A stretch of 64,000 nt of DNA, from positions 55,626 through 119,625 of the forward strand of contig JAQVPJ010000005.1 of assembly GCA_028702135.1 (NCBI GenBank), given 5' to 3'. Below are positions 1 to 64,000 of this stretch, one piece after another. Position 1 is the stretch's first letter. Each line of letters begins with the position of its first letter. Below the pieces are notes generated by a model. The model did not search any database, was not told the DNA's origin, and saw nothing but the letters and a program-made list of their open reading frames with translations. This DNA comes from Eubacteriales bacterium. Lineage in GTDB: Bacteria > Bacillota > Clostridia > Oscillospirales > CAG-382. A program made the position numbers and the translations under genes.

Positions 1-1
1 G

Positions 2-292
2 AACAGCACTATCGATGCGCTGCGTAATATGAGGATGATTGACGATGAGAAGATCGCTCAGGCGGAGGTCGCTCTTATAGAGAGGAACCAAAACTCAAGC
101 AGGCTTAAGATAACGCTTTCCGAGGGAAAGAACCGCCAGATAAGGCGTATGTGCATGCAACTCGGGCTTTCGGTGATGCAGTTGAGGAGGGTTTCGGTAG
201 GCGGCGTGTTCCTGGGAAGTCTCGAGAGCGGAAAGTGGCGGGACCTTACAGGAGAGGAGCTTGCCGCGCTTTACGGAAAGCATAAAAAGTAA
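2..292 (+). CDS. pseudouridine synthase, RsuA/RluB/RluF type (C-terminal part)
   Basis: The reading frame is open from base 2 at the window edge, so the track start at 29 is only an internal Met. This is the last ~96 residues of a 23S/16S rRNA pseudouridine synthase of the RsuA/RluB/E/F group, which isomerises a specific uridine in rRNA. The diagnostic piece is EGKNRQIRRMCMQLG, the conserved C-terminal motif of this family, followed by the usual LxR(V/T)xxG strand. The catalytic Asp domain lies upstream, outside the window, so the exact paralogue cannot be decided. It ends 38 bases before the VanZ-like gene and may share its transcript. Confidence 0.8.
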   Translation, partial: NSTIDALRNMRMIDDEKIAQAEVALIERNQNSSRLKITLSEGKNRQIRRMCMQLGLSVMQLRRVSVGGVFLGSLESGKWRDLTGEELAALYGKHKK

Positions 293-330
293 GCGTCTGC
301 TTCGGGTGCTTCGAAAGGATAAAAATCGGG

Positions 331-837
331 ATGAAAAATCCTTTTTTAATAAAGAATCAACGCATAAAGATAGCGATTTTCCTTATTTTAACGCTCGCAT
401 GGACAGTTTTTATAATATCGCTGTCGCTGAATAACGCCGAGGAATCCAATAAACAGAGTGATACTGTCGTCGTTATGGTAAAAAGAGTGGCTCAAGCGCT
501 GGGAATAGATATAGCCGACGGTAGCTTACTGCCGCATTATGTAAGAAAAAGCGCACATTTTATTGAATTCGGTATACTCGGAATGCTTTGCCTGCCCATG
601 TTCAGAGCGTTGACGCAAAGGACCTTCGCCCATGTTTTGATCTCGCTGGGTTATTGCGGGCTCATCGCCGTTACGGACGAATACATACAGCTGTTTACTT
701 ACGGGCGCTCGGGGCAGCTCAGCGACGTTTTGATAGATTTTTCAGGCGCTGTTTTCGGCGTTGCTGCGATATGTGCGGCGAGCTGTCTTTTTCGAAAAAT
801 AAGGAAAAGAGGGGATATTGAAAATAAGTCGCTTTAG
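331..837 (+). CDS. VanZ-like family membrane protein
   Basis: A 168-residue integral membrane protein with a hydrophobic helix near residues 12-32 and three more between about 80 and 155. It carries the VanZ-like signature RKSAHFIEFGILG and TDEYIQLFTYGRSGQLSDV. The conserved His, Glu and Asp residues sit at membrane boundaries. In enterococci VanZ confers low-level teicoplanin resistance, but most VanZ-like proteins in Clostridia are of unknown role, and no van cluster is present here. The ATG start at 331 precedes the first membrane helix directly. The tail is basic (RKIRKRG) and cytoplasmic by the positive-inside rule. Confidence 0.8.
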   Translation: MKNPFLIKNQRIKIAIFLILTLAWTVFIISLSLNNAEESNKQSDTVVVMVKRVAQALGIDIADGSLLPHYVRKSAHFIEFGILGMLCLPMFRALTQRTFAHVLISLGYCGLIAVTDEYIQLFTYGRSGQLSDVLIDFSGAVFGVAAICAASCLFRKIRKRGDIENKSL

Positions 838-874
838 TAATATTTTAACATATTTTAATTACAGGAGGAAAGAC

Positions 875-2761
875 ATGTTTAAAAAAGTATTAGCCATTCT
901 GCTTACGATTATAATGCTGTCCTCAATGCTTTTGCTCTCGTCATGTGATGATAAAAAAGGTGAGAATGATAAAAGCGAGGAGGAAATCGTACTGACACCC
1001 AAGGAAAAGCTCTTAACGACAGCTGCCGCTGCCGCCGCTTACCTTAAGGAGCTTAGTGACGGTTTAGGATACAGTTATTCCGAAGTTAAGGCCGTCGAAG
1101 GCAAAACGCCGGTCACAACTTTTGATGCCGAGCTTAAAAAGCTCTCATATGCCGGAACGGATATAATTTCCGACCCGATAAAAATTACCGTAAAATCCGA
1201 GACTGACCAAAAAAACAATATAACAAAGTCCTTGCTTGAGCTTGGGGCGGATGAAGCAAAGCTGCCGGTGGAGATTCTCAACACTAAATCGGGTATTTAT
1301 TTCGAAATTGATAAAGTAACCGAAGAAATGCTGAAATTCCCGTATGAGGAAGAGATGCCCGATTTTGACTTAGAGCAGATAAGACAGATTATCGATACAT
1401 ATTCCGATACTTTTATGGATAATCTCCCATCGGAGCTATTCACGGAGGAAAAGGGTGATGTAACTGTTGACGGGGTTGCGATAAGCAATGCGACGACAAT
1501 CAAAGCACAAATAACGTCTGCCCAGTTAATGACGGCGATAAAAGCTGTTCTTGTTCAGGCAAAAACCGATCTGCAGTTAAAGAAAGTAGCGGATAATCTA
1601 AAAAGCATGCTTGCGTTATATGAAACCGATCAGTCAACCGACAGTTATGAGGAAGCAATAGACGAAGCGATCGACCAGCTCGACGACGATATTGAAGACG
1701 CAAAAGAAGGCGATTATCTCACAATAGCTGTTATTTTTGAAGATGAAAATCTAAGAAGCGTAAACCTTGAGGTGTACGAAAAAGACGAAAAATGCTTTGC
1801 AGCCGCTCTTACCACCGTGAAAAAAGACAGCGGACACTATGTAAAGGGCTCTGTTTCGGGTAAGGATGAGGAAAAATTCTTTGATTTTTCATATGAGCAG
1901 ACTGCAAACGATGCCGGCAGCGCGGACGGAAAGTTTTCTATAGGCGTTTCCGACGAAATGGAACTGACCGTCGAGTTCAAGGGAACAAAAACCGAAAACA
2001 AGCTTGTAGTGGACAGCGATATAGAAATGTCCGTACATGACGGTGGCGAAGATATTTCAATACCGATTAAAGTTACCTCAACATACGAGAAGGTTTCCGA
2101 CACCGAAAACAGCGTAAAAGCTGACTTATCAATTGATGCTCTCGATTATGATATAGAACTGTCGATTGGCAGCAGCGTAAAGCTTGCCGACTATACGGAA
2201 ATAACTGCTCCCGGCGACGATGATGCGGAAATCCTTGATGAAGAATTTGATTTTCAGGCTCTCATTCAGAAGATACTTGTCGAATATCCTGATGTCTATA
2301 ACTATTTATCGAATTATTTAGGCAGCGAAGAGCAGACGGGCATATACCTTTATAACCAATATCAGACTATTTGTCTCAATTATGACGGCAGCGGTTCTTT
2401 AGTAAGCAGTTACACGAACATGAGTTATGGCAACGGAAAGTACACAGCGGAATTTATGGATGAAGAGTATTCCGGCACCTATTCTGTCAACGGTTCGGAT
2501 GTAACGATAGACGGTTTTGGCGGCTATACGCTGCAGGAATTCGATTATTGTGATGTGATAACGGATTCGGGCGAAACCATAATTATCACGGTATACGATG
2601 ATTGTTGTGATTCGGAATCTCCCTTTGAGTATACTTTGGAAGACGATGTACTTGATCTGACTTTCAAAGACGGCGAAACAGCGTCTTATGACTGCGTCGA
2701 GGCCGGGGATGTTTATACTGTAGGCGGCGTTGAATTCTACTGGGATTATTTATACGATTAA
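875..2761 (+). CDS. large surface lipoprotein of unknown function
   Basis: The track starts at 818, but the ATG at 875 is preceded by AGGAGGAAAGAC and begins a clean lipoprotein signal: basic MFKK, hydrophobic core, lipobox LLSSC. The mature part of about 600 residues is acidic and secreted. It has a helical N-terminal half (an Ala-rich stretch, then DQLDDDIEDAKEG), a central beta-rich half repeating VKVTST/SVKAD-type strands, and a C-terminal region rich in Tyr and Gly (YNQYQTICLNYDGSG) that looks like a small lipocalin-like or META-like beta domain. I recognise no catalytic motif. It is followed by a strong terminator, so it is the last gene of its unit. Confidence 0.75.
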   Translation: MFKKVLAILLTIIMLSSMLLLSSCDDKKGENDKSEEEIVLTPKEKLLTTAAAAAAYLKELSDGLGYSYSEVKAVEGKTPVTTFDAELKKLSYAGTDIISDPIKITVKSETDQKNNITKSLLELGADEAKLPVEILNTKSGIYFEIDKVTEEMLKFPYEEEMPDFDLEQIRQIIDTYSDTFMDNLPSELFTEEKGDVTVDGVAISNATTIKAQITSAQLMTAIKAVLVQAKTDLQLKKVADNLKSMLALYETDQSTDSYEEAIDEAIDQLDDDIEDAKEGDYLTIAVIFEDENLRSVNLEVYEKDEKCFAAALTTVKKDSGHYVKGSVSGKDEEKFFDFSYEQTANDAGSADGKFSIGVSDEMELTVEFKGTKTENKLVVDSDIEMSVHDGGEDISIPIKVTSTYEKVSDTENSVKADLSIDALDYDIELSIGSSVKLADYTEITAPGDDDAEILDEEFDFQALIQKILVEYPDVYNYLSNYLGSEEQTGIYLYNQYQTICLNYDGSGSLVSSYTNMSYGNGKYTAEFMDEEYSGTYSVNGSDVTIDGFGGYTLQEFDYCDVITDSGETIIITVYDDCCDSESPFEYTLEDDVLDLTFKDGETASYDCVEAGDVYTVGGVEFYWDYLYD

Positions 2762-2782
2762 CTAAATTGCAAAAAACTGCCC

Positions 2783-2817
2783 GGGACGTACAGAGGTTGT
2801 CTGTGCGTCCCTTTTTT
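2783..2817 (+). terminator. Rho-independent terminator
   Basis: GGGACG-t-ACAGA pairs with TCTGT-g-CGTCCC and is followed by TTTTTT, 22 bases after the lipoprotein stop. Confidence 0.85.
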
Positions 2818-2883
2818 GCGGAATAAACGGATAAGAGGGCGCGCTGTAAAAAATGTGGTACGGATATTCGTTTATATCCGGCA

Positions 2884-3324
2884 TCAAATCAACACAATAC
2901 CGTAAACAGAACGGGTGAACTTTTCCAAAGCCTTGTTTCTGTCTTCGTAAAGACTGCTTCTTTCCTTATAAAAACGGCTCATAAGGCTCTCCGCAGCTCC
3001 TTTTGTATTATGTATAAAAAATCCCTCGAGCAGTTGAACCTGATAATCGTCAAGATCGGAAAATCCCGATTCTATCATCTTCAATTCACGTTCAACAACT
3101 TTTGACCTGAACCGGCAGTCGTCGAGCAGAGCAATGACAGTGATAAGCCTGTCCTCGTATTTGTTTGTGCCGCTGCTCGTTACCGGCTTTGCGTTTAGCG
3201 ACGCGGTTTTACAAGAATACTTTTCCCTTTCGAGTTCCTCAATTTGCTGCTTGATGGATTTGCGCGCCACTGTGAGCTGATTCTTTCTCTTAAGCAAATC
3301 CTTAGCAAAATCTCTGTAATCCAT
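2884..3324 (-). CDS. small helical protein, possibly phage-like regulator
   Basis: A 146-residue, highly charged, mostly alpha-helical protein. The first half reads like a coiled coil (KSIKQQIEELEREKYS). The second half (ERELKMIESGFSDLDDYQVQLL...SLMSRFYKERSSLYEDRNKALEKF) resembles the sigma-70 region-4-like helix-turn-helix of ArpU/RinA-type phage late regulators, with a YxxRxxAL-like recognition helix. That resemblance is weak and by eye. No other phage genes are present, so it would be a remnant or domesticated gene. The start has AAAGGGG in front of ATG. The structured leader at 3345-3510 ends directly upstream, so expression may be controlled by attenuation. Confidence 0.5.
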   Translation of the reverse strand: MDYRDFAKDLLKRKNQLTVARKSIKQQIEELEREKYSCKTASLNAKPVTSSGTNKYEDRLITVIALLDDCRFRSKVVERELKMIESGFSDLDDYQVQLLEGFFIHNTKGAAESLMSRFYKERSSLYEDRNKALEKFTRSVYGIVLI

Positions 3325-3344
3325 AATCCCCTTTCTTTCTTTTA

Positions 3345-3510
3345 AAAAGCCGATATAAACAAGCTTATGACATCAAAGCAGAATACCGGGCAGATGGGTT
3401 TCCTCAAGCATTCTTATTTATTTATATCGGCAAAAACCAAAGAAATAAGTTTTTATACAAACCTTAACCGAACAAGCGCGCCCGTCCGCCGCCGAATGCT
3501 CTCGGTTAAG
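3345..3510 (-). ncRNA. candidate structured leader or small RNA
   Basis: Read on the minus strand. A long-range stem CTTAACCGA/TCGGTTAAG (3463-3471 with 3502-3510) encloses a GC-rich loop. Then an 11-bp perfect stem GCCGATATAAA/TTTATATCGGC (3421-3431 with 3349-3359) encloses two smaller possible hairpins (AGAAT/ATTCT and GCTT/AAGC). The outer stem is followed by TTTTT, like a terminator, only a few bases before the ribosome site of the 146-residue gene. This is the architecture of a cis-acting attenuator or a terminated small RNA. I considered 6S RNA and known riboswitches and could not match any confidently. Confidence 0.4.
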
Positions 3511-3677
3511 TCCAACATGGCGGCATAGTTATCCGTGGAATTATTATAACATATATATTAATAAAAAGCGTCCTGAATTTGTCGGAAATTCTTTATGTAT
3601 TATTAATAAAATATTTTGTCGATATATGTGAAAATAATACAAAAGTGGTTTTACAACTTCAATTTTTGTATAAAAAA

Positions 3678-3709
3678 TAAAAAAAGCACGCTTTTTTAAA
3701 AAGCGTGCG
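3678..3709 (-). terminator. Rho-independent terminator of WYL regulator gene
   Basis: On the minus strand GCACGCTTTTT/AAAAAGCGTGC forms a hairpin followed by TTTTTTTATTTTT, 17 bases downstream of the WYL gene stop. Confidence 0.85.
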
Positions 3710-3725
3710 GAAGTGGATTTTCGGG

Positions 3726-4733
3726 TTATTTTTTCTTATCGGAATACAAATCATAAAGCTCGGAAAGGGATGCTCTCATCCGTGATACGACATTTTCGGG
3801 ATAAACTATCTCCATTTCTTTGCCGAAGGAGAAAACCCAGGCAAAAAACTTCGGGCTCAGTTTTACCTTTGCCGTGAAGATAAACCTATCGTCGCTCTCC
3901 TTTAATATGGGTATATCGCTGCCGTAGCGGTCGATTACAACGCCGACAAGACTGTTGCTGCAGGATATACGCACGCTCTCGTCCTTTCCGCCGAACATGG
4001 AAAACACACTCTTTGTGTAGGCGGCGATTCCGGAAACACCGAAGAGCATTTTTCCCTTCCTCGGTTTTTGCATAATTGAAATATCGGTCATTTTATCAAC
4101 ACGGAAGTGCTTTATCATATTGCTTTTTTCGTCATAGGCGAGCAGATAATAAAACTCATCGTCCCAGGTTAAAGACCACGGGCTTACCTCGTACTTTTTA
4201 CCCCCGTGACGGGCAACCCGCTCGATTCTGCCGTCCCGGACAATATATGTATAGTATTGAAAGCTGACCATTTTGTTGTCTGCAATCGCAGTATGTATGT
4301 GGTCTATGGTGTTGAATATGCTCTCGTTGCGTGCCTTTACCCTTCCCTCAATAAAGACCTGACGCTTAAGGATTGAGGTCTGATCCCCGCCACCGGCAAG
4401 AGAAGCGAGTTTTTCGATCAGTTGCCTGCTCTTTTTCTCCGTAATGAATTTGCTGGACAGCACTGCATCGACGAGCAGTTTGAGCTCCGGAAGCTCAAAT
4501 TCTCTTGCCCCGAGGAAAACACCGCAGTTTCTGCCCTTTGTTCTGATAATGTCATAACCGAAATTTTCAAGCGATTCAAGGTCGTCATAAATGCTTTTAC
4601 GCTCCGCTTTTATATCATTTGCATTGAGCATCCCGATAAGCCCATTTACTGTAATCGGGTTGTTTTCGTCGGTTTTTTTGAGCGCGTTGAGAATATACAG
4701 AATTTTGAGCTTCTGGTTTTTTGATTTCGGCAT
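3726..4733 (-). CDS. WYL-domain transcriptional regulator
   Basis: About 335 residues. The N-terminal winged helix (residues ~5-65, LKILYILNALKKT...VNGLIGMLNANDIKAERKSIYDDLESL) is the HTH_11/DeoR-like DNA-binding type. The central part (residues ~140-235, KMVSFQYYTYIVRDGR...SPWSLTWDDEFYYLLAYDE) is the WYL ligand-sensing domain, with FYYLLAYD at the WYL position. A WCX-like C-terminal extension follows. WYL proteins sense nucleic acid or nucleotide ligands and often regulate DNA damage or defence genes, but no defence gene is adjacent. The start at 4733 is preferred because GGTGAT lies 5-6 bases upstream. The gene follows the SDR gene on the same strand and may share its transcript. Confidence 0.85.
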   Translation of the reverse strand: MPKSKNQKLKILYILNALKKTDENNPITVNGLIGMLNANDIKAERKSIYDDLESLENFGYDIIRTKGRNCGVFLGAREFELPELKLLVDAVLSSKFITEKKSRQLIEKLASLAGGGDQTSILKRQVFIEGRVKARNESIFNTIDHIHTAIADNKMVSFQYYTYIVRDGRIERVARHGGKKYEVSPWSLTWDDEFYYLLAYDEKSNMIKHFRVDKMTDISIMQKPRKGKMLFGVSGIAAYTKSVFSMFGGKDESVRISCSNSLVGVVIDRYGSDIPILKESDDRFIFTAKVKLSPKFFAWVFSFGKEMEIVYPENVVSRMRASLSELYDLYSDKKK

Positions 4734-4803
4734 CTTAATCACCATTCCCGGTCAAGCATATATATTTATTAAAAAAACAAAAAAAGAGCCTTGGCAAAAA
4801 CGG

Positions 4804-5514
4804 CTATACAAGACCTCCGTCGACAGCCAGCACCGCACCGCTGATATAATCGGCTTTTTCACTCGCTAAAAACAGTACGGCGTTTGCGACATCAACCGGT
4901 TTTCCCAACCGTTCAAGCGGTATCGACTCGACGAGCGATTCAACCTCCTCGATGGTAAGCCTTGCGTTCATATCCGTGTCAATCACGCCGGGGCAGACGC
5001 AGTTTACCCGAACGTAACTTGGTCCGACCTCCTTTGCCAGCGCTTTTGTGAAACCGATAAGCGCCGCTTTCGATGCTGAATAATCGACCTCGCAGGAAGC
5101 GCCGCATTCTCCGAACACGGAGGAAATGTTAATTATGGCGCCGCTTTTGCGGCGGATCATGGACGGCAGAACGGCACGGGTCATGTTGAGGGTTCCGAAT
5201 AGATTTACGTCATAAAGCTCCCTGATGCTCTCCCGCGAAACACTGTCAAAAACCCCGAAAAGGGACACTCCGGCATTGTTTACAAGCACGTCTATATCCG
5301 GAAATGCCGCTACCATAGCGGCAACCTGCTCCTTATCTGAAACATCCGCCCTGAAGGTTACGGCATTTTTAAGCGAATCGCAGAGCGTTTGCGCTTCTTT
5401 GACGCTTTTATTGTAATTTATAATAACGAAATAGCCCTCTTTGGAAAATGCCTCGCAGACGGCTCTGCCGATACCTCTTGAACCACCGGTGACCAAAACG
5501 GTTTTCATGCGCAT
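4804..5514 (-). CDS. SDR family oxidoreductase, FabG-like
   Basis: A 236-residue classical short-chain dehydrogenase/reductase. It has the Rossmann motif TGGSRGIGRAV for NAD(P)(H), NNAG (VLVNNAGVSLFG), catalytic Ser (INISSVFGE), YSASK, and the C-terminal ISGAVLAVDGG typical of 3-oxoacyl-ACP reductases. The family reduces 3-oxoacyl-ACP in fatty acid synthesis, but isolated copies often act on other ketones. No fatty acid synthesis genes are adjacent, so the substrate is undecided. It lies 49 bases after RNase J on the same strand, with GAAGGAAAAC before the ATG. Confidence 0.85.
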   Translation of the reverse strand: MRMKTVLVTGGSRGIGRAVCEAFSKEGYFVIINYNKSVKEAQTLCDSLKNAVTFRADVSDKEQVAAMVAAFPDIDVLVNNAGVSLFGVFDSVSRESIRELYDVNLFGTLNMTRAVLPSMIRRKSGAIINISSVFGECGASCEVDYSASKAALIGFTKALAKEVGPSYVRVNCVCPGVIDTDMNARLTIEEVESLVESIPLERLGKPVDVANAVLFLASEKADYISGAVLAVDGGLV

Positions 5515-5563
5515 GTTTTCCTTCTTTTCAATAAAGATGTATTACAGGGTATTCTCCCGCTTT

Positions 5564-7231
5564 TTAAACTACCGTTTTTGTAAAAATGGGCAGTATCATG
5601 GGATTTCTCTTTATTTTTGAATACACTACCGAGCCGAGCTCATCTTTGAGCTTGTTTTTAAGAGTTCCCATATCGGTTACGCCTTTATCAAGGTACTTAT
5701 AGATTATTTTTGCAGAGGTGCTGCCAAGCTCATCCATAAGAGCCTCGCTCTCCTTGACATATACAAACCCGCGTGAAACTATCTCCGGCGGGCTTAAAAG
5801 CTCCCTGTTTTCGGTATCTATGTTTGCGACGACGATGATGATTCCGTCCTCCGAAAGATGCTTTCTGTCCCTCAGAACAACGCTTCCGACATCGCCTATA
5901 CCATAACCGTCAACCATAATCTGCCCTGCCTCGACGCTTCCGTTTACTCTGATACCGCGTTTGCTCAGCTCAAGCACCTTACCCGCCTCCGGAATAAAAA
6001 TGTGGCTTCCGTCCATGCCGAGTTCCTTTGCCAGTGCGGCGTGTCTTGTAAGATGCTTATATTCACCGTGTACGGGGATAAAATATTCCGCTTTGACAAG
6101 GGAGTGAATCAGCTTTATCTCCTCACAGCAGGCGTGCCCGGTGACATGGACCTCGTTGCTGTCGTTGATAACCTCTACGCCTCTTTTACAAAGCTCGTTT
6201 ACAATCTTTGTAATCAGCTTCTCGTTGCCGGGAATCGCAGAGGCGGAGAGGATGACAAGGTCGTTCGCACCTAAAGAGATTGTAGGGTGCTCGCCGAACG
6301 CCATTCTGTAAAGCGCGCTCATAGGCTCTCCCTGACTTCCGGTAGTTATCAGGGTAAGCTGGTTGGGGGAATAACGCTTCATATCGGTGATATCTATGAT
6401 AAGACCGTCGGGAATATCGATATATCCGAGTCTGCTCGCCGCTTTTATGACATTGAGCATGCTGCGCCCCGTAATCGCCACCTTGCGGTTATACTTTACC
6501 GAATAATTAATAATCTGCTGGACTCTGTGAACATTGGAAGAGAATGTCGCAATAACGACACGCTTTTCGAGATTATAGAATATTCTGTCAAAGGAGGCAG
6601 CAAGCGTCTTCTCGCTCGCGGTGTAGCCGGGACGCTCCGCGTTCGTCGAGTCGCACATGAGAACCTTTACTCCCTTATTTCCGATATCCGCTATCCTGCC
6701 GAGATCAATCGGCCTGCTTCCGATGGGAGTAAAATCTATTTTAAAGTCCCCCGTGTGAAATATCTTTCCGACCGGGGTGGATATATAAAGGGCAACCGCA
6801 TCCGGGATGGAATGGTTTACATGGACATATTCTACCGAAAACGAACCGAAATCGGTTTTTTCGCCCGCTTTTATCTCGATGAGTGTAGATGACTTTAGCA
6901 TTCCGTGCTCCGAGAGCTTACCCTCAAGGATTCCGAGAGTCAGTCTTGTGCCGTAAATATTCGTTTTTATCTGCTTTAAAAAATAGGGTACAGCTCCGAT
7001 GTGATCCTCGTGACCGTGTGTCAGTATAATTCCACGGACTTTATCTGCGTTTTTTTGAAGATATGTTATGTCGGGTATAACAAGGTCCACGCCCAGCATA
7101 TCGTTTTCCGGAAACGATACGCCGCAGTCGATTACGATTATATCATTCTCGTACTCTAAGACGGTAATGTTCATGCCTATTCCGTCTACGCCTCCGAGAG
7201 GGATTATCCTTACTTTTGAGTTTTTTGTCAT
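5564..7231 (-). CDS. rnjA: ribonuclease J
   Basis: About 555 residues, the usual length. RNase J is a dual endo- and 5'-3' exoribonuclease central to mRNA decay and rRNA maturation in Firmicutes. The beta-lactamase fold is shown by LTHGHEDHIGAVPYF (Zn ligands HxHxDH), the HTGDFK motif, the beta-CASP region (ATFSSNVHRVQQI, TGSQGEP) and the late His motif PVHGEYKHL. The start is taken at 7231, the Met in front of TKNSKVRIIPLGGVDG, because GAAAGGAAATATTT precedes it; the track adds 12 residues with no ribosome site. A consensus sigma-A promoter lies 28 bases upstream. Whether a second copy exists elsewhere is unknown. Confidence 0.95.
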   Translation of the reverse strand: MTKNSKVRIIPLGGVDGIGMNITVLEYENDIIVIDCGVSFPENDMLGVDLVIPDITYLQKNADKVRGIILTHGHEDHIGAVPYFLKQIKTNIYGTRLTLGILEGKLSEHGMLKSSTLIEIKAGEKTDFGSFSVEYVHVNHSIPDAVALYISTPVGKIFHTGDFKIDFTPIGSRPIDLGRIADIGNKGVKVLMCDSTNAERPGYTASEKTLAASFDRIFYNLEKRVVIATFSSNVHRVQQIINYSVKYNRKVAITGRSMLNVIKAASRLGYIDIPDGLIIDITDMKRYSPNQLTLITTGSQGEPMSALYRMAFGEHPTISLGANDLVILSASAIPGNEKLITKIVNELCKRGVEVINDSNEVHVTGHACCEEIKLIHSLVKAEYFIPVHGEYKHLTRHAALAKELGMDGSHIFIPEAGKVLELSKRGIRVNGSVEAGQIMVDGYGIGDVGSVVLRDRKHLSEDGIIIVVANIDTENRELLSPPEIVSRGFVYVKESEALMDELGSTSAKIIYKYLDKGVTDMGTLKNKLKDELGSVVYSKIKRNPMILPIFTKTVV

Positions 7232-7258
7232 AAATATTTCCTTTCGTTTTATGATTAT

Positions 7259-7287
7259 ATTATGCAATTAATATGTTATTTTGTCAA
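7259..7287 (-). promoter_or_regulatory. sigma-A promoter of rnjA
   Basis: Minus strand TTGACA, 17-base spacer, CATAAT, just upstream of the rnjA ribosome site. Confidence 0.8.
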
Positions 7288-7351
7288 TAGATACGGGAAA
7301 ACGCGGCAAAACGCCGCCTTAGATGCAGGGAGCGCCGCAAGCATTTATCAC

Positions 7352-7379
7352 TTGACTTTTTATGAAAAAATGTTATTAT
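7352..7379 (+). promoter_or_regulatory. sigma-A promoter of murA
   Basis: TTGACT, 16-base spacer, TATTAT, 45 bases upstream of the murA start. It is divergent from the rnjA promoter. Confidence 0.65.
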
Positions 7380-7424
7380 GTATGATGTTGTTATATCAAT
7401 ACGGCCGAAGGGTGTTATTAATAA

Positions 7425-8711
7425 ATGGAAAGAATCTATATCAACGGCGGAAAGCCGTTATCGGGACGAATAGAGGTGGGAGGCATGAAAAACGCCGCCC
7501 TGCCTATTTTATTTTCGACAATTCTTGTAGAGGATAAATGCGTAATCGAGAATTTACCGAGAATAAGCGATATAAAAACAACGCTTGATATTCTCACCGC
7601 CATGGGAGCGCAGGTAAATGAGCTTGACAGCGGAACGGTTCAGGTTGATACAACAAATATAAAATGCGGGTTAATGCCCCAGAATCTTGCACAGACGATG
7701 AGGGCATCTTATTATGTACTCGGAGCGGAGCTGGGCAGGTTCGGAAGATCAAGAGCCGCCTGCCCCGGCGGAGATGATTTCGGTGCAAGGCCTATCGACC
7801 AGCATGTCAAGGGTTTTGAAGCGTTGGGAGCGACAGTTACCGAGAATGATGAGGTTTACACCTGCATCGCCGAGAACGGGCTGAGAGCCGCCTCGATTTA
7901 TCTTGATATAGCGTCTGTCGGCGCAACCATAAACATAATGCTCGCCGCTACCAAAATCGAGGGATTGACTGTAATAGACAATGCGGCAAGAGAACCTCAT
8001 GTAGTTGACCTTGCAAACTTTTTAAACAGCTGCGGTGCGGATATAACCGGCGCGGGTACAGAGGTTATAAAGATAAGAGGGGTAAAAAAACTCCACGGCG
8101 TCAGTTATGCGATTATCCCCGATATGATCGAGGCGGGAACATATATGATGGCGGCGGCGGCGACGAACTGCACGCTCACCATTACAAATGTTATTCCCAA
8201 ACATCTGGAATCTATTACAGCAAAATTAATCGATATGGGCGTTTCGGTGACAGAACTGGACGACTCGGTAATAGTTTCGAAACGTGATACTCCGCTTAAG
8301 AAAATAAAGGTAAAAACATTCTTTTATCCGGGTTTTCCCACTGATATGAACGCACTTATAGGCGTGCTTTTGTGTCTTGCCGACGGGCAGAGCACGATAA
8401 CGGAGGGGGTTTTTGACAACCGCTTCAAATACACTGACGAGCTTATCAGAATGGGGGCAAACATAACCGTTCAGGGCAGAACCGCAACTTTTGAGGGAAA
8501 GCCGGAGCTTCACCCGGCGAATATCAGAGCCGTGGACATAAGGGCGGGGGGCGCTATGGTCATCGCGGGGCTTGCCACAAAGGGAGTTACATGGATAGAT
8601 GATATCTATCATATCGAGAGGGGATATGAAAACCTTGTCGAAAAGCTGCGTGCTGTCGGAGCTGACATAAAAAAAGTTATTATACCCGAGATTACCCCAA
8701 ACGGAAAGTAA
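7425..8711 (+). CDS. murA: UDP-N-acetylglucosamine 1-carboxyvinyltransferase, Cys-to-Asp variant
   Basis: A 428-residue MurA, full length. It transfers enolpyruvate from PEP to UDP-GlcNAc, the first committed step of peptidoglycan synthesis, in the cytosol. Supporting motifs: GGMKNAALPILFSTILVE with the conserved Lys-Asn near residue 22, NLAQTMRASYYVLG, GARPIDQHVKGFEALGA, IPDMIEAGTYMMAAA, FPTDMN and the C-terminal HIERGYENLVEKLRAVGA. The active-site loop reads CPGGDDFG: Asp at residue 117 where most MurA proteins have the fosfomycin-alkylated Cys (PGGCxIG). The same Cys-to-Asp replacement in Mycobacterium and Chlamydia gives intrinsic fosfomycin resistance with activity retained. An unusual FGRSRAA stretch precedes the loop. 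Confidence 0.95.
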   Translation: MERIYINGGKPLSGRIEVGGMKNAALPILFSTILVEDKCVIENLPRISDIKTTLDILTAMGAQVNELDSGTVQVDTTNIKCGLMPQNLAQTMRASYYVLGAELGRFGRSRAACPGGDDFGARPIDQHVKGFEALGATVTENDEVYTCIAENGLRAASIYLDIASVGATINIMLAATKIEGLTVIDNAAREPHVVDLANFLNSCGADITGAGTEVIKIRGVKKLHGVSYAIIPDMIEAGTYMMAAAATNCTLTITNVIPKHLESITAKLIDMGVSVTELDDSVIVSKRDTPLKKIKVKTFFYPGFPTDMNALIGVLLCLADGQSTITEGVFDNRFKYTDELIRMGANITVQGRTATFEGKPELHPANIRAVDIRAGGAMVIAGLATKGVTWIDDIYHIERGYENLVEKLRAVGADIKKVIIPEITPNGK

Positions 8712-8732
8712 TTATACAGCATAACCTTTTTG

Positions 8733-8766
8733 CCGCAGACGCTTAACGGTCTCCGCGGTTTTTTTT
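8733..8766 (+). terminator. Rho-independent terminator after murA
   Basis: CCGC-AGAC pairs with GTCT-(CC)-GCGG and is followed by TTTTTTTT. Confidence 0.7.
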
Positions 8767-8781
8767 ACTCATTTTTAATGG

Positions 8782-9345
8782 TCAGAATACGCTGTAAAAC
8801 ACCCCGCCGGCAACTCCGGCGGCGGAAATGACAAGTATCGGGTTTACTTTATGCTTCCATATCGTATAAAAACAGGCCGCAAAGACTATAATCGCAAAAA
8901 AATCCATATTATCGGTTCTGAAAGCAACAGTACCGTCTTTGAAAAAAGAGGAGATTACCATAGCAACACCCGCGGAGGCGATAAGTCCCACCACGGCGGG
9001 GCGGAGACCTGCGAGAACCGAACCGAGAGCCGATAATTTTCTGTATCTTTTGTATACCGCATAAAGTATTGATATAATAATAACCGAAGGCATTACAAAG
9101 CCGACTGTAGCTATGACCGCGCCTAAAGCACCGCCGATTTTTGTGCCGACGAAGGTCGCGGCATTGATCGAAATCGGACCTGGTGTCATCTGGGAAATTG
9201 TGATTATATCGTTATATTCGGCTTGTGTAAGCCATTGATTTAGCTCTACGATCTGCTCTTTTATAAGCGGCAGAGCCGCATAACCGCCCCCGATGCTGAA
9301 CAGACCTATTTGAAAAAAGGACCAGAAAAGCTGCAGAAATATCAT
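8782..9345 (-). CDS. chrA: chromate transporter family protein, second subunit
   Basis: A 187-residue CHR-family membrane protein. The CHR signature is SIGGGYAALPLIKEQIV near the N-terminus, then MTPGPISINAATFVGTKIGG, followed by 3-4 hydrophobic helices. Short-chain CHR proteins of about 190 residues come in pairs that act together as a heterodimer. This one overlaps its partner by four bases (ATGA), so the two are translationally coupled. Chromate export is known for long-chain ChrA; the physiological ion in anaerobic Clostridia is uncertain. Confidence 0.85.
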   Translation of the reverse strand: MIFLQLFWSFFQIGLFSIGGGYAALPLIKEQIVELNQWLTQAEYNDIITISQMTPGPISINAATFVGTKIGGALGAVIATVGFVMPSVIIISILYAVYKRYRKLSALGSVLAGLRPAVVGLIASAGVAMVISSFFKDGTVAFRTDNMDFFAIIVFAACFYTIWKHKVNPILVISAAGVAGGVFYSVF

Positions 9346-9947
9346 TTTCTGTCCTCCTTTTCACCGCTTTCATCCCTGAACAGCAAAAGACCGCTTACGG
9401 CAGCGAAAGCGATAACGAGCATCGGATTGACTGAAAAAAGGCTTACAGCCGCGAAGGCACCAATCATCAAAACAAGCGAAATGACCGCTTTTGCCCTGTT
9501 CTTGAGAACCGATTTTGCCATTCCTATCACAACGTCGGTGATTACAGCCGCCACACCCGCCTGCATACCTCTCATAACACCCTGAAAAACAGCATTATAC
9601 TGAAGCGCCGAGTAGCCGAACGAAAGGGCATATATAATCAAAAATGGCGGCAGAACAGTAGCAAAAACAGTGATTATCGCACCGGGTATTCCTGCGAGTC
9701 TGAAGCCTAAAAGCAGGGTGGTGTTTATCGCTATCGCACCGGGAGAGGATTGTGCTATAACCGTAAAATCGAGCATTTCCTCCTCGTTTAGCCAGCCCAG
9801 CTTCTCGACGAATTTCTTTCGCATCAGCGAGATCATAACGTATCCGCCCCCGAAAGTGAACGCACTAAGCTCAAAGCAGGAGATGAACAGTTTTATATAG
9901 AATCTGAAATCACGCTTCAAAAACTTTTCCCCCGAAAATTTAAACAT
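9342..9947 (-). CDS. chrA: chromate transporter family protein, first subunit
   Basis: A 201-residue partner of the downstream CHR protein, with the same architecture: FTFGGGYVMISLMRKKFVE, then IAQSSPGAIAINTTLLLGFRLAG, then hydrophobic helices to the C-terminus. It starts about 20 residues earlier than the partner with a basic stretch (KFLKRDFRFYIK). The two copies are diverged duplicates of one domain in the same orientation, as in other bipartite ChrA pairs. A TATAAT hexamer lies some 25 bases upstream on the minus strand, without an obvious -35 element. Confidence 0.85.
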   Translation of the reverse strand: MFKFSGEKFLKRDFRFYIKLFISCFELSAFTFGGGYVMISLMRKKFVEKLGWLNEEEMLDFTVIAQSSPGAIAINTTLLLGFRLAGIPGAIITVFATVLPPFLIIYALSFGYSALQYNAVFQGVMRGMQAGVAAVITDVVIGMAKSVLKNRAKAVISLVLMIGAFAAVSLFSVNPMLVIAFAAVSGLLLFRDESGEKEDRK

Positions 9948-10032
9948 ATACCCTATCTATATAATTATAACACAAAAACCACCTTATTACCATATTTTTC
10001 CGTAAAAATTTATGCGGTTGGAAAAAGACGGG

Positions 10033-10087
10033 AAAAAATCCCCCCAATGCGGGTTTGAATTCTCAAGTCCGGCGCATTAAGGGGGAA
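10033..10087 (-). terminator. Rho-independent terminator after the flotillin gene
   Basis: On the minus strand TTCCCCC-(tt)-AATGCG pairs with CGCATT-(g)-GGGGGA and is followed by TTTTTT. The plus-strand reading also ends in AATTTTT, so it may work for both directions. Confidence 0.7.
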
Positions 10088-10115
10088 TTTTTATTTTTTG
10101 CTTATTGCGTTTTTT

Positions 10116-11528
10116 CTATTTTGCCGTATCGGTGCTTTCAGTCGGCTGTATGGCTTCTGCTTTGTTTTCTATCTCTTTTCCGAGATATTCGGGCAGCTTC
10201 ATACCTGCCATGTTGAAAAGCTCGTTCATCGGAGGTATGGATTTCATTATCCCCGACAAAAAGCCGGCTGTTGCGCTTTTATCCGTACTGTTTGCGTTGG
10301 AGTCCCAAACGGTAACCTTGTCGATTTTGATGTTCTTAATCGCATCAACTTGAATTTTCATAAGCTCCTCAAGTTTATCTGCTATAAGGAGTCTTACTGC
10401 GTCGTCGGATTTTCCATTTGCGGATTTAATGATTTCGGCAAAACCTTCAGCCTGCTTTGAGAGTATCTCGCGCATACCGTTTGCTTCCGCCTGCATCTTC
10501 ATCAGAATAGCATCGGATTCACCCTTTGCTCGTCTTCTGATCTGCTCCGCTTCGGCCTCTGCCTGAAGCTCAAGCCTCTGCTTCTCAATTTCCATTTTTA
10601 CGATAATATCGGCTTCCTGAGTTGCTTTTTCAAGCGTAGCGCGTGCTAATTCGGCGCGTTGCTGTGCTGCATAGGATTCCTCCTGCGCCTTAGCTTTCTG
10701 CACATTCTCCGCAGTTATGGCGCGCTTCTGGGATTCTGCCTCACGCTCACGGCGGGTAGCGTCAGATTCAGCCACCTGAACTTTTGCCTGGTTTTCACCC
10801 TTTATCGCCTCTGCGTCGGCAAGTGAAACGCTTATTCTCTGGTCTCTTTGTGCGTTGGCAGCACCGATCGAACCCTCGCGGTCCGCCTCTGCGACAGAAA
10901 CCTTGGCATCATTGATTGCTTTGGCTGCTGCCTCCTGACCGAGCGCTACGATATAGCCGCTTTCATCGTCTATGTCGGTAACGTTAACGTTGATAAGGCG
11001 AAGACCGATTTTTTTAAGCTCCGTTTCCACATTTCCGGAAACGGCATCGAGGAACTTGTCACGGTCTGTGTTGATTTCCTCAATATCCATCGTCGCTATG
11101 ATAAGACGCAGCTGACCGAATATAATGTCCTCAGCAAGCTTTTGAACCTCCTCAGCTCTTAATCCGAGAAGACGCTCGGCTGCATTCTGCATAACTCCCA
11201 TCTCGGTTGAGATACCGACCGTAAAGCGGGAGGGAACATCAATACGGATATTCTGCCGGGAAAGCGCGCTTTTCAAATCAACGCTGATAGAGATGGGCGT
11301 CAGGTCAAGGTACTGATAAGCCTGCACGACAGGCCAAATAAACGCTGCGCCGCCGTGTATACACTTTGCGCTTGCCTGGGTACCGTCGCTGTTGTTGCCT
11401 ACTTTACCGTAAATAACCATGATTTTGTCTGAGGGACACTTTTTGTACCTCGTCAGGAACATCATGAAGGTAATAAACACAAGCAAAACAGCTGCTGTTA
11501 CCAAAAATAGAGTTGTTGTTGGGTCCAT
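10116..11528 (-). CDS. floT: flotillin family protein (FloT/YuaG type)
   Basis: A 470-residue flotillin. An N-terminal membrane anchor (residues ~7-26, LFLVTAAVLLVFITFMMFL) is followed by a PHB/SPFH domain (~30-200) and a long Glu/Ala/Lys/Arg-rich coiled coil (~200-370). The C-terminal region carries the KLEELMKIQVDAIKNIKIDKVTVWD segment typical of flotillins. Flotillins scaffold membrane microdomains and influence membrane fluidity and protein complexes. It is the last gene of a three-gene unit with NfeD and DUF1836 proteins, matching the yuaF-yuaG pairing known in Bacillus. The C-terminal tail (EKSTDTAK-like, Thr-rich) is unstructured. Confidence 0.92.
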   Translation of the reverse strand: MDPTTTLFLVTAAVLLVFITFMMFLTRYKKCPSDKIMVIYGKVGNNSDGTQASAKCIHGGAAFIWPVVQAYQYLDLTPISISVDLKSALSRQNIRIDVPSRFTVGISTEMGVMQNAAERLLGLRAEEVQKLAEDIIFGQLRLIIATMDIEEINTDRDKFLDAVSGNVETELKKIGLRLINVNVTDIDDESGYIVALGQEAAAKAINDAKVSVAEADREGSIGAANAQRDQRISVSLADAEAIKGENQAKVQVAESDATRREREAESQKRAITAENVQKAKAQEESYAAQQRAELARATLEKATQEADIIVKMEIEKQRLELQAEAEAEQIRRRAKGESDAILMKMQAEANGMREILSKQAEGFAEIIKSANGKSDDAVRLLIADKLEELMKIQVDAIKNIKIDKVTVWDSNANSTDKSATAGFLSGIMKSIPPMNELFNMAGMKLPEYLGKEIENKAEAIQPTESTDTAK

Positions 11529-11562
11529 GATTTTCTCCTTATAATATGTTTATTTGATGCTT

Positions 11563-12183
11563 TTACTGTCTTTTAAGTCTTTCTACAACCAACAGACCGG
11601 TCTCGTCTGTGGATACAATTCTTACCGCTTCACCGGTTTTGAGGGTCTCAGGTTCGTTGGTTATCGCATTTATCTCTGTATATTTGTCCTGTATGATAAC
11701 ATTGACCTTTCCGCTGCCCTTTCTGTCACCCGGTATAGGGATATATACCTGTCCGACCTTGCCTATGGCGTTTGCGAGGTTTATGTTGCCGGATGATTGC
11801 AGAGATAGTATCAGCTTTAGCATATATGCCATTCCGACCAAAGCGGCGAACCCGCAAAGTATCGCAAGGAATATTGCAAGCGCACTGCCCATATCTGTTC
11901 CGGCGAAAACGATGCCGCTCCATCCGCCTATGCATAGGAAAGCCATGATTCCCCTTATGGAGAATAACGCAAAGCCATCGCTTCCCCCTTCTAAATCCCC
12001 GTCCTGATCAAAGGAAACATCGCTATCAAAGCCGTCTACATCGATATCCGAATCCCCCGAAAAACCTATAAGGAGAAGAATCGTCTGTATTATCAGAATC
12101 AGAGACGACGGTATGGCAAAAAAAGCAAATATCTGTTGCAGAGAACTTAAATCGTCAAACCATTGAATCATAATAATAATCAA
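11563..12183 (-). CDS. NfeD-like membrane protein (YuaF type)
   Basis: About 206 residues: one hydrophobic helix (~18-40), an acidic extracytoplasmic loop (DSDIDVDGFDSDVSFDQDGD), two close helices (~75-120), then a C-terminal OB-fold domain (~125-206, GKVGQVYIPIPGDRKGSGKVNV). This is the architecture of NfeD1b/YuaF, the partner of flotillin. TTG at 12183 is kept as the start because AAAGGAAAGG is well placed before it; the ATG four codons on (12171) is the alternative. The adjacent flotillin 34 bases downstream supports a joint role in membrane organisation. Confidence 0.85.
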   Translation of the reverse strand: MIIIMIQWFDDLSSLQQIFAFFAIPSSLILIIQTILLLIGFSGDSDIDVDGFDSDVSFDQDGDLEGGSDGFALFSIRGIMAFLCIGGWSGIVFAGTDMGSALAIFLAILCGFAALVGMAYMLKLILSLQSSGNINLANAIGKVGQVYIPIPGDRKGSGKVNVIIQDKYTEINAITNEPETLKTGEAVRIVSTDETGLLVVERLKRQ

Positions 12184-12192
12184 GCCTTTCCT

Positions 12193-12780
12193 TTATAATT
12201 TATCAAACAATTCCTCGGTATAGGTTGTAATAAGCGTTGAGTAATATGAAAGCACAATTATTTCCAGAGCTTTTTTTAGCCTCTTTGTGCCTCCTGCAAC
12301 CGGTTCGACATAATCATGCACGCAGGAATCGATTACATCCTTTAAGGAGAAGACCTGCTCCTGCAGCTTTCCGTCATCCCCACCTGCGGCGATTTTATCT
12401 ATTATATCGGTTATGAAATCATATAGAATCGACTCCGGTATAATGTCATCGTCGCGGCTGTTGGCACTGCCGTTGATATAGCTGAGAATGAAACTGATTC
12501 GCTCTAACTTTGTGTTTTTTCTGAGCATATTGATAATCAGAATCCGCGCGAGCTGATCCTTTGAATAGCGCTTGTTTTTCGGCTTGCTCACCCAACCCCG
12601 TTTAATCCAGTTTTGCAGAGTGGAGCTGTCGATTCCGGTTATTTCTCTTATCTGCGATAGCATTATTCCGTCCGTGATAAAGAATATCTTGTTGAGAAAA
12701 TCCAGTCCGTTGGTGTTCCCCATGTCACTTTTCTTAAAAACGGTACCGGGTATCATATTATTTGCCATTCCGACATTCAA
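12193..12780 (-). CDS. DUF1836 domain protein, probable DNA-binding regulator
   Basis: About 195 residues. Residues ~30-80 (GIMLSQIREITGIDSSTLQNWIKRGWVSKP...KRYSKDQLARILIINML) form the MerR-like helix-turn-helix of DUF1836 proteins, which are common in Firmicutes and uncharacterised. The helical remainder probably mediates dimerisation. The start is probably the TTG at 12780: AAGGAG sits 8 bases upstream. The internal ATG at residue 5 is the alternative. It heads an operon with NfeD (9-base gap) and flotillin, and a consensus promoter sits directly upstream. A regulatory role over the membrane-microdomain genes is inference from position. Confidence 0.8.
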   Translation of the reverse strand: MNVGMANNMIPGTVFKKSDMGNTNGLDFLNKIFFITDGIMLSQIREITGIDSSTLQNWIKRGWVSKPKNKRYSKDQLARILIINMLRKNTKLERISFILSYINGSANSRDDDIIPESILYDFITDIIDKIAAGGDDGKLQEQVFSLKDVIDSCVHDYVEPVAGGTKRLKKALEIIVLSYYSTLITTYTEELFDKL

Positions 12781-12811
12781 AAAGCAACGCTCCTTTCCTG
12801 ATGTTCAACCA

Positions 12812-12840
12812 ATTATAACACACGTTCAGATGAATGTCAA
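12812..12840 (-). promoter_or_regulatory. consensus sigma-A promoter of DUF1836-nfeD-floT operon
   Basis: Minus strand TTGACA, 17-base spacer, TATAAT. Both hexamers are perfect matches. Confidence 0.9.
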
Positions 12841-12912
12841 TAGCAATCTTAAAAATATTTTTCGAAATCTTAAGAACCCCAAAAACGGTAATGAATATTG
12901 AAAAAGTCTACT

Positions 12913-12930
12913 CATATTATTAATAATATG
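12913..12930. other. 18-bp perfect palindrome, possible operator
   Basis: CATATTATTAATAATATG is its own reverse complement. It lies about 75 bases upstream of the DUF1836 promoter, in an otherwise gene-free stretch (12841-13091) where I see nothing else. Very AT-rich background makes chance occurrence possible. Confidence 0.3.
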
Positions 12931-13091
12931 CAATTATATATGCTATTATAAACAATTATACAATAAAAGGTAAAAAATGCAATAGCAAATATTTTTGTTG
13001 AATATTAATCTTAAAAGAAAAGATTTAAACTTGGAAAATGATTCTATCTACCTGACAAATGTGATGAAAAGCGGAATATTTACTTTAAACC

Positions 13092-13120
13092 AAAAAAGAC
13101 AGCCGACACGGGCTGTCTTT
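13092..13120 (-). terminator. Rho-independent terminator after the GDPD gene
   Basis: Minus strand AAGACAGCC/GGCTGTCTT with a 6-base loop, followed by TTTTTTGG, 18 bases past the stop of the glycerophosphodiesterase gene. Confidence 0.85.
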
Positions 13121-13137
13121 TCGAAAAATGAATCAGG

Positions 13138-15969
13138 TTATTTTGATTTTCTCTTTTTGATGACTATGTATATGGTGCAGGCGATTATTACCACTGCTAG
13201 TACAGCTATTATTATATAAATAATAATTGTTCTGCTTTCGGTAATTACACCGCCGTTATCGTCGTTTTTGACATCGACTGCAAAGGGCTGGGAATAAATC
13301 ACATAAGGTGTCCCGTTCGCGGTTTCGGTTTTGTAGCCTATCATGAACGATGCGATGCCCTCTTTAAGAGCTGTTATTGTTCCGTTTTCGTATTTTATGA
13401 CATCTGCGCCCTCGATAAAGGTTACAAAAGCGTTTTCATCACCGATTACGCTTTTACTCTCCCGTGCGTATGTGACCATATCAACGTTAATCTCCGCCCT
13501 GCTCTCCGGACCATCTGATGAGTCGTCTGCAATAAGGTTGATTTTGTTTTCGGAGGTGACCAGCTTTTTCGCCATTTGCTTTGAATATTGTGCGTCGTTA
13601 GTCGTGAGTCCGTCGATACCCCAGATAAACGCCTTGTTGAAATCTGCCGCGGAGGATATGGTATAGGTCCAGGGCCAGCAGGTTATACCTCTGTGCCTGA
13701 GTGCTGCATACATTTCAACGTTTAAGCCACCGAATGAGGGGTTGAAGGTGGAGTTTATGCCGTGATAAGTAAGATAGCTGTTATAAAGCGATTCGTGCAT
13801 CTTTGAAACCGAACCGAAGGGAGTCACACCTGTCAGAAAACCTGTTCCGACAGTGGGCATCGCCTTGCGGAACGCTTGTATCTGCGAGGAATTGAAGCAG
13901 ATTACAAAGATTCTGTCCTCGTAACCAAACTTGTTTATCAAATCGACAGTCGGCTGAATTATCTTTGGGTTTGCCGTTTTTATTTCGAGGAAGATTTTGC
14001 AGTCTATATCCTTGAAAGCGGTAAAAAACTCCTCAAGAGTTGGAACCTTCTCCTCCGGGTAAAATGTTTTGTACTTATCGTTTTCGCCCCAGAGATTGTA
14101 TTTTTTTATTTCCTCAAGCGTCATCTGCGTAACCGGCGTGCTGCCGTTATAGGATGTGGTGCGCGTTATTTTATCATCGTGCATAATGATGATTTTGCCG
14201 TCCTTTGTCAGCATTATATCGGTTTCAACAACATCAGATCCGTTTTCAAATGCTTTTAAATAGCCGCTGATGGAGTTTTCCGGTGCCTGTGTCGGGTTGC
14301 CCCGGTGGCCTATTATCAAAGGCGTTTTAACAAGAGTGTTTTCCTCGAAAAACGCATTGAAGCATTCGTTTATACGCTTGTAATTGTATGTTATGATTCC
14401 GGTTGCGCCAGAGGTTATCATTTTTACGGCATCGGTATCGTTCAGGGTATAAAAATCCATAATCCATACCGTAACGCCGAGATTTTGCAGATATGAGACC
14501 TTATCCGCATCCGCATGACTGACCGGAAGCACTGCGATAAGAGAGTTTGCCGAGGTAACCTCGCGCCTTATCTTTAACAGCTCCTCGTCTCCGATTTCAT
14601 CGGGATAAGCAGAGGAAAAATCGACAGCTGTTCTGGCTACCGGGTATTTTGTACGGACGTATTTCAGAACCTCCGTATCGGAGCTTACTATAAGCACATC
14701 GTTGGCTTCTTCACTTTCAAGATAGGCTGCCAGAGCATCTGCCGCAGCGTTGTTATTTATATAAAAAGCGGGAATTATGTTCTTGCCCAAAAACGGCATG
14801 GCATCTGCTACGGAAGTGATTTTTACACCGTCCGCGCTGTTTACGTTGAGATATGAATCGACATACATCAAAGCGTTGGAGGGCTTTCTGTCCTGAAGAC
14901 CTTCAAGAGTCTGCATGGAGTCAATTATCGCTATGTTCGTGGGCGGGTTCAGTATGTTGCATACCGGATTTTCGACAAACTGAAGTATCTGCTTAGCCTC
15001 CGGTTCGGTATATACGGGCTTTTTCTCCAAAACACTGATTTTTATTGAATCTACAACGAGCTTCGATGAGTTTGCCTGCAGACCGATTCCGCCCCTGATG
15101 TCTTCGGAAATCTCGGGTAGCTCGTCTAAATGTATCACGGTATTTCCGTCTACCTGGTACTGAACGACGGAATCCTTTGCGAGTACAGAGAAGGTGTAAA
15201 ACTTGGAACCGTTTATCTTCTCTGTATAGCTTGCCGATTTGTAGTAATTCCAATTACCCGTATTGGAGCAGCACTCGATTCCGCCCGTTGTGGATGTTGC
15301 GGGCGATGCCATATTATTCCTTACTGCCATGTGATAATAGGGTGTTCCGGTGGTATCCGCTTTGCCTGCGCGGTATATAAAGGATATCCACCTTGAGGCA
15401 TCCTTAGCATCTGTCTGCGTCGCTACCGCATCTATTCTGTAATTTGCGAAGTCGGATAGCCAGGCGGGCAGGTATGCGCGTATGTTCGCTCCTGTCGTAT
15501 CGGTTATTGTAAGCTTGCCATCATTAATGGTATAAAGACTTTCGTCTGCGATTTTGTTCCAGTCTTTTATAGCGTCCCCGGACGAAAAATCATTGTAATA
15601 CAGTACATATTCGTCATCAGTTTTGTTTTTCGAGACTATATATACATTCTTGCTCTTGCCGTTTGCTGACGCGATAAGAGGATAAACAGCGGCTTCCTCG
15701 ACGGTAAGTGAGCTTATCTCATTACCGTTGTATTTCCATGTTATACCGTCAAAAGCCTCTCCGTCGGAAAATTCCACGGAATAACCGTCAAGTTTCACCG
15801 TGTCGCCCTTGTTTGCGAGTATGGCGGGTTCGTTAAAGCGGATTACCTCTGCCTTGGCGGAAACATATGTAGGGATACATGAAAATATCGCAAAGATGAG
15901 GACAACCGTTACGGAAAGAGAAATAAACTGCTGAGCTGTCTTGATGGATTTTTTGATTTTCGTTTTCAT
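13138..15969 (-). CDS. membrane-anchored extracellular glycerophosphodiester phosphodiesterase
   Basis: 943 residues from the Met at 15969, chosen because GAAAGGTTG precedes it and a Sec signal follows (TKIKKSIKTAQQFISLSVTVV...YVSAKA). Residues ~110-320 form a beta-rich, LamG/concanavalin-like module (YYNDFSSGDAIKDWNK). Residues ~350-550 resemble a degenerate GDPD-like segment. The catalytic GDPD domain (~555-800) shows IIGHRGNPTQAPENS, ETDIMLTKDGKIIIMHD and FLEIKTANP, the metal-binding and catalytic His/Glu/Asp set. The enzyme family hydrolyses glycerophosphodiesters to glycerol-3-phosphate and an alcohol. A C-terminal helix ending in IKKRKSK anchors it in the membrane with no LPXTG motif. 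Likely substrates are deacylated lipids or teichoic acid fragments. Confidence 0.88.
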   Translation of the reverse strand: MKTKIKKSIKTAQQFISLSVTVVLIFAIFSCIPTYVSAKAEVIRFNEPAILANKGDTVKLDGYSVEFSDGEAFDGITWKYNGNEISSLTVEEAAVYPLIASANGKSKNVYIVSKNKTDDEYVLYYNDFSSGDAIKDWNKIADESLYTINDGKLTITDTTGANIRAYLPAWLSDFANYRIDAVATQTDAKDASRWISFIYRAGKADTTGTPYYHMAVRNNMASPATSTTGGIECCSNTGNWNYYKSASYTEKINGSKFYTFSVLAKDSVVQYQVDGNTVIHLDELPEISEDIRGGIGLQANSSKLVVDSIKISVLEKKPVYTEPEAKQILQFVENPVCNILNPPTNIAIIDSMQTLEGLQDRKPSNALMYVDSYLNVNSADGVKITSVADAMPFLGKNIIPAFYINNNAAADALAAYLESEEANDVLIVSSDTEVLKYVRTKYPVARTAVDFSSAYPDEIGDEELLKIRREVTSANSLIAVLPVSHADADKVSYLQNLGVTVWIMDFYTLNDTDAVKMITSGATGIITYNYKRINECFNAFFEENTLVKTPLIIGHRGNPTQAPENSISGYLKAFENGSDVVETDIMLTKDGKIIIMHDDKITRTTSYNGSTPVTQMTLEEIKKYNLWGENDKYKTFYPEEKVPTLEEFFTAFKDIDCKIFLEIKTANPKIIQPTVDLINKFGYEDRIFVICFNSSQIQAFRKAMPTVGTGFLTGVTPFGSVSKMHESLYNSYLTYHGINSTFNPSFGGLNVEMYAALRHRGITCWPWTYTISSAADFNKAFIWGIDGLTTNDAQYSKQMAKKLVTSENKINLIADDSSDGPESRAEINVDMVTYARESKSVIGDENAFVTFIEGADVIKYENGTITALKEGIASFMIGYKTETANGTPYVIYSQPFAVDVKNDDNGGVITESRTIIIYIIIAVLAVVIIACTIYIVIKKRKSK

Positions 15970-16109
15970 AAGAACGCAACCTTTCGTATTGAAGATCAAT
16001 GAAAATATATGTAAAATAAAATAAAGCCAACTGTACAAACGTATTAAACTCGATTATACATCGATGTTGGCAATAGTATACCATTTATTTGATAAAAAAA
16101 CAATCATTA

Positions 16110-16138
16110 TTGACATTTACTTATTAGCCGTGTTAAAT
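16110..16138 (+). promoter_or_regulatory. promoter of copA-copZ
   Basis: TTGACA, 17-base spacer, TTAAAT. I saw no clear CsoR or CopY operator around it. Confidence 0.55.
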
Positions 16139-16224
16139 TAACCACATAGCATTTATGTTACAGCAGATAATAAATGCACGAAAAAAGCTAATCATATTAG
16201 AGTAACGTAAGAAAGGCGGATGGT

Positions 16225-18687
16225 ATGACAAACGAAGTGCTTAAAATCGCCGGAATGACCTGCGCCGCTTGCGTGGCAAGGATAGAAAATGCAGTCGGAA
16301 AGAAGGACGGCGTAAGCAGAGCCTCGGTAAATTTCGCTACGGAAACGCTGTCTGTCGGGTTTGACGAAAAGAAAACCACGATTGAAGAAATAAAAGAAAC
16401 AATTACAAAAGTTGGTTATGGTGTTGTTGATGACATAAAAACAGTAAGCGTTACAATACCTGTTTCGGGTATGACCTGCGCCGCCTGTGCTTTAAGGATA
16501 GAAAAAACTCTCGGCAGAACGGAAGGTGTCATTAACGCTTCGGTCAATTATGCGACGGAAAAGGTTAGTGTTGAATATAACCCGGATATTATAAGATTAT
16601 CGGCTGTCAGGCGGGTTATCGAAAACTCCGGTTATAAGACTTTGGATATAGAAAAGGAAATTATAGTCGACAGGGACAAACAAAAAAAAGAAAGCGAGAT
16701 ACGGACGCTTAGGAGAAAGTTTACGATTTCCGCTGTTTTTGCGGTTCCGCTTCTGTATATCGCAATGGTTCCGATGATTCCGCAGTTTTCCTTTGCGGTT
16801 CCGGCTTTTCTTGACCCGATGAAACATCCGCTTGTTTATGCATTGACTCAGCTTCTGCTGGTTATTCCGATAATAATAGCAGGCAGAAGGTTCTATACGG
16901 CGGGTTTCAGGGCTATTCTGCAAAGAAGCCCAAATATGGATTCATTGATTGCAATCGGCACGTCCGCAGCGGTTATTTACAGTCTTTTCACTACCTTACG
17001 AATCGCCAAAGGAGAGGTAAATGCAGTACATGAGGGCCTATACTTTGAGTCCGCGGGTGTAATAATAACCTTGATTCTGCTCGGAAAAACTCTGGAGGCG
17101 GTCTCTAAGGGGAAAACCTCGGAGGCAATAAAAAAGCTGATGGGACTCGCGCCAAAAACCGCAGTCGTGATACGGGACGGCAGGGAAACAGAGCTTCCCA
17201 TTGAGGAGGTAGAAGCGGGAGATGTCATATCGGTAAAACCCGGCGAAAAAATCCCCGTCGACGGAGAGGTTACGCAGGGTTATACTTCGATAGACAAATC
17301 GATGCTTACGGGTGAGAGCATCCCCACGGAGAAAAAGCCGGGCGACAAAGTCTTTGCGGCAACCATAAATAAGAACGGTGCAATAAGGTTCAGGGCGACA
17401 AAAGTCGGCGGGGATACGGCACTGGCACAGATAATAAAGCTTGTCGAGGAGGCACAGGGCTCTAAAGCTCCGATTGCAAAAACCGCGGATATCGTATCGG
17501 GTTATTTTGTACCAGTCGTCGTCGTTATAGCGATTCTTGCGTTTGCGGCATGGCTTATTTCCGGTCAGACGCTCGCTTTTTCGCTTACAATTTTTATATC
17601 GGTGCTGGTTATCGCCTGTCCCTGTGCTTTGGGACTCGCCACCCCGACAGCGATTTTGGTCGGTACGGGAAGGGGAGCGGAGTACGGAATACTTTTTAAA
17701 AGCGGAGAGGCACTTGAGAGCGCTCATAAAATCGATACGATAATTTTTGACAAAACAGGTACGATAACAGAGGGCAAGCCGGAACTGACCGATATTATCA
17801 CAACACAGGATTTTACAAAAGAGCGTCTTTTGCAGATCGCTGCATCCGCAGAAAAAGGTTCGGAGCATTCGCTGGGAGAAGCTATTGTAAGCGAAGCTGA
17901 AAGAAAAGGCATAGAGCTGCTAAAAGCCGATATCTTCCGTGCGCTTCCCGGGCTCGGCATAGAGGTTGATGTAGACGGTTTACATGTTTTGATTGGAAAT
18001 AAAAAACTTATGGACGAAAATGAAGTGGCACTCGGCGGGCTTGAAGCTGAGTCCGACAGGCTTGCAAACGGGGGAAAAACCCCTATGTTTATCGCTGCAG
18101 ACAAAAAAATATGCGGAATTATAGCCGTTGCGGATGTGGTAAAGAAAAGCAGTTTTAAGGCTATAAAAAGCCTTCGTTCAATGGGTATTGAAGTCGTTAT
18201 GATTACCGGCGACAACAGCAGGACGGCAAGGGCTGTCGCAGAGCAGGTCGGTATTGACAGGGTTCTCTCGGAGGTGCTGCCGGACGACAAGGCGAATGAA
18301 GTGAGAAAGCTGCAATCGGAGGGAAGAAAGGTTGCGATGGTCGGCGACGGTATAAACGACGCCCCCGCACTCGCCCGGGCAGATACCGGAATCGCAATCG
18401 GTTCGGGCACGGATGTCGCAATGGAATCCGCGGATATCGTCCTTATGAAAAGCGATCTTATGGACGTCCATACGGCGATACTGCTGAGTAAAAGTACGAT
18501 GCGTAATATCAAGCAGAATCTTTTCTGGGCGTTCGCCTATAATATAGCGGGTATACCGATAGCAGCCGGAGTGCTCTATATTTTCGGCGGGCCTTTGCTT
18601 AATCCCATGCTTGCGGCAGCAGCTATGTCCTTAAGCTCGGTTTCGGTGCTTACAAACGCATTGAGATTAAAGAGATTTAGAGTATAG
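16225..18687 (+). CDS. copA: copper-translocating P1B-type ATPase
   Basis: 820 residues. Two N-terminal heavy-metal domains (MTCAACVARIE near residue 10, MTCAACALRIE near residue 84) bind Cu(I). Eight membrane helices follow, with the CPC ion site (VIACPCALGLATPTA). The phosphorylation motif is DKTGTITEGKP, the actuator TGES (LTGESIPTEKK), and the hinge GDGINDAPALA. HSLGEAI carries the SEHSLG HP motif. Together these define a Cu(I)-exporting ATPase. It is followed 15 bases later by the copper chaperone gene, so the pair forms a copper-efflux operon. The start at 16225 has AAGAAAGGCGG upstream. Confidence 0.95.
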   Translation: MTNEVLKIAGMTCAACVARIENAVGKKDGVSRASVNFATETLSVGFDEKKTTIEEIKETITKVGYGVVDDIKTVSVTIPVSGMTCAACALRIEKTLGRTEGVINASVNYATEKVSVEYNPDIIRLSAVRRVIENSGYKTLDIEKEIIVDRDKQKKESEIRTLRRKFTISAVFAVPLLYIAMVPMIPQFSFAVPAFLDPMKHPLVYALTQLLLVIPIIIAGRRFYTAGFRAILQRSPNMDSLIAIGTSAAVIYSLFTTLRIAKGEVNAVHEGLYFESAGVIITLILLGKTLEAVSKGKTSEAIKKLMGLAPKTAVVIRDGRETELPIEEVEAGDVISVKPGEKIPVDGEVTQGYTSIDKSMLTGESIPTEKKPGDKVFAATINKNGAIRFRATKVGGDTALAQIIKLVEEAQGSKAPIAKTADIVSGYFVPVVVVIAILAFAAWLISGQTLAFSLTIFISVLVIACPCALGLATPTAILVGTGRGAEYGILFKSGEALESAHKIDTIIFDKTGTITEGKPELTDIITTQDFTKERLLQIAASAEKGSEHSLGEAIVSEAERKGIELLKADIFRALPGLGIEVDVDGLHVLIGNKKLMDENEVALGGLEAESDRLANGGKTPMFIAADKKICGIIAVADVVKKSSFKAIKSLRSMGIEVVMITGDNSRTARAVAEQVGIDRVLSEVLPDDKANEVRKLQSEGRKVAMVGDGINDAPALARADTGIAIGSGTDVAMESADIVLMKSDLMDVHTAILLSKSTMRNIKQNLFWAFAYNIAGIPIAAGVLYIFGGPLLNPMLAAAAMSLSSVSVLTNALRLKRFRV

Positions 18688-18702
18688 GAAAGGAAGATTT
18701 TT

Positions 18703-18909
18703 ATGGAAAGAACAGTATTAGACGTGGAGGGTATGTCCTGTTCGCATTGCGAAAACGCAATAAGAAGAGCAGTATCCGAACTGCGGGGCGTTGCCGGAGT
18801 AACGGTCGATTTGGCGATGAAAACCGTAACGGTTGATTATGATCCGTCATTGGTGAATATCCAAAGAATCAAATCTGAGATTACCGAACAGGGTTATGAA
18901 GTGAAGTAA
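18703..18909 (+). CDS. copZ: copper chaperone CopZ
   Basis: A 68-residue heavy-metal-associated domain with MSCSHCENAI as the Cu(I)-binding MxCxxC loop and the usual beta-alpha-beta-beta-alpha-beta pattern ending EQGYEVK. It ferries Cu(I) in the cytosol to the CopA N-terminal domains. AGGAAAGGAAG precedes the ATG, and the gene sits directly behind copA. Confidence 0.92.
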   Translation: MERTVLDVEGMSCSHCENAIRRAVSELRGVAGVTVDLAMKTVTVDYDPSLVNIQRIKSEITEQGYEVK

Positions 18910-18976
18910 AGAATAAAAGCTTGCAATTTGCTTTTTGTTTATTTACGAAAACAACAAATCGTTGATAATAGGATAT

Positions 18977-19109
18977 AAGAGAGGGATTCGTTCTCGCCTG
19001 CGGGCTCGGTCAGGGCACGTTCTGACAGTCCACCGGACTGTTATTCATTGCGTGCCCGTTCGAATCCCTGCAAAACCTAATAAAAAAGCCGGGACAAGCC
19101 CGGTTTTTT
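18977..19109. repeat. tRNA-end/hairpin repeat, copy R1 (left of the RM island)
   Basis: Starts with AAGAGAGGGATTCG (3' end of the tRNA-Ser gene read on the plus strand), then an ~80-base imperfect inverted repeat, then GCCGGGACAAGCCCGG with flanking A and T tracts. It is nearly identical to the copies at 22.3-22.7 kb. It shares CCCTGCAAAACC and CCTGCG with R2, so these two are the closest relatives. It begins 67 bases after copZ. From 19110 to 19256 I see nothing else. Confidence 0.85.
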
Positions 19110-19256
19110 ATATGAGTAAGACTGTCTTAACATCACAGAATAAGGGTAAGAAAACAAAAATATCATTCTGTTTTTAACATTCCTGTATGAATACCATAAT
19201 ATTTATTATCCTATGTGAAAAGCAGTATTCAATCTAATATAGGTCTTGTCGCTGGA

Positions 19257-20288
19257 TTATTGCCTGCTAATATAACTCAAGAGTGTATTAGCACGATTTT
19301 GATTATATTTTCCATCATTATTGAATATGCATGCGTTGCGATATTTTACTATGTCACGTCTGGTAGCAGCTGAGATTATTTCCCAATTATCTAATATATC
19401 TAGTTCATCAATTATATGCCACTTGGTTACTATTTCGCGGTATTGTGTCTTTGAATCTGTTATGCTGTGCAAAGCACACAGTAAGTTCAAATCATTATTA
19501 AATGTTGCACTTGATATATCTCTTATTGTGTTCAGAATATCCTGCATTGAACCTTCTTCACCTGATAAGTACGACCAAAGTTCGTCTGCAATGAGTATTT
19601 CTTCCGGTGCGCAAAATTTATTGAGTTCAATAATGCTATTCATAAAATCTGTTTTGTTGTGTCCTGTGTCTGTCTCAGAAAGCGGATCAAACGGGAAGCC
19701 GAAATAATAATGGATTTCTTTACTCGGATACAGAGACTTTAATACCGTCTTCGATGATAGGATTTTTTGTTTTTCACCACGCATTTCGCCAGAGTTCGGG
19801 CGAACAGATTTCAGCTCGATTGCTACTACTTGGTGTTCGTCTTCAAAAAAGCAATCAGCAGTAAAATCAGGAGCATTCGATATTTCTCCATGTGCCGCAG
19901 CAGCAATCAATGATTCCTCCCTTGCAACACTGGGGGTATATGTATTATTCTTTAAGTCGGTCATTATGTTGAAGATTACATTCGACTGTGCTGTATATAT
20001 TCTATTGTTTTTGAAAGTTTTCTTTTCACCGCATGAAAGAATATGCGCTACATTTTCAAAAAAAGATTGACCTAATGTGGTATTTAAGCCATGCATCCAT
20101 GAACTCATGTTAATAAGCGAATCAATATTGGTGTTTAAATCTGTGAATTTATCATCAAAAGCCCGTAAAAATGCTTTGTGAAAAGGAGCATTGCGTGTTA
20201 ATGTAGTATCATCAGGAAAAGAATCAAATCTTGATTTTAATACTTTTATCGTTTCAAATGCAATGAGTTGCTTCTTTCTTTTATCCAT
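19257..20288 (-). CDS. type II restriction endonuclease, TdeIII-like
   Basis: 343 residues, cytosolic. A PD-(D/E)xK-type nuclease core is visible: APDFTADCFF followed by QVVAIELKSVRPNSGE, where the Asp, Glu and Lys would bind metal and cleave. The overall sequence resembles the TdeIII family as I remember it. It overlaps the methyltransferase stop by 8 bases, so M and R are translationally coupled with R last, a typical order that lets methylation precede cutting. Base composition is clearly more AT-rich than copA next door, consistent with acquisition by transfer. The recognition site cannot be read from sequence. Confidence 0.75.
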   Translation of the reverse strand: MDKRKKQLIAFETIKVLKSRFDSFPDDTTLTRNAPFHKAFLRAFDDKFTDLNTNIDSLINMSSWMHGLNTTLGQSFFENVAHILSCGEKKTFKNNRIYTAQSNVIFNIMTDLKNNTYTPSVAREESLIAAAAHGEISNAPDFTADCFFEDEHQVVAIELKSVRPNSGEMRGEKQKILSSKTVLKSLYPSKEIHYYFGFPFDPLSETDTGHNKTDFMNSIIELNKFCAPEEILIADELWSYLSGEEGSMQDILNTIRDISSATFNNDLNLLCALHSITDSKTQYREIVTKWHIIDELDILDNWEIISAATRRDIVKYRNACIFNNDGKYNQNRANTLLSYISRQ

Positions 20289-21888
20289 TATTTTTCTCCT
20301 TCATTCTGAAAATAATCTCGGAATACGCATTTTTGTCTTTCTCTGTTCTGTTTAAAACAGGACGTTTGAACTGCTCAATTATTTGCATTCCAGCCTTTTT
20401 TGCAATAGTTGGATATACATTATGTTTATCATTAGCAACGATAAACACGTTATGATCTGGCTTTAAAAATCGTTTGCAATTAATCAGAACACTCGCTATA
20501 TCATCAATGTATTTTTGAACTGATATACGATTTCTACCTTTTGCCATGGAACCTATTTCTAAGGAATCTTTGCGCTCAAAACCAAACAATTCGTACGCAT
20601 AAGCATGCTGTTCATGATAATCAATTAGTCCGACGTATGGTGGGCTACAAAAAATTCCGCTAATCTTGTTTTGATTAAATTGCTTTGAAAGATTTCCACC
20701 CAGTAAACTAATTTTGTCATCTAAATTCATCGTTGCAGAATCACCTGTAAAACAAAACTGAACAGTATTTGTTCGAATCGATGAAAACTGTTTTACTCTA
20801 TTTATGGTGTCATTGCTATATGTTTTCCACCATTTTAGAATGCTAAATAATGGTTTGCAGATTTTTTTATGCTTTGTGCAGTAGTAAGTGGTATAAATCG
20901 GCTCAATTAAAGTTGCCAAATCAGAGTGGGTTGTTGCTCTGCAAGATCTGATTGTACGTGATAAAATAATTTGTAGAATACATTTTATCGGATTATCATC
21001 AATCAATGAAATAAGAGAATTTACAAAATATATTTCTTTTCGTGCTGTGTCAAAATACCATTTGTCAATAAAACTCGTGTCTGATACATTTAAGCTTACG
21101 CCATATTTCGCCGCAATATTATTGAAAACAGGGAGAAACGCTCTTTCCTTTTCTAAAGCATATGAATTTTCATTTACTTGCTTGTTGTATACTGCTTTTC
21201 GAAATTCCGGCGATGGGAAATATTTACTGTTAAACTCATAAAGAGCTTGCAAAAGTTCCTCCTCAAAAGGTTGGACATTAAGCTGTTTTTCATAGTTTTC
21301 AAGTAGCTCGGTAATGGTTTTTACTTTCTCCTCGAATACTCCAATATTGTATTTTTGAATTTTACAATTAGAAATCTGTGAGTTAAATAATGAGATATCA
21401 ATACCGACAGCATGCATACCAAGCTCATTCGCTTGTACCAGTGTTGTCCCACTTCCACAAAACGGGTCCAGCACGATGTCACCTTCCGAAAAATATGTCT
21501 CTGTTTTGAAGTCATCGGTATGACTATCAAGAAAATATTCTACAAGTTGAGGTATATATTTTCCCTTGTATGGGTGAAGCCGATGTACATGTTTTGTCGT
21601 TTGCGCCTCGCTGTAGTTATCAAAAGATAATGCCCAGTTAATATCTTCTCCAAGTTTCATTTTCCACTCAATTTCACGTTTACCTACAAAGGAACGATAA
21701 TATGCATCAAGTTGTTCATTATCAACGAATACACCGTGGCCTGTGGAGAATCTGTCGATCCTTCCATATTGTACCAAGTAGTTAATATTTGACGGGGTAA
21801 CTTCTTTACCCACAATCGAAGAAGCATATTTTGCAGCCTCTTCAAAACTTAACATTTTTTTCATTATACTCTCCGTATGACTAATCAT
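20281..21888 (-). CDS. DNA methyltransferase (N4-cytosine/N6-adenine class) of the RM system
   Basis: 535 residues. Residues ~10-70 (FEEAAKYASSIVGKEVTPSNINYLVQYGRIDRF) look like a MerR/excisionase-type helix-turn-helix fused in front. The SAM-binding motif is DPFCGSGTTLVQANELG (~145) and the catalytic motif is CSPPYVGLIDYHEQ (~410), the SPPY form typical of amino-methyltransferases; the order is motif I before motif IV. The ATG at 21888 overlaps the stop of the upstream regulator remnant (ATGA). ATG at 21864 with GGAGAG upstream is an alternative start. Methylation of the host site would protect it against the downstream endonuclease. Confidence 0.85.
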   Translation of the reverse strand: MISHTESIMKKMLSFEEAAKYASSIVGKEVTPSNINYLVQYGRIDRFSTGHGVFVDNEQLDAYYRSFVGKREIEWKMKLGEDINWALSFDNYSEAQTTKHVHRLHPYKGKYIPQLVEYFLDSHTDDFKTETYFSEGDIVLDPFCGSGTTLVQANELGMHAVGIDISLFNSQISNCKIQKYNIGVFEEKVKTITELLENYEKQLNVQPFEEELLQALYEFNSKYFPSPEFRKAVYNKQVNENSYALEKERAFLPVFNNIAAKYGVSLNVSDTSFIDKWYFDTARKEIYFVNSLISLIDDNPIKCILQIILSRTIRSCRATTHSDLATLIEPIYTTYYCTKHKKICKPLFSILKWWKTYSNDTINRVKQFSSIRTNTVQFCFTGDSATMNLDDKISLLGGNLSKQFNQNKISGIFCSPPYVGLIDYHEQHAYAYELFGFERKDSLEIGSMAKGRNRISVQKYIDDIASVLINCKRFLKPDHNVFIVANDKHNVYPTIAKKAGMQIIEQFKRPVLNRTEKDKNAYSEIIFRMKEKNNG

Positions 21889-22129
21889 TTTAGTTTATTT
21901 TTTTCGGTGGGACGAATCGAATCTATCCACTCAGTTTCTATGGCTTTATAGGTAATCTTGTTTTTATCGCAGAAGTTGATTATAAATATCATAGCTGTAT
22001 ATTTTGGTATAGTTCCGCCAGTTTCCCATCTTTTTACTGTGGAAAAAACAAATCCAATTCTTTTACAAAACCCTCTTGACTTAATAACGCTTTTTGACGA
22101 ATAAACTTAATATCATATGAAAATGCCAA
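21885..22129 (-). pseudogene. frameshifted XRE-type regulator (possible RM controller)
   Basis: Not in the ORF track. A TTG start at 22129 with AGGAGG 8 bases upstream opens LAFSYDIKFIRQKALLSQEGFVKEL. The continuation is in another frame: KRIGFVFSTVKRWETGGT, then IPKYTAMIFIINFC, to a stop at 21885. Together they give a complete ~80-residue Cro/CI-type helix-turn-helix protein if one base is restored near 22053 (TTGGATT, where TTGGGATT would keep the frame). Its end overlaps the methyltransferase start by four bases. Small XRE proteins ahead of M and R genes are commonly controller proteins, so regulation of this RM operon may be lost. Confidence 0.7.
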
Positions 22130-22157
22130 ATTCGAGTCCTCCTGTTTTTATAGCTTT

Positions 22158-22186
22158 ATTATGGCATATGATAGCGTAATAATCAA
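22158..22186 (-). promoter_or_regulatory. promoter of the RM operon
   Basis: Minus strand TTGATT, 17-base spacer, CATAAT, about 30 bases upstream of the regulator's TTG start. Confidence 0.75.
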
Positions 22187-22327
22187 GCATTTTCTTTTTA
22201 TGAATGATTATTTGATCGTTTTTCACTGTTTTTAGTTCAAATCAATCCTCTCTCATTTGTGACTGTTTTTGTAAAAAAAGGAAAATGTCCACAACAATTA
22301 TCATGCGTTCTCATATGGCAAAAAAAA

Positions 22328-22403
22328 AGATTCGTTCTCGCCTGCGTGCCCGTTCGAATCCCTGCAAAACCCAATAAAAAAGCCGGGACAAGCCCGGTTT
22401 TTT
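22328..22403. repeat. tRNA-end/hairpin repeat, copy R2 (internally deleted)
   Basis: Contains GATTCGTTCTCGCCTGCG joined directly to TGCCCGTTCGAATCC, so ~50 bases of the hairpin are missing. The break lies at a TGCG that occurs on both sides in the full copy, which suggests microhomology deletion. The GCCGGG/CCCGG terminator part is intact. It forms the right border of the RM island. The tRNA-derived head is also missing. Confidence 0.8.
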
Positions 22404-22545
22404 CTTGGCGGAAAGAGAGGGATTCGTTCTCGCCTGTGGGCTCGGTCAGGGCACGTTCTGACAGTCCACCGGACTGTTATTCATTGCGTGCCCGTTCGAA
22501 TCCTTACAAAGTCCAATAAAAAAGCCGGGACAAGCCCGGTTTTTT
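22404..22545. repeat. tRNA-end/hairpin repeat, copy R3 (142 bp)
   Basis: Full unit: TTGGCGGAAAGAGAGGGATTCG (exactly the 3' end of the adjacent tRNA-Ser, including CCA), then nested inverted repeats (GGATTCG/CGAATCC, GGGCACG/CGTGCCC, ACAGTCC/GGACTGT), then a short spacer and an AAAAAAGCCGGGACAAGCCCGGTTTTTT terminator. The period to the next copy is exactly 142 bases. Confidence 0.9.
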
Positions 22546-22687
22546 CTTGGCGGAAAGAGAGGGATTCGTTCTCGCCTGTGGGCTCGGTCAGGGCACGTTC
22601 TGACAGTCCACCGGACTGTTATTCATTGCGTGCCCGTTCGAATCCTTACAAAGTCCAATAAAAAAGCCGGGACAAGCCCGGTTTTTT
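22546..22687. repeat. tRNA-end/hairpin repeat, copy R4 (142 bp)
   Basis: By eye identical to R3. Its terminator hairpin is at the same time the terminator of tRNA-Ser (minus strand AACCGGGCTTGTCCCGGCTTTTTT directly after CCA). The tRNA itself then starts with the same 22 bases as each unit. Confidence 0.9.
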
Positions 22688-22689
22688 CT

Positions 22690-22782
22690 TGGCGGAAAGA
22701 GAGGGATTCGAACCCTCGGTCGGGTGTTACCCGAACACACGATTTCCAGTCGTGCGCCTTAGACCAGCTCAGCCATCTTTCC
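22690..22782 (-). tRNA. tRNA-Ser (GGA anticodon)
   Basis: A 93-base gene with encoded CCA. The acceptor stem GGAAAGA pairs with TCTTTCC, followed by discriminator G and CCA. The anticodon arm ACGACT-GGA-AATCGT reads GGA in a 7-base loop. A long variable arm (GTTCGGGTAACACCCGAC) marks a class II tRNA, and the T arm has GGTTCGAATCC. It reads UCC/UCU serine codons. It has its own consensus promoter upstream, and its 3' end has been copied into the repeats downstream. Confidence 0.97.
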
Positions 22783-22811
22783 GTGGCGTTATGTTCAAAG
22801 AAGCGAGATGT

Positions 22812-22840
22812 ATTATAGCATACCGATTTTTCAAAGTCAA
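22812..22840 (-). promoter_or_regulatory. sigma-A promoter of tRNA-Ser
   Basis: Minus strand TTGACT, 17-base spacer, TATAAT, 30 bases before the tRNA 5' end. Confidence 0.85.
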
Positions 22841-22982
22841 CACTTTATGACATCATTTCCATATTTTGAAAGTATAATGTAATGACAAGAAAATAAGCGC
22901 TGGTATTTTATGTAATAAACAAATAAATACAAGGAAATTCGGATATTATTGTTCACCTTTTTATAAATAAGGAAAAAATCTC

Positions 22983-23011
22983 TTGATTTTTGATATTTAG
23001 TAGTATATAAT
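22983..23011 (+). promoter_or_regulatory. sigma-A promoter of the CBM9-like protein gene
   Basis: TTGATT, 17-base spacer, TATAAT, about 60 bases upstream of the ATG. Confidence 0.8.
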
Positions 23012-23072
23012 GAAACCACAGATGGGAAGAATATAAACTTCCGAAATATTATTTTAGAAGGAGTTAATTTTT

Positions 23073-24542
23073 ATGAAAAAGATTATTTCATTTGCCATAA
23101 TTGCAATAATGATAAATGCAATTATGGCTTTGCCGGCTTCTGCGGTAACAGAAAATGCTCAGGTTGAGATTTCTTATGTAGACAGCGCGCCTTCTCTTGA
23201 CGGTGTTGTACAACCCGGAGAGTACAAGATGGTGATAAACAGCTCAAAGGTCGATACCGATGAGTTTATCTTTGCTCTCGACGAGGATAAGAGTGTAGAC
23301 TCGGACTTCTATATGGTATGGGATGACGAGAGCCTCTATATGGCTTGGGTTGTAAGAGCAGACGAGCATTTTCCGGTTGCTACCGATGTCGACTACAACA
23401 ACGATGGTGTCACCGGTGATGCTGCAGATCTCGGACATATGTGGAAGTACTCCTGCGTGCAGTTCATGTTATGCACAGGTGCTCCCAATAAGGATGAAGC
23501 AAAATATCAGACCGGACAATGGTCAGGTGACTACCTTGAGGTAGGTCTTTCGATATTGGCTAACAGTGAGAGCTATAAAGTTGCCTGGAGCAAACCGCTT
23601 AGCGGCCAGAACCTTACTACTGATGACTGGGATTTTGTCGGAAAGCGTGATGAAGAGAAGAAGACAACTACATATGAGGTAAGAATAGACTGGAACAAAT
23701 CGGGTATTACACAGGTTGGAAACGGTGTACAATTCGGTCTTACCTATGCGGTTTCCGACCAGGAGAATTATGATAACGAAAAGAGTATGCTCGAGTGGCA
23801 GGATGCTATACTCGACGGAAAGAAAATGGACGCAGGTGCGGTTATCACCCTTAAGGGTAAATCTGATGACAGCAAAACAGACATTTCTCAAAAAACCGAT
23901 GTCCTCACTCCCGGCAACTTTGAAGTGCCTGACGACGCAACCGAGATAGAAATCGACGCAATCAGAGCTGCAATCGCTCCTAAGAACGACCCTGCGATAC
24001 TTTCAACGATAATTGTTGAAACCGAGACGATTTCCTCAAAGAACGTCAAGGACACCTTGAATATTCTTTTAAAGCCGGTAGACGGCGAGGAGGACACCTT
24101 TGAGATTGCTTCATCGGAACAGGCATCCGGCACTATTCCCACATTCGACGATTTTGAAGACGGCGATATTATCATCGCATTTGACGCCACAAGCACATCA
24201 TTAGAAAATGCTTCAAAACTTGCAGTCGGTGATAAGCTTGTCTTCAAGGGATTTGACCTTGCAGAGGGCGAATATGCAAATTCGGATGCTCTTGTTTATG
24301 TATTGAGAGACCTCGCTGCCGATGTCAGCGACACATCCTCCGAAGTGAGCAACGAGAGCTCTAATGAGGATTCCAAGGAAGATTCAAAAGATACTAGTTC
24401 CAAACCCGAAGTTAAGGAAGATTCCAGCGAAGATGTACCCAACGGCGATAATAAAACATTATGGATTATAATCGTTGTTGTTGCTGTATTGGTAATCGGC
24501 GCTGCCGTATACTTCCTCGTAATTAAGAAAAAGAAGCAGTAA
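23073..24542 (+). CDS. membrane-anchored surface protein with CBM9/DOMON-like domain
   Basis: 489 residues with AGAAGGAG before the ATG. It has a Sec signal (KKIISFAIIAIMINAIMALPASA). Residues ~27-260 read as a CBM9/DOMON-like beta-sandwich: APSLDGVVQPGEYK, then YMVWDDESLYMAWVVRADE and YEVRIDWNKSGITQ. Such modules bind sugars or haem. A beta-rich region (~270-405) follows, then a Ser/Glu/Asp-rich linker (SNESSNEDSKEDSKD) and a C-terminal helix with a KKKKQ stop-transfer tail. The protein would display a binding domain outside the cell. No catalytic residues are recognised. It forms its own unit between a promoter and a terminator. Confidence 0.75.
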   Translation: MKKIISFAIIAIMINAIMALPASAVTENAQVEISYVDSAPSLDGVVQPGEYKMVINSSKVDTDEFIFALDEDKSVDSDFYMVWDDESLYMAWVVRADEHFPVATDVDYNNDGVTGDAADLGHMWKYSCVQFMLCTGAPNKDEAKYQTGQWSGDYLEVGLSILANSESYKVAWSKPLSGQNLTTDDWDFVGKRDEEKKTTTYEVRIDWNKSGITQVGNGVQFGLTYAVSDQENYDNEKSMLEWQDAILDGKKMDAGAVITLKGKSDDSKTDISQKTDVLTPGNFEVPDDATEIEIDAIRAAIAPKNDPAILSTIIVETETISSKNVKDTLNILLKPVDGEEDTFEIASSEQASGTIPTFDDFEDGDIIIAFDATSTSLENASKLAVGDKLVFKGFDLAEGEYANSDALVYVLRDLAADVSDTSSEVSNESSNEDSKEDSKDTSSKPEVKEDSSEDVPNGDNKTLWIIIVVVAVLVIGAAVYFLVIKKKKQ

Positions 24543-24573
24543 AGCGATAAGTAATAATATGCTGTAAAACATA

Positions 24574-24610
24574 CCCGCCGAGTATACACATAGCTCGGCG
24601 GGGATTTTTT
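24574..24610 (+). terminator. Rho-independent terminator
   Basis: CCCGCCGAG/CTCGGCGGG hairpin followed by GATTTTTT, 30 bases after the surface protein stop. Confidence 0.9.
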
Positions 24611-24746
24611 AGACAGAAACAGCGTTATTTTACAAATATTTAAGCTGAATTTAATCTATGTACTTTATTTTGTAGTAAGATAGAGAATGTATAGATATGT
24701 ATTTTGTGCCGCAGCAATATTTTGAGTAGCAAAAGGAACAATAGAT

Positions 24747-25403
24747 ATGAAAAAGAGCATCATATGTTTGTCATTGATATTCACTTTTCTTTTAAGCGGA
24801 TGTGATAATAAAATCAAGCTTGAGGAAAAGGGAGCGAGCTTCTATGACAAGGAAAACGATATCCTGTATGTGCCCTGTGCCGAAAGAGCAGTCAGACCTC
24901 TTCAGGTCGGCGAGGAGTACGCTACCGACGGCAAACTGACTTATTATACAATTCCCTGGCAGGAGCCCAAGGAATTCATCTGCGACAACGTCGGGGGAGT
25001 CAGTATCGTTTACCGGGCCTCAACGATTGAGGATATTACGGTGAACAACTTTAATCCGATAGCGATAAGGGTATATATGGAGGGATTGAGCTCCCGGTAC
25101 CTTACAACCTTCTATTGCGAACAGAAGTATCTTGACGAAGAAGATAAAAATCCCAACTTGCAGGACGACAGTGAGCTTGTGTATTCGATAAGGGATTCAC
25201 TGATATATGATGAGAAGGTTTCGGTTACGGCGGAGCTTACGGATAAAATGTATTATCTTCGCCTTTTGTCTGCGGATTACCCGGGGTTATATTACACGGT
25301 AGTGTATGTTACCGATGTAAATGGCGAGCAGTATCTTCTTGACAGGGGAACAAATCAATATGTCCTGGCGCGTGACGATCTTGTGGCAAGGATGGGCTTT
25401 TGA
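24747..25403 (+). CDS. small lipoprotein of unknown function
   Basis: 218 residues with a lipoprotein signal (MKKSIICLSLIFTFLLSGC, lipobox LLSGC). The mature part is mixed alpha/beta with no motif I recognise; ILYVPCAERAVRPLQVGEEYA is the most distinctive stretch. Its stop overlaps the start of rimI by one base, so it is co-translated with a ribosomal-protein acetyltransferase and probably tsaD downstream. That is odd company for an exported protein. Confidence 0.7.
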   Translation: MKKSIICLSLIFTFLLSGCDNKIKLEEKGASFYDKENDILYVPCAERAVRPLQVGEEYATDGKLTYYTIPWQEPKEFICDNVGGVSIVYRASTIEDITVNNFNPIAIRVYMEGLSSRYLTTFYCEQKYLDEEDKNPNLQDDSELVYSIRDSLIYDEKVSVTAELTDKMYYLRLLSADYPGLYYTVVYVTDVNGEQYLLDRGTNQYVLARDDLVARMGF

Positions 25404-25834
25404 TGATCGAGCTGCAAATTCTTGAACCGCGTTTTGTCGACGGTGCATATGAGGTTGAAAGGCTGTGCCTTGCGGAGGGATGGTCTAAATCCGCGATAAA
25501 CGACTTGATCTGCCGCGAGGATGCTTTATATATTGTTGCGGTGGATGGCGATAAGGTATGCGGTATTGCCGGAATGTATATCGTACTCGGGGAAGGGCAG
25601 ATTACCAATGTAGCCGTACTGCCGGAATACAGGAGGCGCGGGATTGGCAAAAGAATTTTCGGAGAACTGATAAAACGAGGATTAGCACATGGTGTGAGCG
25701 TATTCACGCTTGAGGTCGATCCCTGCAATACAGCCGCCATAAGGCTCTATGGCGGTTTCGGTTTTATAGAAGCGGGTCGGCGTAAGGGTTTGCATGACGG
25801 AACCGGCGCTGTGATAATGAACTATTCGCCCTAA
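25403..25834 (+). CDS. rimI: ribosomal protein alanine N-acetyltransferase-like GNAT
   Basis: About 143 residues of a GNAT fold. The acetyl-CoA loop is LPEYRRRGIGKRIF, then FTLEVDPCNTAAIRLYGGFGFIEAGRRKG, the RimI-like pattern (LEVRxSNxxAxxLYxxxGF). RimI acetylates the N-terminal alanine of ribosomal protein S18. It directly precedes tsaD, the common rimI-tsaD order in Firmicutes, which strengthens the call. ATG at 25403 is chosen over the TTG at 25400 because it gives the TGATG stop-start overlap. Confidence 0.85.
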   Translation: MIELQILEPRFVDGAYEVERLCLAEGWSKSAINDLICREDALYIVAVDGDKVCGIAGMYIVLGEGQITNVAVLPEYRRRGIGKRIFGELIKRGLAHGVSVFTLEVDPCNTAAIRLYGGFGFIEAGRRKGLHDGTGAVIMNYSP

Positions 25835-25881
25835 ACAATTAGTAGAGTGATTTATCTACACATAATTAAGGAGAAAAAAGC

Positions 25882-26892
25882 ATGTTGATACTGGGTATCG
25901 AATCCTCCTGCGACGAAACTGCGGCTTCGGTGGTCAGGGACGGCAGAGAGATTTTATCTAATATTGTAGCCTCGCAGGCGGATATGCACGCGCTTTACGG
26001 AGGTGTGGTGCCCGAAATTGCGTCACGCGCACACACGGAAGCAATATACGGAGTTGTAGAGAATGCTCTGAGCGAAGCATCGTTATCACTTACGGATATC
26101 GATGCGATCGCGGTGACATACGCACCCGGCCTGATAGGAGCGCTGTTGACGGGATTGTCCTTTGCAAAGGGGTTGTCCTATTCTTCGGAAATACCGTTGA
26201 CGCCGGTACATCATATAAGAGGGCACGTCGCCGCTAACTATCTCGCTTTTCCCGAACTCAAGCCGCCGTTTATTGCGCTTGTAGTTTCGGGAGGACATAC
26301 CTCGTTATTAAAAGTTTGCGACTATACGGATTATGTTTTGGTTGGTCAGACGCGCGACGATGCCGCAGGAGAGGCATTTGATAAAGCGGCAAGGGTACTC
26401 GGGCTACCGTATCCCGGTGGTGCAGCGATGGACAAGCTCGCTTCCAAGGGTAATAAAAAGGCGGTAAGGTTTACCGTAAGCAATGTTGACGGAGCCGAAT
26501 ACGATTTTTCTTTTTCGGGTTTAAAAACCTCGGTAATAAATTATGTCCATACGGAAACATCGAGAGGAAGGGAGCTTGATGACGCTTTTATTGCCGATAC
26601 CGCCGCATCCTATACCGATGCACTTGTAAGGACTATAACTTCCCGTCTTGAGCTGTTATTGCAGCGGGATTCCTCTATGCCGATTGTGCTTGCCGGAGGA
26701 GTCGCGGCTAATTCACATCTGAGAAATGCAGTAGATGTGCTTTCGCAGAGTTACGGTGTGGGCTGTTATATGCCTCCGCTCACCTTATGCGGCGACAATG
26801 CGGCAATGATCGCAGCACAGGGTTTTTATGAGTGCCAAAAGGGTGTTTATGCACCGCTCAGGCAAAACGCATATGCGACAAAAAGCGTATAG
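25882..26892 (+). CDS. tsaD: tRNA N6-adenosine threonylcarbamoyltransferase
   Basis: 336 residues, full length. TsaD transfers the threonylcarbamoyl group to A37 of ANN-decoding tRNAs. Motifs: GIESSCDETAASVV, VPEIASRAH, the metal-binding HHIRGH (VHHIRGHVAANY), VSGGHTSLL, GEAFDKAARVLGLPYPGG and GGVAANSHLR. AAGGAG lies in front of the ATG. It acts with TsaB, TsaC and TsaE, none of which is in the window. The gene is essential in most bacteria. Confidence 0.96.
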   Translation: MLILGIESSCDETAASVVRDGREILSNIVASQADMHALYGGVVPEIASRAHTEAIYGVVENALSEASLSLTDIDAIAVTYAPGLIGALLTGLSFAKGLSYSSEIPLTPVHHIRGHVAANYLAFPELKPPFIALVVSGGHTSLLKVCDYTDYVLVGQTRDDAAGEAFDKAARVLGLPYPGGAAMDKLASKGNKKAVRFTVSNVDGAEYDFSFSGLKTSVINYVHTETSRGRELDDAFIADTAASYTDALVRTITSRLELLLQRDSSMPIVLAGGVAANSHLRNAVDVLSQSYGVGCYMPPLTLCGDNAAMIAAQGFYECQKGVYAPLRQNAYATKSV

Positions 26893-26942
26893 CTTTTATC
26901 AGCTTGTAACAGATATTGCGAATAATCAATAATACATAATGT

Positions 26943-27059
26943 TTATGCACAAAATGTGGAAAAGTATGTGGATAACAGGTGGTTTTGTATAAAAAGTATC
27001 AGAAAATAATCGTTTTAACCCGCAATATCGGTGGATAACCATGTGGAAAGTGTGGAAGC
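26943..27059. other. cluster of DnaA-box-like sites in an intergenic region
   Basis: In the 299-base gap after tsaD: TTATGCACA (26943), TGTGGAAAA (26955), TGTGGATAA (26967, perfect reverse of TTATCCACA), GGTGGATAA (27030), TGTGGAAAG (27042) and TGTGGAAGC (27051). The first is forward, the rest reverse. Two match TTATNCACA exactly; the others differ by one or two bases. No gene is apparent in the gap. Neighbours are not dnaA/dnaN, so a DnaA-binding or titration cluster is more likely than oriC. Confidence 0.5.
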
Positions 27060-27128
27060 CATAATATCGAACAAGTGAAAAACGGCTATATTATGTAAAC
27101 GAAACCACGATAAAATCACCATATAATG

Positions 27129-27159
27129 ACAAACAAACCGGCAAATATTGCCGGTTTGT
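27129..27159 (-). terminator. terminator, probably bidirectional
   Basis: CAAACCGGCAA/TTGCCGGTTTG hairpin; the minus-strand reading continues TTTGTC. It ends the DUF6062-like gene. Confidence 0.6.
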
Positions 27160-27191
27160 GCCAAAATATGAAATGGCGATTTTATATGAAA

Positions 27192-27887
27192 TCAGTCGAT
27201 ATCCGACGGACCGCCGAGAAATTTAATCGCACGTTCCACTGCGTCTTTTGAATTATTCCACGGCTCTTTTTCATATCGGTAATCGAATTTTTTACAGAAC
27301 CAGGAAACATCCTCGGATAATTGGGAAATATAACCCGATATTATCTTATCCGTGTCCTTTACAAATAGCTCATATTGCTTTTTACCCATAGAATTATTAG
27401 CAGTTCTCAGGAGCCTTTTATAATGTGGAAGACAAATAACTTTTTTTGAATTGAACATTTTTAAGAATTCGGGTTCTTTTTCATACAGATATACTGCCGT
27501 TGAGACCATTTTTGAGAACTTTTCGTCTATCTGCTCACATATATAGCAGCTATGTTCAAGCTTTTCAATGCGTTCTGCAGGTTTTGAGCCTATATCCTTT
27601 GATAAAAAGCCGCCTGTTTTCAACTCTTTTGCAAGCTCGGCAATATGGCTTTCCAGCATAAGAGCAAGGCTTAGACGGTTCTTGTAGGCGAACATTTTCT
27701 CATAATGATTGACGCAGAAGCCTTTTTTGTTGGTCATTATTCTTATATCCGGCTCCATCATTGCTGCGCCTAAAATCGCATCAAGCTCGATTTTCTCGAG
27801 TTTTTTATACAAAAAGCAAAACGGGCATTCATCGCCGCTCTGTTCAAATGCTTCGTTTACCGGTATGGTATATATCTTCTCCTGCAT
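27192..27887 (-). CDS. DUF6062-like protein with Cys/His pairs
   Basis: 231 residues, soluble, mostly helical. It carries regularly spaced Cys and His pairs: CPFCFLYKKLE (residue ~20), FCVNHYEKMF (~58), CYICEQIDEKF (~115) and CLPHYKRLL (~150). CxxC followed by CxxH, twice, suggests a duplicated metal-binding unit. I associate this pattern with the DUF6062 family of Firmicutes, whose function is unknown. It is a single-gene unit, divergent from ogg, with AGGAGAAGATATT before the ATG. Confidence 0.7.
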   Translation of the reverse strand: MQEKIYTIPVNEAFEQSGDECPFCFLYKKLEKIELDAILGAAMMEPDIRIMTNKKGFCVNHYEKMFAYKNRLSLALMLESHIAELAKELKTGGFLSKDIGSKPAERIEKLEHSCYICEQIDEKFSKMVSTAVYLYEKEPEFLKMFNSKKVICLPHYKRLLRTANNSMGKKQYELFVKDTDKIISGYISQLSEDVSWFCKKFDYRYEKEPWNNSKDAVERAIKFLGGPSDID

Positions 27888-27970
27888 AATATCTTCTCCT
27901 TTATATGATATGAAAATTATACAGCAAAAAAGCCTAATTTACAAGCATAAACCAAAAGACTGGATAAATT

Positions 27971-28810
27971 ATGAAAATAATAACGGAAAATAACAACATA
28001 ATAATCAGCTCATGCAGCAATTTCGACCTGAGTCAGACTTTTGAATGCGGTCAATGTTTCCGCTTTGAAAAAATCGAAGACGGTCTTTACAGCGGAGTTG
28101 CAAACGGCAGACTGATTAAAATAAAGCAGGACGGAGATACCGTAACTCTGTATGATGTCAACGAGCAGGAGTTCGACGAAAAATGGAGGAGCTTTTTTGA
28201 CCTCGACAGGGATTACGGAGCCATAATAAAGGAGCTGTCCTTTGACAGCATAATAAAAGCCGCTATAAAAGCGGCAGGTGGTATTCGCATTTTAAAACAA
28301 GACGGCTGGGAGGTTCTCTGCTCGTTTATAATATCCCAAAACAATAATATCCCGAGAATAAAAAAAATAATCGCTTCTCTTTGTATGCTCCTCGGGGAGG
28401 AGATATCCGATGGAGTATATACTTTTCCCAGTGCGGAGAGGGTTGTAAAAGCGGGGGTTGAGGGTATCGCTCCGATAAGAAGCGGTTTCCGCGCAAAATA
28501 CATAATAGACGCGGCGCAAAAAGTTTTCAGCGGGGAGATTAACCTCGAAACGCTTGCGGAACTTGAATACAGTCTGGCAAAAAAGGAATTGATGAAAATC
28601 AAGGGAGTGGGCGAAAAGGTAGCAGACTGCACTTTGCTGTTCGGCTTTGGATTTTGCGAAGCGTTCCCGCGTGATGTATGGGTAAAGAGGGTGATAGAAA
28701 AATACTACGAAGACGGATTCACCCCCGGATATTTTGGTAAAAACGCGGGAATCGCACAGCAATACCTGTTTTATTACGAGCGCAGTATCGGCAAAAATAC
28801 CAAGGCTTAA
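27971..28810 (+). CDS. ogg: 8-oxoguanine DNA glycosylase/AP lyase
   Basis: 279 residues of the OGG1-type HhH-GPD superfamily. The N-terminal OGG_N-like domain (LSQTFECGQCFRFEKIEDG) is followed by IISQNNNIPRIKKII and the helix-hairpin-helix MKIKGVGEKVADCTLLFGF. The Lys in GVGEKVADC matches the Schiff-base lysine of human OGG1 (GTKVADC), and the Asp in FPRDVWVKR is the catalytic aspartate. It excises 8-oxoG paired with C and nicks the abasic site. It converges with a small minus-strand ORF, whose stop codon overlaps the ogg stop. Confidence 0.9.
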   Translation: MKIITENNNIIISSCSNFDLSQTFECGQCFRFEKIEDGLYSGVANGRLIKIKQDGDTVTLYDVNEQEFDEKWRSFFDLDRDYGAIIKELSFDSIIKAAIKAAGGIRILKQDGWEVLCSFIISQNNNIPRIKKIIASLCMLLGEEISDGVYTFPSAERVVKAGVEGIAPIRSGFRAKYIIDAAQKVFSGEINLETLAELEYSLAKKELMKIKGVGEKVADCTLLFGFGFCEAFPRDVWVKRVIEKYYEDGFTPGYFGKNAGIAQQYLFYYERSIGKNTKA

Positions 28811-28899
28811 TTGCCTGCAAGATATGAATACAGCAGCATGATAACCGTCATTATTACCGCAGGTGTAATCACATAGAGAAGCTTTTTAAGACGGTTCAT
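28807..28899 (-). CDS. putative 30-residue membrane peptide
   Basis: MNRLKKLLYVITPAVIMTVIMLLYSYLAGN: a basic N-terminus, then one hydrophobic helix. A GGGGGA stretch lies about 9 bases before the ATG. The track's 60-residue version has no ribosome site for its first Met. Small single-helix proteins like this are often missed; the length alone makes chance possible. Confidence 0.35.
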   Translation of the reverse strand: MNRLKKLLYVITPAVIMTVIMLLYSYLAGN

Positions 28900-29002
28900 A
28901 AACAGTTTTCCCCCATACAATTTATTTGGCTTTACATGGTTATTATTACCTGTTTTTACCCGAAAAATACAAAATATTGATTTTTCCATCGCCGGAATAG
29001 AA

Positions 29003-29107
29003 GTAGCTTATTCCGTCGCCGGAATAGAGAAAAACCGCCAAAAACATAGTGTAGACGTACAAGCGAAACACTATATTACAAAGCGGTTTTTTTGTAGCTT
29101 ATTCCGT
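29003..29107. repeat. 14-bp direct repeats flanking a hairpin
   Basis: GTAGCTTATTCCGT occurs at 29003-29016 and again at 29094-29107, 91 bases apart, flanking the hairpin at 29028-29093. CGCCGGAATAGA also occurs twice (about 28989 and 29018). This may be a small inserted unit with target-like direct repeats, or a duplication. Confidence 0.5.
29028..29093 (-). terminator. large bidirectional terminator-like hairpin
   Basis: AAAACCGC (29031-) pairs with GCGGTTTT, with an inner ATAGTG/CACTAT pair. T-runs lie on both sides (TTTTTCTC on minus, TTTTTTT on plus). It would end transcripts from the minus-strand small gene or structured region upstream. Confidence 0.6.
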
Positions 29108-29265
29108 GGAATCCTATTCCGAAAGAAGGCACTTCCATGGAAGGCGCTTCAGTGTTGCCGTACCTGCGTTACTGATTCGCAGACACTTTTGTTGGGGAAA
29201 TACCCGTTTGTTTCTCAGTGCTTAAGGTAAGGCGGCCTACAAAGCCGCAGGCAGGCTTCAAAACA
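29108..29265 (-). ncRNA. candidate structured RNA
   Basis: A protein-free stretch rich in short inverted repeats: GAAGGCACTTCCATGGAAGGCGCTTC, CTGCG/CGCAG, GGG/CCC, GCGGC/GCCGC and CACT/AGTG. On the minus strand TATAAT (29267-29273) lies just before it and the terminator hairpin at 29028-29093 lies just after it, which would give a transcript of roughly 230 bases. Parts resemble the cobalamin-riboswitch core (CACTG, then CGAATCAG, then GCAGGT), but the other conserved segments and a B12 gene are missing, so I do not name it. Confidence 0.35.
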
Positions 29266-29335
29266 GTGCATTATATTTTTGTACCGTGTATAAAAGCGGA
29301 TGCCCGTTTTCTTAGCTATGTTGTTAATTCACCGC

Positions 29336-29428
29336 TTAGCAGCAGCAGCAAATTATGATAATAGCAATGAGAATGATGATCCAGCAACAACTGTTATTGT
29401 TTCCAAACATAGAATCGAAGCAACCCAT
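29336..29428 (-). CDS. 30-residue Cys-rich membrane peptide
   Basis: Not in the ORF track. The ATG at 29428 has GGGAGG 7 bases upstream. It encodes MGCFDSMFGNNNSC, then CWIIILIAIIIICCCC and a stop. A polar Asn-rich head with Cys is joined to an Ile-rich helix that ends in four consecutive Cys at the membrane edge. Such tiny Cys-tailed membrane proteins occur in sporulating Firmicutes (reminiscent of YjcZ-type small sporulation proteins), but I know no family with this exact tail. The good ribosome site and the non-random composition make a real gene likely. Confidence 0.55.
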   Translation of the reverse strand: MGCFDSMFGNNNSCCWIIILIAIIIICCCC

Positions 29429-29540
29429 TACATATCCTCCCTTCAATAGCTATAATATGAGGGAAAACCGTAATGGGTGCAAATGTCAAATTATATTTTT
29501 TAATGTAAAATATCCCGTAAAAATACACGGACCAAATCTG

Positions 29541-30743
29541 TTAAATCTCTACGATCTCCCTTGCGCCGCCTGTGATGCAGCGGCCTCCGTTTGCAGTCAC
29601 GACATAAGTATCCTCAACGCCCACCACGCCGAATCCGGCAATACCCTTCTTCGGTTCCAGAGCGATAACCATATTCGCTTCAAGAGGGCTGTCAAAACCT
29701 TCGGCGATAACGGGGTATTCGTCTACCTGAAGCCCGATTCCGTGACCGAAAAACCTGACTTTTCTGTCTTTGTAACCGCCGAGGTTTTCCTTTTCTGATT
29801 CATCCAGTTCCTGCATGACTGTGCGGTATATTTCAGAAGGTATTGCGCCTGTTATCAACCGTGAAGCAAGTGTGTTTTGAAGTTCCATACATAAGTTATG
29901 TGCCTTAACCGCCTCCTGCGGAGGTTTTCCGCCATAAACAAAGACCTGGGTTTTGTCGCTGTGATATCCGAGTATACCGAATGCTGCGTCGACGAATACC
30001 GAGTCACCCTTTTTTAGTTTTCTATTATAGCTGCCGATAATAGGTACGGCGGCGTTCATACCGCGGGAACCCCCGGGACCGTCAAAGCTTGTAGGATAAA
30101 GGGAGTTCTCGCCGAATGCGACCTGTCCTATCCCCATCTCCGTCTGGAACATTGAAAACCGGGTAAGACCTTGATGCCCCCGCTTCATCAGCTCTGAATA
30201 CAGTTCGCCGACGAACTCTGCCTCGCTTATTCCCTCAAATAACAGAGTCGGCACCACGTTCAAAAGAAAATCGTCGTGACGCCTGCCCGCCTCCTCTAAA
30301 ACAGAGATTTCATAATCGGATTTTACAGCTCTTACCGAAAAAACTGTTTTATCGACAGAATCGATACGGTCAAACCGGAAATGCTTCTTAAGCCTTCCAA
30401 GAAGCGAAAGCGTCATAACCTCAGACTCGACATAGGTATTGCCACGGTATTCACCTATTACAGCCGCAGCATCACGGTAGCTGTCCATTTGCCTGATAAC
30501 ACCGTCAGAAGCTAAAGGTGATTCATCGATCGCTCTTTCGTAGCTTCTTTTAACAAAACAGCTTACATTCCCGTTTTTTTCAATAAAAAGTATTCCATCC
30601 TGCATTGTTCCCAAAAAGTAATATTGGTTTACCCTGCTTACAATAATCACCGTGTCCCAGTCGGGATGATATTCGTTCATCGCCGTTATGATTTTATCTA
30701 TTCTTGTCCGGGTTTCCTGTTTGGAGAGTATTACTGATTCCAA
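29541..30743 (-). CDS. M24 family metallopeptidase (Xaa-Pro aminopeptidase-like)
   Basis: 400 residues. An N-terminal creatinase-like domain (~1-150) is followed by the pita-bread catalytic domain. The metal ligands are visible: VDAAFGILGYHSDKTQVFV (two Asp), FGHGIGLQVDEYP (His), ALEPKKGI and GVVGVEDTYVV (two Glu). The family removes N-terminal residues preceding proline; some members are prolidases. It lies downstream of proBA but beyond a terminator, so it is probably a separate unit. GGAAGTTAATTTGG precedes the ATG. It is likely a cytosolic peptide-recycling enzyme. Confidence 0.9.
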   Translation of the reverse strand: MESVILSKQETRTRIDKIITAMNEYHPDWDTVIIVSRVNQYYFLGTMQDGILFIEKNGNVSCFVKRSYERAIDESPLASDGVIRQMDSYRDAAAVIGEYRGNTYVESEVMTLSLLGRLKKHFRFDRIDSVDKTVFSVRAVKSDYEISVLEEAGRRHDDFLLNVVPTLLFEGISEAEFVGELYSELMKRGHQGLTRFSMFQTEMGIGQVAFGENSLYPTSFDGPGGSRGMNAAVPIIGSYNRKLKKGDSVFVDAAFGILGYHSDKTQVFVYGGKPPQEAVKAHNLCMELQNTLASRLITGAIPSEIYRTVMQELDESEKENLGGYKDRKVRFFGHGIGLQVDEYPVIAEGFDSPLEANMVIALEPKKGIAGFGVVGVEDTYVVTANGGRCITGGAREIVEI

Positions 30744-30784
30744 ATTAACTTCCTTTCTCGTAAAAAACGAAACGCACTCCTTAT

Positions 30785-30821
30785 TGAAGAAACCTCACCG
30801 CAAAAAAGAATAGCGGTGAGG
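30785..30821 (-). terminator. terminator of proBA
   Basis: Minus strand CCTCACCGC/GCGGTGAGG hairpin followed by TTTCTTC, downstream of proA. Confidence 0.75.
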
Positions 30822-30858
30822 ATAATATCGACTGTTTTTTTTACGACCGCGCTGCATT

Positions 30859-32088
30859 TTACCGAATCTGACCGTTGCCGATAACCTTATACTTAACGGT
30901 CGTAAGCTCGTCAAGCCCCATCGGTCCTCTGGCGTGTATTTTCTGCGTGGAAATGCCGATCTCGGCGCCGAAGCCGAATTCCTCGCCATCGGTAAAGCGT
31001 GTAGAAGCGTTTACATAAACGGCGGCGGCATCGACATTGATCATGAAATATTCCGCGGCGGCGGTGTTCTGTGTAATAATTGCATCGGAATGCTTTGTGT
31101 TATGCTCGTTTATATGCGCGACGGCCTCCCTGACATCTCCGACAACCTTTACGGAAAGTATGTAATCGTTATACTCGGTGTAAAAATCCTCATCAGTCGC
31201 AGCTGTAATTCCCGGCAGAATAGCCAACGCTTCCGAACAGCCCCGCAGCTCTACCTTGGGCAAATGCTCCTTAATAAGAGGCAGCAGTGTTTTCGCAATA
31301 GAGCGGTTTATCAGCAGGCTCTCTGCGGCGTTACATACCGACGGGCGGGAGGTTTTTGCGTTTTCGATTATATTGAGCGCCATTTTCATATCCGCACTCT
31401 CGTCTATGTAAATATGGCAGTTGCCCGCTCCTGTGGCGATTACGGGTACCGTAGAATTCTTTACAACCGCTTGTATCAGCGATTTTCCACCTCTCGGGAT
31501 AAGTAAATCGATATAGTCGTTCATCTTCATAAGCTCAGTCGCCGTCTCACGCGAGGTATCCTCCACTATTTGGATACAATCGGCTGAGAGCCCTACTTTT
31601 TCTATCGCTCCGCGAAGTACGTTCGCAAGTGCTATATTGGATTTAATGGCCTCGCTTCCCCCGCGTAAAACAACGGCGTTGCCGGATTTTATGCATAGAG
31701 CAGCGGCGTCGCAGGTTACATTAGGACGGGATTCGTAAATAATCGCCAAAAGTCCGAGCGGGACCTGTACTTTCTGTATCGTAAGACCGTTGGGACGTGT
31801 CCAAACGCTGCCCTTACCGAGCGGATCGGGAAGTGCATAAACCTTCATAAGCGAGGCACAGATGCCGTCGACACGCTCTTTTGTCAGCATTAATCTATCG
31901 ATCAACGATTCGGACAACCCCTTATGGCGTGCAGCTTCTATATCGCGTTCATTCTCCGATAAGATATATTCTGCTTCTCTTTTAAGCGCTCCGGCCATCA
32001 ACTCCAATGCGTTGTTGCGCACCTGTCCGCTTGCGGAGGAAAGAGCCGCCTGCGCTTGTTTGGCTTTTATGCATTTATCCTTTAACAT
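30859..32088 (-). CDS. proA: glutamate-5-semialdehyde dehydrogenase
   Basis: 409 residues, full length. It reduces gamma-glutamyl phosphate to glutamate-5-semialdehyde with NADPH, the second step of proline synthesis. An aldehyde dehydrogenase fold is shown by YESRPNVTCDAAALCIKSGNAVVLRGGSEA, LIPRGGKSL and the catalytic Cys in SRPSVCNAAESLL, with FGFGAEIGISTQKIHARGPMG near the end. It follows proB by 23 bases and shares its transcript. Confidence 0.96.
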   Translation of the reverse strand: MLKDKCIKAKQAQAALSSASGQVRNNALELMAGALKREAEYILSENERDIEAARHKGLSESLIDRLMLTKERVDGICASLMKVYALPDPLGKGSVWTRPNGLTIQKVQVPLGLLAIIYESRPNVTCDAAALCIKSGNAVVLRGGSEAIKSNIALANVLRGAIEKVGLSADCIQIVEDTSRETATELMKMNDYIDLLIPRGGKSLIQAVVKNSTVPVIATGAGNCHIYIDESADMKMALNIIENAKTSRPSVCNAAESLLINRSIAKTLLPLIKEHLPKVELRGCSEALAILPGITAATDEDFYTEYNDYILSVKVVGDVREAVAHINEHNTKHSDAIITQNTAAAEYFMINVDAAAVYVNASTRFTDGEEFGFGAEIGISTQKIHARGPMGLDELTTVKYKVIGNGQIR

Positions 32089-32111
32089 ATCGGCACCGTT
32101 CCTGTCTTAAG

Positions 32112-32909
32112 TTATTTTCTATTTGCGGCGAAATAAGTTCCTTTGAATTCACCCTCAAATATATCATAAAGAATCTTGGGGTGATATCCGTTTATAATAA
32201 GCATGGGAATCCCGTAATCGCTGACGGTTTTCGCCGCTTCTAACTTTACGATCATGCCGCCCGTTCCGCGTGCGGTACCCGCGCCGCCGGCATATGCTTC
32301 TATGGTGTCGTCGATGGTATCCACTTTTTCAATAAACCCTGCATTGGGATTTTCTCTGGGATTTTCTGTATACAGACCGTCTACATCGGACATATTTATC
32401 AACAGGTCGGAATCTGTCAGAACAGCTACGATCGCAGATAGGGTGTCGTTGCTTCCAATGCTTATCTGCTCGCTGGAAACGGTATCGTTTTCGTTTACGA
32501 TGGGGATACAGTCCATATTTAAAAGTAGATTAAAGGTGTTTTTCGCATTGCTGCACCTAAGCTCGTTATCGATTACATCCTTTGTCAGCAGAATCTGCGC
32601 AACCTTATGACCGTAATCGGAAAAAAGCTTATCGTACATATCTATAAGAACGCACTGCCCCACGGCTGCCGCTGCTTGTTTTTGCTCGACACTGAGCTTA
32701 TCGCGTGAGGGGAATCCGACTTTGGCAAGACCGCAGCTTATCGCTCCCGATGAAACCAATATAACCTGCTTGCCCCTGTTTTTAAGGTCGGCAATGGCTT
32801 TTACAAGCTCCTCAATGCGCCGTATATTTATTAGTCCGGTATCATAGGTCAGGGTTGAGGTTCCCACCTTTATCACAATTCTTTTTGTATTATCCGTGTT
32901 CAGCTTCAT
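32112..32909 (-). CDS. proB: glutamate 5-kinase, short form without PUA domain
   Basis: 265 residues. It phosphorylates glutamate to gamma-glutamyl phosphate. The amino-acid-kinase fold is shown by VIKVGTSTLTYDTG, VSSGAISCGL, PIVNENDTV, SNDTLSA and the late GTGGMIVKLEAAKT. The C-terminal PUA domain of the ~365-residue E. coli and B. subtilis enzymes is absent; single-domain ProB proteins are known in other bacteria and may differ in proline feedback. It is the first gene of proBA. Confidence 0.95.
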   Translation of the reverse strand: MKLNTDNTKRIVIKVGTSTLTYDTGLINIRRIEELVKAIADLKNRGKQVILVSSGAISCGLAKVGFPSRDKLSVEQKQAAAAVGQCVLIDMYDKLFSDYGHKVAQILLTKDVIDNELRCSNAKNTFNLLLNMDCIPIVNENDTVSSEQISIGSNDTLSAIVAVLTDSDLLINMSDVDGLYTENPRENPNAGFIEKVDTIDDTIEAYAGGAGTARGTGGMIVKLEAAKTVSDYGIPMLIINGYHPKILYDIFEGEFKGTYFAANRK

Positions 32910-33001
32910 GTCGTTATAATCCCTTTACAATATAGATATTATCTATTATAATAGCTAATGGTAATATTTGCAAGATAAATTTTCAGCGGAGTATGAAAAT
33001 A

Positions 33002-33592
33002 ATGAAAGATTATACGATTTTCTTAGCATCGAAATCACCGCGCAGGCGTGATATTCTCACCAATGCGGGATATGTTTTTAAAGTAGTCGAGGCAAAAGAC
33101 GTGGAAAATATACCTGACGGCATCCCCCCGGATGAAGCCGTGACCGAAATTGCACTAAAAAAAGCTCAAAGCGTAAGGAGCAGCCTGCCGCCGGATAAAA
33201 TCGTCTCCCCCGACAAAACAATAATTATCGCAGCGGATACAATGGTTTTTCATAACGGAATATTACTTGGAAAGCCGAGGGATGCCGACGATGCTTTCCG
33301 TATGCTCAAATCGTTATCGGGCGTGTGGCATAACGTTTTTACGGGTTATGCGGTGCTATGCGGACAAAGCAGCGTTACCGGTTGCGAGGTTACGGCGGTT
33401 AAGTTCCGTACTCTAAAGGACAAGGAAATAGAAAAATATATCGAAAGCAAAGAGCCATTCGATAAAGCCGGCTCATATGGAATACAGGGCAGGGCATCAG
33501 CCTTTATCGAGCGTGTGGAGGGGGATTTTTTTAATGTTATCGGTCTGCCGATCTGTAAAATATCAGTAATTGTCGATATGTTTATCTCATAA
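33002..33592 (+). CDS. maf: Maf family nucleoside triphosphate pyrophosphatase
   Basis: 196 residues from the ATG at 33002, chosen because GGAG lies 10 bases upstream; the earlier ATG at 32993 sits directly on that site. Maf motifs: LASKSPRRRDIL at the N-terminus, IIAADTMVFHNGILLGKP, and EPFDKAGSYGIQGRASAFIERVEGDFFNVIGLP. Members hydrolyse dTTP, UTP or modified nucleotides to the monophosphate and are linked to division arrest and nucleotide-pool cleaning. Confidence 0.93.
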   Translation: MKDYTIFLASKSPRRRDILTNAGYVFKVVEAKDVENIPDGIPPDEAVTEIALKKAQSVRSSLPPDKIVSPDKTIIIAADTMVFHNGILLGKPRDADDAFRMLKSLSGVWHNVFTGYAVLCGQSSVTGCEVTAVKFRTLKDKEIEKYIESKEPFDKAGSYGIQGRASAFIERVEGDFFNVIGLPICKISVIVDMFIS

Positions 33593-33677
33593 TTTTACTC
33601 ATAATATGTTGACTTTTACTCATCTAATTTGTATAATGAACTGTGCTGAAAATACGATATAAGGAGAGAACAACGAA

Positions 33678-36662
33678 ATGAGCAAAAAAACAAGGCTATT
33701 ATCAGCGTTACTGTGTTTACTGGTTTTATTAGGCAGTATGACACTTACCGCATCGGCAATCAGCTTTACTGTTGGAAACAATATCGGAACAGGAAAAGTT
33801 CAGACGACTGAGAATGTTGGACTTACTACAGATGGTAAGGTTACATATGCAAAAGCTACATATACCGACAGCGGAAGCAGAACTCAGGCGGTATATGCAC
33901 TTGAGTTCAACCCTAAAACAAGCGATTATTTACCGTATGTATATAGCAAATATACAGGTACGGGAAGCAGTACTTACAATACGGCTATACAAGCAGAGGA
34001 TAAATACGGTGCAGAGGTAATAGGCGGAGTTAATGCTACCTTCTACGCCACAGCGACCGGCAGTACTTATGCCGGCTATTGGGTTCACGACGGAAGACTC
34101 GCACAGGCAACGGCGGGAATGCAAAACGACATAATAACCTTCAGCTCCGGCGGCGAGGTCAGAATAGTCAATTCAAAGCTCGATTTCAAGCTCTACCTTA
34201 ACGGCAGGGAGATTTCCTCCAAAGGCGGAAGCGGAATTATCCATGTTAATAAGAAGTCTGTGGTAGATAATGTGGATGATAGATTCTATTACTGGGATGC
34301 CGAGTGCGGAACTAAAACCGATTCCTTAATTGCGGGCACTGAGATATTATGCAAAAAGCTCGATTTCGGCGAGCTGTCCATCGGCAACACGCTGAAAGGC
34401 GAGGTCCTTGAGGTTAGAGCAGACTCTTATTACAGCGCGGTCGGAAAGGACGAGTTCGTGCTCTATGTTAAGAACGGCTCACCCCTTCAGGCATCAGTCA
34501 CAAATGCGAAGGTCGGAGATATCGTTGAAATCGCAGTAAATGAGATGATAGAGGCTTCAAAGCCCTATACCGAAACCGCAAACACATCCCTTGCAGCGCA
34601 GTATCCCATCGTTAAAAACGGAGTTGCTGATTTGACGGAATCGTTAAGCCAGCTCGGTGCGGAATTCCTTAACGCAAGAGCACAGAGGACGTCAATAGGC
34701 TTGAAAGAAGACGGAACCGTGTTGTTCATTTGCACAGCGGGCAGAAACATTACGGACGGTGCGACCGGTCTTACCGTTTACGAGCTTGCCGATTTAATGG
34801 TTCAGCTCGGATGCAAAACCGCATATAATCTTGACGGCGGCGGATCTACAACGATGGTAACAAAGAGCACATCGGAAAACAGATTTGACGTACGGGTGAA
34901 ATCCAATGAGGGTACATACGGCAGAGGTGTCGCAAACAATATTTATATAGTAAAAAGACAGAGTGTCGATACAGATGTTGCAAACGCTCTAAACGCTCTT
35001 ATCGATGAAAATGAGAGCAACACCTCGGCTGCAGTAGTTACGGCTATAACGGACGCAGAGACGATTATAGCAAATACAAAGAGCCTTACCAGCGATTACG
35101 TAAAAGCATATATGTCCTTAAAAGCGGCTCTTTCCGGCAAGTCGGAGCTTGATAAACTCCTCGCGGATGTTTCGGCTATATCCTATAAGGATTACAGCGA
35201 GACGATTTTGACACAGCTTTGGGATGTTTATGACAGAGCCATTGATATAAGAGCCGATAATGAAGCCACTTCTGAAGAGATTGAAGAGATTATTGCGGAG
35301 CTGCGCAGTCTTATCAATCTGACCGGCACGGCTTATTTCAACATTTCCAAAGGAGTAAGCTATACGAAGAACGGTGGTACGAACGATACTCCGAACTATC
35401 AGGATACTGATGATAAGGAGCTTACTGACGGTGTAATCGCATCCTCTAAGATTAGCGCTTATGGCCCGGACTGGGTAGGCTTCCACCAGCAATACAGGGG
35501 TGGCACAGAGAGCGGAGCACCTTATTATGATGTGACTATTAACTTTGATTCGGTACAGAGCGGACTTTCAAAGTTCTGCGTATACTCTGAGGTTGAATGG
35601 GGAGCGGGAATCAGTGCACCTACAAAGGTTCTCGTTTCGGTATCGGAAAACGGAACCGACTTTACCGAAGTCGGAACCGCTATTCCCGATGTTTCCAATT
35701 ATAAAAAGAGTTTAGAGGATAATGACGATACAAGTAAAGTAAACACCACGGATATTTTGTACACTCTAATGCTCGACGAGGGTGTAAGCGGAAAGCATGT
35801 TAAATTCCATATTGTCGGCAATAAAGACAAACCTTTCGTGTTCGTATCCGAGATTCAGGTATTCAAGAAAGACGCTCCGGTAGACGAAGCTATTTTCGTT
35901 AACGGTTTCAACCAGATGATTACTACGGGAAAAAGCGTGATTTTCACTCCGGATTATGCGGATACGCTTACAACACAAAACGCCAACCTTAACTGGGCAA
36001 GAGCTATCGCCGCACAATGGGATGCAGAGCTCGGAGCTTACAAGGTAACCCGTGTTGCCAACGGAAACGGCAGCAATGTTATAAACACGGTTCCCGAAAA
36101 TGGCTTTGTGCTCGGGGTTCACGGTGAAATTGCAGGTTCGATCGAGAACAGGATATATGCGAATACGGTTAAAGTAGGCGATCTTATGATTATGCACGGA
36201 ATAGACGTGTCCGGCAAGGCAATGCGTCCCGGCTCTTACATTACCGTTACGCAGGGTAATCCCCTGAAAGAATCAAGCACAATAAGGATAAACGGTGCTT
36301 ATATTGAGGGTGCTACCGATGAAATGACCGTAACCGAGATAGCGGCAATGTTCTACGGCACCATAACAATAAAGGACAGAAACAACAAAGCCATTACGGG
36401 CAGTGCACTTGTCGGTACCGGCAGCGTTATCACCGCCGGCTCAAAGAGCTTTATCGTAATTGTCAAAGGTGATATAAGCGGCGACGGAAAAATAGACGGT
36501 AAGGACTATATGTTTGCAAAGAGGGCGTTCTTGAAAACATATACGCTCGATGAGGTTCAGCTCAAGGCGGGTTGCCTCAGTGGTCAACCACTACCCACAG
36601 CTATCGACTATCTAAAGATTAAGCGTCACTTCCTCGGAACATATAATATATTCGCCAAATAA
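33678..36662 (+). CDS. secreted phosphodiester glycosidase-like protein with dockerin-like C-terminus
   Basis: 994 residues with AAGGAG and a Sec signal ending LTASA. Residues ~120-435 form a NAGPA/phosphodiester-glycosidase domain (GGVNATFYAT, RTSIGLKEDGTVLF, YNLDGGGSTTMV). Residues ~440-560 are helical, FIVAR-like. Residues ~560-745 resemble a discoidin-like sandwich (ELTDGVIASSKISAYGPDW). A further beta region is followed by a dockerin-like module at ~930-994: VKGDISGDGKIDGKDYMFAKRAF is a good first calcium repeat, and the second (AIDYLKIKRHFLGTYN) has lost its Asp loop. It may cleave GlcNAc-1-phosphate-type linkages in glycans while docked to a cohesin scaffold; that is inference. Confidence 0.85.
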   Translation: MSKKTRLLSALLCLLVLLGSMTLTASAISFTVGNNIGTGKVQTTENVGLTTDGKVTYAKATYTDSGSRTQAVYALEFNPKTSDYLPYVYSKYTGTGSSTYNTAIQAEDKYGAEVIGGVNATFYATATGSTYAGYWVHDGRLAQATAGMQNDIITFSSGGEVRIVNSKLDFKLYLNGREISSKGGSGIIHVNKKSVVDNVDDRFYYWDAECGTKTDSLIAGTEILCKKLDFGELSIGNTLKGEVLEVRADSYYSAVGKDEFVLYVKNGSPLQASVTNAKVGDIVEIAVNEMIEASKPYTETANTSLAAQYPIVKNGVADLTESLSQLGAEFLNARAQRTSIGLKEDGTVLFICTAGRNITDGATGLTVYELADLMVQLGCKTAYNLDGGGSTTMVTKSTSENRFDVRVKSNEGTYGRGVANNIYIVKRQSVDTDVANALNALIDENESNTSAAVVTAITDAETIIANTKSLTSDYVKAYMSLKAALSGKSELDKLLADVSAISYKDYSETILTQLWDVYDRAIDIRADNEATSEEIEEIIAELRSLINLTGTAYFNISKGVSYTKNGGTNDTPNYQDTDDKELTDGVIASSKISAYGPDWVGFHQQYRGGTESGAPYYDVTINFDSVQSGLSKFCVYSEVEWGAGISAPTKVLVSVSENGTDFTEVGTAIPDVSNYKKSLEDNDDTSKVNTTDILYTLMLDEGVSGKHVKFHIVGNKDKPFVFVSEIQVFKKDAPVDEAIFVNGFNQMITTGKSVIFTPDYADTLTTQNANLNWARAIAAQWDAELGAYKVTRVANGNGSNVINTVPENGFVLGVHGEIAGSIENRIYANTVKVGDLMIMHGIDVSGKAMRPGSYITVTQGNPLKESSTIRINGAYIEGATDEMTVTEIAAMFYGTITIKDRNNKAITGSALVGTGSVITAGSKSFIVIVKGDISGDGKIDGKDYMFAKRAFLKTYTLDEVQLKAGCLSGQPLPTAIDYLKIKRHFLGTYNIFAK

Positions 36663-36676
36663 ATCAGCATAAAAAC

Positions 36677-36710
36677 AAAAAGCGACTGAGTTTAAGCTCG
36701 GTCGCTTTTT
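36677..36710 (+). terminator. Rho-independent terminator
   Basis: AAAAAGCGAC-TGAG/GCTC-g-GTCGCTTTTT hairpin 17 bases after the stop. Symmetric, so it may also act on the minus strand. Confidence 0.85.
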
Positions 36711-36790
36711 GCATAGAGAAGAGATTTATATATAAACATATTTATCTTTTGTAAAAAAACATAGTTGATGTCCATCTGTAAAGGGAGCAT

Positions 36791-38089
36791 CTATACTCCG
36801 GCAAGTGTTTCTTCTTTTTTTTGAGATTGATTTTCCGTATCGGGGTATTGTCTTTCCTTTGCGTTTGAGAGCATCAGCTTTATTCGGTTTTCCTGATTGA
36901 TGTTCGTTGCCCCGGGGTCGTAATCGATGGCGACGATGTTAACATTACTGTGACGTTCCCGAATCGGCTTCATCATTCCCTTCCCCATAATATGATTCGG
37001 CAGGCACCCGAAGGGCTGCGTGCAGACGATATTGTTAACGCCCTGCTCGACAAGCTCGAGCATCTCCGCACATAAAAGCCAGCCTTCACCCATCTTTGCA
37101 CCGAGACCTATGTAGTCCTTTGTCAGCGTGCGTGTTTTTTCAAACGATGTCGGAGGCATAAAGCTACTGTTTTTTGTTATCAGATCGATTATATCCTGCT
37201 GCTTTTTAATAAAAATCTTATAAACGATACTTGTTAAAACAGATTTAAGCCAGCGGATATTATACAATTTGTAATCCACGATTCCGTCATACACAACATA
37301 AAGGCAAAAATCCACAAGGCCCGGCATAACGACTTCAGCACCCTCTGAAAACAAAAAATCCTCTAAATGATTGTTCCCGAGTGGCGAGAACTTTACAAAT
37401 ATCTCGCCGACTATGCCAACCTTGATTTTATTTTCGGTTCTTTTGGGAATAGATTCAAAATCCTTTATTATGGCGGTATAATTTTCTTTTACCTTTTTAT
37501 ATAAAATCCTGTTTTGAGCCATCTGAGCGGTAAGGGTATCAGTCCATCTCTCCGCCAATCTTTCGGATTCATCGGAGTTAATCTCATAAGGCTTGCACTG
37601 GTTGCGGAGCAGCATCAGCAAATCTCCGTAAAACGCCGCGTACATCAGGCGGTGCAATAGCGGGAGCGTAATCTTAAACCCGGGGTTTTTCTCCATTCCC
37701 ACCACATTGAAGGATATTACCGGAACCTGCGGATAACCGGCTTTGGCAAGAGCTTTGCGCAGCAGCGCGAGATAGTTGGAAGCGCGGCAGCCTCCGCCTG
37801 TCTGCGTAAGCAACAAAGCCACCTTGTTTTCATCGTAATTGCCGCTCTGCAGAGCCTCGATAAACTGACCTATAACGAGCAGCGCAGGATAACAGGTATC
37901 ATTATGTACATATCTCAGTCCCAGCTCCTTGATGTTCTTTCCTCTGTCGTCGAGCAAAACTGCATTATAGCCATAGGTACGGAGTATCTTCTCAAACATC
38001 CTGAAATGCATCGGCAGCATTGTGGGAATGAGGATTGTATAGTTTTTCTTCATAGCTTTTGTAAATATGACCCGGTTTGATTTTGCCAT
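36791..38089 (-). CDS. 2-hydroxyacyl-CoA dehydratase-like protein, companion of the activase
   Basis: 432 residues. It resembles the C-terminal part of the large activase/dehydratase-like proteins of Clostridia: TILIPTMLPMHFRMFEKILRTYG, HNDTCYPALLVIGQFIEAL, LLTQTGGGCRASNYLALLRKAL, VGIVGEIFVKFSPLGN, and a late VCTQPFGCLPNHIMGKGM with a conserved Cys. The Cys residues would bind an iron-sulfur cluster. It starts 5 bases after the stop of the 1001-residue activase gene, with GAAAGG before its ATG, and so represents a split of what is often one ~1400-residue protein. The substrate is unknown. Confidence 0.8.
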   Translation of the reverse strand: MAKSNRVIFTKAMKKNYTILIPTMLPMHFRMFEKILRTYGYNAVLLDDRGKNIKELGLRYVHNDTCYPALLVIGQFIEALQSGNYDENKVALLLTQTGGGCRASNYLALLRKALAKAGYPQVPVISFNVVGMEKNPGFKITLPLLHRLMYAAFYGDLLMLLRNQCKPYEINSDESERLAERWTDTLTAQMAQNRILYKKVKENYTAIIKDFESIPKRTENKIKVGIVGEIFVKFSPLGNNHLEDFLFSEGAEVVMPGLVDFCLYVVYDGIVDYKLYNIRWLKSVLTSIVYKIFIKKQQDIIDLITKNSSFMPPTSFEKTRTLTKDYIGLGAKMGEGWLLCAEMLELVEQGVNNIVCTQPFGCLPNHIMGKGMMKPIRERHSNVNIVAIDYDPGATNINQENRIKLMLSNAKERQYPDTENQSQKKEETLAGV

Positions 38090-38094
38090 TGAAT

Positions 38095-41000
38095 TTAACC
38101 TTTCAAGAGGAGATCGCCTTTACGGGATTTTCTGCTTTTCTGCTCCAGTGCGCCCAAAAGACTGCGTAATCGGATATTTACCGCACCGAGATTTGTTATT
38201 TCATCTATTTTTATCTGAGTATAGAGTTTTCCGCCTCTTTCTAAAATAGAACGCACTTCGTCGGTTGTAATAGCATCTATTCCGCAGCCGAAGGAAACGA
38301 GCTGAACAAGCTCCGTGTCGGCGTGCTCCGTCGCATACTTTGCGGCGTTATAAAGACGTGCGTGATATGTCCATTGATTTATTACATCAACCTGTGCAGG
38401 GGTGGTCAGCGAAGCGACGCTGTCCTCGCTTACAACAACAAAACCCAGTGCCGAGGCGAGCTTGTCGATACCGTGACCTATCTCGGGGTCGATATGATAC
38501 GGGCGGCTTGCAAGTATCATAACACGCCTGGAATTCTTACGCGCGTATTCGATTGCGTCAAGACCTTTAGCACGTATATCCTGCATCCATTTGTCATACG
38601 CGACGTAACCCGCATCAACCGCTCTGCGTATTTCCGTTAATTTTATGCCGTAATCGTCGAAAAAGCATTTATATAACCCTTTCGCAAGCTCTTTCGGCTT
38701 ATTGATAAAAAGGTAGGGATATAAAAATTTTGTTTTTTTAAGCGAATCCATATTTCCAGCCAGCAACTCGGAGTAATAGGCGACTACGGGACAGTTATAG
38801 TGGTTGCTCCCTGTTTTTTCGTCAAAGTTGTAGGTAAGGCAGGGATAAAAAATAACATCGACTTCCCGCTCAATAAGCTCCTCGATATGACCGTGCATGA
38901 TTTTAGCAGGGTAGCAGGCAGTATCGGAGGGAATGCTGTACTGCCCCTTTGAGTAAAGTTTTCTGCTTGAGAATCCTGACAGCACCACTTCAAATCCGAG
39001 CTTTGAGAAAATCTCCGTCCAAAACGGTGCCATCTCATACATTCCGAGAGCAAGCGGGATACCGATTCTTCCGCGTTTGCCTGATATATGTGAAAGACCG
39101 GCAATTTTTTCACGCTTATAATGAAAAAGGTTGGGCAATACCTCGCTGCTGACCGCATCCCCGTTGCCCGCACCTCGTTCGCACTTATATCCCGATACAT
39201 ACCGCTCACCGTTTTGGAAGCTGTTTATGGTAAGGAAACATCGGTTTGTACAACCGTTGCAGTTGACGGATTTTGAAGTATGCGTAAACCGATTCAATTC
39301 ATCCGGGGTTAATATAGACGACTGCGGCAGATTGAGCGAACGGGCGTGCAGAGCCGCACCGAAAGCACCCATAAGCTCCGCTATCTGCGGACGGATAACA
39401 TTATGCCCTATCTCAAGCTCAAAGCTCCTGAGCACCGAATCGTTAAGGAATGTCCCGCCCTGAGTTACGATGTTCTCCCCCAAATCCGATGCAGAGTTGG
39501 CACGGATTACCTTATATATTGCGTTCTTTACCACGCTTACGGAAAGTCCTGCCGAGATGTCCTCCACGGTTGCTCCGTCCTTTTGCGCCTGCTTGACGGA
39601 CGAGTTCATAAAAACTGTGCAGCGCGAGCCGAGATCGACGGGAGATTTTGCGAAAAGACCGAGCTTTGCAAAGTCCTCGACATTATGTCCCATCGAGTGC
39701 GCGAAGGTTTCTATAAACGAGCCGCAGCCCGAGGAGCATGCTTCGTTAAGCATGATGCTGTCAATAGCATCGCCTCTTATCTTAAAGCACTTTATATCCT
39801 GACCACCGATGTCGAGAATAAAATCAACTTCAGGATTAAAATGCCTTGTTGCGTTAAAATGCGCCATGGTCTCTACTATGCCGGTGTCTATATGAAAAGC
39901 ATGCTTTATCAGTTCCTCGCCGTAGCCTGTAACCGCACTTCCCATGATTTTGATTTTATTACCGCATATATTATATAATTTATGAAGCTGCTCCCTGATA
40001 ATCTCCAAGGGATTGCCCTTGTTTGAGTCATAATACGAAAATAAAATTCTTTTGTCCGCACTCATAAGCACCAGCTTTGTAGTGGTCGAGCCGCAGTCGA
40101 TACCAAGATAAGCATCCCCGTCGTAATTATTCGGGTCAATGGTTTCTAAGGAAGCCTTTGAATGACGTGTTTTAAATTCCTCATATTCGGAATTGTTGTT
40201 AAATAGCGGTCGAAGGCGGGAGGTTTGTGTTGTTTCCGATGTGGCGTCTTCAAGGATATTGCATAGCTGTTCGTATGTATATTCTCCTTGTTGCTTTGCT
40301 GTATATATACATGCTCCTATAGCTACCGCAAAACGTGCGTATTCGGGGAAAACAGCGTTCTCTTTGCCAAGCTTCAGCATCTCGACAAATGCCTGACGCA
40401 GTCCCAAACAATAATACAGAGGTCCGCCGAGAAACATAACTTTTCCTTTGATCCTTCTGCCCTGAGCAAGCCCCGCAATCGTTTGGTTTACCACCGCCGC
40501 GTATATGCTTGCGGCAATATCCTCCTTGCTTGCGCCCTGATTAAGAAGCGGCTGAATGTCAGATTTTGCAAAAACGCCGCAGCGTGATGCGATGGGATAG
40601 ATCCTTTTATGGTTCAGACTAAGACGATCCATCTCCTCGTTAGTGATGTTCATAAGAGAAGCCATCTGGTCGATAAACGCTCCGGTGCCGCCGGCGCAGG
40701 ACCCGTTCATACGCTCCTCTATACTGCCTTCGAAAAAAATAACCTTAGCGTCCTCACCGCCAAGTTCAATCGCAACGCTTGTGTCGGGAGCAAGTCTTTT
40801 CACGGTTTCGCCGGTGGCAAAGACCTCCTGAACAAAGGGGATACCTGTAGCCCTCGCAAGTCCGAGACCCGCCGAACCTGAAATGGCGACTTTCAGATTG
40901 CGTCCTCTTAAAAATGATTCGGCTTTTTTTACAAGGTCGAGTGTTTTTTGGCGAACCTGAAGAAGGTGCCTTTCATAGCTGCAGAAAATCACCTCGTCGT

Positions 41001-41100
41001 TTTCGATAAGCACGAGCTTTGTTGTCGTCGAGCCTATATCGATTCCCAATATTATATTATTCTGCGCCGAATCGCTTATGCCATTTATTTTTAAATACAT
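38095..41100 (-). CDS. tandem acyl-CoA dehydratase activase-like ATPase with DUF2229-type domain
   Basis: 1001 residues. Two complete ASKHA ATPase domains of the BadF/BadG/BcrA/BcrD type are present. The first (~15-275) has GIDIGSTTTKLVLI, ELGGEDAKVIFF, the cluster-binding NGSCAGGTGAFIDQMA and ASRCGVFAKSD. The second (~325-590) has GIDCGSTTTKLVLM, DIGGQDIKCFKI, NEACSSGCGSFIETFA and SRCTVFMNSSV. A Cys motif (CNGCTNRCFL, ~640) and a DUF2229-like region (IPLALGMYEMAPFWTEIFSKLG) follow. In known systems the activase uses ATP to drive an electron from a [4Fe-4S] cluster into a radical dehydratase. Here two activase units are fused, as in many Clostridia, and the target is unidentified. Confidence 0.88.
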   Translation of the reverse strand: MYLKINGISDSAQNNIILGIDIGSTTTKLVLIENDEVIFCSYERHLLQVRQKTLDLVKKAESFLRGRNLKVAISGSAGLGLARATGIPFVQEVFATGETVKRLAPDTSVAIELGGEDAKVIFFEGSIEERMNGSCAGGTGAFIDQMASLMNITNEEMDRLSLNHKRIYPIASRCGVFAKSDIQPLLNQGASKEDIAASIYAAVVNQTIAGLAQGRRIKGKVMFLGGPLYYCLGLRQAFVEMLKLGKENAVFPEYARFAVAIGACIYTAKQQGEYTYEQLCNILEDATSETTQTSRLRPLFNNNSEYEEFKTRHSKASLETIDPNNYDGDAYLGIDCGSTTTKLVLMSADKRILFSYYDSNKGNPLEIIREQLHKLYNICGNKIKIMGSAVTGYGEELIKHAFHIDTGIVETMAHFNATRHFNPEVDFILDIGGQDIKCFKIRGDAIDSIMLNEACSSGCGSFIETFAHSMGHNVEDFAKLGLFAKSPVDLGSRCTVFMNSSVKQAQKDGATVEDISAGLSVSVVKNAIYKVIRANSASDLGENIVTQGGTFLNDSVLRSFELEIGHNVIRPQIAELMGAFGAALHARSLNLPQSSILTPDELNRFTHTSKSVNCNGCTNRCFLTINSFQNGERYVSGYKCERGAGNGDAVSSEVLPNLFHYKREKIAGLSHISGKRGRIGIPLALGMYEMAPFWTEIFSKLGFEVVLSGFSSRKLYSKGQYSIPSDTACYPAKIMHGHIEELIEREVDVIFYPCLTYNFDEKTGSNHYNCPVVAYYSELLAGNMDSLKKTKFLYPYLFINKPKELAKGLYKCFFDDYGIKLTEIRRAVDAGYVAYDKWMQDIRAKGLDAIEYARKNSRRVMILASRPYHIDPEIGHGIDKLASALGFVVVSEDSVASLTTPAQVDVINQWTYHARLYNAAKYATEHADTELVQLVSFGCGIDAITTDEVRSILERGGKLYTQIKIDEITNLGAVNIRLRSLLGALEQKSRKSRKGDLLLKG

Positions 41101-41286
41101 GCTGAAATATCCTTGAATGTGCTTTATTGTGTTGATTATTTATTCTAACAAAAATATACGTTAAAGTCAAACATAATATGAAATTATTTCTTTATCAAAA
41201 AGAGATATTATATACATATAACGTGATATGCTGAGATTTATGATTTGCCGGAAGCACGCTTTCTCTTATTTTTTTACAATAAATGC

Positions 41287-41313
41287 ACCTACATGCGATA
41301 GCGGCATAAAATA
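41287..41313 (+). promoter_or_regulatory. possible mother-cell sigma (SigK/SigE-like) promoter
   Basis: AC, 16 bases, then CATAAAATA, which fits the SigK pattern AC-N16/17-CATANNNTA, about 50 bases upstream of the Cys-rich protein. The pattern is short, so this is suggestive only. Confidence 0.3.
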
Positions 41314-41364
41314 GTATTGATAATACTCACCGAAGTATTTAATCACATTAAGGAGGACTTTTTA

Positions 41365-42225
41365 ATGGTTGAAAGAAACGGTCCGCTCGGCGGGCTTTGC
41401 GGTAAACCGGAACAGTTTTGCTGTGTCAGCGTCAACAAGATATTTGATTCTGCAAGAGATAAAGACTGTTTGGAGGATGTACGCGTTCATCTTTGCGACC
41501 ATGCGCAAGAGGTTATAGACAGAGCAAGTGCTGTTAGATGTAAAAATGTTGAGGTAATCAACACTAACATAAGCATCGAAACGGTACCCTTCAACAGAGG
41601 CTACTATCATGTAACAATTAGATATTTCTTCTGCGTAACCCTTGAATGCTGCGTTAGCAACGGTAGAACACAGGAAGTTCAGGGACTTTGCGTCTTTGAT
41701 AAAAAAATAATTCTGTTCGGAAGCGAAAAGAATGTTGCCATTTTCAAATCTGATCCCACAGAGGACGGTTTCTGTATGCGCCCCAAGGATCTTAAATGCG
41801 ACAGAGATCCCACTCTGCCGACAGTGGTTGTTGAGGTTGCGGAGCCGATCGCACTCGATACAAAGCTGGTCGAGAGATGCAAGCCATTCGGTAACTGCTG
41901 CATTAATCCCGAGGCCATTCCCGATGTAGTGCGTGCACGTTTCGGCGGTGATTTTGTCGACAATATCGGTGCAAATACTTGTTATGTCACAATAGGCGTC
42001 TTTACGGTAATCCGTATGGAACGCGAGGTTCAGTTAATACTTCCAGCTTGCCACTTCTGCCTGCCCGAAAGAGAGAGCAGACAAAACGAAAACACGGATC
42101 CCTGCTCGGTTTTCGGAAAAATGAATTTCCCGCTCGCCGAGTTCTTCCCGTTCGCGGAGGAGCCTGCTTCACAATGCAGAAACGAAAGAAACGACCGCAA
42201 TGACAACAGGGGCGGCTGTAAATAA
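41365..42225 (+). CDS. conserved Cys-rich Clostridia protein, possibly sporulation-related
   Basis: 286 residues from the ATG at 41365, which has AAGGAGG upstream; the track start is too early. No signal peptide. The sequence is soluble, beta-rich and Cys-rich: FCCVSVNKIFDSARDKDCLEDVRVHL, RGYYHVTIRYFFCVTLECC, KIILFGSEKNVAIF, CKPFGNCCINPEAIPDVV, RMEREVQLILPACHFCLPE, and a polar Arg/Asn/Asp-rich tail. I remember near-identical proteins across sporulating Clostridia annotated as hypothetical. A spore-coat or spore-envelope role is inference, helped by a SigK-like promoter pattern upstream. Confidence 0.7.
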   Translation: MVERNGPLGGLCGKPEQFCCVSVNKIFDSARDKDCLEDVRVHLCDHAQEVIDRASAVRCKNVEVINTNISIETVPFNRGYYHVTIRYFFCVTLECCVSNGRTQEVQGLCVFDKKIILFGSEKNVAIFKSDPTEDGFCMRPKDLKCDRDPTLPTVVVEVAEPIALDTKLVERCKPFGNCCINPEAIPDVVRARFGGDFVDNIGANTCYVTIGVFTVIRMEREVQLILPACHFCLPERESRQNENTDPCSVFGKMNFPLAEFFPFAEEPASQCRNERNDRNDNRGGCK

Positions 42226-42252
42226 CGGTTTGGTGAACATATTTTCGTAAAA

Positions 42253-42282
42253 AAAATCGTGCTGAAACGGCACGATTTTTTA
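42253..42282. terminator. Rho-independent terminator, bidirectional
   Basis: AAAAATCGTGC/GCACGATTTTT hairpin between two convergent genes, with T-runs in both directions. Confidence 0.85.
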
Positions 42283-42310
42283 TTGCTGTGTTCGATTGAT
42301 TATACCAACG

Positions 42311-43384
42311 CTATATTATCTCAAGCGCGTTTGTATCCGGTAGAATCGGAAACGGCTCGGAAGACAGTGTTTGATACCAGTATGCGATCGATGAAATATC
42401 ATCCTGCAAGGGAAGGTATCTGCCCTCGCTACGCCATCCGAGGTCCTGTATTGTTACCTTTAAATCGCTGCAGAAGTATATCGGATCGGTTATATGCCAG
42501 CGATACATCGAAAACCTCTGGTTTGCTTTATAGCAGCCATCCTGCTTTGATGCCTGAAAGCCCGTGTAGGGTGAACAAAAATCGACATACCTGTTTCCGA
42601 CGTCGAAGTCAAAAGCACCGCAGAAGTAATCCTCCGTGCCGGTACCGCATATCGTCGGAAATTCCTTGTCGCCGTCAAGGTAAAATTTTATTTCCCCCTC
42701 GCCCCACCAGCCGTTGTTGTTAACGCCCCAGTACATATATGTTCCGACATACTGTCCTCTGCCCTTGACTCCATCGAGTATGGTATAGACATCCATATAT
42801 TTTACCGGGTTTACGCGGCGGAACTGAGCATGAAAATATGCGCTGTTTTCGGGTATTTCCGTAAGTACATAATCTATCTGATAAAAAAGCGGAAACTCAT
42901 AAGACCAGAGGTTTTGAACTGTAATACGGCAACGCTTGAAAAACGGCATCTCCCAGTAGCAGTTAAAGCCGCGTCTGGGGTTTACGCATACCGCGAGCGA
43001 GGTCAGAGTATTATGCGTCGATGTATCTGCAGATGCAAAGAAGTCCCCGAGCGGACATTCCACAGAAGGATAATCATTATCATCCCAGTAAATACGCAGA
43101 ATAATTAGCCTCGGACGGGGTGAACCCTCGGTCATCCAGATATGCTTTATCGCACCCGGACCTTCAATATCCGCGATAGTATGCTCCTCACCCGGCTTTA
43201 AGTGAATGGCGGGAGAAATCTTCCAGCCTTTTCCGAGCTCACGCGCAGCGTTTGCACCGAACCCCTCGGTCGCCTTGCCCCCTCCGCCCTTTTCTCCTGT
43301 AAAATTCTCCGCAGAAATCGAGCGTGACTTCGCATCTGAAAGCTTTGTAATATCCGATAAGCCTGAACAAATACCGTTGAACAT
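42311..43384 (-). CDS. DUF2961 / GH172-like glycoside hydrolase
   Basis: 357 residues from the ATG at 43384, which has GGAG 6 bases upstream. DUF2961 proteins form family GH172, trimeric enzymes acting on fructofuranosides and arabinofuranosides. Family features are GPGAIKHIWMT near residue 75, VECPLGDFFASAD, NNNGWWGEGEIKFYLDGD with an acidic pair, and CGTGTEDYFCGAF with the second catalytic Glu. No signal peptide, so it is cytosolic. It is the last gene on the strand that carries the kinase/PqqD/peptidase genes, but its link to them is unclear. The substrate specificity cannot be read. Confidence 0.85.
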   Translation of the reverse strand: MFNGICSGLSDITKLSDAKSRSISAENFTGEKGGGGKATEGFGANAARELGKGWKISPAIHLKPGEEHTIADIEGPGAIKHIWMTEGSPRPRLIILRIYWDDNDYPSVECPLGDFFASADTSTHNTLTSLAVCVNPRRGFNCYWEMPFFKRCRITVQNLWSYEFPLFYQIDYVLTEIPENSAYFHAQFRRVNPVKYMDVYTILDGVKGRGQYVGTYMYWGVNNNGWWGEGEIKFYLDGDKEFPTICGTGTEDYFCGAFDFDVGNRYVDFCSPYTGFQASKQDGCYKANQRFSMYRWHITDPIYFCSDLKVTIQDLGWRSEGRYLPLQDDISSIAYWYQTLSSEPFPILPDTNALEII

Positions 43385-43409
43385 AATAAACTCCATATTT
43401 TTATTTTTT

Positions 43410-43532
43410 TCAGATAAATCTGGATGTAAGTATCTTAAACTCCGGTCTTGTTATATACGAACTGTAAATAACTTTACCATTGTTATCAAAAACATAACCT
43501 GCCGCTGCAACTATATGTGTGGGCATCTTCAT
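43410..43532 (-). pseudogene. truncated Nudix hydrolase remnant
   Basis: Not in the ORF track. The ATG at 43532 with AGAGGAAAATATAT upstream opens MKMPTHIVAAAGYVFDNNGK, the typical N-terminus of Nudix proteins (MKMPTHIVAAGG...). After 40 residues it stops; the Nudix box GxxxxxExxxxxREUxEEXGU is absent. It sits 20 bases from both neighbours, so it lies within an operon-like string of genes. Either a deletion removed the catalytic part or the peptide has been retained for another reason. Confidence 0.6.
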
Positions 43533-43552
43533 ATATATTTTCCTCTTTGTTT

Positions 43553-43882
43553 TTACACAATATGCACTTCAAAGGGCTTGCCTATTTGCTGCGCGTATTT
43601 TACAGTAAAGTTCGTGCCGCCGGATACACCGTCCCAAATCGCTATCACAATATCCGCGGTGTCTACAATCAGCTTGTTACGGTAAAGCGGTGCGCTTTTT
43701 CCGTATCTTCCGTAATCGGGGAAAATTATCTGTTTTTTTATATGCTTGCGATCTGCGTAACGCTCCGCAATCGTATCAACACCGACCGCGCCGCCGGTTA
43801 TAAGCATGGTTATTCCCTTAGGTATATACTGTTCTATATTTATATCAGTAATTGACCTTGAACCGACAACAGCTACTTTCAT
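43553..43882 (-). CDS. SLOG-fold (DprA/YspA-like) nucleotide-binding protein
   Basis: 109 residues: MKVAVVGSRSITD at the N-terminus, ITGGAVGVDTIAERYA in the middle and DIVIAIWDGVSGGTNFTVKYA near the end. This Rossmann-like arrangement is that of the SLOG superfamily, whose members bind nucleotides or nucleic acid. The ATG overlaps the stop of the S26 peptidase by 4 bases (ATGA), placing it in the operon with the kinase and PqqD genes. Its function is unknown. Confidence 0.75.
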   Translation of the reverse strand: MKVAVVGSRSITDINIEQYIPKGITMLITGGAVGVDTIAERYADRKHIKKQIIFPDYGRYGKSAPLYRNKLIVDTADIVIAIWDGVSGGTNFTVKYAQQIGKPFEVHIV

Positions 43883-44331
43883 TTATATAAACTCCGAATC
43901 TTTTGACAGATTGAATAGAAGAAACATCGGGGTATCGCCGTTTTTACACATATGGCCGCATAAAGTCTGTGCCTTGCGCTGTCTGTCTTTATCCTCCTGC
44001 TTTTATGTGTATACTCGCTGACTAAGCCGATGACATTATCATCGGTGACGCAACGCTCCTTTAAGGTTTGATTATCCCCTCTGCATATATAACCGTTCCT
44101 TGTAACCTTAATTATCCTGTGAAGAACAAATCTGCAGTCATCACGCCTGTAAAAAGCAATGTCATATTTTTGCATCCGATGTGCGGGTTTAATGATTTTT
44201 ACAGTATCCACACCGCCCGTCAACGTCGGCTTCATGCTTGTTCCCTTTACAGTAAAGCTCATACTGCCGCCGCTTTTTAACTGCCGGTCAATTAGCGGAT
44301 ACAGCTCGGTGAGCGTATATAACCTACTCAA
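43879..44331 (-). CDS. S24/S26-type peptidase without membrane anchor
   Basis: 150 residues. FTVKGTSMKPTLTGGVD carries the nucleophile Ser of the S26 family. KYDIAFYRRDDCRFVLHRIIKV carries His where SipW/ER-type signal peptidases have their general base, so a Ser-His dyad is likely rather than Ser-Lys. CRGDNQTLKERCV matches the late GDN motif. No N-terminal membrane helix is present, unlike true signal peptidases. The next gene upstream encodes PqqD, with an 8-base overlap. Such soluble peptidases accompany PqqD proteins in peptide-modification loci, so it may trim a modified leader peptide (inference). Confidence 0.75.
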   Translation of the reverse strand: MSRLYTLTELYPLIDRQLKSGGSMSFTVKGTSMKPTLTGGVDTVKIIKPAHRMQKYDIAFYRRDDCRFVLHRIIKVTRNGYICRGDNQTLKERCVTDDNVIGLVSEYTHKSRRIKTDSARHRLYAAICVKTAIPRCFFYSICQKIRSLYK

Positions 44332-44593
44332 TTACTCCTGCTTCCTTTAAGCTGTCAACGAAAGACAAAGCATCTTTTTCCGCTTCCGTGTAATCTATTT
44401 CATATTCTGAGACCAACGCTTCGGTAAGTTGCCGCATCTCGGCACCCTTCTCCAAAACTTGCCATAAAACAACGGCGGTTTCGTTAAGCTTTATGATTCC
44501 GTTGAAGTCCAGGCAGCCGGTTGTATCGACAACAACAAAACAACCTGCGACCTCCTTTAGAATATACCCTTTTTTTATCGTCATAAAGCACAT
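44324..44593 (-). CDS. PqqD family peptide chaperone
   Basis: 89 residues from the ATG at 44593, which shares its A with the TGA of the kinase gene (TGATG). PqqD-type winged helix: ILKEVAGCFVVVDTTGCLDFNGIIKLNETAVVLWQVLEKGA, then helices EALVSEYEID and EKDALSFVDSLKEAGVI. PqqD proteins bind the leader of a ribosomal peptide and present it to a modifying enzyme, typically a radical SAM protein. None is visible in this window, nor a precursor peptide I can support. Confidence 0.85.
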   Translation of the reverse strand: MCFMTIKKGYILKEVAGCFVVVDTTGCLDFNGIIKLNETAVVLWQVLEKGAEMRQLTEALVSEYEIDYTEAEKDALSFVDSLKEAGVIE

Positions 44594-45267
44594 CAGCCTT
44601 TCATCCCGTTGTATGAGCATTCAACCGCTTCCATGCTCATATCGCAGTGCAGCTTATAAATGGGTGTGCAACATAGCAGTCTGTCAAGCAGCGTCATCAA
44701 CATAACCGCTTTATCAGAGGGACGGAGCGTATTCGACAGCATAAGGGGTAGGGCTTCTTCCGCGCAGAGCCGCCTGATGACGTTCTTAATGCCTGGTTTT
44801 ATAAATGCAATCGCTCCGAGAGGGACTATCTCGTTTCTGCTGTTGTTTGTTTTTCCGCTCCACGGAGTACCGCAGACCATAAAACGGTTGTTTATCAGAC
44901 GTAATGCGGGCTTGTCGTCATTTAATATATACGCTCTTTTGCCAAAGTATTCTAACCACAATGAGGTATGAGTGGATTTCCCCACACCGCTTTTTGCAGA
45001 AAACAGATAAGCACGACCGTCTAAAACTACGGCGGAAGCGTGCAATACCATACCTCCGAAATCGAGCAGCTTCCTGTAAAACTCCGCACCGGTATAGATG
45101 TACTCGTTACTGTCGTCGGAAATCTCCCGTATACTATCTGAAGAAACGGAGATTATTATATCGGCTTTGCGCTCGGTTTTTAACTCATATGGCCGGGATT
45201 GTATCGAGAGAGTTTTTTCCTTCGGCTGCATTGCTACCACAAGGGAGGCTACCGAATATTTTTTCAT
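44593..45267 (-). CDS. HPr-kinase-like ATP-binding protein
   Basis: 224 residues. The C-terminal kinase-like core of HprK is visible: MVLHASAVVLDGRAYLFSAKSG leads into the P-loop SAKSGVGKST, then ILNDDKPALRLINN resembles the HprK acidic motif and GTPWSGKTN follows. Residues 1-80 are an N-terminal domain different from HprK. Members of this group occur in lasso peptide and other RiPP loci as kinases acting on precursor peptides. It is the first gene of the operon, divergent from apgM. Confidence 0.8.
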   Translation of the reverse strand: MKKYSVASLVVAMQPKEKTLSIQSRPYELKTERKADIIISVSSDSIREISDDSNEYIYTGAEFYRKLLDFGGMVLHASAVVLDGRAYLFSAKSGVGKSTHTSLWLEYFGKRAYILNDDKPALRLINNRFMVCGTPWSGKTNNSRNEIVPLGAIAFIKPGIKNVIRRLCAEEALPLMLSNTLRPSDKAVMLMTLLDRLLCCTPIYKLHCDMSMEAVECSYNGMKG

Positions 45268-45362
45268 CTTCGATTTTTATCCTTTTTGTTAACATTGTTA
45301 TATCATTATATCCCGAGCAGGTATTTTTGTCAACCGTAATAAAATTATTTAGTTTTAAAATG

Positions 45363-45391
45363 TTGCTTTATATCCTGGTTTTTGTTATACT
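45363..45391 (+). promoter_or_regulatory. sigma-A promoter of apgM
   Basis: TTGCTT, 17-base spacer, TATACT, 28 bases upstream of the apgM start. Confidence 0.65.
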
Positions 45392-45419
45392 TGTTTGGAA
45401 AAGGATGTGGATAATTTAT

Positions 45420-46637
45420 ATGAAATATATAGTCTTAATCGGAGACGGGATGGCAGACGTTCCTTTAAGAGAGCTCGGAGGTAAAACTCCGCTGCAGGCA
45501 GCCGAAAAACCCGGCATGAATAATTTGGCGCAGTATGGTATTAACGGTATGGTGTCTACGGTGCCTGAGGATATGACGCCAGAGAGCGATACTGCCAACC
45601 TGGCTCTGATGGGCTATGACCCCAAGGTGTATTCCAGGGGACGCTCGCCGCTTGAAGCGTTGAGCATGGGTATAGATATGCAGCCGGAGGATACGGCGAT
45701 TCGTGCAAATATCGTCGCTCTGTCAGATGACGGTCTCCCATATGAGCAAAAAATAATGCTCGACCATTCGGCCGATGAGATACCCACTGAAGAAGCGAGG
45801 GTGCTTATAGAGGCCCTTAATAACAGATTCGGAAATGAAAATCTCCATTTTTATACGGGGGTGAGTTACCGTCATTGCCTTATCTGGAAGGACTGCCCTG
45901 ATTTTACCGATTTTACGCGGCCGCATGACATTCTTGGTAAAAGGATTACCGAATATCTGCCATCAAAGCCCGAGAGCGTACCTATGAGAAGGCTTATGTC
46001 CGAATCCTTCGACCTTTTGAACAATCATCCTGTAAATAAAAACAGAGCTGCAAGAGGCCTTAAAAAAGCGAATTCACTTTGGTTATGGAGTCCGGGGAAA
46101 AAACCTTCCTTACCTTCTTTTAAAGAAAAAACCGGTCTGAACGCCTCGGTGGTCTGCGCGGTCGACCTTATAAAGGGAATAGGTCTCTGCGCGGGTATGA
46201 GAGCGCCGTTTATCGAGGGAGCGACCGGAAACCTTAACACAAACTATAAGGGAAAGCTTGAAACAGCTATACGAGAGCTGGAAAGCGGTGCTGATTTGGT
46301 TTATATCCACATTGAAGCTCCTGACGAGTGCGGTCACAGGGGAGAGATTGACAATAAGATCAAAGCGATTGAGCTTATCGATTCACAGGTGCTCGTCCCG
46401 CTTTTAAAATATATGGATTCGCACTTGCAGCCTTATAAAATATTGCTATTACCGGATCATCCGACACCGATATATGTGCGTACCCACACTATTGATCCCG
46501 TACCTTTTGTAGTCTATTCCTCAAATAACAAAAAGAGCAGCTTGATAAGTATTTATGACGAGCAGAGTGGTGTATGCGGCGGTGTTTATTTCGACAAAGG
46601 TGAGCTCCTTATGGACTACTTCATAAAGGAAACATAA
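45420..46637 (+). CDS. apgM: cofactor-independent phosphoglycerate mutase, archaeal type
   Basis: 405 residues from the ATG at 45420; the track adds 172 non-coding residues upstream. ApgM interconverts 3- and 2-phosphoglycerate. Alkaline phosphatase superfamily metal motifs: IVLIGDGMADVP, the nucleophile region TPESDTANLALMGYDP, HIEAPDECGHRG, and LLPDHPTPIYVRTHT. KGIGLCAGM is also typical. A perfect DnaA-box match (TGTGGATAA) lies 6 bases before the start codon, overlapping the ribosome site region, which may be coincidence. The following gene is 32 bases away. Confidence 0.92.
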   Translation: MKYIVLIGDGMADVPLRELGGKTPLQAAEKPGMNNLAQYGINGMVSTVPEDMTPESDTANLALMGYDPKVYSRGRSPLEALSMGIDMQPEDTAIRANIVALSDDGLPYEQKIMLDHSADEIPTEEARVLIEALNNRFGNENLHFYTGVSYRHCLIWKDCPDFTDFTRPHDILGKRITEYLPSKPESVPMRRLMSESFDLLNNHPVNKNRAARGLKKANSLWLWSPGKKPSLPSFKEKTGLNASVVCAVDLIKGIGLCAGMRAPFIEGATGNLNTNYKGKLETAIRELESGADLVYIHIEAPDECGHRGEIDNKIKAIELIDSQVLVPLLKYMDSHLQPYKILLLPDHPTPIYVRTHTIDPVPFVVYSSNNKKSSLISIYDEQSGVCGGVYFDKGELLMDYFIKET

Positions 46638-46669
46638 ATCTTTGTATTGCGGAAAGGTGCAAATATAAT

Positions 46670-47212
46670 ATGAAAAAGCAGATAATAGGAGAGGGGAAGG
46701 TAGATTTTTCAACCTATCTTCGTTTTGCGGAGTTCCAGCTGTTTAAAAGCAAAAACCCGCAGCTTATTAAAAAATTGTTTTACGGGTCCGTTTCGGTCTT
46801 TGCCGTTTTGCTGATTTTATACGGGCTATTAAAGCAGAGCATGCAGATAATGTTTATCGGCGCATTAGCTGTAATATTACTGCTCATGTTCTCGTTTATG
46901 ACAAAAAGGCAGTTTAAAAAACAATGCCGGATGAACCATAACCTGCTGAATACGACCCAGAAATATGTGTTCGCACCTGAAGGGTTTATAATTGAGGTAA
47001 TGGGAGATTCAGGTGCCGAGAACAGAAAGGATATCTTCTATGAGGATATCTATATGGTCTATGAGGTTAAGGATGCTTTTTATCTCTATGAGGACAAAAA
47101 GCACGCTTATATAATCCCAAAAAACGCACTGCGAAAAGCAACTCCCATGCAGACGCGTGAGTTTTTAATGTCAAAGCTGGCCGATTACAAATATATTATC
47201 GTAAGACAGTAA
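46670..47212 (+). CDS. YcxB-like membrane protein
   Basis: 180 residues. Two adjacent helices (~42-62 and ~66-84, FYGSVSVFAVLLILYGLL and MFIGALAVILLLMFSFM) are followed by a cytosolic YcxB-like domain ending in YEVKDAFYLYEDKKHAYIIPKNAL, the recognisable YcxB signature (FYLYxxxxxAxIIPK). The function of the family is unknown. AAAGGTGCAA lies before the ATG. It probably shares the apgM transcript. Confidence 0.75.
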   Translation: MKKQIIGEGKVDFSTYLRFAEFQLFKSKNPQLIKKLFYGSVSVFAVLLILYGLLKQSMQIMFIGALAVILLLMFSFMTKRQFKKQCRMNHNLLNTTQKYVFAPEGFIIEVMGDSGAENRKDIFYEDIYMVYEVKDAFYLYEDKKHAYIIPKNALRKATPMQTREFLMSKLADYKYIIVRQ

Positions 47213-47237
47213 TATAAAAAAGAAAGGAAACGGAATA

Positions 47238-47411
47238 ATAATCCATTTGGTTCAATGCGACGACAAGGAAAAAGTTTCGTAAAAAGATATCTTACGGCTC
47301 AAAAACAATGATTATCAGAGCAAAATGGACGAACTACTTATTTCAGATAGCATAGAGGATGTACTTGTAGGTACAAGCATTCTCTATAATTATAGTACAT
47401 TAAAATTTTGA
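47238..47411 (+). pseudogene. possible remnant of a small gene with an internal stop
   Basis: Behind an AGAAAGGAAACGG ribosome-site-like stretch, one frame reads IHLVQCDDKEKVS, a TAA stop, then KDILRLKNNDYQSKMDELLI, followed by SDSIEDVLVGTSILYN and a stop. The composition looks like protein rather than noise, but no ATG/GTG/TTG start and no family are evident. It may be a decayed small gene. Confidence 0.3.
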
Positions 47412-47420
47412 GCTAAATAA

Positions 47421-47461
47421 AGCGCCCTCCGCAGAGTAACACCGCGGGGGCACTTCTTTTT
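47421..47461. terminator. terminator between convergent genes
   Basis: GCCCTCCGC/GCGGGGGC imperfect hairpin followed by TTCTTTTT on the plus strand and TTTATTT on the minus strand. Confidence 0.65.
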
Positions 47462-47498
47462 ATATGCGCTCTATAAGGAGCCACATATCAGAACAAAT

Positions 47499-47927
47499 TT
47501 ATTGCCTGATGCAAAGTTTGCATACTATACAACTGATAATCGCTATCAGACCAACCAGCATAAGCGCGAAAAAAAATGCCAATACCGCTACGAAAATAAT
47601 CACGGCGATAAGGGCGGGGATTATTATAATGGAAAGCAATATGATTGCGGATATAATAGTACCGATAATCCCTGCAAGCCAGCAAATCGCATTTTCGCAA
47701 AAGCAATTTTTCAGAATATCCGGGAAAGCCACCGCGCCCAGATACAAGCCGGTAATAAGAAAAATAAGATTCAGAACTGCTAAGCCGAAAACAACCCATA
47801 CTACTACTGTTATCAAAGGGATTAAACCTACAGCGAACAGGATTCCGACTAAAATACCGATAACGAGACTGATTATTAATCCGATGGAGCCGCACGCATT
47901 AAAGCCGCAACTATCATTACAGGACAT
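47499..47927 (-). CDS. Cys-containing polytopic membrane protein, unknown function
   Basis: 142 residues with about four hydrophobic helices (~15-37, ~38-62, ~85-105, ~108-132). Cys residues cluster at the N-terminus (MSCNDSCGFNACGS), in the central loop (KNCFCENAICW) and at the C-terminus (SCIVCKLC). AAGGAGG precedes the ATG. It has the look of small Clostridia membrane proteins of unknown role, and lies near another Cys-rich small protein. Confidence 0.6.
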   Translation of the reverse strand: MSCNDSCGFNACGSIGLIISLVIGILVGILFAVGLIPLITVVVWVVFGLAVLNLIFLITGLYLGAVAFPDILKNCFCENAICWLAGIIGTIISAIILLSIIIIPALIAVIIFVAVLAFFFALMLVGLIAIISCIVCKLCIRQ

Positions 47928-48041
47928 TATAGCATAACCTCCTTATGCCATTATTGAGCATTATGCACAAAACATCGATACTCAATATATAGTATGTATT
48001 TCGGTTTTCTGTGTGAACTGTATTTAAATATAAAACAAGCA

Positions 48042-48069
48042 GGAGCAGATGTCGGTATACATCCGCTCC
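48042..48069. repeat. inverted repeat in an intergenic region
   Basis: GGAGCAGATGT/ACATCCGCTCC (one mismatch) with a 6-base loop and no T-run; possible regulatory hairpin between two small minus-strand genes. Confidence 0.4.
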
Positions 48070-48209
48070 CGAACCTAATAAAAGTCTGATACTTTTAATA
48101 AATCGGACAATATGACAATATAAATAAATCTACGAAACATGTTATAATTTTTTATTGATATTACTACGGTTAATCAGGCTTTTTGCCTGCGTACTTTCCG
48201 TGACGACGA

Positions 48210-48410
48210 TTAGTAATCCTTACCGTCCTTTTTCCTGTCGCAGTTAATTATAACAGTAACCTCGCATCCATCAGATTTCTTATCTTTTTTGTCTTCGCAG
48301 CCCCAAAACTTCTTATCTTCGCTATCACATTTTGTGATAACCTTAACATTGCAGTTGCACTCGTCTTTCTTATCCTTTTTTTCGCAAGGATTGTAATATA
48401 AATCTCCCAT
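48210..48410 (-). CDS. small Cys/Lys/Asp-rich protein
   Basis: 66 residues from the ATG at 48410, which has AGGTGAGG upstream. The sequence is two related halves: CNCNVKVITKCDSEDKKFWG and CEVTVIINCDRKKDGKDY, each a C-x-V-x-V-I-x-x-C-D strand followed by a Lys/Asp stretch, so an internal duplication is likely. Five or six Cys in 66 residues suggest metal binding or disulfide cross-linking, as in spore-coat proteins. No family recognised. Confidence 0.6.
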   Translation of the reverse strand: MGDLYYNPCEKKDKKDECNCNVKVITKCDSEDKKFWGCEDKKDKKSDGCEVTVIINCDRKKDGKDY

Positions 48411-48594
48411 TATAACCTCACCTTTCATAATATCTTGATGCGTGGAAATTTTTTTTCCATACAATCAGTACATTATATGACGTTTGTTCAACATGTGCCT
48501 AAACTGTCTTAAAATAAAGCTGAGTGTTTTTTGTGTCCGATACTGCTGCAAAATAAGCAATTTAGCATAAATAAGTGTCGCAGATGTTAATTAA

Positions 48595-48623
48595 TTGACA
48601 CGAAAAATTATATTTTGTAATAA
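48595..48623 (+). promoter_or_regulatory. probable sigma-A promoter upstream of the EAL gene
   Basis: TTGACA, 17-base spacer, TAATAA. It implies a leader of about 320 bases before the PAS-EAL gene. In that leader (48630-48955) I see no known riboswitch. Confidence 0.6.
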
Positions 48624-48955
48624 AACATTGATTTTTAAGTTTTTTTATGATAATCTAATAATGATTGAAGTGACCGATTATATGTAAAAACAGAAATCGG
48701 GAACCCCGCAAGACTTTTGTCCGGCAGTTTTGGATGCTATATAGAAGTAAAAAAATAAAAAGCCCGATGGTTTGATCGTTTGTTTGAATATTGCGGTGAT
48801 GTGTCTGGGTCTTGAGAATACGTGAATAAAGTCATATTCGCGTGGTTCAGTATATGGCAGCTCTATGCCTTTTACATCGTATATCATGGTTGTTCTCTCG
48901 ACTAAAGCAACAACGGCACATTCCCGCTTTCGGTGTTATACCGCAAAGGAAAGGG

Positions 48956-50701
48956 ATGGTCATCAATATGGGAAAAGACCTTAACGAGGGCGAGATAAAC
49001 AAATCCGCTTTGCTCGATAATTTGCCGAGTATGGTTTACCGTTGCAATTTTGACCGAGACTGGACAATGCAGTTCGTTTCGGATGCTTCGTTTGAGCTGA
49101 CAGGCTATAAAGCCGAAAGTCTTATCGGTAACAGAGATTTATGCTTTAACGATATAATTGCACCTGAGTACCGTGAGTATTTGTGGATAAGGTGGAATAA
49201 TGTCCTTTCTCAAAGGGAATCCCTTATGTATGAGTACGAGATAATAACTGCTACGGGACAACGTAAATGGGTGCTCGAAACTGGTCAGGGTGTATTTAAT
49301 GAGAATGGCGATGTAGAAGCGCTCGAGGGAATCATTATTGACATAACTGAAAGAAAAGTCAATGAGAAAAGAAATGAATTTCTCGGCAAACACGATTTAA
49401 TGACCGGGTTGTATAACCGAGAATATTTCGAGGTCCTTCTCGAGTATGAGCTTGATTTGGAGCCAAATGTTAAAAAGGCCATATTGAATATAAATCTGAA
49501 AAAAACAGATCTTTTTACGCTGGCTTATGGATTCCATTACAGCCAGGAGCTGATAAAGAAAATCGCTGCGGAGCTTACAACATTATGTACGAATGATTGC
49601 AGACTGTTTTCTACCTATGCCAACCGTTTTACATTATATCTGAAAAACTATAAAGATAAAAATGATCTGATACAGCTAAGCGAAGAGGTTGTAAAGATTC
49701 TTATAACTATATTATCGGCAAAAGGGAACAATGTCGGCATAGGAATACTCGAGATAAACGAGGGCGAAACCGACGTAAAGAAGATTCTCAGGGATGTATT
49801 GATCGCATCCGAAAACTCGGTGAGCAACTTAAATAATCAATGCCGTTATGTGTTTTTCGATAAAGATATGGAACTGAAAATTATACGGCAGGCAAAAATC
49901 AAGGATTTGCTTGAGAAGATTGCCACCGGGAACGACGACTACCTTTATTTGCAGTTCCAGCCGATATATAATGTGGAACAAAACCGTATATGCTGTTTTG
50001 AAGCATTGTCACGCCTTAAGAGCGATGAGCTCGGAATTGTCTCACCGCTCGAGTTTATCCCGCTCTCTGAGGAAACAAAGCTGATTATTCCAATAGGCAA
50101 GCGTATAATACATAAATCCCTGTGCTTCCTTAGAAAACTAATTGAAAATGGGAATAATGATATTCGGATTTCGATAAATGTGTCCGCAATTCAGCTGTTT
50201 GATAATGATTTTACCTCGTCGCTGATTGAACTCATCGACAATGCTGACATAGATCCCTCGAAGGTGATAATCGAGATAACCGAATCCGTGTTTTCAGATA
50301 ATTATCATGAGATAAATGAAAAACTCAACAAGCTGAAGGATCGGGGAATTTGTATTACCATAGACGATTTCGGAACCGGATATTCTTCCTTTGCACGTGA
50401 ACGGGAGCTTAATATCGATGGTCTGAAAATCGAAAAGTATTTTATAGACGGACTTATCGTGCTGAATCCCGAGCGCTTAATAACCAACGATATTATTTCC
50501 ATGGCGCACAAGCTCGGACACTGTGTCGTCGCCGAGGGCGTAGAGCATGAGGAGCAGATGCAATATCTGGTAAAACACAAATGCGATATGATTCAGGGGT
50601 ATCTGATAAGTCGCCCCTTAGACGAGGAATATGCGATTCAACTGCTGAAGAACAATGATTTTTCCAAATATGCAATAAAAGAAAAAACAGACAAAAAATA
50701 A
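48956..50701 (+). CDS. PAS-GGDEF(degenerate)-EAL cyclic-di-GMP phosphodiesterase
   Basis: 581 residues from the ATG at 48956 (ATG at 48968 is the alternative). A PAS domain (~20-130) has MVYRCNFDRDWTMQFVSDASFELTGY and GIIIDITERK. A GGDEF-like domain (~140-295, HDLMTGLYNREYF) has lost the GGDEF motif (FSTYANRFTLYL), so it cannot make c-di-GMP. The EAL domain (~320-560) keeps CFEALSRL, INVSAIQ, EITESVF, IDDFGTGYSSF, AEGVEHEEQ and IQGYLISRPL, so hydrolysis of c-di-GMP is likely; KIEK replaces the common KID(R/K). The GGDEF remnant may sense GTP. There is no membrane segment. Confidence 0.88.
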   Translation: MVINMGKDLNEGEINKSALLDNLPSMVYRCNFDRDWTMQFVSDASFELTGYKAESLIGNRDLCFNDIIAPEYREYLWIRWNNVLSQRESLMYEYEIITATGQRKWVLETGQGVFNENGDVEALEGIIIDITERKVNEKRNEFLGKHDLMTGLYNREYFEVLLEYELDLEPNVKKAILNINLKKTDLFTLAYGFHYSQELIKKIAAELTTLCTNDCRLFSTYANRFTLYLKNYKDKNDLIQLSEEVVKILITILSAKGNNVGIGILEINEGETDVKKILRDVLIASENSVSNLNNQCRYVFFDKDMELKIIRQAKIKDLLEKIATGNDDYLYLQFQPIYNVEQNRICCFEALSRLKSDELGIVSPLEFIPLSEETKLIIPIGKRIIHKSLCFLRKLIENGNNDIRISINVSAIQLFDNDFTSSLIELIDNADIDPSKVIIEITESVFSDNYHEINEKLNKLKDRGICITIDDFGTGYSSFARERELNIDGLKIEKYFIDGLIVLNPERLITNDIISMAHKLGHCVVAEGVEHEEQMQYLVKHKCDMIQGYLISRPLDEEYAIQLLKNNDFSKYAIKEKTDKK

Positions 50702-50953
50702 TACCGCAATTGGCAAGCAATTGCGTTAGTATATGAATTTTCACGACCCGGTATATAAAAATGCCGGATCGCTATTCTTTATAATATCAGAACCGATAAT
50801 CTATAAAAATATCTGCCCCGGCTCAGACTTCCCGGCAATACTCTGTGTTTCGCTTTGCCGGAAAAAAACAGGATTATCTAACCTACAGTAATTTTCAAAA
50901 AGATTACTATATTTCTATACCCAAGCATCATTTCACCGTAGGAGGTCAATGGA

Positions 50954-51941
50954 TTGACTAAATTCTTATATGCAGAAATAAATGTAATAGGTATCGTGCT
51001 GTTGTTGCTTTTTCTTAATAATATAAATAGAAAAAGCCACAAAAGCGCACCGATTGAACAACATATATTTAATGCATGTATGATTATGAACATATTGATT
51101 TTTATATTTGACGCCGGCATGTGGTTGGTAGACGGAAATCCTCTGCCGGTTTTTAGAGTTATTAATTATATCGTGACTATGTTGTACTATGTTTCCAACC
51201 CTCTGATCTGCCTTCTATTTGATATTATCGTTCGGAATGTCTTTAAGAGATGTCATAATTAATGGTTGGCGAGTAAATAAAAATGTAAACATACATTTAG
51301 TAATATTCCCTATTGGGCTTATTGCAGCTACTGTAATACAAATCATGTTTTATGGCGTTTCTATTATTTGGACCTGTTCGATGATCGCGTTTGCAAGTAT
51401 CTTCATAAACATTCAAAACAGTACAATTTCAACTGACTATCTTACAGGCCTGTATAACCGACGCCAGCTTGAAGAGCATTTTCAAAGGAGACTGAAGATG
51501 CGTAAGGATGGGCATAATCTGTTTATGATTATGATTGATTTGGATGATTTTAAGAAAATCAATGATGAACACGGACATGCATCCGGGGATACTGCTCTTA
51601 CAGAGATGGCACAGCTACTTCTACAGGTGTGTAAGGGAAGCGATGATTTTATTGCCAGAATGGGTGGCGATGAGTTTATAATACTGGGAGAGCGGACAAA
51701 AACCGAAGACATTATCCGGTTAATGGACGATATATCGTCAGCAGTTACTGAATACAATGACAGGCATATATATGACTATGTTCTGCATCCTAGTATGGGG
51801 TACTCTACATATAAAAAGGGCGACATAATAGAAGATTTTTTTGTTACTGTGGATCAAGCAATGTACCGAAACAAACAAAAGTGGAAATTAGAACGATGTA
51901 ATAAGTGTAATCAAATTAAGGCTTCTACCCCTAAAAACTGA
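50954..51941 (+). pseudogene. membrane GGDEF diguanylate cyclase, deleted and frameshifted
   Basis: Two track ORFs are one broken gene. The first (TTG start at 50954 with AGGAGG upstream) encodes three membrane helices up to YVSNPLICLLFD and stops at 51262. The second resumes in another frame near 51240 with SLRDVIINGWRVNK, two helices, and an intact GGDEF domain (TDYLTGLYNRR, IDLDDFKKINDEHGH, ARMGGDEFIIL). Compared with the 7-8-helix GGDEF proteins I remember from Clostridia, roughly 75 residues between the two pieces are missing. No ribosome site is evident for the second ORF. Confidence 0.7.
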
Positions 51942-52229
51942 CGAACAAATGTAATAATTAGTGGGAAAATCCTTGATGAACATTTTCGAATGATTGTCAA
52001 GGATAGAAAATAAATATAAAAAGAATTTAGAAAACAAAACATTTCAGAATCCAAAGAGTCTATTCTGGGATAAATAAACAGTAATAATCACTTTATTGTT
52101 CAGAAAAAGAGTGCATAGGCACTGCGTAAAATTTTGTGTAAATTGGTTTTATCACATTACAAAAATCTATAATAAAACAAGGTTCAGTGCCGAAAAAGCA
52201 CAAGATTGTATTTTTCCTTGCTAACAGAT
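51942..52229. other. gene-free AT-rich interval
   Basis: No ORF, tRNA or clear promoter could be supported. It marks the boundary between the housekeeping side and the glycan locus. Confidence 0.6.
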
Positions 52230-52264
52230 ACCCCCAAGCAGTAACGCTTGGGGGGTATATTTAT
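52230..52264 (+). terminator. terminator-like hairpin at the end of the glycan locus
   Basis: ACCCCCAAGC/GCTTGGGGGG hairpin, followed on the plus strand by TATATTTATTTAT. The minus-strand T-run is poor, but its position 8 bases past the last minus-strand gene suggests it serves that operon too. Confidence 0.6.
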
Positions 52265-52272
52265 TTATACAA

Positions 52273-53878
52273 TTAATTATTACCTCTTAGAATATTTTTC
52301 ACATTGCAAATGATATCCTCTGGTAATACCGGGTATATGGCTGAAGTCTCCCATTTGATTTTAGGTGTAAGATAACTTTCTTTTGGAAGCATAATATTAA
52401 GCAGACATGGTGAACTGTCAAAAAACCAATCCTTATAATTATCGAGGTCTTGATAAGATTTTAATGTTGCTGCTTTTATTCCATATGCTTCAGCAATTTT
52501 CTGAAAATCAGGGACAGTATATCCGCTTTCAACCGTTGTTTGTGCATACCTATCCTTATGATTTGTATGTTGTGTCTCACTTATTTTCCCCAAAACTCTA
52601 TTATTAAGAATAAAAATTTTAATAGGTAAGTTTTCTCGTTTTACAGTTTCAAGCTCTTGAATATTCATTTGGAATCCGCCATCACCAGCGATACAATAAG
52701 TCACTTTTTTATTAATTGATATACATGAACCTATCGCGTATGGTAGCGCACACCCCATTGTACCATATCCGCCACTGATATGAATTCTTCCAATATCTCC
52801 TTTTAAAACAAGAGATTGTGCACACCAGCACTGGTGTTGTCCAACATCAACAGCAACAACAGAATTTTCCGGTAGCAGAGATGCTATTTTTTCAACAGCA
52901 AAATTACCCTCTTGCTTATCATATTTGTCCAGAATTCGTTTAGCCTCTAAACACTGTTTTCTCCATGAAGAATAACCTGGAACATTCTCATCCAAAAGCA
53001 TTTTTAAAAATTCTTTTGCATCGGTTTGATACTTATTTTCATCTTCTTTAATATTTCTACTAAGTTCATTTTCATCTATGTCTACTCTGACTAAATGAGC
53101 CTTGGGAGCAAATCTCTGTGTATATCTCCCAACCTGACGAATTCCTAAACGTGCCCCAATGGAAATTATCAAGTCACACTCTTCAAGGATCATATTTGCG
53201 ACTCTGTTCCCATGTACGCCGATAAATCCAATATGAATATCTTCTGGTGTCAAATCGACTCCATTCATTGTTGTTAAAACGGGAATGTTTGTCTTGCGAG
53301 CGAACTCATGAACCATCGCTTCCGCACCCGCTTGTCTCACTCCGTTACCGACTAATAATATCGGTTTGTTGTATGTTGAGCGGAAAATCAATGATAACAC
53401 CACCTTTTCTACCAAGTAAAGCCATATTATACGCTCTGTTTACTATATCCGGGAAACCTTCGCTACTGTTTGCAGTTACCGAATACTTAGTAATATTCCG
53501 GGTCATTGAAACAATGTCCATCTCTTGAAAACCGTTTTGTCGTATACCAGAAAAACCTTTCATCTCGTTAGTTGGTACATTACCACAAATCCCCATGATA
53601 GGGAATCCATCAAACCAAGCATCTGCAAGACCACCAAGACCGTTAACTGCCCCTGGACCTGAGGTTGTAAAATATACTCCTAATTTGCCACTTGTTCTTG
53701 CATATCCACTTGCAGCAAGCGCACAACCTTGCTCGTTATAACAAACATAAACACTAATTTCATTCTTTCTGAAATATAGTGCATCCATAAATGGTACTAT
53801 ATATCCTCCGGCATAACCAAACACGTCAGTTACTCCATGGTTAATTAAAAAGTCAACTAAGTACTCCGAACAGTTCAC
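52273..53878 (-). pseudogene. acetolactate-synthase-like TPP enzyme, broken by deletion/frameshift
   Basis: Two overlapping track ORFs form one gene. The GTG start at 53878 follows the SDR stop. Residues 1-177 hold the PYR domain (FGYAGGYIVPFMDAL, CYNEQGCALAASGYAR, TTSGPGAVNGLGGLADAW) and end at DFPLNIQ. The other frame resumes at NKPILLVGNGVRQAG with the central domain and the PP domain (GDGGFQMNIQELETVKREN, ILNNRVLGKI). The ~40-residue linker between domains is missing at the junction (~53355-53375). The second ORF has only a TTG with no ribosome site. Enzymes of this family in glycan loci transfer two-carbon units to a keto sugar or related acceptor. Activity would require both pieces to be made and assembled. 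Confidence 0.75.
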
Positions 53879-54502
53879 CTATATTTCCCCTTTTAAAATG
53901 TTATTTACATTCTGCTTACGAACCACTATATGAGTGCCGGTTTTAAATTCTTGGTTGACAGCTTTTGATACAACCTTAGCAAAGTCATGAGGTTCAAGTA
54001 ATGTGTCCTGATCCTCATGTGGATATAAGTTTCTTCTCATTTTTGTTCTCGTTCTTGCTGGAGAAATAACAACGGCATATAAACCATCCTCTGCCCAACA
54101 TTTTGTTGCCATTACAACAGCGGCTTTGGTGGCACAATATTCGCTCCAATTTGCATGAATTTCGATTGCGGCAGCTGAGCCAATATTAATAATAATCAAT
54201 CCCGGGTTGTATTTTAATGCTATTTCTGTACAGTAAAATATACCGCCTAAATTAATATCTATATGTTTCTTTGTATTGACTAAGTCAGCATTCCGAACTG
54301 AACAAGGAGAAATATAACCAGCATTATTAATTAGTACATCCGGTACAAAGCTTTTCATTGCATAATCAATGCTCTCCCAATCGGTAACATCCATCTCGGT
54401 TCGAGATGGTGCGTAAACATCGTATCCTTCTGATTCAAGCTGCACTTTTATAGCTTTAGCAATATCTCCGTTACCTCCGGTTATCAAAACTTTCTTAATC
54501 AT
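53879..54502 (-). CDS. SDR family reductase, CDP-polyol pathway type
   Basis: 207 residues. Rossmann motif LITGGNGDIAKAI for NAD(P)(H), then DVLINNAGYISPCSV, catalytic Ser (NIGSAAAIEI) and YCATKAAVV with the Tyr and Lys. It overlaps the cytidylyltransferase gene by 8 bases. In Bcs1/TarJ-like systems a SDR plus an IspD-like transferase makes CDP-ribitol from ribulose-5-phosphate, so it probably reduces a sugar phosphate before or after CMP activation. The exact substrate is open because the third gene of the set encodes a TPP enzyme. Confidence 0.8.
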   Translation of the reverse strand: MIKKVLITGGNGDIAKAIKVQLESEGYDVYAPSRTEMDVTDWESIDYAMKSFVPDVLINNAGYISPCSVRNADLVNTKKHIDINLGGIFYCTEIALKYNPGLIIINIGSAAAIEIHANWSEYCATKAAVVMATKCWAEDGLYAVVISPARTRTKMRRNLYPHEDQDTLLEPHDFAKVVSKAVNQEFKTGTHIVVRKQNVNNILKGEI

Positions 54503-55112
54503 TTGATTTCGCCTTCCTTCGATATTGTGCTTTATAAATGTGCTCGATTATCTCCAAGTCTCCAGGATAAGTTACTTTTACCAGATTAGTGCCGGTCTCA
54601 ATAAAATGTGGCCTTATTCCATGATATTCATACATGATTCTTGTTTCATCTGTCATATCAGTAAACCTATTACTTTTGTAGGCTTCTATCAATTCTTTAT
54701 AATCGAAGGCTTGAGGTGTGAGTAAATCATACAAATCCTCACGATTTATGTATGTACCGTTTCTGTAAATAACAGTGTTAACTAAGGGCTGTACGAATGT
54801 TGATGACGGATATGGATCTAAAAGCAACTGTAGAATTTGTTCTCTGGTTACCATAGGACGCGCTGCTTCAACAATAATAACACGCTCAGTATCCGATGGT
54901 AGAAATTCTAATCCTTTTAAGACAGATTCTGTTCGCGTTTCACCTCCGGGAATATCCTTGCCTACTACGACAACTCTTTCCTTGCTTACTACATCTAATG
55001 TGGTTTCATATGCATATCTCCACAAAGGTTTGTCGTGAAAAAGAACATCCTGCTTGGCACATTTGTATCGTGTACCCTTGCCAGCAGCAAGTAGAATTGC
55101 TGAGTAATTCAC
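54495..55112 (-). CDS. IspD/TarI-like CTP cytidylyltransferase
   Basis: 205 residues with a GTG start at 55112, chosen because GGAGGCGCTAAA precedes it; the track start is too early. IspD-family motif SAILLAAGKGTRYKCAKQD (Gly-rich loop, Arg and Lys for CTP), IIVEAARPMVTREQI with the acidic-Ala-Arg-Pro turn, and LLTPQAFDYKELIEAY. Members activate methylerythritol phosphate (IspD) or ribitol-5-phosphate (TarI/Bcs1). The setting beside a SDR and LicD favours a CDP-polyol for a surface polymer rather than isoprenoid synthesis. Confidence 0.82.
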   Translation of the reverse strand: MNYSAILLAAGKGTRYKCAKQDVLFHDKPLWRYAYETTLDVVSKERVVVVGKDIPGGETRTESVLKGLEFLPSDTERVIIVEAARPMVTREQILQLLLDPYPSSTFVQPLVNTVIYRNGTYINREDLYDLLTPQAFDYKELIEAYKSNRFTDMTDETRIMYEYHGIRPHFIETGTNLVKVTYPGDLEIIEHIYKAQYRRKAKSND

Positions 55113-55190
55113 TTTAGCGCCTCCATACAATCTTACTATGTGCGAGTTATAACAATAATCGTCATATGCTGTTTTAATCACTATGAGTGT

Positions 55191-55241
55191 CTTAATTCAT
55201 ACTGCTGCAGCAACCCTACAAATAACTATATATGAATTAAG
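55191..55241. repeat. 11-bp inverted repeat at the licD stop
   Basis: CTTAATTCATA and TATGAATTAAG pair perfectly across a 29-base interval that contains CTGCAG. The right arm overlaps the licD stop codon. There is no T-run on the minus strand; it may be an mRNA-stabilising or weak processing hairpin. Confidence 0.45.
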
Positions 55242-56037
55242 TATAGTATTCTTTTAAAGTATGAGTGCTCTTTTGTTTATTCAGGGGTGGTGGGGTCATA
55301 TAGTCTCCATAAACGGCTTTAAGAAATCCATCATATCCAATGGGCACACAAAGATTCAAATTTTCAAATCGATGGTTTATTGCGGTGTCAAAAAATTCAC
55401 GCCGTACAATTTCTCGCAGTCCCCAAGCTCCAGCAAAATTACAAACAAAATCGCTTTGTGGTTGATTTTCATACTTTTTACTCAATAATTCAAGCTTTTT
55501 AATAATAAATTTATCCGGTATTAAATTAAGTATTCTTGCAACAATAATTAACATATTCTTTGAAAAAGAACGGTTCTTTGAAGTTTCTAAATGCTTAATT
55601 GTAAGTATGTTTCTCCATTTACAAGCTTTTTTGACATATTTTTTAACATCGTCATATGATCCACCAACATAGTCTATAGGAAACATATCTAAAAAAACAC
55701 CAATTGATGACTTTTTTATGTTGCTTTCAATAAGGTAAGTTTTGTTGTGTATTATCTTAGCTGATGGCCATATATAATTTTTTCTTTTTTTATAATCAAT
55801 AATTTCAATATTCTCACTTTTACTGGAAAATTCATTTAAAAGTTTTTCGTAATCTTTTCTAAGTAGTGCTATATCAACATCATCATCCCATGGTATAAAA
55901 CCATTGTGACGAATCGCCCCTATGAGTGTTCCTCCTGTAAGAAAATATTTAATATTATTCTCCCTACAAAAAGTATCAATCTCTTCCAGCATTTCCAACA
56001 TCAACTTTTTCTTTTCTTCCAGCGTTATCTCTTTCAC
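55237..56037 (-). CDS. LicD family phosphotransferase
   Basis: 266 residues, GTG start behind GGAGGGG. LicD nucleotidyltransferase-like motifs: YFLTGGTLIGAIRHNGFIPWDDDVDIALLRKDYEKLL, where the DDDVD aspartates bind metal, and GVFLDMFPIDYV. LicD transfers phosphocholine, and relatives other phospho-groups, from a CDP/CMP donor onto teichoic acid or capsule sugars. Next to phosphonate biosynthesis genes, it is the best candidate in the window to transfer CMP-hydroxyethylphosphonate (inference). It has its own promoter and starts a second transcription unit within the locus. Confidence 0.88.
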   Translation of the reverse strand: MKEITLEEKKKLMLEMLEEIDTFCRENNIKYFLTGGTLIGAIRHNGFIPWDDDVDIALLRKDYEKLLNEFSSKSENIEIIDYKKRKNYIWPSAKIIHNKTYLIESNIKKSSIGVFLDMFPIDYVGGSYDDVKKYVKKACKWRNILTIKHLETSKNRSFSKNMLIIVARILNLIPDKFIIKKLELLSKKYENQPQSDFVCNFAGAWGLREIVRREFFDTAINHRFENLNLCVPIGYDGFLKAVYGDYMTPPPLNKQKSTHTLKEYYT

Positions 56038-56067
56038 TAACCTTGCCCCTCCTAAATAGAATAACGT

Positions 56068-56096
56068 ATTATAAACAAAATTTCCACATTATTCAA
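56068..56096 (-). promoter_or_regulatory. promoter of licD unit
   Basis: Minus strand TTGAAT, 17-base spacer, TATAAT. The rest of the gap up to 56327 shows nothing clear. Confidence 0.8.
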
Positions 56097-56327
56097 AAAC
56101 CAAATGCTAGGAAAAAACATCTGAACAGCCGACTTCAATGACTCGTTCCATAATAACCCGTCGTAAGCCAGGGGTTAATGTACAAACCGAGAAGAGACTT
56201 TCCATGCTGTTTTATCTGTTGAATGTTAAATCTCATTTGCGTTAAAAATGATCCAAACTATCATTCATAAAGAACCTTTTGTATTTTATTACTGTTGTTT
56301 TAATTGTTAATAAATTTATAATTTATC

Positions 56328-57428
56328 CTAAAGATTCTTCATAAATGAATTCTTGTTCTCTTTAGCGGTCGTTGACGGTCTTCCCAAATCGGCTCTTGCA
56401 CTTATATCAGCTTTTGCTTCTATAAAAGCCAGTTTATTATTTTCTTTTACATAAAGTAATGTTCTGTCTAAGTGCTCATAATCGGAAACACTGAACACAT
56501 ATGGATATCCGCATCCTTCTGCGATTTTACACATATCTATACTTCCAGCTACTGTTGGCATGCCACCAACAGATTCATGGGCTGCATTATTAATAATAAT
56601 ATGGACAAAATTATTTGGATTATTCGTTCCGATAATTGCCATAGCACCCATATGCATCAGAGCTGCGCCATCTCCGTCAATACACCAGACTCTTCTATCG
56701 GGTTTTTGAAGCGCAAGTGCAAACGCAATAGAAGAGCTATGACCCATACTGCCAACTGTTAAAAAATCTTTCTCATGACCCTGACCATTATTTTCTCTGA
56801 TTTCAAATAACTCACGAGAAGTCTTGCCAGTTGTCGAGATTATAATATCATCTTCGGAGGCATTTACAATTCTTTTTATTATTTCTTCACGAGTCATAGT
56901 ATTTTGGTTCTGATATTTAACTTTACAGTCGAAATGCAACGCATCTTTTTTTACGACAAAAGCTATTTGCTTACCTGCATCCAATAAAGGTTGGAATAAT
57001 TTCATTACATTATTAAACTCTTCATCAGACGTTTCTTTTGATATGACATATGTTTTGATATCCATATCCTCTAAAAGTTTCATAGTGACTTCACCTTGGA
57101 ATATGTGTTGCGGTTCATCATGAACTCCGGGTTCGCCACGCCACCCAATCAAGAAAATGCAAGGGATGCCATAAACCTTGTCATTCATCAAAGAAGCGAC
57201 TGGATTTATTATATTTCCAATACCACTGTTTTGAAGATATACTACTGGTACCTTTCCAGTTGAAAGATGGTAACCTGCTGCTAATGCAACAGCATTACCT
57301 TCATTTGCAGCTATTATATGTTGCTTAGATATTCCATAATTTGAAATTAAATAACTACACACCGGGGATAATAAACTATCAGGAACACCTGTAAAAAAAT
57401 CATATTGCTTTAAAAAGTTTAAGTCCAT
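56328..57428 (-). CDS. aepY: phosphonopyruvate decarboxylase
   Basis: 366 residues, TPP-dependent. It decarboxylates phosphonopyruvate to phosphonoacetaldehyde, the step that pulls PEP mutase forward. The family signature is visible throughout: FFTGVPDSLLSPVCSYL at the start, AANEGNAVALAAGYHLSTGK with the TPP-activating Glu, YLQNSGIGNIINPVASLMN, IGWRGEPGVHDEPQHIFQG, and GSMGHSSSIAFAL...CIDGDGAALMHMGAM for the diphosphate. The gene follows the iron-type dehydrogenase by 20 bases and the PEP mutase gene lies just before that, completing the phosphonate route. Confidence 0.95.
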   Translation of the reverse strand: MDLNFLKQYDFFTGVPDSLLSPVCSYLISNYGISKQHIIAANEGNAVALAAGYHLSTGKVPVVYLQNSGIGNIINPVASLMNDKVYGIPCIFLIGWRGEPGVHDEPQHIFQGEVTMKLLEDMDIKTYVISKETSDEEFNNVMKLFQPLLDAGKQIAFVVKKDALHFDCKVKYQNQNTMTREEIIKRIVNASEDDIIISTTGKTSRELFEIRENNGQGHEKDFLTVGSMGHSSSIAFALALQKPDRRVWCIDGDGAALMHMGAMAIIGTNNPNNFVHIIINNAAHESVGGMPTVAGSIDMCKIAEGCGYPYVFSVSDYEHLDRTLLYVKENNKLAFIEAKADISARADLGRPSTTAKENKNSFMKNL

Positions 57429-57448
57429 ATTTTGCCTTTCTGATCCTC

Positions 57449-58594
57449 TTACGCTAAATCGTTTTTATTTCTTTCTTCATCTGAGCCATATGATAATATC
57501 TTTTTATATAATAAAGTAATAGCACTTGCATTAAGTTCAACAGGATTATTTTTCAATCTTGTTGGATTAACAGATTTAATAAGGTTATGTAAGTCATCCT
57601 TACTTACTTCATTTGGCGCAATTATTTGCATTCTTTTTAACATAGTTGTGAAATTGTCTATTGCTTCAGTCGGATTATTAGAACACAAAGCCCTGCTGAT
57701 ATCAGAAAATATATTTTGTAAATATTTCTCTCCTCTCGGATCTACACAGAGATTAGTATTGTCTGACATAAACCGCCATATATAAGGAAGACAAATAGAA
57801 ACAGCATGTCCATGTGGTAGATTGTATATTGAGGTTAATTTATAGCTCATTGCATGAGCAGCTGTAGTCTGGGTAATATTGATAGCACGACCAGAATAAT
57901 TGGCAGCTAACATAATTTTCTCAGCTGCTAATTCATCATTGTCATATATGTAAGAATCCATATATTTAATTATACTCTCAACAGCAATTTTTGAATAGGC
58001 TTTACTTTCGTCGTTGGAATTTATAGACCACCAGGATTCAATACCTTGACAAAGTGCATCTAACATAGTGCACTTTTTTTGATATACTGGTAGCGTTTTT
58101 AAAACACTCGGCTCAAGTAATACATAGTTAGGGATAATGCTTTCGTGGGTTATTGACTGCTTTTGTTCTTTAAAATATACAACAGCATAGCGTGTTGATT
58201 CACTTCCGGTTCCGGCAGTTGTCGGAATTGCAATCAAAGGAATACCACTATCATTATATTCTTGCTCCAAATAGTTTTTCGATGAATCCATTTTCGAGTA
58301 CAGTTTTATGCATTTTGCAACATCAATCGTACTACCGCCACCAACCGCCATTATGACATCACAGTTTGCTTTTTGAAATAAATCTACACCTTTTACAACA
58401 TCCTCATAAATAGGGTTAGGTGTAAATTCGCTGAAAGACACAAATGGAATATCTAACTCGCATATTTGATTTTTAATCGAAAGAAAAGGAAAAGAGCTAT
58501 CACAGACCAGCATAAACTTTTCAGATTTTATGCTTCTTAAAATTGAATTGAGCTCCTTTATACATCCATTTCCGCTAATTATTCTTTGCGACAT
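57449..58594 (-). CDS. iron-containing alcohol dehydrogenase, probable phosphonoacetaldehyde reductase
   Basis: 381 residues from the ATG at 58594 with AAGGAG in front. Type III dehydrogenase: MAVGGGSTIDVAKCIKLY for NAD(P), IPTTAGTGSESTRYAVVYF, and metal ligands in MLDALCQGIESWW and YNLPHGHAVSICLPY. It sits between PEP mutase and phosphonopyruvate decarboxylase. In phosphinothricin and fosfomycin pathways, PhpC and FomC of this family reduce phosphonoacetaldehyde to 2-hydroxyethylphosphonate. The same role is inferred here, replacing the aminotransferase of the aminoethylphosphonate route. Confidence 0.85.
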   Translation of the reverse strand: MSQRIISGNGCIKELNSILRSIKSEKFMLVCDSSFPFLSIKNQICELDIPFVSFSEFTPNPIYEDVVKGVDLFQKANCDVIMAVGGGSTIDVAKCIKLYSKMDSSKNYLEQEYNDSGIPLIAIPTTAGTGSESTRYAVVYFKEQKQSITHESIIPNYVLLEPSVLKTLPVYQKKCTMLDALCQGIESWWSINSNDESKAYSKIAVESIIKYMDSYIYDNDELAAEKIMLAANYSGRAINITQTTAAHAMSYKLTSIYNLPHGHAVSICLPYIWRFMSDNTNLCVDPRGEKYLQNIFSDISRALCSNNPTEAIDNFTTMLKRMQIIAPNEVSKDDLHNLIKSVNPTRLKNNPVELNASAITLLYKKILSYGSDEERNKNDLA

Positions 58595-58608
58595 TGAATG
58601 TCTCCTTG

Positions 58609-60618
58609 TTATTCTTCTGGAATTAATGTGATTATATCTTTGATAGGCATACACATATCATCCGCTTCTTTAGATCTATGATGTGTTAGAATACTTTTAG
58701 CTACATTTTGCATTGCCGGGAAACCACTTCTTGTGAGGTGGTTAGCATAAATAACTACATTGACCCCGCGTTTTTTAAATTCTTCTTCTGTTACAGAATT
58801 GTATGAAGTAGGAACAACAACTATAGGGGTTATCTTGTCCTGCGCTCTAAACTTTTCGACAAACTCAAAAATTTCTGAAGGGTCTTTCTTTCTACTATGA
58901 ATCATGATAGCATCTGCTCCTGCACCCGAAAAAGCAAAAGCTCTTTCAAGAGCACCTTCCATTCCACGCTCCAGGATAAGGCTCTCAATACGAGCGCAAA
59001 TCATAAATTCTTTGGTTTTTTGTGCCCTTTTGCCTGATTTTATCTTTTCACAGAAATTTTCGATTGTATCCTGGGTCTGTTCCACTTCCGTACCAAACAA
59101 AGAATTCTTCTTAAGTCCAGTCTTATCTTCTATGATAACCATAGAAACACCCATGCGTTCAAGGCTCTTAACGGTATAAACAAAGTGTTCTGTCAACCCA
59201 CCGGTGTCACCGTCAAATATAATAGGTTTTGTGGTAACTTCCATAATATCATCAATAGTACGGAAACGAGAGGTCATATCTACAATTTCAATATCCGGCT
59301 TACCTTTTGCTGTTGAATCACAAAGTGAAGATACCCACATAGCATCAAACTGATATGTCTTGCCATCCTTAAGCACTGTTGTCTTTTCTGCAATCAATCC
59401 TGTTATGCCACTATGCGCTTCAATAGCATTAACAAATCCCTTCATGCCGAGGAGCTTTCTGAGTCTACCGCGACGGACATCAGGCATACCTAGTTGAGCT
59501 CTGCTTAGTTTTTCGAGATCAGTATATTTTGCATCTTTTGAATAAGGATATTCAACAAGTTTACCTCCGTACTCAGCTAAAACCTCTGTTACTTCATCGC
59601 GAATGGGTTTTTGGAACCCCTCTCTCCAGTCGTCTCCATGAACGATATATTCAGGTTTTAATAAACGAAGATTCTCTGCATAGCTAAGTTGCTTCTGTTC
59701 AATAACAGCGTTAACACCATTAATATTTTCTACTAATGTTTTTCTTTCCTCAAAAGGTAGAAGGGGGTACCTCTTAAAACTCGCAACAGCCTCATCAGAA
59801 AGCACGCCTATTGTTAATTTGCCAAGTTTAGCAGCTTTTTTTATAATGGCAATGTGACCGCTATGAATCATATCTGTAGAAAAACACATGTAAACCGTTC
59901 GGTTTTCAACTTCAGCAAGTTTCGTTTTAACAACAGCAAGATCCTCTGGTATGTCAATCTCCATGCATAATCTATTCTCTACATCAAACGCATAAATAAC
60001 ACAATCGTCAGTAATTTCATTCAATGCCACTTCTGCATAACAATTACGCCTATCTGATTCGCAGAAATCACATATCTTATCAAGCCATAAATTCCAATCG
60101 TTCTTTTTAAGCTTATATAGAGCCTGCGCTTCCATTACATCTGTGAAAAATTCAACACCGACTTTTTGTACTCTGCCATTACGAACAACAGCTTTAAAAT
60201 CTTTTTTTGGAATGGGTAAAGTTGAACTTACTTTCATGCAACTATTTTCAAAGCTTAAGATATCATCAAGAACAGAGGCTTCGAAAACAAGATCACCATG
60301 CATAAAAATAATATCTTCATCTTTTATGTATTCGCGAGCACAGTAAATAGAATATATATAGTTTGTTTGTGAATATAAGGGATTATTTACAAAGGTATAT
60401 TTAAGAGGCAATTCAAGAGATTTGCAATAATTAACAAGAACATCATCAAAATACCCTGTCGTCATTATAACTTCATCAATACCGGCAGCTGCAAGCAGTT
60501 TTAGCTGCCTGCTTAAAATTGTATCTTTCGATGAAATTTCAGTCATGCATTTAGGATGTTCCGAGGTAAGAACCCCCATACGATGACCGAGCCCTGAGTT
60601 AAGTATCAATGCTATCAT
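58609..60618 (-). CDS. three-domain NTP transferase / cytidylyltransferase / PEP mutase
   Basis: 669 residues. Residues ~1-235 form a LicC/PntC-like nucleotidyltransferase (ALILNSGLGHRMGVLTSEHP, then FMHGDLVF). Residues ~240-375 form a TagD-type cytidylyltransferase with the HSGH motif (STDMIHSGHIAIIKKAA) and LPFEERKTLVENI. Residues ~385-669 form PEP phosphomutase: MWVSSLCDSTAKGKPDIE, IFDGDTGG, and IEDKTGLKKNSLFG, the EDKxGxKxNS active-site loop. PEP mutase makes the C-P bond of phosphonopyruvate. Fusions of one cytidylyltransferase with PEP mutase are known in phosphonate-glycan loci; two nucleotidyltransferase domains together are less usual and would couple synthesis and CMP activation. 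It overlaps the flippase start by 20 bases. Confidence 0.9.
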   Translation of the reverse strand: MIALILNSGLGHRMGVLTSEHPKCMTEISSKDTILSRQLKLLAAAGIDEVIMTTGYFDDVLVNYCKSLELPLKYTFVNNPLYSQTNYIYSIYCAREYIKDEDIIFMHGDLVFEASVLDDILSFENSCMKVSSTLPIPKKDFKAVVRNGRVQKVGVEFFTDVMEAQALYKLKKNDWNLWLDKICDFCESDRRNCYAEVALNEITDDCVIYAFDVENRLCMEIDIPEDLAVVKTKLAEVENRTVYMCFSTDMIHSGHIAIIKKAAKLGKLTIGVLSDEAVASFKRYPLLPFEERKTLVENINGVNAVIEQKQLSYAENLRLLKPEYIVHGDDWREGFQKPIRDEVTEVLAEYGGKLVEYPYSKDAKYTDLEKLSRAQLGMPDVRRGRLRKLLGMKGFVNAIEAHSGITGLIAEKTTVLKDGKTYQFDAMWVSSLCDSTAKGKPDIEIVDMTSRFRTIDDIMEVTTKPIIFDGDTGGLTEHFVYTVKSLERMGVSMVIIEDKTGLKKNSLFGTEVEQTQDTIENFCEKIKSGKRAQKTKEFMICARIESLILERGMEGALERAFAFSGAGADAIMIHSRKKDPSEIFEFVEKFRAQDKITPIVVVPTSYNSVTEEEFKKRGVNVVIYANHLTRSGFPAMQNVAKSILTHHRSKEADDMCMPIKDIITLIPEE

Positions 60619-62161
60619 TTTTTTTCCTTACCTTTTTGAGTATTTCAATTAATACATTTTTAGTATATTTGAATTCTTCATGCCTTCTGAAAACTATATA
60701 AAAAATCGCATTGGGAATCAAGATACACAATAAAATCCTTATGATGAAATTCCATATGGTTACTGTCGAAAAAAGCGCATTCGCTATATAATAGGTACAC
60801 AAGAATGCAAAAATTGTGATTACTGTGTAGGAAGTTATTTTTTTCAGATACAACAAACAACTTGTTTTTAATCTGATATTGTATAGTATGTATGCCCTTC
60901 TCGTTGTTTTATATAATTGAGAACATAATGTACCTATCATAATACCTGCAATACCGAATTTTATACCGAGAATAATTGAGACGACTAAATTAATAATTAC
61001 CTCTACAATGGGTACCCATTTACGGTACTTGTAGGATTCAGTACTATAAAAAGCATCATCCATCGGGTAACAGGTAGTATCAATAAATAATGTTAGTGCA
61101 GTTAAAAAAACAGGTAATATTGTCAGTATATATGGTTCACCAAGCCAAAGCCAAATAAACGGTGTTGATAGCACAGATAATGCAATAATACAAAAACCAG
61201 ATATCCAAAAGTATAGAAACGAAAGATTATCAATCAATTTTATTGAAGAAGCGTCATCAGATACTGCTATAAAATTTCGTGATGAATCTTGAGCTGCATA
61301 TTTTATTTTAGCCACTAAACTAAATATCTGGCTATTTAACATTTTATATGAAGAGTAAATGCCGTTAACTGTGAACCCCAAGAGTTTTGTGACCAGGATG
61401 TTGTCAGTATTTTTAACAACGACACTCGACAATGTGTAGTATGTAATACTGAACATTTCTTTAACCTGCGGAAGTGCCGGCCGATTACTTTTCGTTATTA
61501 CAAATAGTTCCGGATGTTCCCTTTTTACGATTATCTTACAAATGTAGAATGTTAAAATTTGTGACAATGTAACTATTAAGATATACACAAAGAAGCTTTG
61601 AAACAGTAATATACAAGCAATATTCAGGATTGTCGAAGCTACCGTAACGATAAAACTAATAGTATTCGTTAAATAACGCTTTTGATATGCCTCCAATAAG
61701 AATTCATAATAAATAAACAAGTAGCTTGCTGCATTTATCAATAAATATACAATATAAATATATTTAATGTAATCAATGGGGATTTCAACGCCATGTACAA
61801 GCCAAGGTAGAAATGCAAACAAAATTACACCAATCAACAATACTGCCAAGGAACGTATCATATACACAATTCGTATCAAGGAAAAAGTGTTTCTTAACTC
61901 CTCGGTATCGTTAGTAGCAATCGGTTTATGTATCTTTATAAACAAACTGCTGCATATACCACCATCAACAGCTGATAGCAGACCAAAAATCTCCGTCAGG
62001 AATGTATACAGGCCAACATATTCTATGCCGATTTTTTTTATAAAGACGGTTCTTAATACAAAAGATAAGACCATCGAAATTAATGCAAAAATTATTCCTG
62101 TAATTGAAGAAAGTAACACTCGGGCTTTTCGTGAACTATTAATTTCATTCGAAATCTTCAT
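60599..62161 (-). CDS. Wzx-like polysaccharide flippase (MOP/MATE superfamily)
   Basis: 520 residues with about 12-14 hydrophobic helices and short loops. An N-terminal basic stretch (SSRKARVLLSSITG) leads into FVLRTVFIKKIGIEYVGLYTFL, which matches the start of O-antigen/teichoic acid flippases (RTVFIKxLGxEYLGLNGLF). Such proteins move lipid-linked repeat units to the outer leaflet. It overlaps the sulfatase-like gene by 17 bases upstream and the PEP mutase fusion by 20 downstream, so all three are co-translated. Confidence 0.87.
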   Translation of the reverse strand: MKISNEINSSRKARVLLSSITGIIFALISMVLSFVLRTVFIKKIGIEYVGLYTFLTEIFGLLSAVDGGICSSLFIKIHKPIATNDTEELRNTFSLIRIVYMIRSLAVLLIGVILFAFLPWLVHGVEIPIDYIKYIYIVYLLINAASYLFIYYEFLLEAYQKRYLTNTISFIVTVASTILNIACILLFQSFFVYILIVTLSQILTFYICKIIVKREHPELFVITKSNRPALPQVKEMFSITYYTLSSVVVKNTDNILVTKLLGFTVNGIYSSYKMLNSQIFSLVAKIKYAAQDSSRNFIAVSDDASSIKLIDNLSFLYFWISGFCIIALSVLSTPFIWLWLGEPYILTILPVFLTALTLFIDTTCYPMDDAFYSTESYKYRKWVPIVEVIINLVVSIILGIKFGIAGIMIGTLCSQLYKTTRRAYILYNIRLKTSCLLYLKKITSYTVITIFAFLCTYYIANALFSTVTIWNFIIRILLCILIPNAIFYIVFRRHEEFKYTKNVLIEILKKVRKKNDSIDT

Positions 62162-63947
62162 CTAGAATCTCCATCATGTTTTTTGCAGTTTCTTTCTTGA
62201 TATCATAATACCTTTTCTCAATGGTTTCCAGTAAATAAGCAATTCTTTTCCTGTTTATTTTTTTACTGATGTTGTAATAACCATTCGGATCACTAGTCAA
62301 ATCATACACTTTGCTTATCTCACCATCTTCGAAATTTTCATATAATCCGACTTTATATGCAACAAGATATTTTTTATCCCGAGCACTGAACCATATCCTG
62401 CGGGAAAGCAAATCCGGGCAACCGGGTCCCATGTACTCTGTTATTACGGTATCTTTATTTGGTGCATTTTCATCAATCATCGAATATCCGACAAATGAAT
62501 CAGGTTTCTTAAATCCAAGTGTGTCAAACAAAGTTGGAAAAACATCCATTGAATTGTGAAATGAAGAGATGGTTTTCCCGGTAAATCCGGGAACACGAAT
62601 CATCATTGGAACATGATAACACTCATCATCAAAACAGTTCACTTGTATGCCGTGTAAAGGATAATAACTGTATGATGAACCATGATCAGAAACAATCATC
62701 AAAGTCGTATTGTCCCAGATACCGAGTAACTTTAATTCTTTGCAAAACTTCTCAATACAATAATCAACGTATCTGAGTGTCAGTAAATATGGCAGACTAC
62801 CTCGGAAATTTGTTTCTATTTTTTTTAAGAATGATCCCAGCACATCGAACTCCTGACTGTGCAGATCGGGATCTTGTATATCATATGTAAAATAAGAAAT
62901 AAATTCATGAGGGTCAAGAAAATGCATGGATAAATAAAACGGCTTGTCGTTATTACGTTGCGTAAGTAGTTGAGAAGCAAACTCAAGTTGTCGTCCCGCG
63001 GACGGCATGTTTTGCCAGCCGGATTGAAAGCTGTTTTTTATCATATCATTCGATGCTCTGAGACAATATCTGTAATTAGAAAGAAATCGCAATTCATCTT
63101 TATCACGAGATGATAAGTAATGTAACATACCGCATGCAATCCTTTTTATGCCAGGACGATTATTCTTTATGTTTGTATTTATATTTTGACGGTTAACCCT
63201 TGCGAAAAAGTCTTTATACTTTGAATATATTTCCTGACGCATATAATCTCTGTCAATGTAAGCATCAGCATCGATAGTATCTAAAGAAGCGAGTAAATGG
63301 CTTTTTCCCATTTTCAGCAATGTAATTATATATTCTTTTGAATCATTGTAAAACTTGTCCTTTTCTATATACAGCTTTTTCAAAGCAGATTGAAAATCAA
63401 AATTTCGGCAGCTCTTTTCAATCAAACTGACAGATGATTTATTATTTAGAGCATCCTGATAAAAATCGATCCAACATTCAAACATCAAATCGACACGCTT
63501 GCGAAGCAGAGCATATTCCGAATCAGTTAATTCTCTTGTTTTCAAGGCTTCGGAATAATATGAAAAAATACCGCCCCATTCACTATTATATAGGAATTTA
63601 CTGGTATAATAAGTTTTATCAATGCTTTTTTTAATTGTCTTGCCGATAAGGTAATATGGATAATATAAACCGATGGTTTCATATCCATGATTGTGAAACA
63701 CTTCGAAGTGGTTACTCGGGGATGTATTTAGTTTAAAATAATACCCGAAATTATCCAAGGTGTTTCGGCCTGTATACAGACTTTTCGTTGCAGCATCCGT
63801 ATACGGACCTTGTGAATACAAATTTTCAGCAGTAATGCTCTCACCTTTTAACGAGTCAATGAAAGGAGTAGGACTGCATTTATTTCTCGTCGTTCCTATG
63901 CAATCCCACACTACGGAATCGACGAGTATGCAGATAACGTTATTCAT
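62145..63947 (-). CDS. alkaline-phosphatase-superfamily (sulfatase-like) enzyme
   Basis: 600 residues, no membrane helix or signal peptide evident. NVICILVDSVVWDCIGT gives the first metal Asp, SQGPYTDAATKSLYTG has Thr in the nucleophile position as in phosphoglycerol transferases and phosphonate-related hydrolases rather than the Cys of true sulfatases, LSMHFLDPHEF and LMIVSDHGSSY carry the remaining metal ligands, and YHVPMMIRVPG the late His. A large helical insertion spans ~150-320. In this locus it may transfer or remove a phospho- or phosphonate group on the glycan; its cytosolic nature is unusual for a transferase of finished polymers. Confidence 0.78.
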   Translation of the reverse strand: MNNVICILVDSVVWDCIGTTRNKCSPTPFIDSLKGESITAENLYSQGPYTDAATKSLYTGRNTLDNFGYYFKLNTSPSNHFEVFHNHGYETIGLYYPYYLIGKTIKKSIDKTYYTSKFLYNSEWGGIFSYYSEALKTRELTDSEYALLRKRVDLMFECWIDFYQDALNNKSSVSLIEKSCRNFDFQSALKKLYIEKDKFYNDSKEYIITLLKMGKSHLLASLDTIDADAYIDRDYMRQEIYSKYKDFFARVNRQNINTNIKNNRPGIKRIACGMLHYLSSRDKDELRFLSNYRYCLRASNDMIKNSFQSGWQNMPSAGRQLEFASQLLTQRNNDKPFYLSMHFLDPHEFISYFTYDIQDPDLHSQEFDVLGSFLKKIETNFRGSLPYLLTLRYVDYCIEKFCKELKLLGIWDNTTLMIVSDHGSSYSYYPLHGIQVNCFDDECYHVPMMIRVPGFTGKTISSFHNSMDVFPTLFDTLGFKKPDSFVGYSMIDENAPNKDTVITEYMGPGCPDLLSRRIWFSARDKKYLVAYKVGLYENFEDGEISKVYDLTSDPNGYYNISKKINRKRIAYLLETIEKRYYDIKKETAKNMMEILDEDFE

Positions 63948-64000
63948 GAATTGCTCCTAATAAGTTGTTCTTATTGTCGCTCAATATTTCTTTATATAGA

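What the first reader, a model, noticed from the sequence alone, without database searches (positions are those of the whole stretch)
22328..22782. 142-bp tandem repeat family that carries the 3' end of tRNA-Ser and its terminator
Each full unit has the last 22 bases of the tRNA gene with CCA, a nested inverted-repeat hairpin (three stem tiers) and a terminator. R3 and R4 have an exact 142-base period and look identical. Units could be produced by repeated insertion of the hairpin element behind the tRNA or by slippage. Each unit could yield a terminated small RNA if read-through occurs.
Basis: seen in the sequence. Interest (0 to 1): 0.66.

Follow-up and report, generated by a model that had tools for sequence, protein, structure and literature searches.

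The report
Mobile hairpin cassettes behind tRNA genes
A short folded DNA element that copies the end of the tRNA gene it sits behind is repeated here and sits behind many other tRNA genes across a whole order of gut Clostridia; it has the same anatomy as the unexplained tRNA-linked repeats of E. coli, looks mobile, and here flanks a restriction-modification system.

Summary
The array is real: two identical 142-bp units (22406-22689), a truncated third (22329-22405) and an unreported fourth copy 3.4 kb away (18977-19109), all behind tRNA-Ser(GGA). Between the third and fourth copies lies a TdeIII-type restriction-modification system. In its own genome the unit occurs only here, but a covariance model of its hairpin finds it in 88 of 295 genomes of the order and, outside the order, only weakly in 1 of about 340 phylum genomes. 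It often sits directly 3' of tRNA or tmRNA genes of many kinds, commonly in tandem. Such copies hold the 3' end of that tRNA, a terminator, an arm antisense to that tRNA's T-arm, and a conserved core. Arms follow the local tRNA (permutation z about 12). One genome carries the identical core at two tRNAs with different arms. Orthologous sites are empty in relatives. A second core family has the same layout. The anatomy matches E. coli tRNA-linked repeats. Best reading: mobile hairpin cassettes of that kind. The mover is unknown; Y1 transposase, reverse transcriptase and integron integrase are not consistently present. The identical pair probably arose by tandem duplication. Small-RNA output is untested.

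The parts
22690..22782 (-). tRNA-Ser(GGA), the host gene of the array
   Evidence: ARAGORN; Rfam RF00005 57 bits
22548..22689 (-). unit 1 (142 bp): terminator, linker, antisense T-arm, hairpin core, copy of the tRNA 3' end with CCA (copy at 22548-22568)
22406..22547 (-). unit 2 (142 bp), identical to unit 1 (tRNA-end copy at 22406-22426)
22329..22405 (-). unit 3, truncated: terminator, linker, antisense T-arm, core without the P3 hairpin, right arm ending at CGAATC
22561..22646 (-). core plus arms of unit 1 (covariance model R1, 93.1 bits)
22419..22504 (-). core plus arms of unit 2 (R1, 93.1 bits)
18977..19109 (-). unit 4, the distal copy: terminator, linker, antisense T-arm, full core (R1 98.9 bits at 18983-19068), 14 nt of the tRNA end
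20281..21888 (-). type II DNA methyltransferase of the cargo between units 3 and 4
   Evidence: Pfam N6_N4_Mtase; PADLOC MTase_II E 1.7e-210
19257..20288 (-). TdeIII-type restriction endonuclease of the cargo
   Evidence: Pfam RE_TdeIII E 2.2e-51; PADLOC REase_II
21900..22140 (-). remnant of a small helix-turn-helix-like gene upstream of the methyltransferase, broken by frame changes (possible control gene; called by eye only)
   Evidence: three-frame reading of the minus strand

Best explanation
The units are mobile hairpin cassettes of the tRNA-linked-repeat kind. Shown here: a unit sits at the T-arm of a tRNA or tmRNA gene; it carries a copy of the tRNA 3' end with CCA and a terminator, so the tRNA gene is complete with the unit in place; next comes an arm antisense to that tRNA's T-arm, a conserved core predicted to fold, and the junction back into a tRNA end. 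Also shown: the same core lies behind many tRNAs with arms that match each one, and orthologous sites are empty in relatives. Inferred: a recombinase or transposase acting in trans recognises the folded single strand (core plus paired arms) and joins it to the T-loop near C56, and genes between two units can ride along, as the restriction-modification system here. Inferred: identical tandem units then expand by duplication. The enzyme is not identified.
For: Core found in 88/295 genomes of the order, up to 15 scored copies per genome, tandem spacings from 133 bp upward in unrelated genomes. Of 29 copies near a tRNA in the pattern-found loci (87 searched), 28 lie just 3' of it in the same sense. 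52 elements at 24 kinds of tRNA: antisense match to own T-arm 557 against 472 +/- 6.8 for permuted partners, maximum 494 in 300. tmRNA ends are used too. G006 carries a core identical over 66 nt at tRNA-Ser(gga) and tRNA-Ser(gct), and with two compensatory changes at tmRNA, each with its own arms. Empty orthologous tRNA-Ser sites in G001 (same genus as the window) and G018 against occupied sites in G000, G006, G026 and G033 (L205). Covariation of P1-P4: 61 double changes against 15.5 in shuffles, 359 against 103. The P3 pair left free by the search pattern is T-A or C-G in 92/92 sequences with no G-T, which favours pairing at the DNA level. A gene cassette between two cores at tmRNA in G077. 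A second core family with the same architecture.
Against: No recombinase gene is linked: none among the family hits shown for the window (25 of 64 families shown) and none common to core-rich genomes beyond Xer-like proteins. No insertion has been watched and no circle or excision product seen. Most tRNA-linked units have no gene cargo, so cargo may be incidental. Pairing of the arms alone does not explain how they come to match a new tRNA. Read-level support for copy number is missing.
Confidence: 0.62

Rival explanations
1. The units are RNA genes or RNA-processing elements: read-through of the first tRNA terminator gives a small RNA, processed at the copied tRNA end and ended by the second terminator. 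Conservation reflects RNA function; copies arose by ordinary duplication.
For: Units 1 and 2 lie between two terminators. The E. coli rrnB element is transcribed by read-through of T1 and its product binds Hfq and CsrA (PMC8144298). RtT RNA is an Rfam family.
Against: About 70% of copies in the pattern-found loci have no tRNA within 400 bp. G-U pairs are absent from P3 and rare in P2. Core identical at different tRNAs in one genome. PMC8144298 states that the E. coli tRNA-linked repeats had no known function before the rrn copies were studied.
Confidence: 0.2
2. Only tandem duplication: one old insertion, then slippage and unequal crossing-over made the arrays; no continuing mobility.
For: Units 1 and 2 are identical including a private arm mutation. 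Backbones of tandem units are often near-identical (L190, L209, L198).
Against: Cores A, B, A in one backbone (L206). Same core behind different tRNAs. Empty and occupied orthologous sites. Widely scattered copies.
Confidence: 0.12
3. Integron-like gene cassettes: the core is an attC-type site and the tRNA T-arm plays the part of attI.
For: Genes followed by a folded site, same orientation as the tRNA (window; G077). The outer paired arms are separated by a hairpin, as R'' and R' boxes are (own knowledge of attC sites).
Against: No integron integrase over the family cut-off in 28 genomes that carry the elements. The arms follow the target instead of a fixed box.
Confidence: 0.08
4. Assembly artefact or misjoin.
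For: The genome is a draft of 38 contigs; many copies elsewhere lie near contig ends.
Against: The anatomy repeats in dozens of independent assemblies, with site-specific arms.
Confidence: 0.03

Closest known systems
tRNA-linked repeats (TLR) of E. coli, including RtT RNA (Rfam RF00391) at tyrT, tyrV and proK
   Same: Directly behind a tRNA, tandem units, copy of the tRNA 3' end starting in the T-loop, antisense T-arm upstream of a hairpin core (significant at tyrT, tyrV, proK), start of the terminator repeated after the second tRNA end at proK
   Different: Core sequence unrelated (no RF00391 match in the window); many more tRNA kinds plus tmRNA; copies away from tRNAs; gene cargo
Integron gene cassettes with attC sites
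   Same: Gene plus folded site, outer paired boxes, same orientation
   Different: No integron integrase over cut-off; arms match the local tRNA; most units carry no gene
Integrative elements at tRNA 3' ends (genomic islands, tycheposons)
   Same: T-arm target, tRNA 3' end restored
   Different: Usually about 140 bp and without an integrase gene of their own
REP elements with RAYT (Y1) transposase and other MITE-like repeats
   Same: Short dispersed hairpins without genes of their own
   Different: Y1 transposase missing from many core-rich genomes; target-matched arms
Restriction-modification systems inserted with long target duplication
   Same: RM genes between long direct repeats
   Different: Here the repeats are a hairpin family that exists without RM genes

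Membership tests
tRNA-linked repeats (E. coli TLR, general definition) | located immediately downstream of a tRNA or rRNA gene | tested here: met
   window; relatives. About 70% of copies in the pattern-found loci are not near a tRNA
tRNA-linked repeats (E. coli TLR, general definition) | about 18-19 bp at the 3' end identical to the 3' end of the upstream RNA gene (PMC8144298) | tested here: met
   21 nt identical in units 1 and 2
tRNA-linked repeats (E. coli TLR, general definition) | antisense T-arm before the core (feature found here, not part of the published definition) | tested here: met
   Clostridial copies; E. coli tyrT, tyrV, proK significant, argQ not
RtT RNA (Rfam RF00391) | match to the covariance model at the gathering score | tested here: not met
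   window has only the tRNA hit; E. coli tyrT/tyrV and proK do match
RtT RNA (Rfam RF00391) | stable transcript | not testable with these tools
   no RNA data
Integron cassette array | integron integrase (TIGR02249 over cut-off) | tested here: not met
   0 of 28 genomes over cut-off; none of the 14 control genomes is over it either
Integron cassette array | conserved GTTRRRY R' box at the crossover | tested here: not met
   right arm follows the local tRNA, e.g. CGAATCCC, CAAATCCC, CGATTCCC; read by eye
REP/RAYT | Y1 transposase in the genome | tested here: not met
   no match in G000, G077, G167, G289, G065, G104, G010, G006, G102, G144
Retroelement using its own reverse transcriptase | RVT_1 protein in the genome | tested here: not met
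   no match in most core-rich genomes
IS91/Y2 transposon | Y2 transposase | tested here: inconclusive
   no hit, but no control genome rang either
tRNA-integrating island with own tyrosine recombinase | integrase gene within the element | tested here: not met
   142-bp units; none among the families shown for the window; integrases beside arrays in G007 and G113 look like parts of islands next to the same tRNA (read by eye)

The most novel reading that the evidence does not exclude
tRNA-linked repeats of Enterobacteria and these clostridial units are one class of transposable hairpin whose left arm is rewritten at each insertion by copying the T-arm of the new target, so that one core can settle behind any tRNA: a target-templated mode of transposition carried out by an enzyme not yet known.
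Probability: 0.3. Interest if true: 0.9.

Novelty: new variant of a known kind. Interest (0 to 1): 0.68.

Why it matters
E. coli tRNA-linked repeats were first described in 1978, and apart from the later rrn small RNAs they have no known function (PMC8144298). Here the same anatomy recurs with unrelated cores in a large order of gut bacteria, with signs of mobility, site-matched arms and a restriction-modification cargo. That gives a comparative data set in which insertion sites, units and arms can be read directly, and makes the origin of such repeats testable.

Tried and rejected
Y1 transposase, reverse transcriptase, four-helix-bundle protein PF05635 and integron integrase (79) as common movers: none fits the distribution. 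Y2 transposase search was uninformative. Phage-type integrases beside arrays in G007 and G113 looked like a lead, but in G007 the enzyme seems to belong to an island in the same tRNA-Arg and in G113 it lies on the other side of the tRNA (82). blastn against annotated phages and plasmids: no match. Exact-pattern scan of viral contigs: 8 contigs, of which only L182 (tRNA-type arms beside phage-like genes) was read further. A hammerhead-ribozyme-like reading of the three-way junction was considered and dropped because subtypes lack the motif. A permissive Rfam search gave, of interest, only tRNA and Gut-1 hits. Two paper searches for equivalents elsewhere found nothing relevant.

Full report
What is there. 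The window holds one tRNA gene, tRNA-Ser(GGA), on the minus strand at 22690-22782. Read in the direction of the tRNA, its CCA end is followed by two identical 142-bp units (22548-22689 and 22406-22547; equality checked; TRF), a truncated unit (22329-22405), a restriction-modification system (methyltransferase 20281-21888, TdeIII-type endonuclease 19257-20288), and a fourth unit (18977-19109). A full unit consists of a terminator, a linker, an arm antisense to the T-arm of the tRNA, a core predicted to fold, and a copy of the last 21 bases of the tRNA with CCA. Units 3 and 4 share linker details; units 1 and 2 share a different linker and a private mutation in the arm. So units 3 and 4 are sisters around the cargo, and units 1 and 2 most likely are a recent tandem duplication (inference).

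How widespread. In the own genome the unit is found only here. A DNA search of 149 relatives gave 37 genomes with matches, near tRNA-Ser, -Arg, -Gln, -Leu and -Glu. Over the phylum only one further genome, of the same class, gave a weak match.

Anatomy and its rules. Of 29 copies near a tRNA in the pattern-found loci, 28 lie directly 3' of it in the same sense. The remaining 70 of 99 copies had no detected tRNA within 400 bp; some lack one because the contig ends, and many sit inside the first hairpin of a dispersed GGCTCCCC...GGGGAGCTGTC repeat that also occurs without the core. For 52 tRNA-linked elements at 24 kinds of tRNA, the antisense arm fits its own tRNA far better than a permuted one: 557 against 472 +/- 6.8, maximum 494 in 300 permutations. 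tmRNA ends are used as well. The stems covary strongly (61 double changes against 15.5 expected; 359 against 103). One search uses an alignment fitted to the model, and P1 there includes copies without a tRNA. At the P3 pair that the search pattern left free, 57 T-A and 35 C-G pairs occur with no mixed pair, which favours selection on pairing in DNA, though it does not exclude RNA.

Evidence for movement. Genome G006 has a core identical over 66 nt behind tRNA-Ser(gga) and tRNA-Ser(gct), and the same core with two compensatory changes behind tmRNA; the arms differ and fit each target. The orthologous tRNA-Ser site is empty in G001 (same genus as the window) and in G018, but occupied in G000, G006, G026 and G033 (L205); orthology rests on the similar upstream sequence. 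In L206 three units share one backbone but have cores A, B, A. In G077 a cassette with two genes lies between two cores that both end in the tmRNA 3' end.

A second family. A search seeded with a unit seen behind tRNA-Ser in G025 and G017 found a different core (GCGTTAAGAAAACAGTCC...GGACTGTTTTTAGC) with the same layout behind many tRNAs. It was judged by sequence and position; no model was built for it.

Mechanism. Best reading: a unit is joined into the T-loop and brings its own tRNA end and terminator, so that the tRNA stays functional. The mover is unknown. Y1 transposase and reverse transcriptase are absent from many core-rich genomes, no integron integrase passes its cut-off, and G144 and G123 show only two tyrosine recombinases each, all of Xer-like size. 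Host Xer-type enzymes acting on a folded single strand are therefore possible but unproven. In five cases (L108, L200, L204; L031, L032) the sequences after the first and second tRNA end are alike up to the T-run of the terminator and then diverge. This could mean a transcript-templated copy or simply that only the terminator is under selection.

Comparison with the known. E. coli tRNA-linked repeats end in 18-19 bp identical to the 3' end of the upstream tRNA or rRNA and have no known function, apart from the rrn copies whose RNAs bind Hfq and CsrA (PMC8144298). Reading the K-12 sequence, the repeats behind tyrT, tyrV and proK also carry an antisense T-arm before the core (15 of 21 bases, 0-5 of 2000 shuffles as good); argQ does not show it significantly. 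Four tyrT/tyrV units and the proK unit match RF00391; the window does not. So the clostridial units look like tRNA-linked repeats and meet the general definition where they sit behind a tRNA, but are not members of the RtT RNA family. I do not claim that the antisense arm was never described before; I only did not find it in the open papers searched.

Limits. Drafts and MAGs; no reads, no RNA data; tallies by model R1 miss the second family; permutation and shuffle tests do not remove relatedness of the sequences. The helix-turn-helix remnant upstream of the methyltransferase and the reading of neighbouring islands are by eye.

Noticed in passing
L257-L286 (e.g. L257, L258, L281): Second family of tRNA-linked units with a different core and the same layout, in several genera where the first family gave no match.
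   Followed up: partly
L287 600-1640 minus, L289, L293: E. coli repeats behind tyrT, tyrV and proK carry an antisense copy of the tRNA T-arm before the core; argQ not significantly.
   Followed up: partly
L020, L021, L022, L105: Arrays on the 5' side of tRNA-Leu(CAA) that carry the tRNA 5' end and a direct, not inverted, arm from the anticodon region.
   Followed up: no
L062, L065, L068, L083, L102 and others: Cores inside the first hairpin of a dispersed GGCTCCCC...GGGGAGCTGTC...GACTGAGGGG repeat; the repeat also exists without the core.
   Followed up: partly
L016 1313-1429; L005 1283-1364: Gut-1 RNA (RF01706) matches lie close to tRNA-linked units in two loci (one passes the gathering score), and similar short hairpin arrays were seen by eye behind others.
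   Followed up: no
L194 5746-7090: Cassette with a four-helix-bundle (PF05635) gene and a deaminase-like gene between two cores, both ending in the tmRNA 3' end.
   Followed up: partly
L243: An inverted T-arm followed directly by the tRNA end behind tRNA-Ser, with no core: perhaps a unit that lost its core.
   Followed up: no
L067, L080, L097, L121, L123: In one MAG (SIG473) a core with fixed flanks is itself a dispersed repeat.
   Followed up: no
L029, L030, L031, L032, L033, L190: Other hairpin inserts (several of GGGGTCCCC type) nested in the P3 or P4 loop of the core.
   Followed up: no
L103, L106: A MAG named Candidatus Colimorpha enterica, placed in Bacteroidales by NCBI, carries the core; contamination or transfer.
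   Followed up: no

Follow-up and report, generated by a model that had tools for sequence, protein, structure and literature searches.

What does an operon do that combines an HPr-kinase-like gene, a PqqD-family gene and a leader peptidase gene, when no substrate peptide is encoded beside it? The question is raised by four overlapping genes on the minus strand (45267-43553) of the 64-kb stretch of DNA analysed here (hereafter the window). A sequence-only reading of this stretch called them an orphan operon and suggested that it could be a stand-alone module for peptide phosphorylation and processing.

The four genes and their products

All four open reading frames proposed in that reading were recovered together with their junctions (Table 1). 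The kinase stop codon and the ATG of the PqqD gene at 44593 share an A (TGATG), the S26 gene starts with TTG and overlaps the PqqD frame by 8 bases, and the SLOG and S26 genes overlap by 4 bases (ATGA). The PqqD protein likely starts at the ATG at 44593 or at the alternative in-frame ATG at 44584.

The PqqD and SLOG proteins score above the curated cut-offs of PF05402 (1.7e-14, 54.3 bits versus 23.4) and PF10686 YAcAr (4.9e-8, 33.1 bits versus 28.2), respectively; against defence-system models, the SLOG protein gave weak matches to ShosA and PsyrA only. The S26 protein matches the archaeal-type signal peptidase model TIGR02228 (2.2e-10) and the SipW model, in both cases under the equivalog cut-off, and an N-terminal membrane anchor is not evident in its sequence. 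No Pfam family matches the kinase, and its best family match, TIGR04249 (ScmC, 4.8e-8), is sub-threshold, with other HprK-related models scoring more weakly. The description of this protein as HprK-like is nevertheless correct, because its AlphaFold model (pLDDT 92.7) matches the structures of HPr kinase/phosphatase (3tqf, 1kkm and 1knx) and PEPCK.

Table 1. Features of the operon and its borders, in window coordinates
Feature	Position	Strand	Remarks
Kinase gene, HprK-fold, LppK-like	44593..45267	(-)	224 aa
Kinase motifs	P-loop G94-x-G96-K97-S98-T99; conserved H76; N116-D117-D118		invariant alignment columns, AlphaFold model
Discrete RRE (PqqD family, LppB-like)	44324..44593	(-)	ORF reaches 44620
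S26 archaeal/SipW-type leader peptidase, LppS-like	43879..44331	(-)	150 aa; Ser32-His71-Asp86
SLOG (YAcAr) protein	43553..43882	(-)	109 aa
Phosphoglycerate mutase gene, divergent	45420..46637	(+)	syntenic module border across the family; outside the module
DUF2961 gene, 3' of SLOG	42311..43387	(-)	kept in sister species L033, absent in the sister genus; probably outside the module

Resemblance to linear polyphosphorylated peptides and other systems

Linear polyphosphorylated peptides (LPPs), a RiPP family published in May 2026, are represented by the lppAKBSDN genes of Paenibacillus alginolyticus, which stand in the order A-K-B-S-D-N (PMC13381572). They encode a precursor with a YxxP leader (LppA), an HprK-like kinase (LppK), an RRE (LppB), a SipW-like peptidase (LppS), an exporter (LppD) and an NTP transferase (LppN) (PMC13381572). 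RRE binding, serine phosphorylation and RRE-dependent S26 cleavage have been demonstrated with Paenibacillus homologues (PMC13381572). LppK phosphorylates the Ser at core position 3, and cleavage after Thr-1 by LppS, whose catalytic triad is S29/H68/D93, needs LppB in vitro (PMC13381572). LppB holds the leader through N33, Y60, D70 and F74, which bind its Tyr and Pro, and the published leader motif reads YxxPxVLxHQxIxFETxxS, Px9Fx[T/A] (PMC13381572).

The window operon encodes an HprK-like kinase, a discrete RRE and a SipW-like S26 peptidase in the same K-B-S order. The model of the RRE (pLDDT 86.2) has a winged-helix fold and in Foldseek aligns with two lasso RRE-leader complexes, 5v1u and 6jx3, at a TM-score of about 0.8. 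Aligned to the LppB chain of 9x8z, it is identical at N33, Y60, E61, D70 and F74, a set that includes all four leader-binding residues of LppB. Among 20 Clostridial RREs, Y60 is kept in every one, N33 and D70 in 19/20 each and F74 in 17/20. The peptidase, like LppS, has a Ser-His-Asp triad, Ser32-His71-Asp86, which is invariant in the family alignment. The proposal of a peptide phosphorylation and processing module is thus well supported: the genes and their order, the residues of the RRE, the triad of the peptidase and the fold of the kinase agree with LppK-LppB-LppS.

The window locus differs from the Paenibacillus cluster in having neither an LppD-clade exporter nor an LppN NTP transferase, and in the addition of a SLOG gene. 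The sister genus has no kinase at its locus, and in both genera the precursor gene is unlinked. Clostridial leaders, described below, have Px6F and DIITxS where the LPP leader has Px9F, and beyond YxxP they do not follow the full published motif. The words "Clostridi", "unlinked" and "SLOG" are absent from the main text of the LPP report (PMC13381572), and nothing was found in the literature on exosortase-type or signal-peptidase/PqqD combinations. Because we looked for the full leader motif and for a clustered exporter and transferase and found neither, we file the system as LPP-type by the way it would work rather than as a canonical LPP cluster.

Other known systems share parts with the operon. 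Paeninodin-type lasso clusters comprise a kinase, B1, an NTP transferase and a transporter, and lasso peptides are recognized by a B2 leader peptidase (PF13471) and a macrolactam cyclase. The tailoring set and the RRE fold (5v1u, 6jx3, 9x90) are common to both, but the window genome has no PF13471 domain and no cyclase lies near the operon. The genome holds three matches to PF00733, none of them near the operon; the sole strong one, a 656-aa frame on contig C35, is judged from its length and coverage to be a housekeeping AsnB, and the others are weak. The window RRE also lacks the paeninodin residues (9x90 has Q at the D70 position and G at the N33 position), and the precursor carries YxxP, not WxxP.

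The SynChlorMet system joins the kinase-like ScmC, a PqqD protein and a radical SAM enzyme. The window kinase resembles ScmC, but its score of 32.7 bits lies well under the cut-off of 125, and reading the ~20 kb around the operon gene by gene revealed no radical SAM gene, nor any exporter gene. Radical SAM enzymes do occur in rare relatives, at three LPP-like loci (L032:12717-13853, L065:10387-11511 and L188:10269-11423); the L188 enzyme, the one of the three that was scanned, has ScmE as its best NCBIfam match. The cores of the YxxP peptides at these loci contain at least two Cys, which sets them apart from most other such peptides, and the loci are possible LPP/radical-SAM hybrids. HPr kinase/phosphorylase itself shares its fold and P-loop with the window kinase, which differs in its length of 224 aa, the lack of a Pfam match, its RiPP-gene context and its distinct motifs STHT, NDDKPALR and GTPWSGK.

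Distribution of the module and its precursor peptides

The conserved neighbourhood that the sequence-only reading had named as a check is indeed present in relatives, the kinase-RRE-S26 set being widespread in Clostridia. PqqD occurs in 35/63 genomes of the same family. A search with the kinase alignment gave a match in 131/394 genomes of the order and 124/391 of the class; one third is an upper estimate for the exact kinase type, because these counts include a longer relative of ~300 aa and a few marginal matches. Of 78 loci of the kinase family, 61 have a PqqD gene on the same strand within 3 kb, 56 have an S26 gene and 52 have both, an arrangement that exceeds chance. An ABC exporter gene is no more than 5 kb away at 21 of these loci, and a gene for an NTP_transf_5 protein no more than 6 kb away at 19. 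The full order kinase-RRE-S26-ABC-NTP transferase is found in distant relatives (for example L141, L153, L175, L176, L179, L180 and L187), and other Clostridia carry the whole A-K-B-S-D-N set, often close to capsule genes.

Gene fusions support joint action of the products. At L032, the S26 peptidase is fused to an ABC protein (L032:9521-11716, 731 aa, ABC domains confirmed with Pfam), and at L065 the kinase is fused to PqqD (L065:8998-10137, 379 aa). The L032 fusion resembles C39-type peptidase-exporters with an S26 domain in place of the C39 domain, and a Cys-containing YxxP peptide is encoded just upstream of the L065 fusion (L065:10147-10362).

The SLOG gene follows the S26 gene at 13 loci from two genera, overlapping or touching it after start correction; this coupling is limited to the window genus and one sister genus (g2). 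In the latter, PqqD, S26 and SLOG genes lie beside the same phosphoglycerate mutase gene with no kinase at the locus. No kinase match was found anywhere in genomes G002, G003, G006 and G010, which keep the precursor, the RRE and S26. Phosphorylation by this kinase is therefore not a feature of the whole lineage; either the kinase is dispensable or has been replaced, or it was lost from partly incomplete assemblies. A kinase-only orthologue search of the contig collection returned one locus. In genera g11 and g12, lone PqqD genes stand directly downstream of fumarase-like genes (L042, L044, L057, L058 and L061), and some of the same genomes have the kinase and S26 at separate places (L154, L155 and L166). 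Proteins with SLH domains adjoin the kinase gene in about ten loci (L170, L172, L177, L179 and L180 among them; confirmed with Pfam at L179), which suggests a link to the cell surface.

In these relatives, the kinase gene is preceded by short ORFs with the common sequence MKKxYxxPEIExxxFExEDIITxS, which define a precursor family with the motif YxxPEIExxxFExxDIITxS, a YxxP leader followed, as in LPPs, by a downstream Ser. The profile found 25 members at E<0.01 among the 19,854 small ORFs of the loci and none in reversed or shuffled ORF sets, and a model built from the unlinked members alone recovers the linked ones. The precursor gene lies on the kinase strand within 3 kb in 21/25 cases, all but one of them upstream, versus about 18% expected at random (p about 1e-12). 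Several cores repeat GDN and continue with P and W or WW. Five precursors that were scanned belong to no Pfam or NCBIfam family, one of them giving spurious matches at E>0.05 only.

The profile has no member anywhere in the 64-kb window. It does find one elsewhere in the same genome, on contig G000:C35 (L189:9264-9395, minus strand; E=1.2e-10), encoding the 43-aa peptide MKKKYFPPEIEFIEFDIEDIITESSLAVEPGDNEFKPPDGWWK. Its ATG is preceded by the Shine-Dalgarno-like AGAGGGAG. A distance of 31 bases separates the gene from the secreted-protein gene before it, and DHHW/AlgX-like and MBOAT genes also lie upstream. The same precursor gene occurs in both congeners, in a related setting, and most RRE-carrying genomes of the sister genus have a precursor, likewise unlinked. 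The operon is therefore an orphan locally, with no precursor in 64 kb and neither a radical SAM nor an exporter gene in ~20 kb, but not within its genome. Two other ORFs were considered as precursors and rejected: a Cys-rich 84-aa frame at 48210-48464 (minus strand), which has no YxxP leader and no match to the precursor model, and a conserved frame of ~60 aa downstream of the module in genus g9, in which the leader is absent. The former product is Cys- and Lys/Asp-rich and is encoded near a possible coat-like Cys-rich protein (41317-42225).

Since the precursor is unlinked, the grounds for pairing it with the operon are family resemblance, conserved residues and co-occurrence. Across the 63 family genomes, RRE and precursor are distributed as 26/9/4/24 (both/RRE only/precursor only/neither; Fisher 2.6e-6), and across those at least 90% complete as 13/4/2/13 (p=5e-4); both tests ignore shared ancestry, and the E-value thresholds for positives were fixed after the search results had been seen. 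One of the two occurs without the other in 6/32 well-assembled genomes, and the sister genome G042 has a precursor and no RRE match. RRE, precursor and NTP_transf_5 are all present in 25 genomes.

Contig C27 of the window genome carries an ABC exporter gene followed by an adjacent NTP_transf_5 gene. We considered this pair as the missing D-N half and dropped the claim, because in a maximum-likelihood tree the 20 linked LppD proteins form a clade (support 100/99) that does not include the C27 ABC protein. A search for an LppD-clade exporter in the window genome found none. As to a complete RiPP cluster elsewhere with its own PqqD, none was found, since the genome has one PqqD copy and no lasso B2 peptidase domain.

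Reading of the operon and its alternatives

We consider it probable that the operon provides the K-B-S core, responsible for phosphorylation and leader removal, of an LPP-type RiPP pathway with its parts scattered over the genome. The operon is best read in this way because its K-B-S order, the precursor family and the Tyr/Pro-binding residues of the RRE match. We infer that the kinase, the RRE and the peptidase act on the C35 precursor, whose YxxP leader would be bound in the groove of the RRE. The RRE would then present the peptide to the HprK-fold kinase for phosphorylation of the conserved Ser just after the leader (D-I-I-T-x-S), and the S26 peptidase would remove the leader by a cut close to the conserved Thr. 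Export of the acidic core (GDNxFxxPxxWW) would probably fall to a general ABC exporter, and an unlinked NTP_transf_5 protein is a candidate for its further modification. The SLOG protein would be an accessory unit, perhaps responsive to nucleotides.

Modules in relatives often lie beside genes for SLH-domain or large secreted proteins or capsule genes, and G042 has the precursor with no RRE match. One could thus propose that the kinase, RRE and S26 peptidase serve another substrate, for example a larger cell-surface or S-layer protein, and that the YxxP peptides belong to another process. We hold this to be unlikely, as the YxxP gene immediately precedes the kinase gene on the same strand in many relatives, the Tyr- and Pro-binding residues are retained in the RRE, and PqqD is single in the genome. 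Alternatively, the operon could be what is left of a once complete LPP cluster, decaying and now inactive after the loss of precursor, exporter and transferase. This would agree with the missing D and N genes, with the loss of the kinase at the sister-genus locus and with the lone PqqD genes scattered in the family, such as those beside fumarase-like genes. Four intact frames, catalytic and binding residues kept despite about 47-56% identity to the sister species, tight translational coupling and an intact precursor with a conserved core nevertheless make decay distinctly unlikely.

The literal form of the sequence-only reading, in which a stand-alone module with no dedicated precursor would act on diverse cellular peptides by phosphorylating and processing them, appears very improbable to us. 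It fits a 64-kb window devoid of a precursor, but a dedicated precursor family co-occurs with the module, with a copy in this very genome. The label "stand-alone" is unsupported, because precursor and exporter genes adjoin the module in relatives and a precursor lies on another contig here.

Returning to the dispersed LPP-type core, we put forward a more specific version tentatively, as somewhat short of an even bet. The pathway would be dispersed and largely single-copy, with one operon acting in trans on one unlinked GDN...P..W precursor and with SLOG recruited for control. In the sister genus, the kinase would have been dropped, and the same leader, RRE and S26 peptidase would serve to process a surface peptide that is either unphosphorylated or modified in another way.

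If the operon is read as an LPP-type core, the LPP-type RiPPs described in 2026 from Paenibacillus would extend to a large share of Clostridia, with a precursor family that is new to Pfam and NCBIfam for the five members scanned. Orphan-looking PqqD/kinase/S26 operons would be explained as belonging to a pathway that has its substrate gene at another locus, a warning that gene-cluster mining alone misses dispersed systems. Genomes with one precursor and one maturation operon would make the role of LPP peptides testable.
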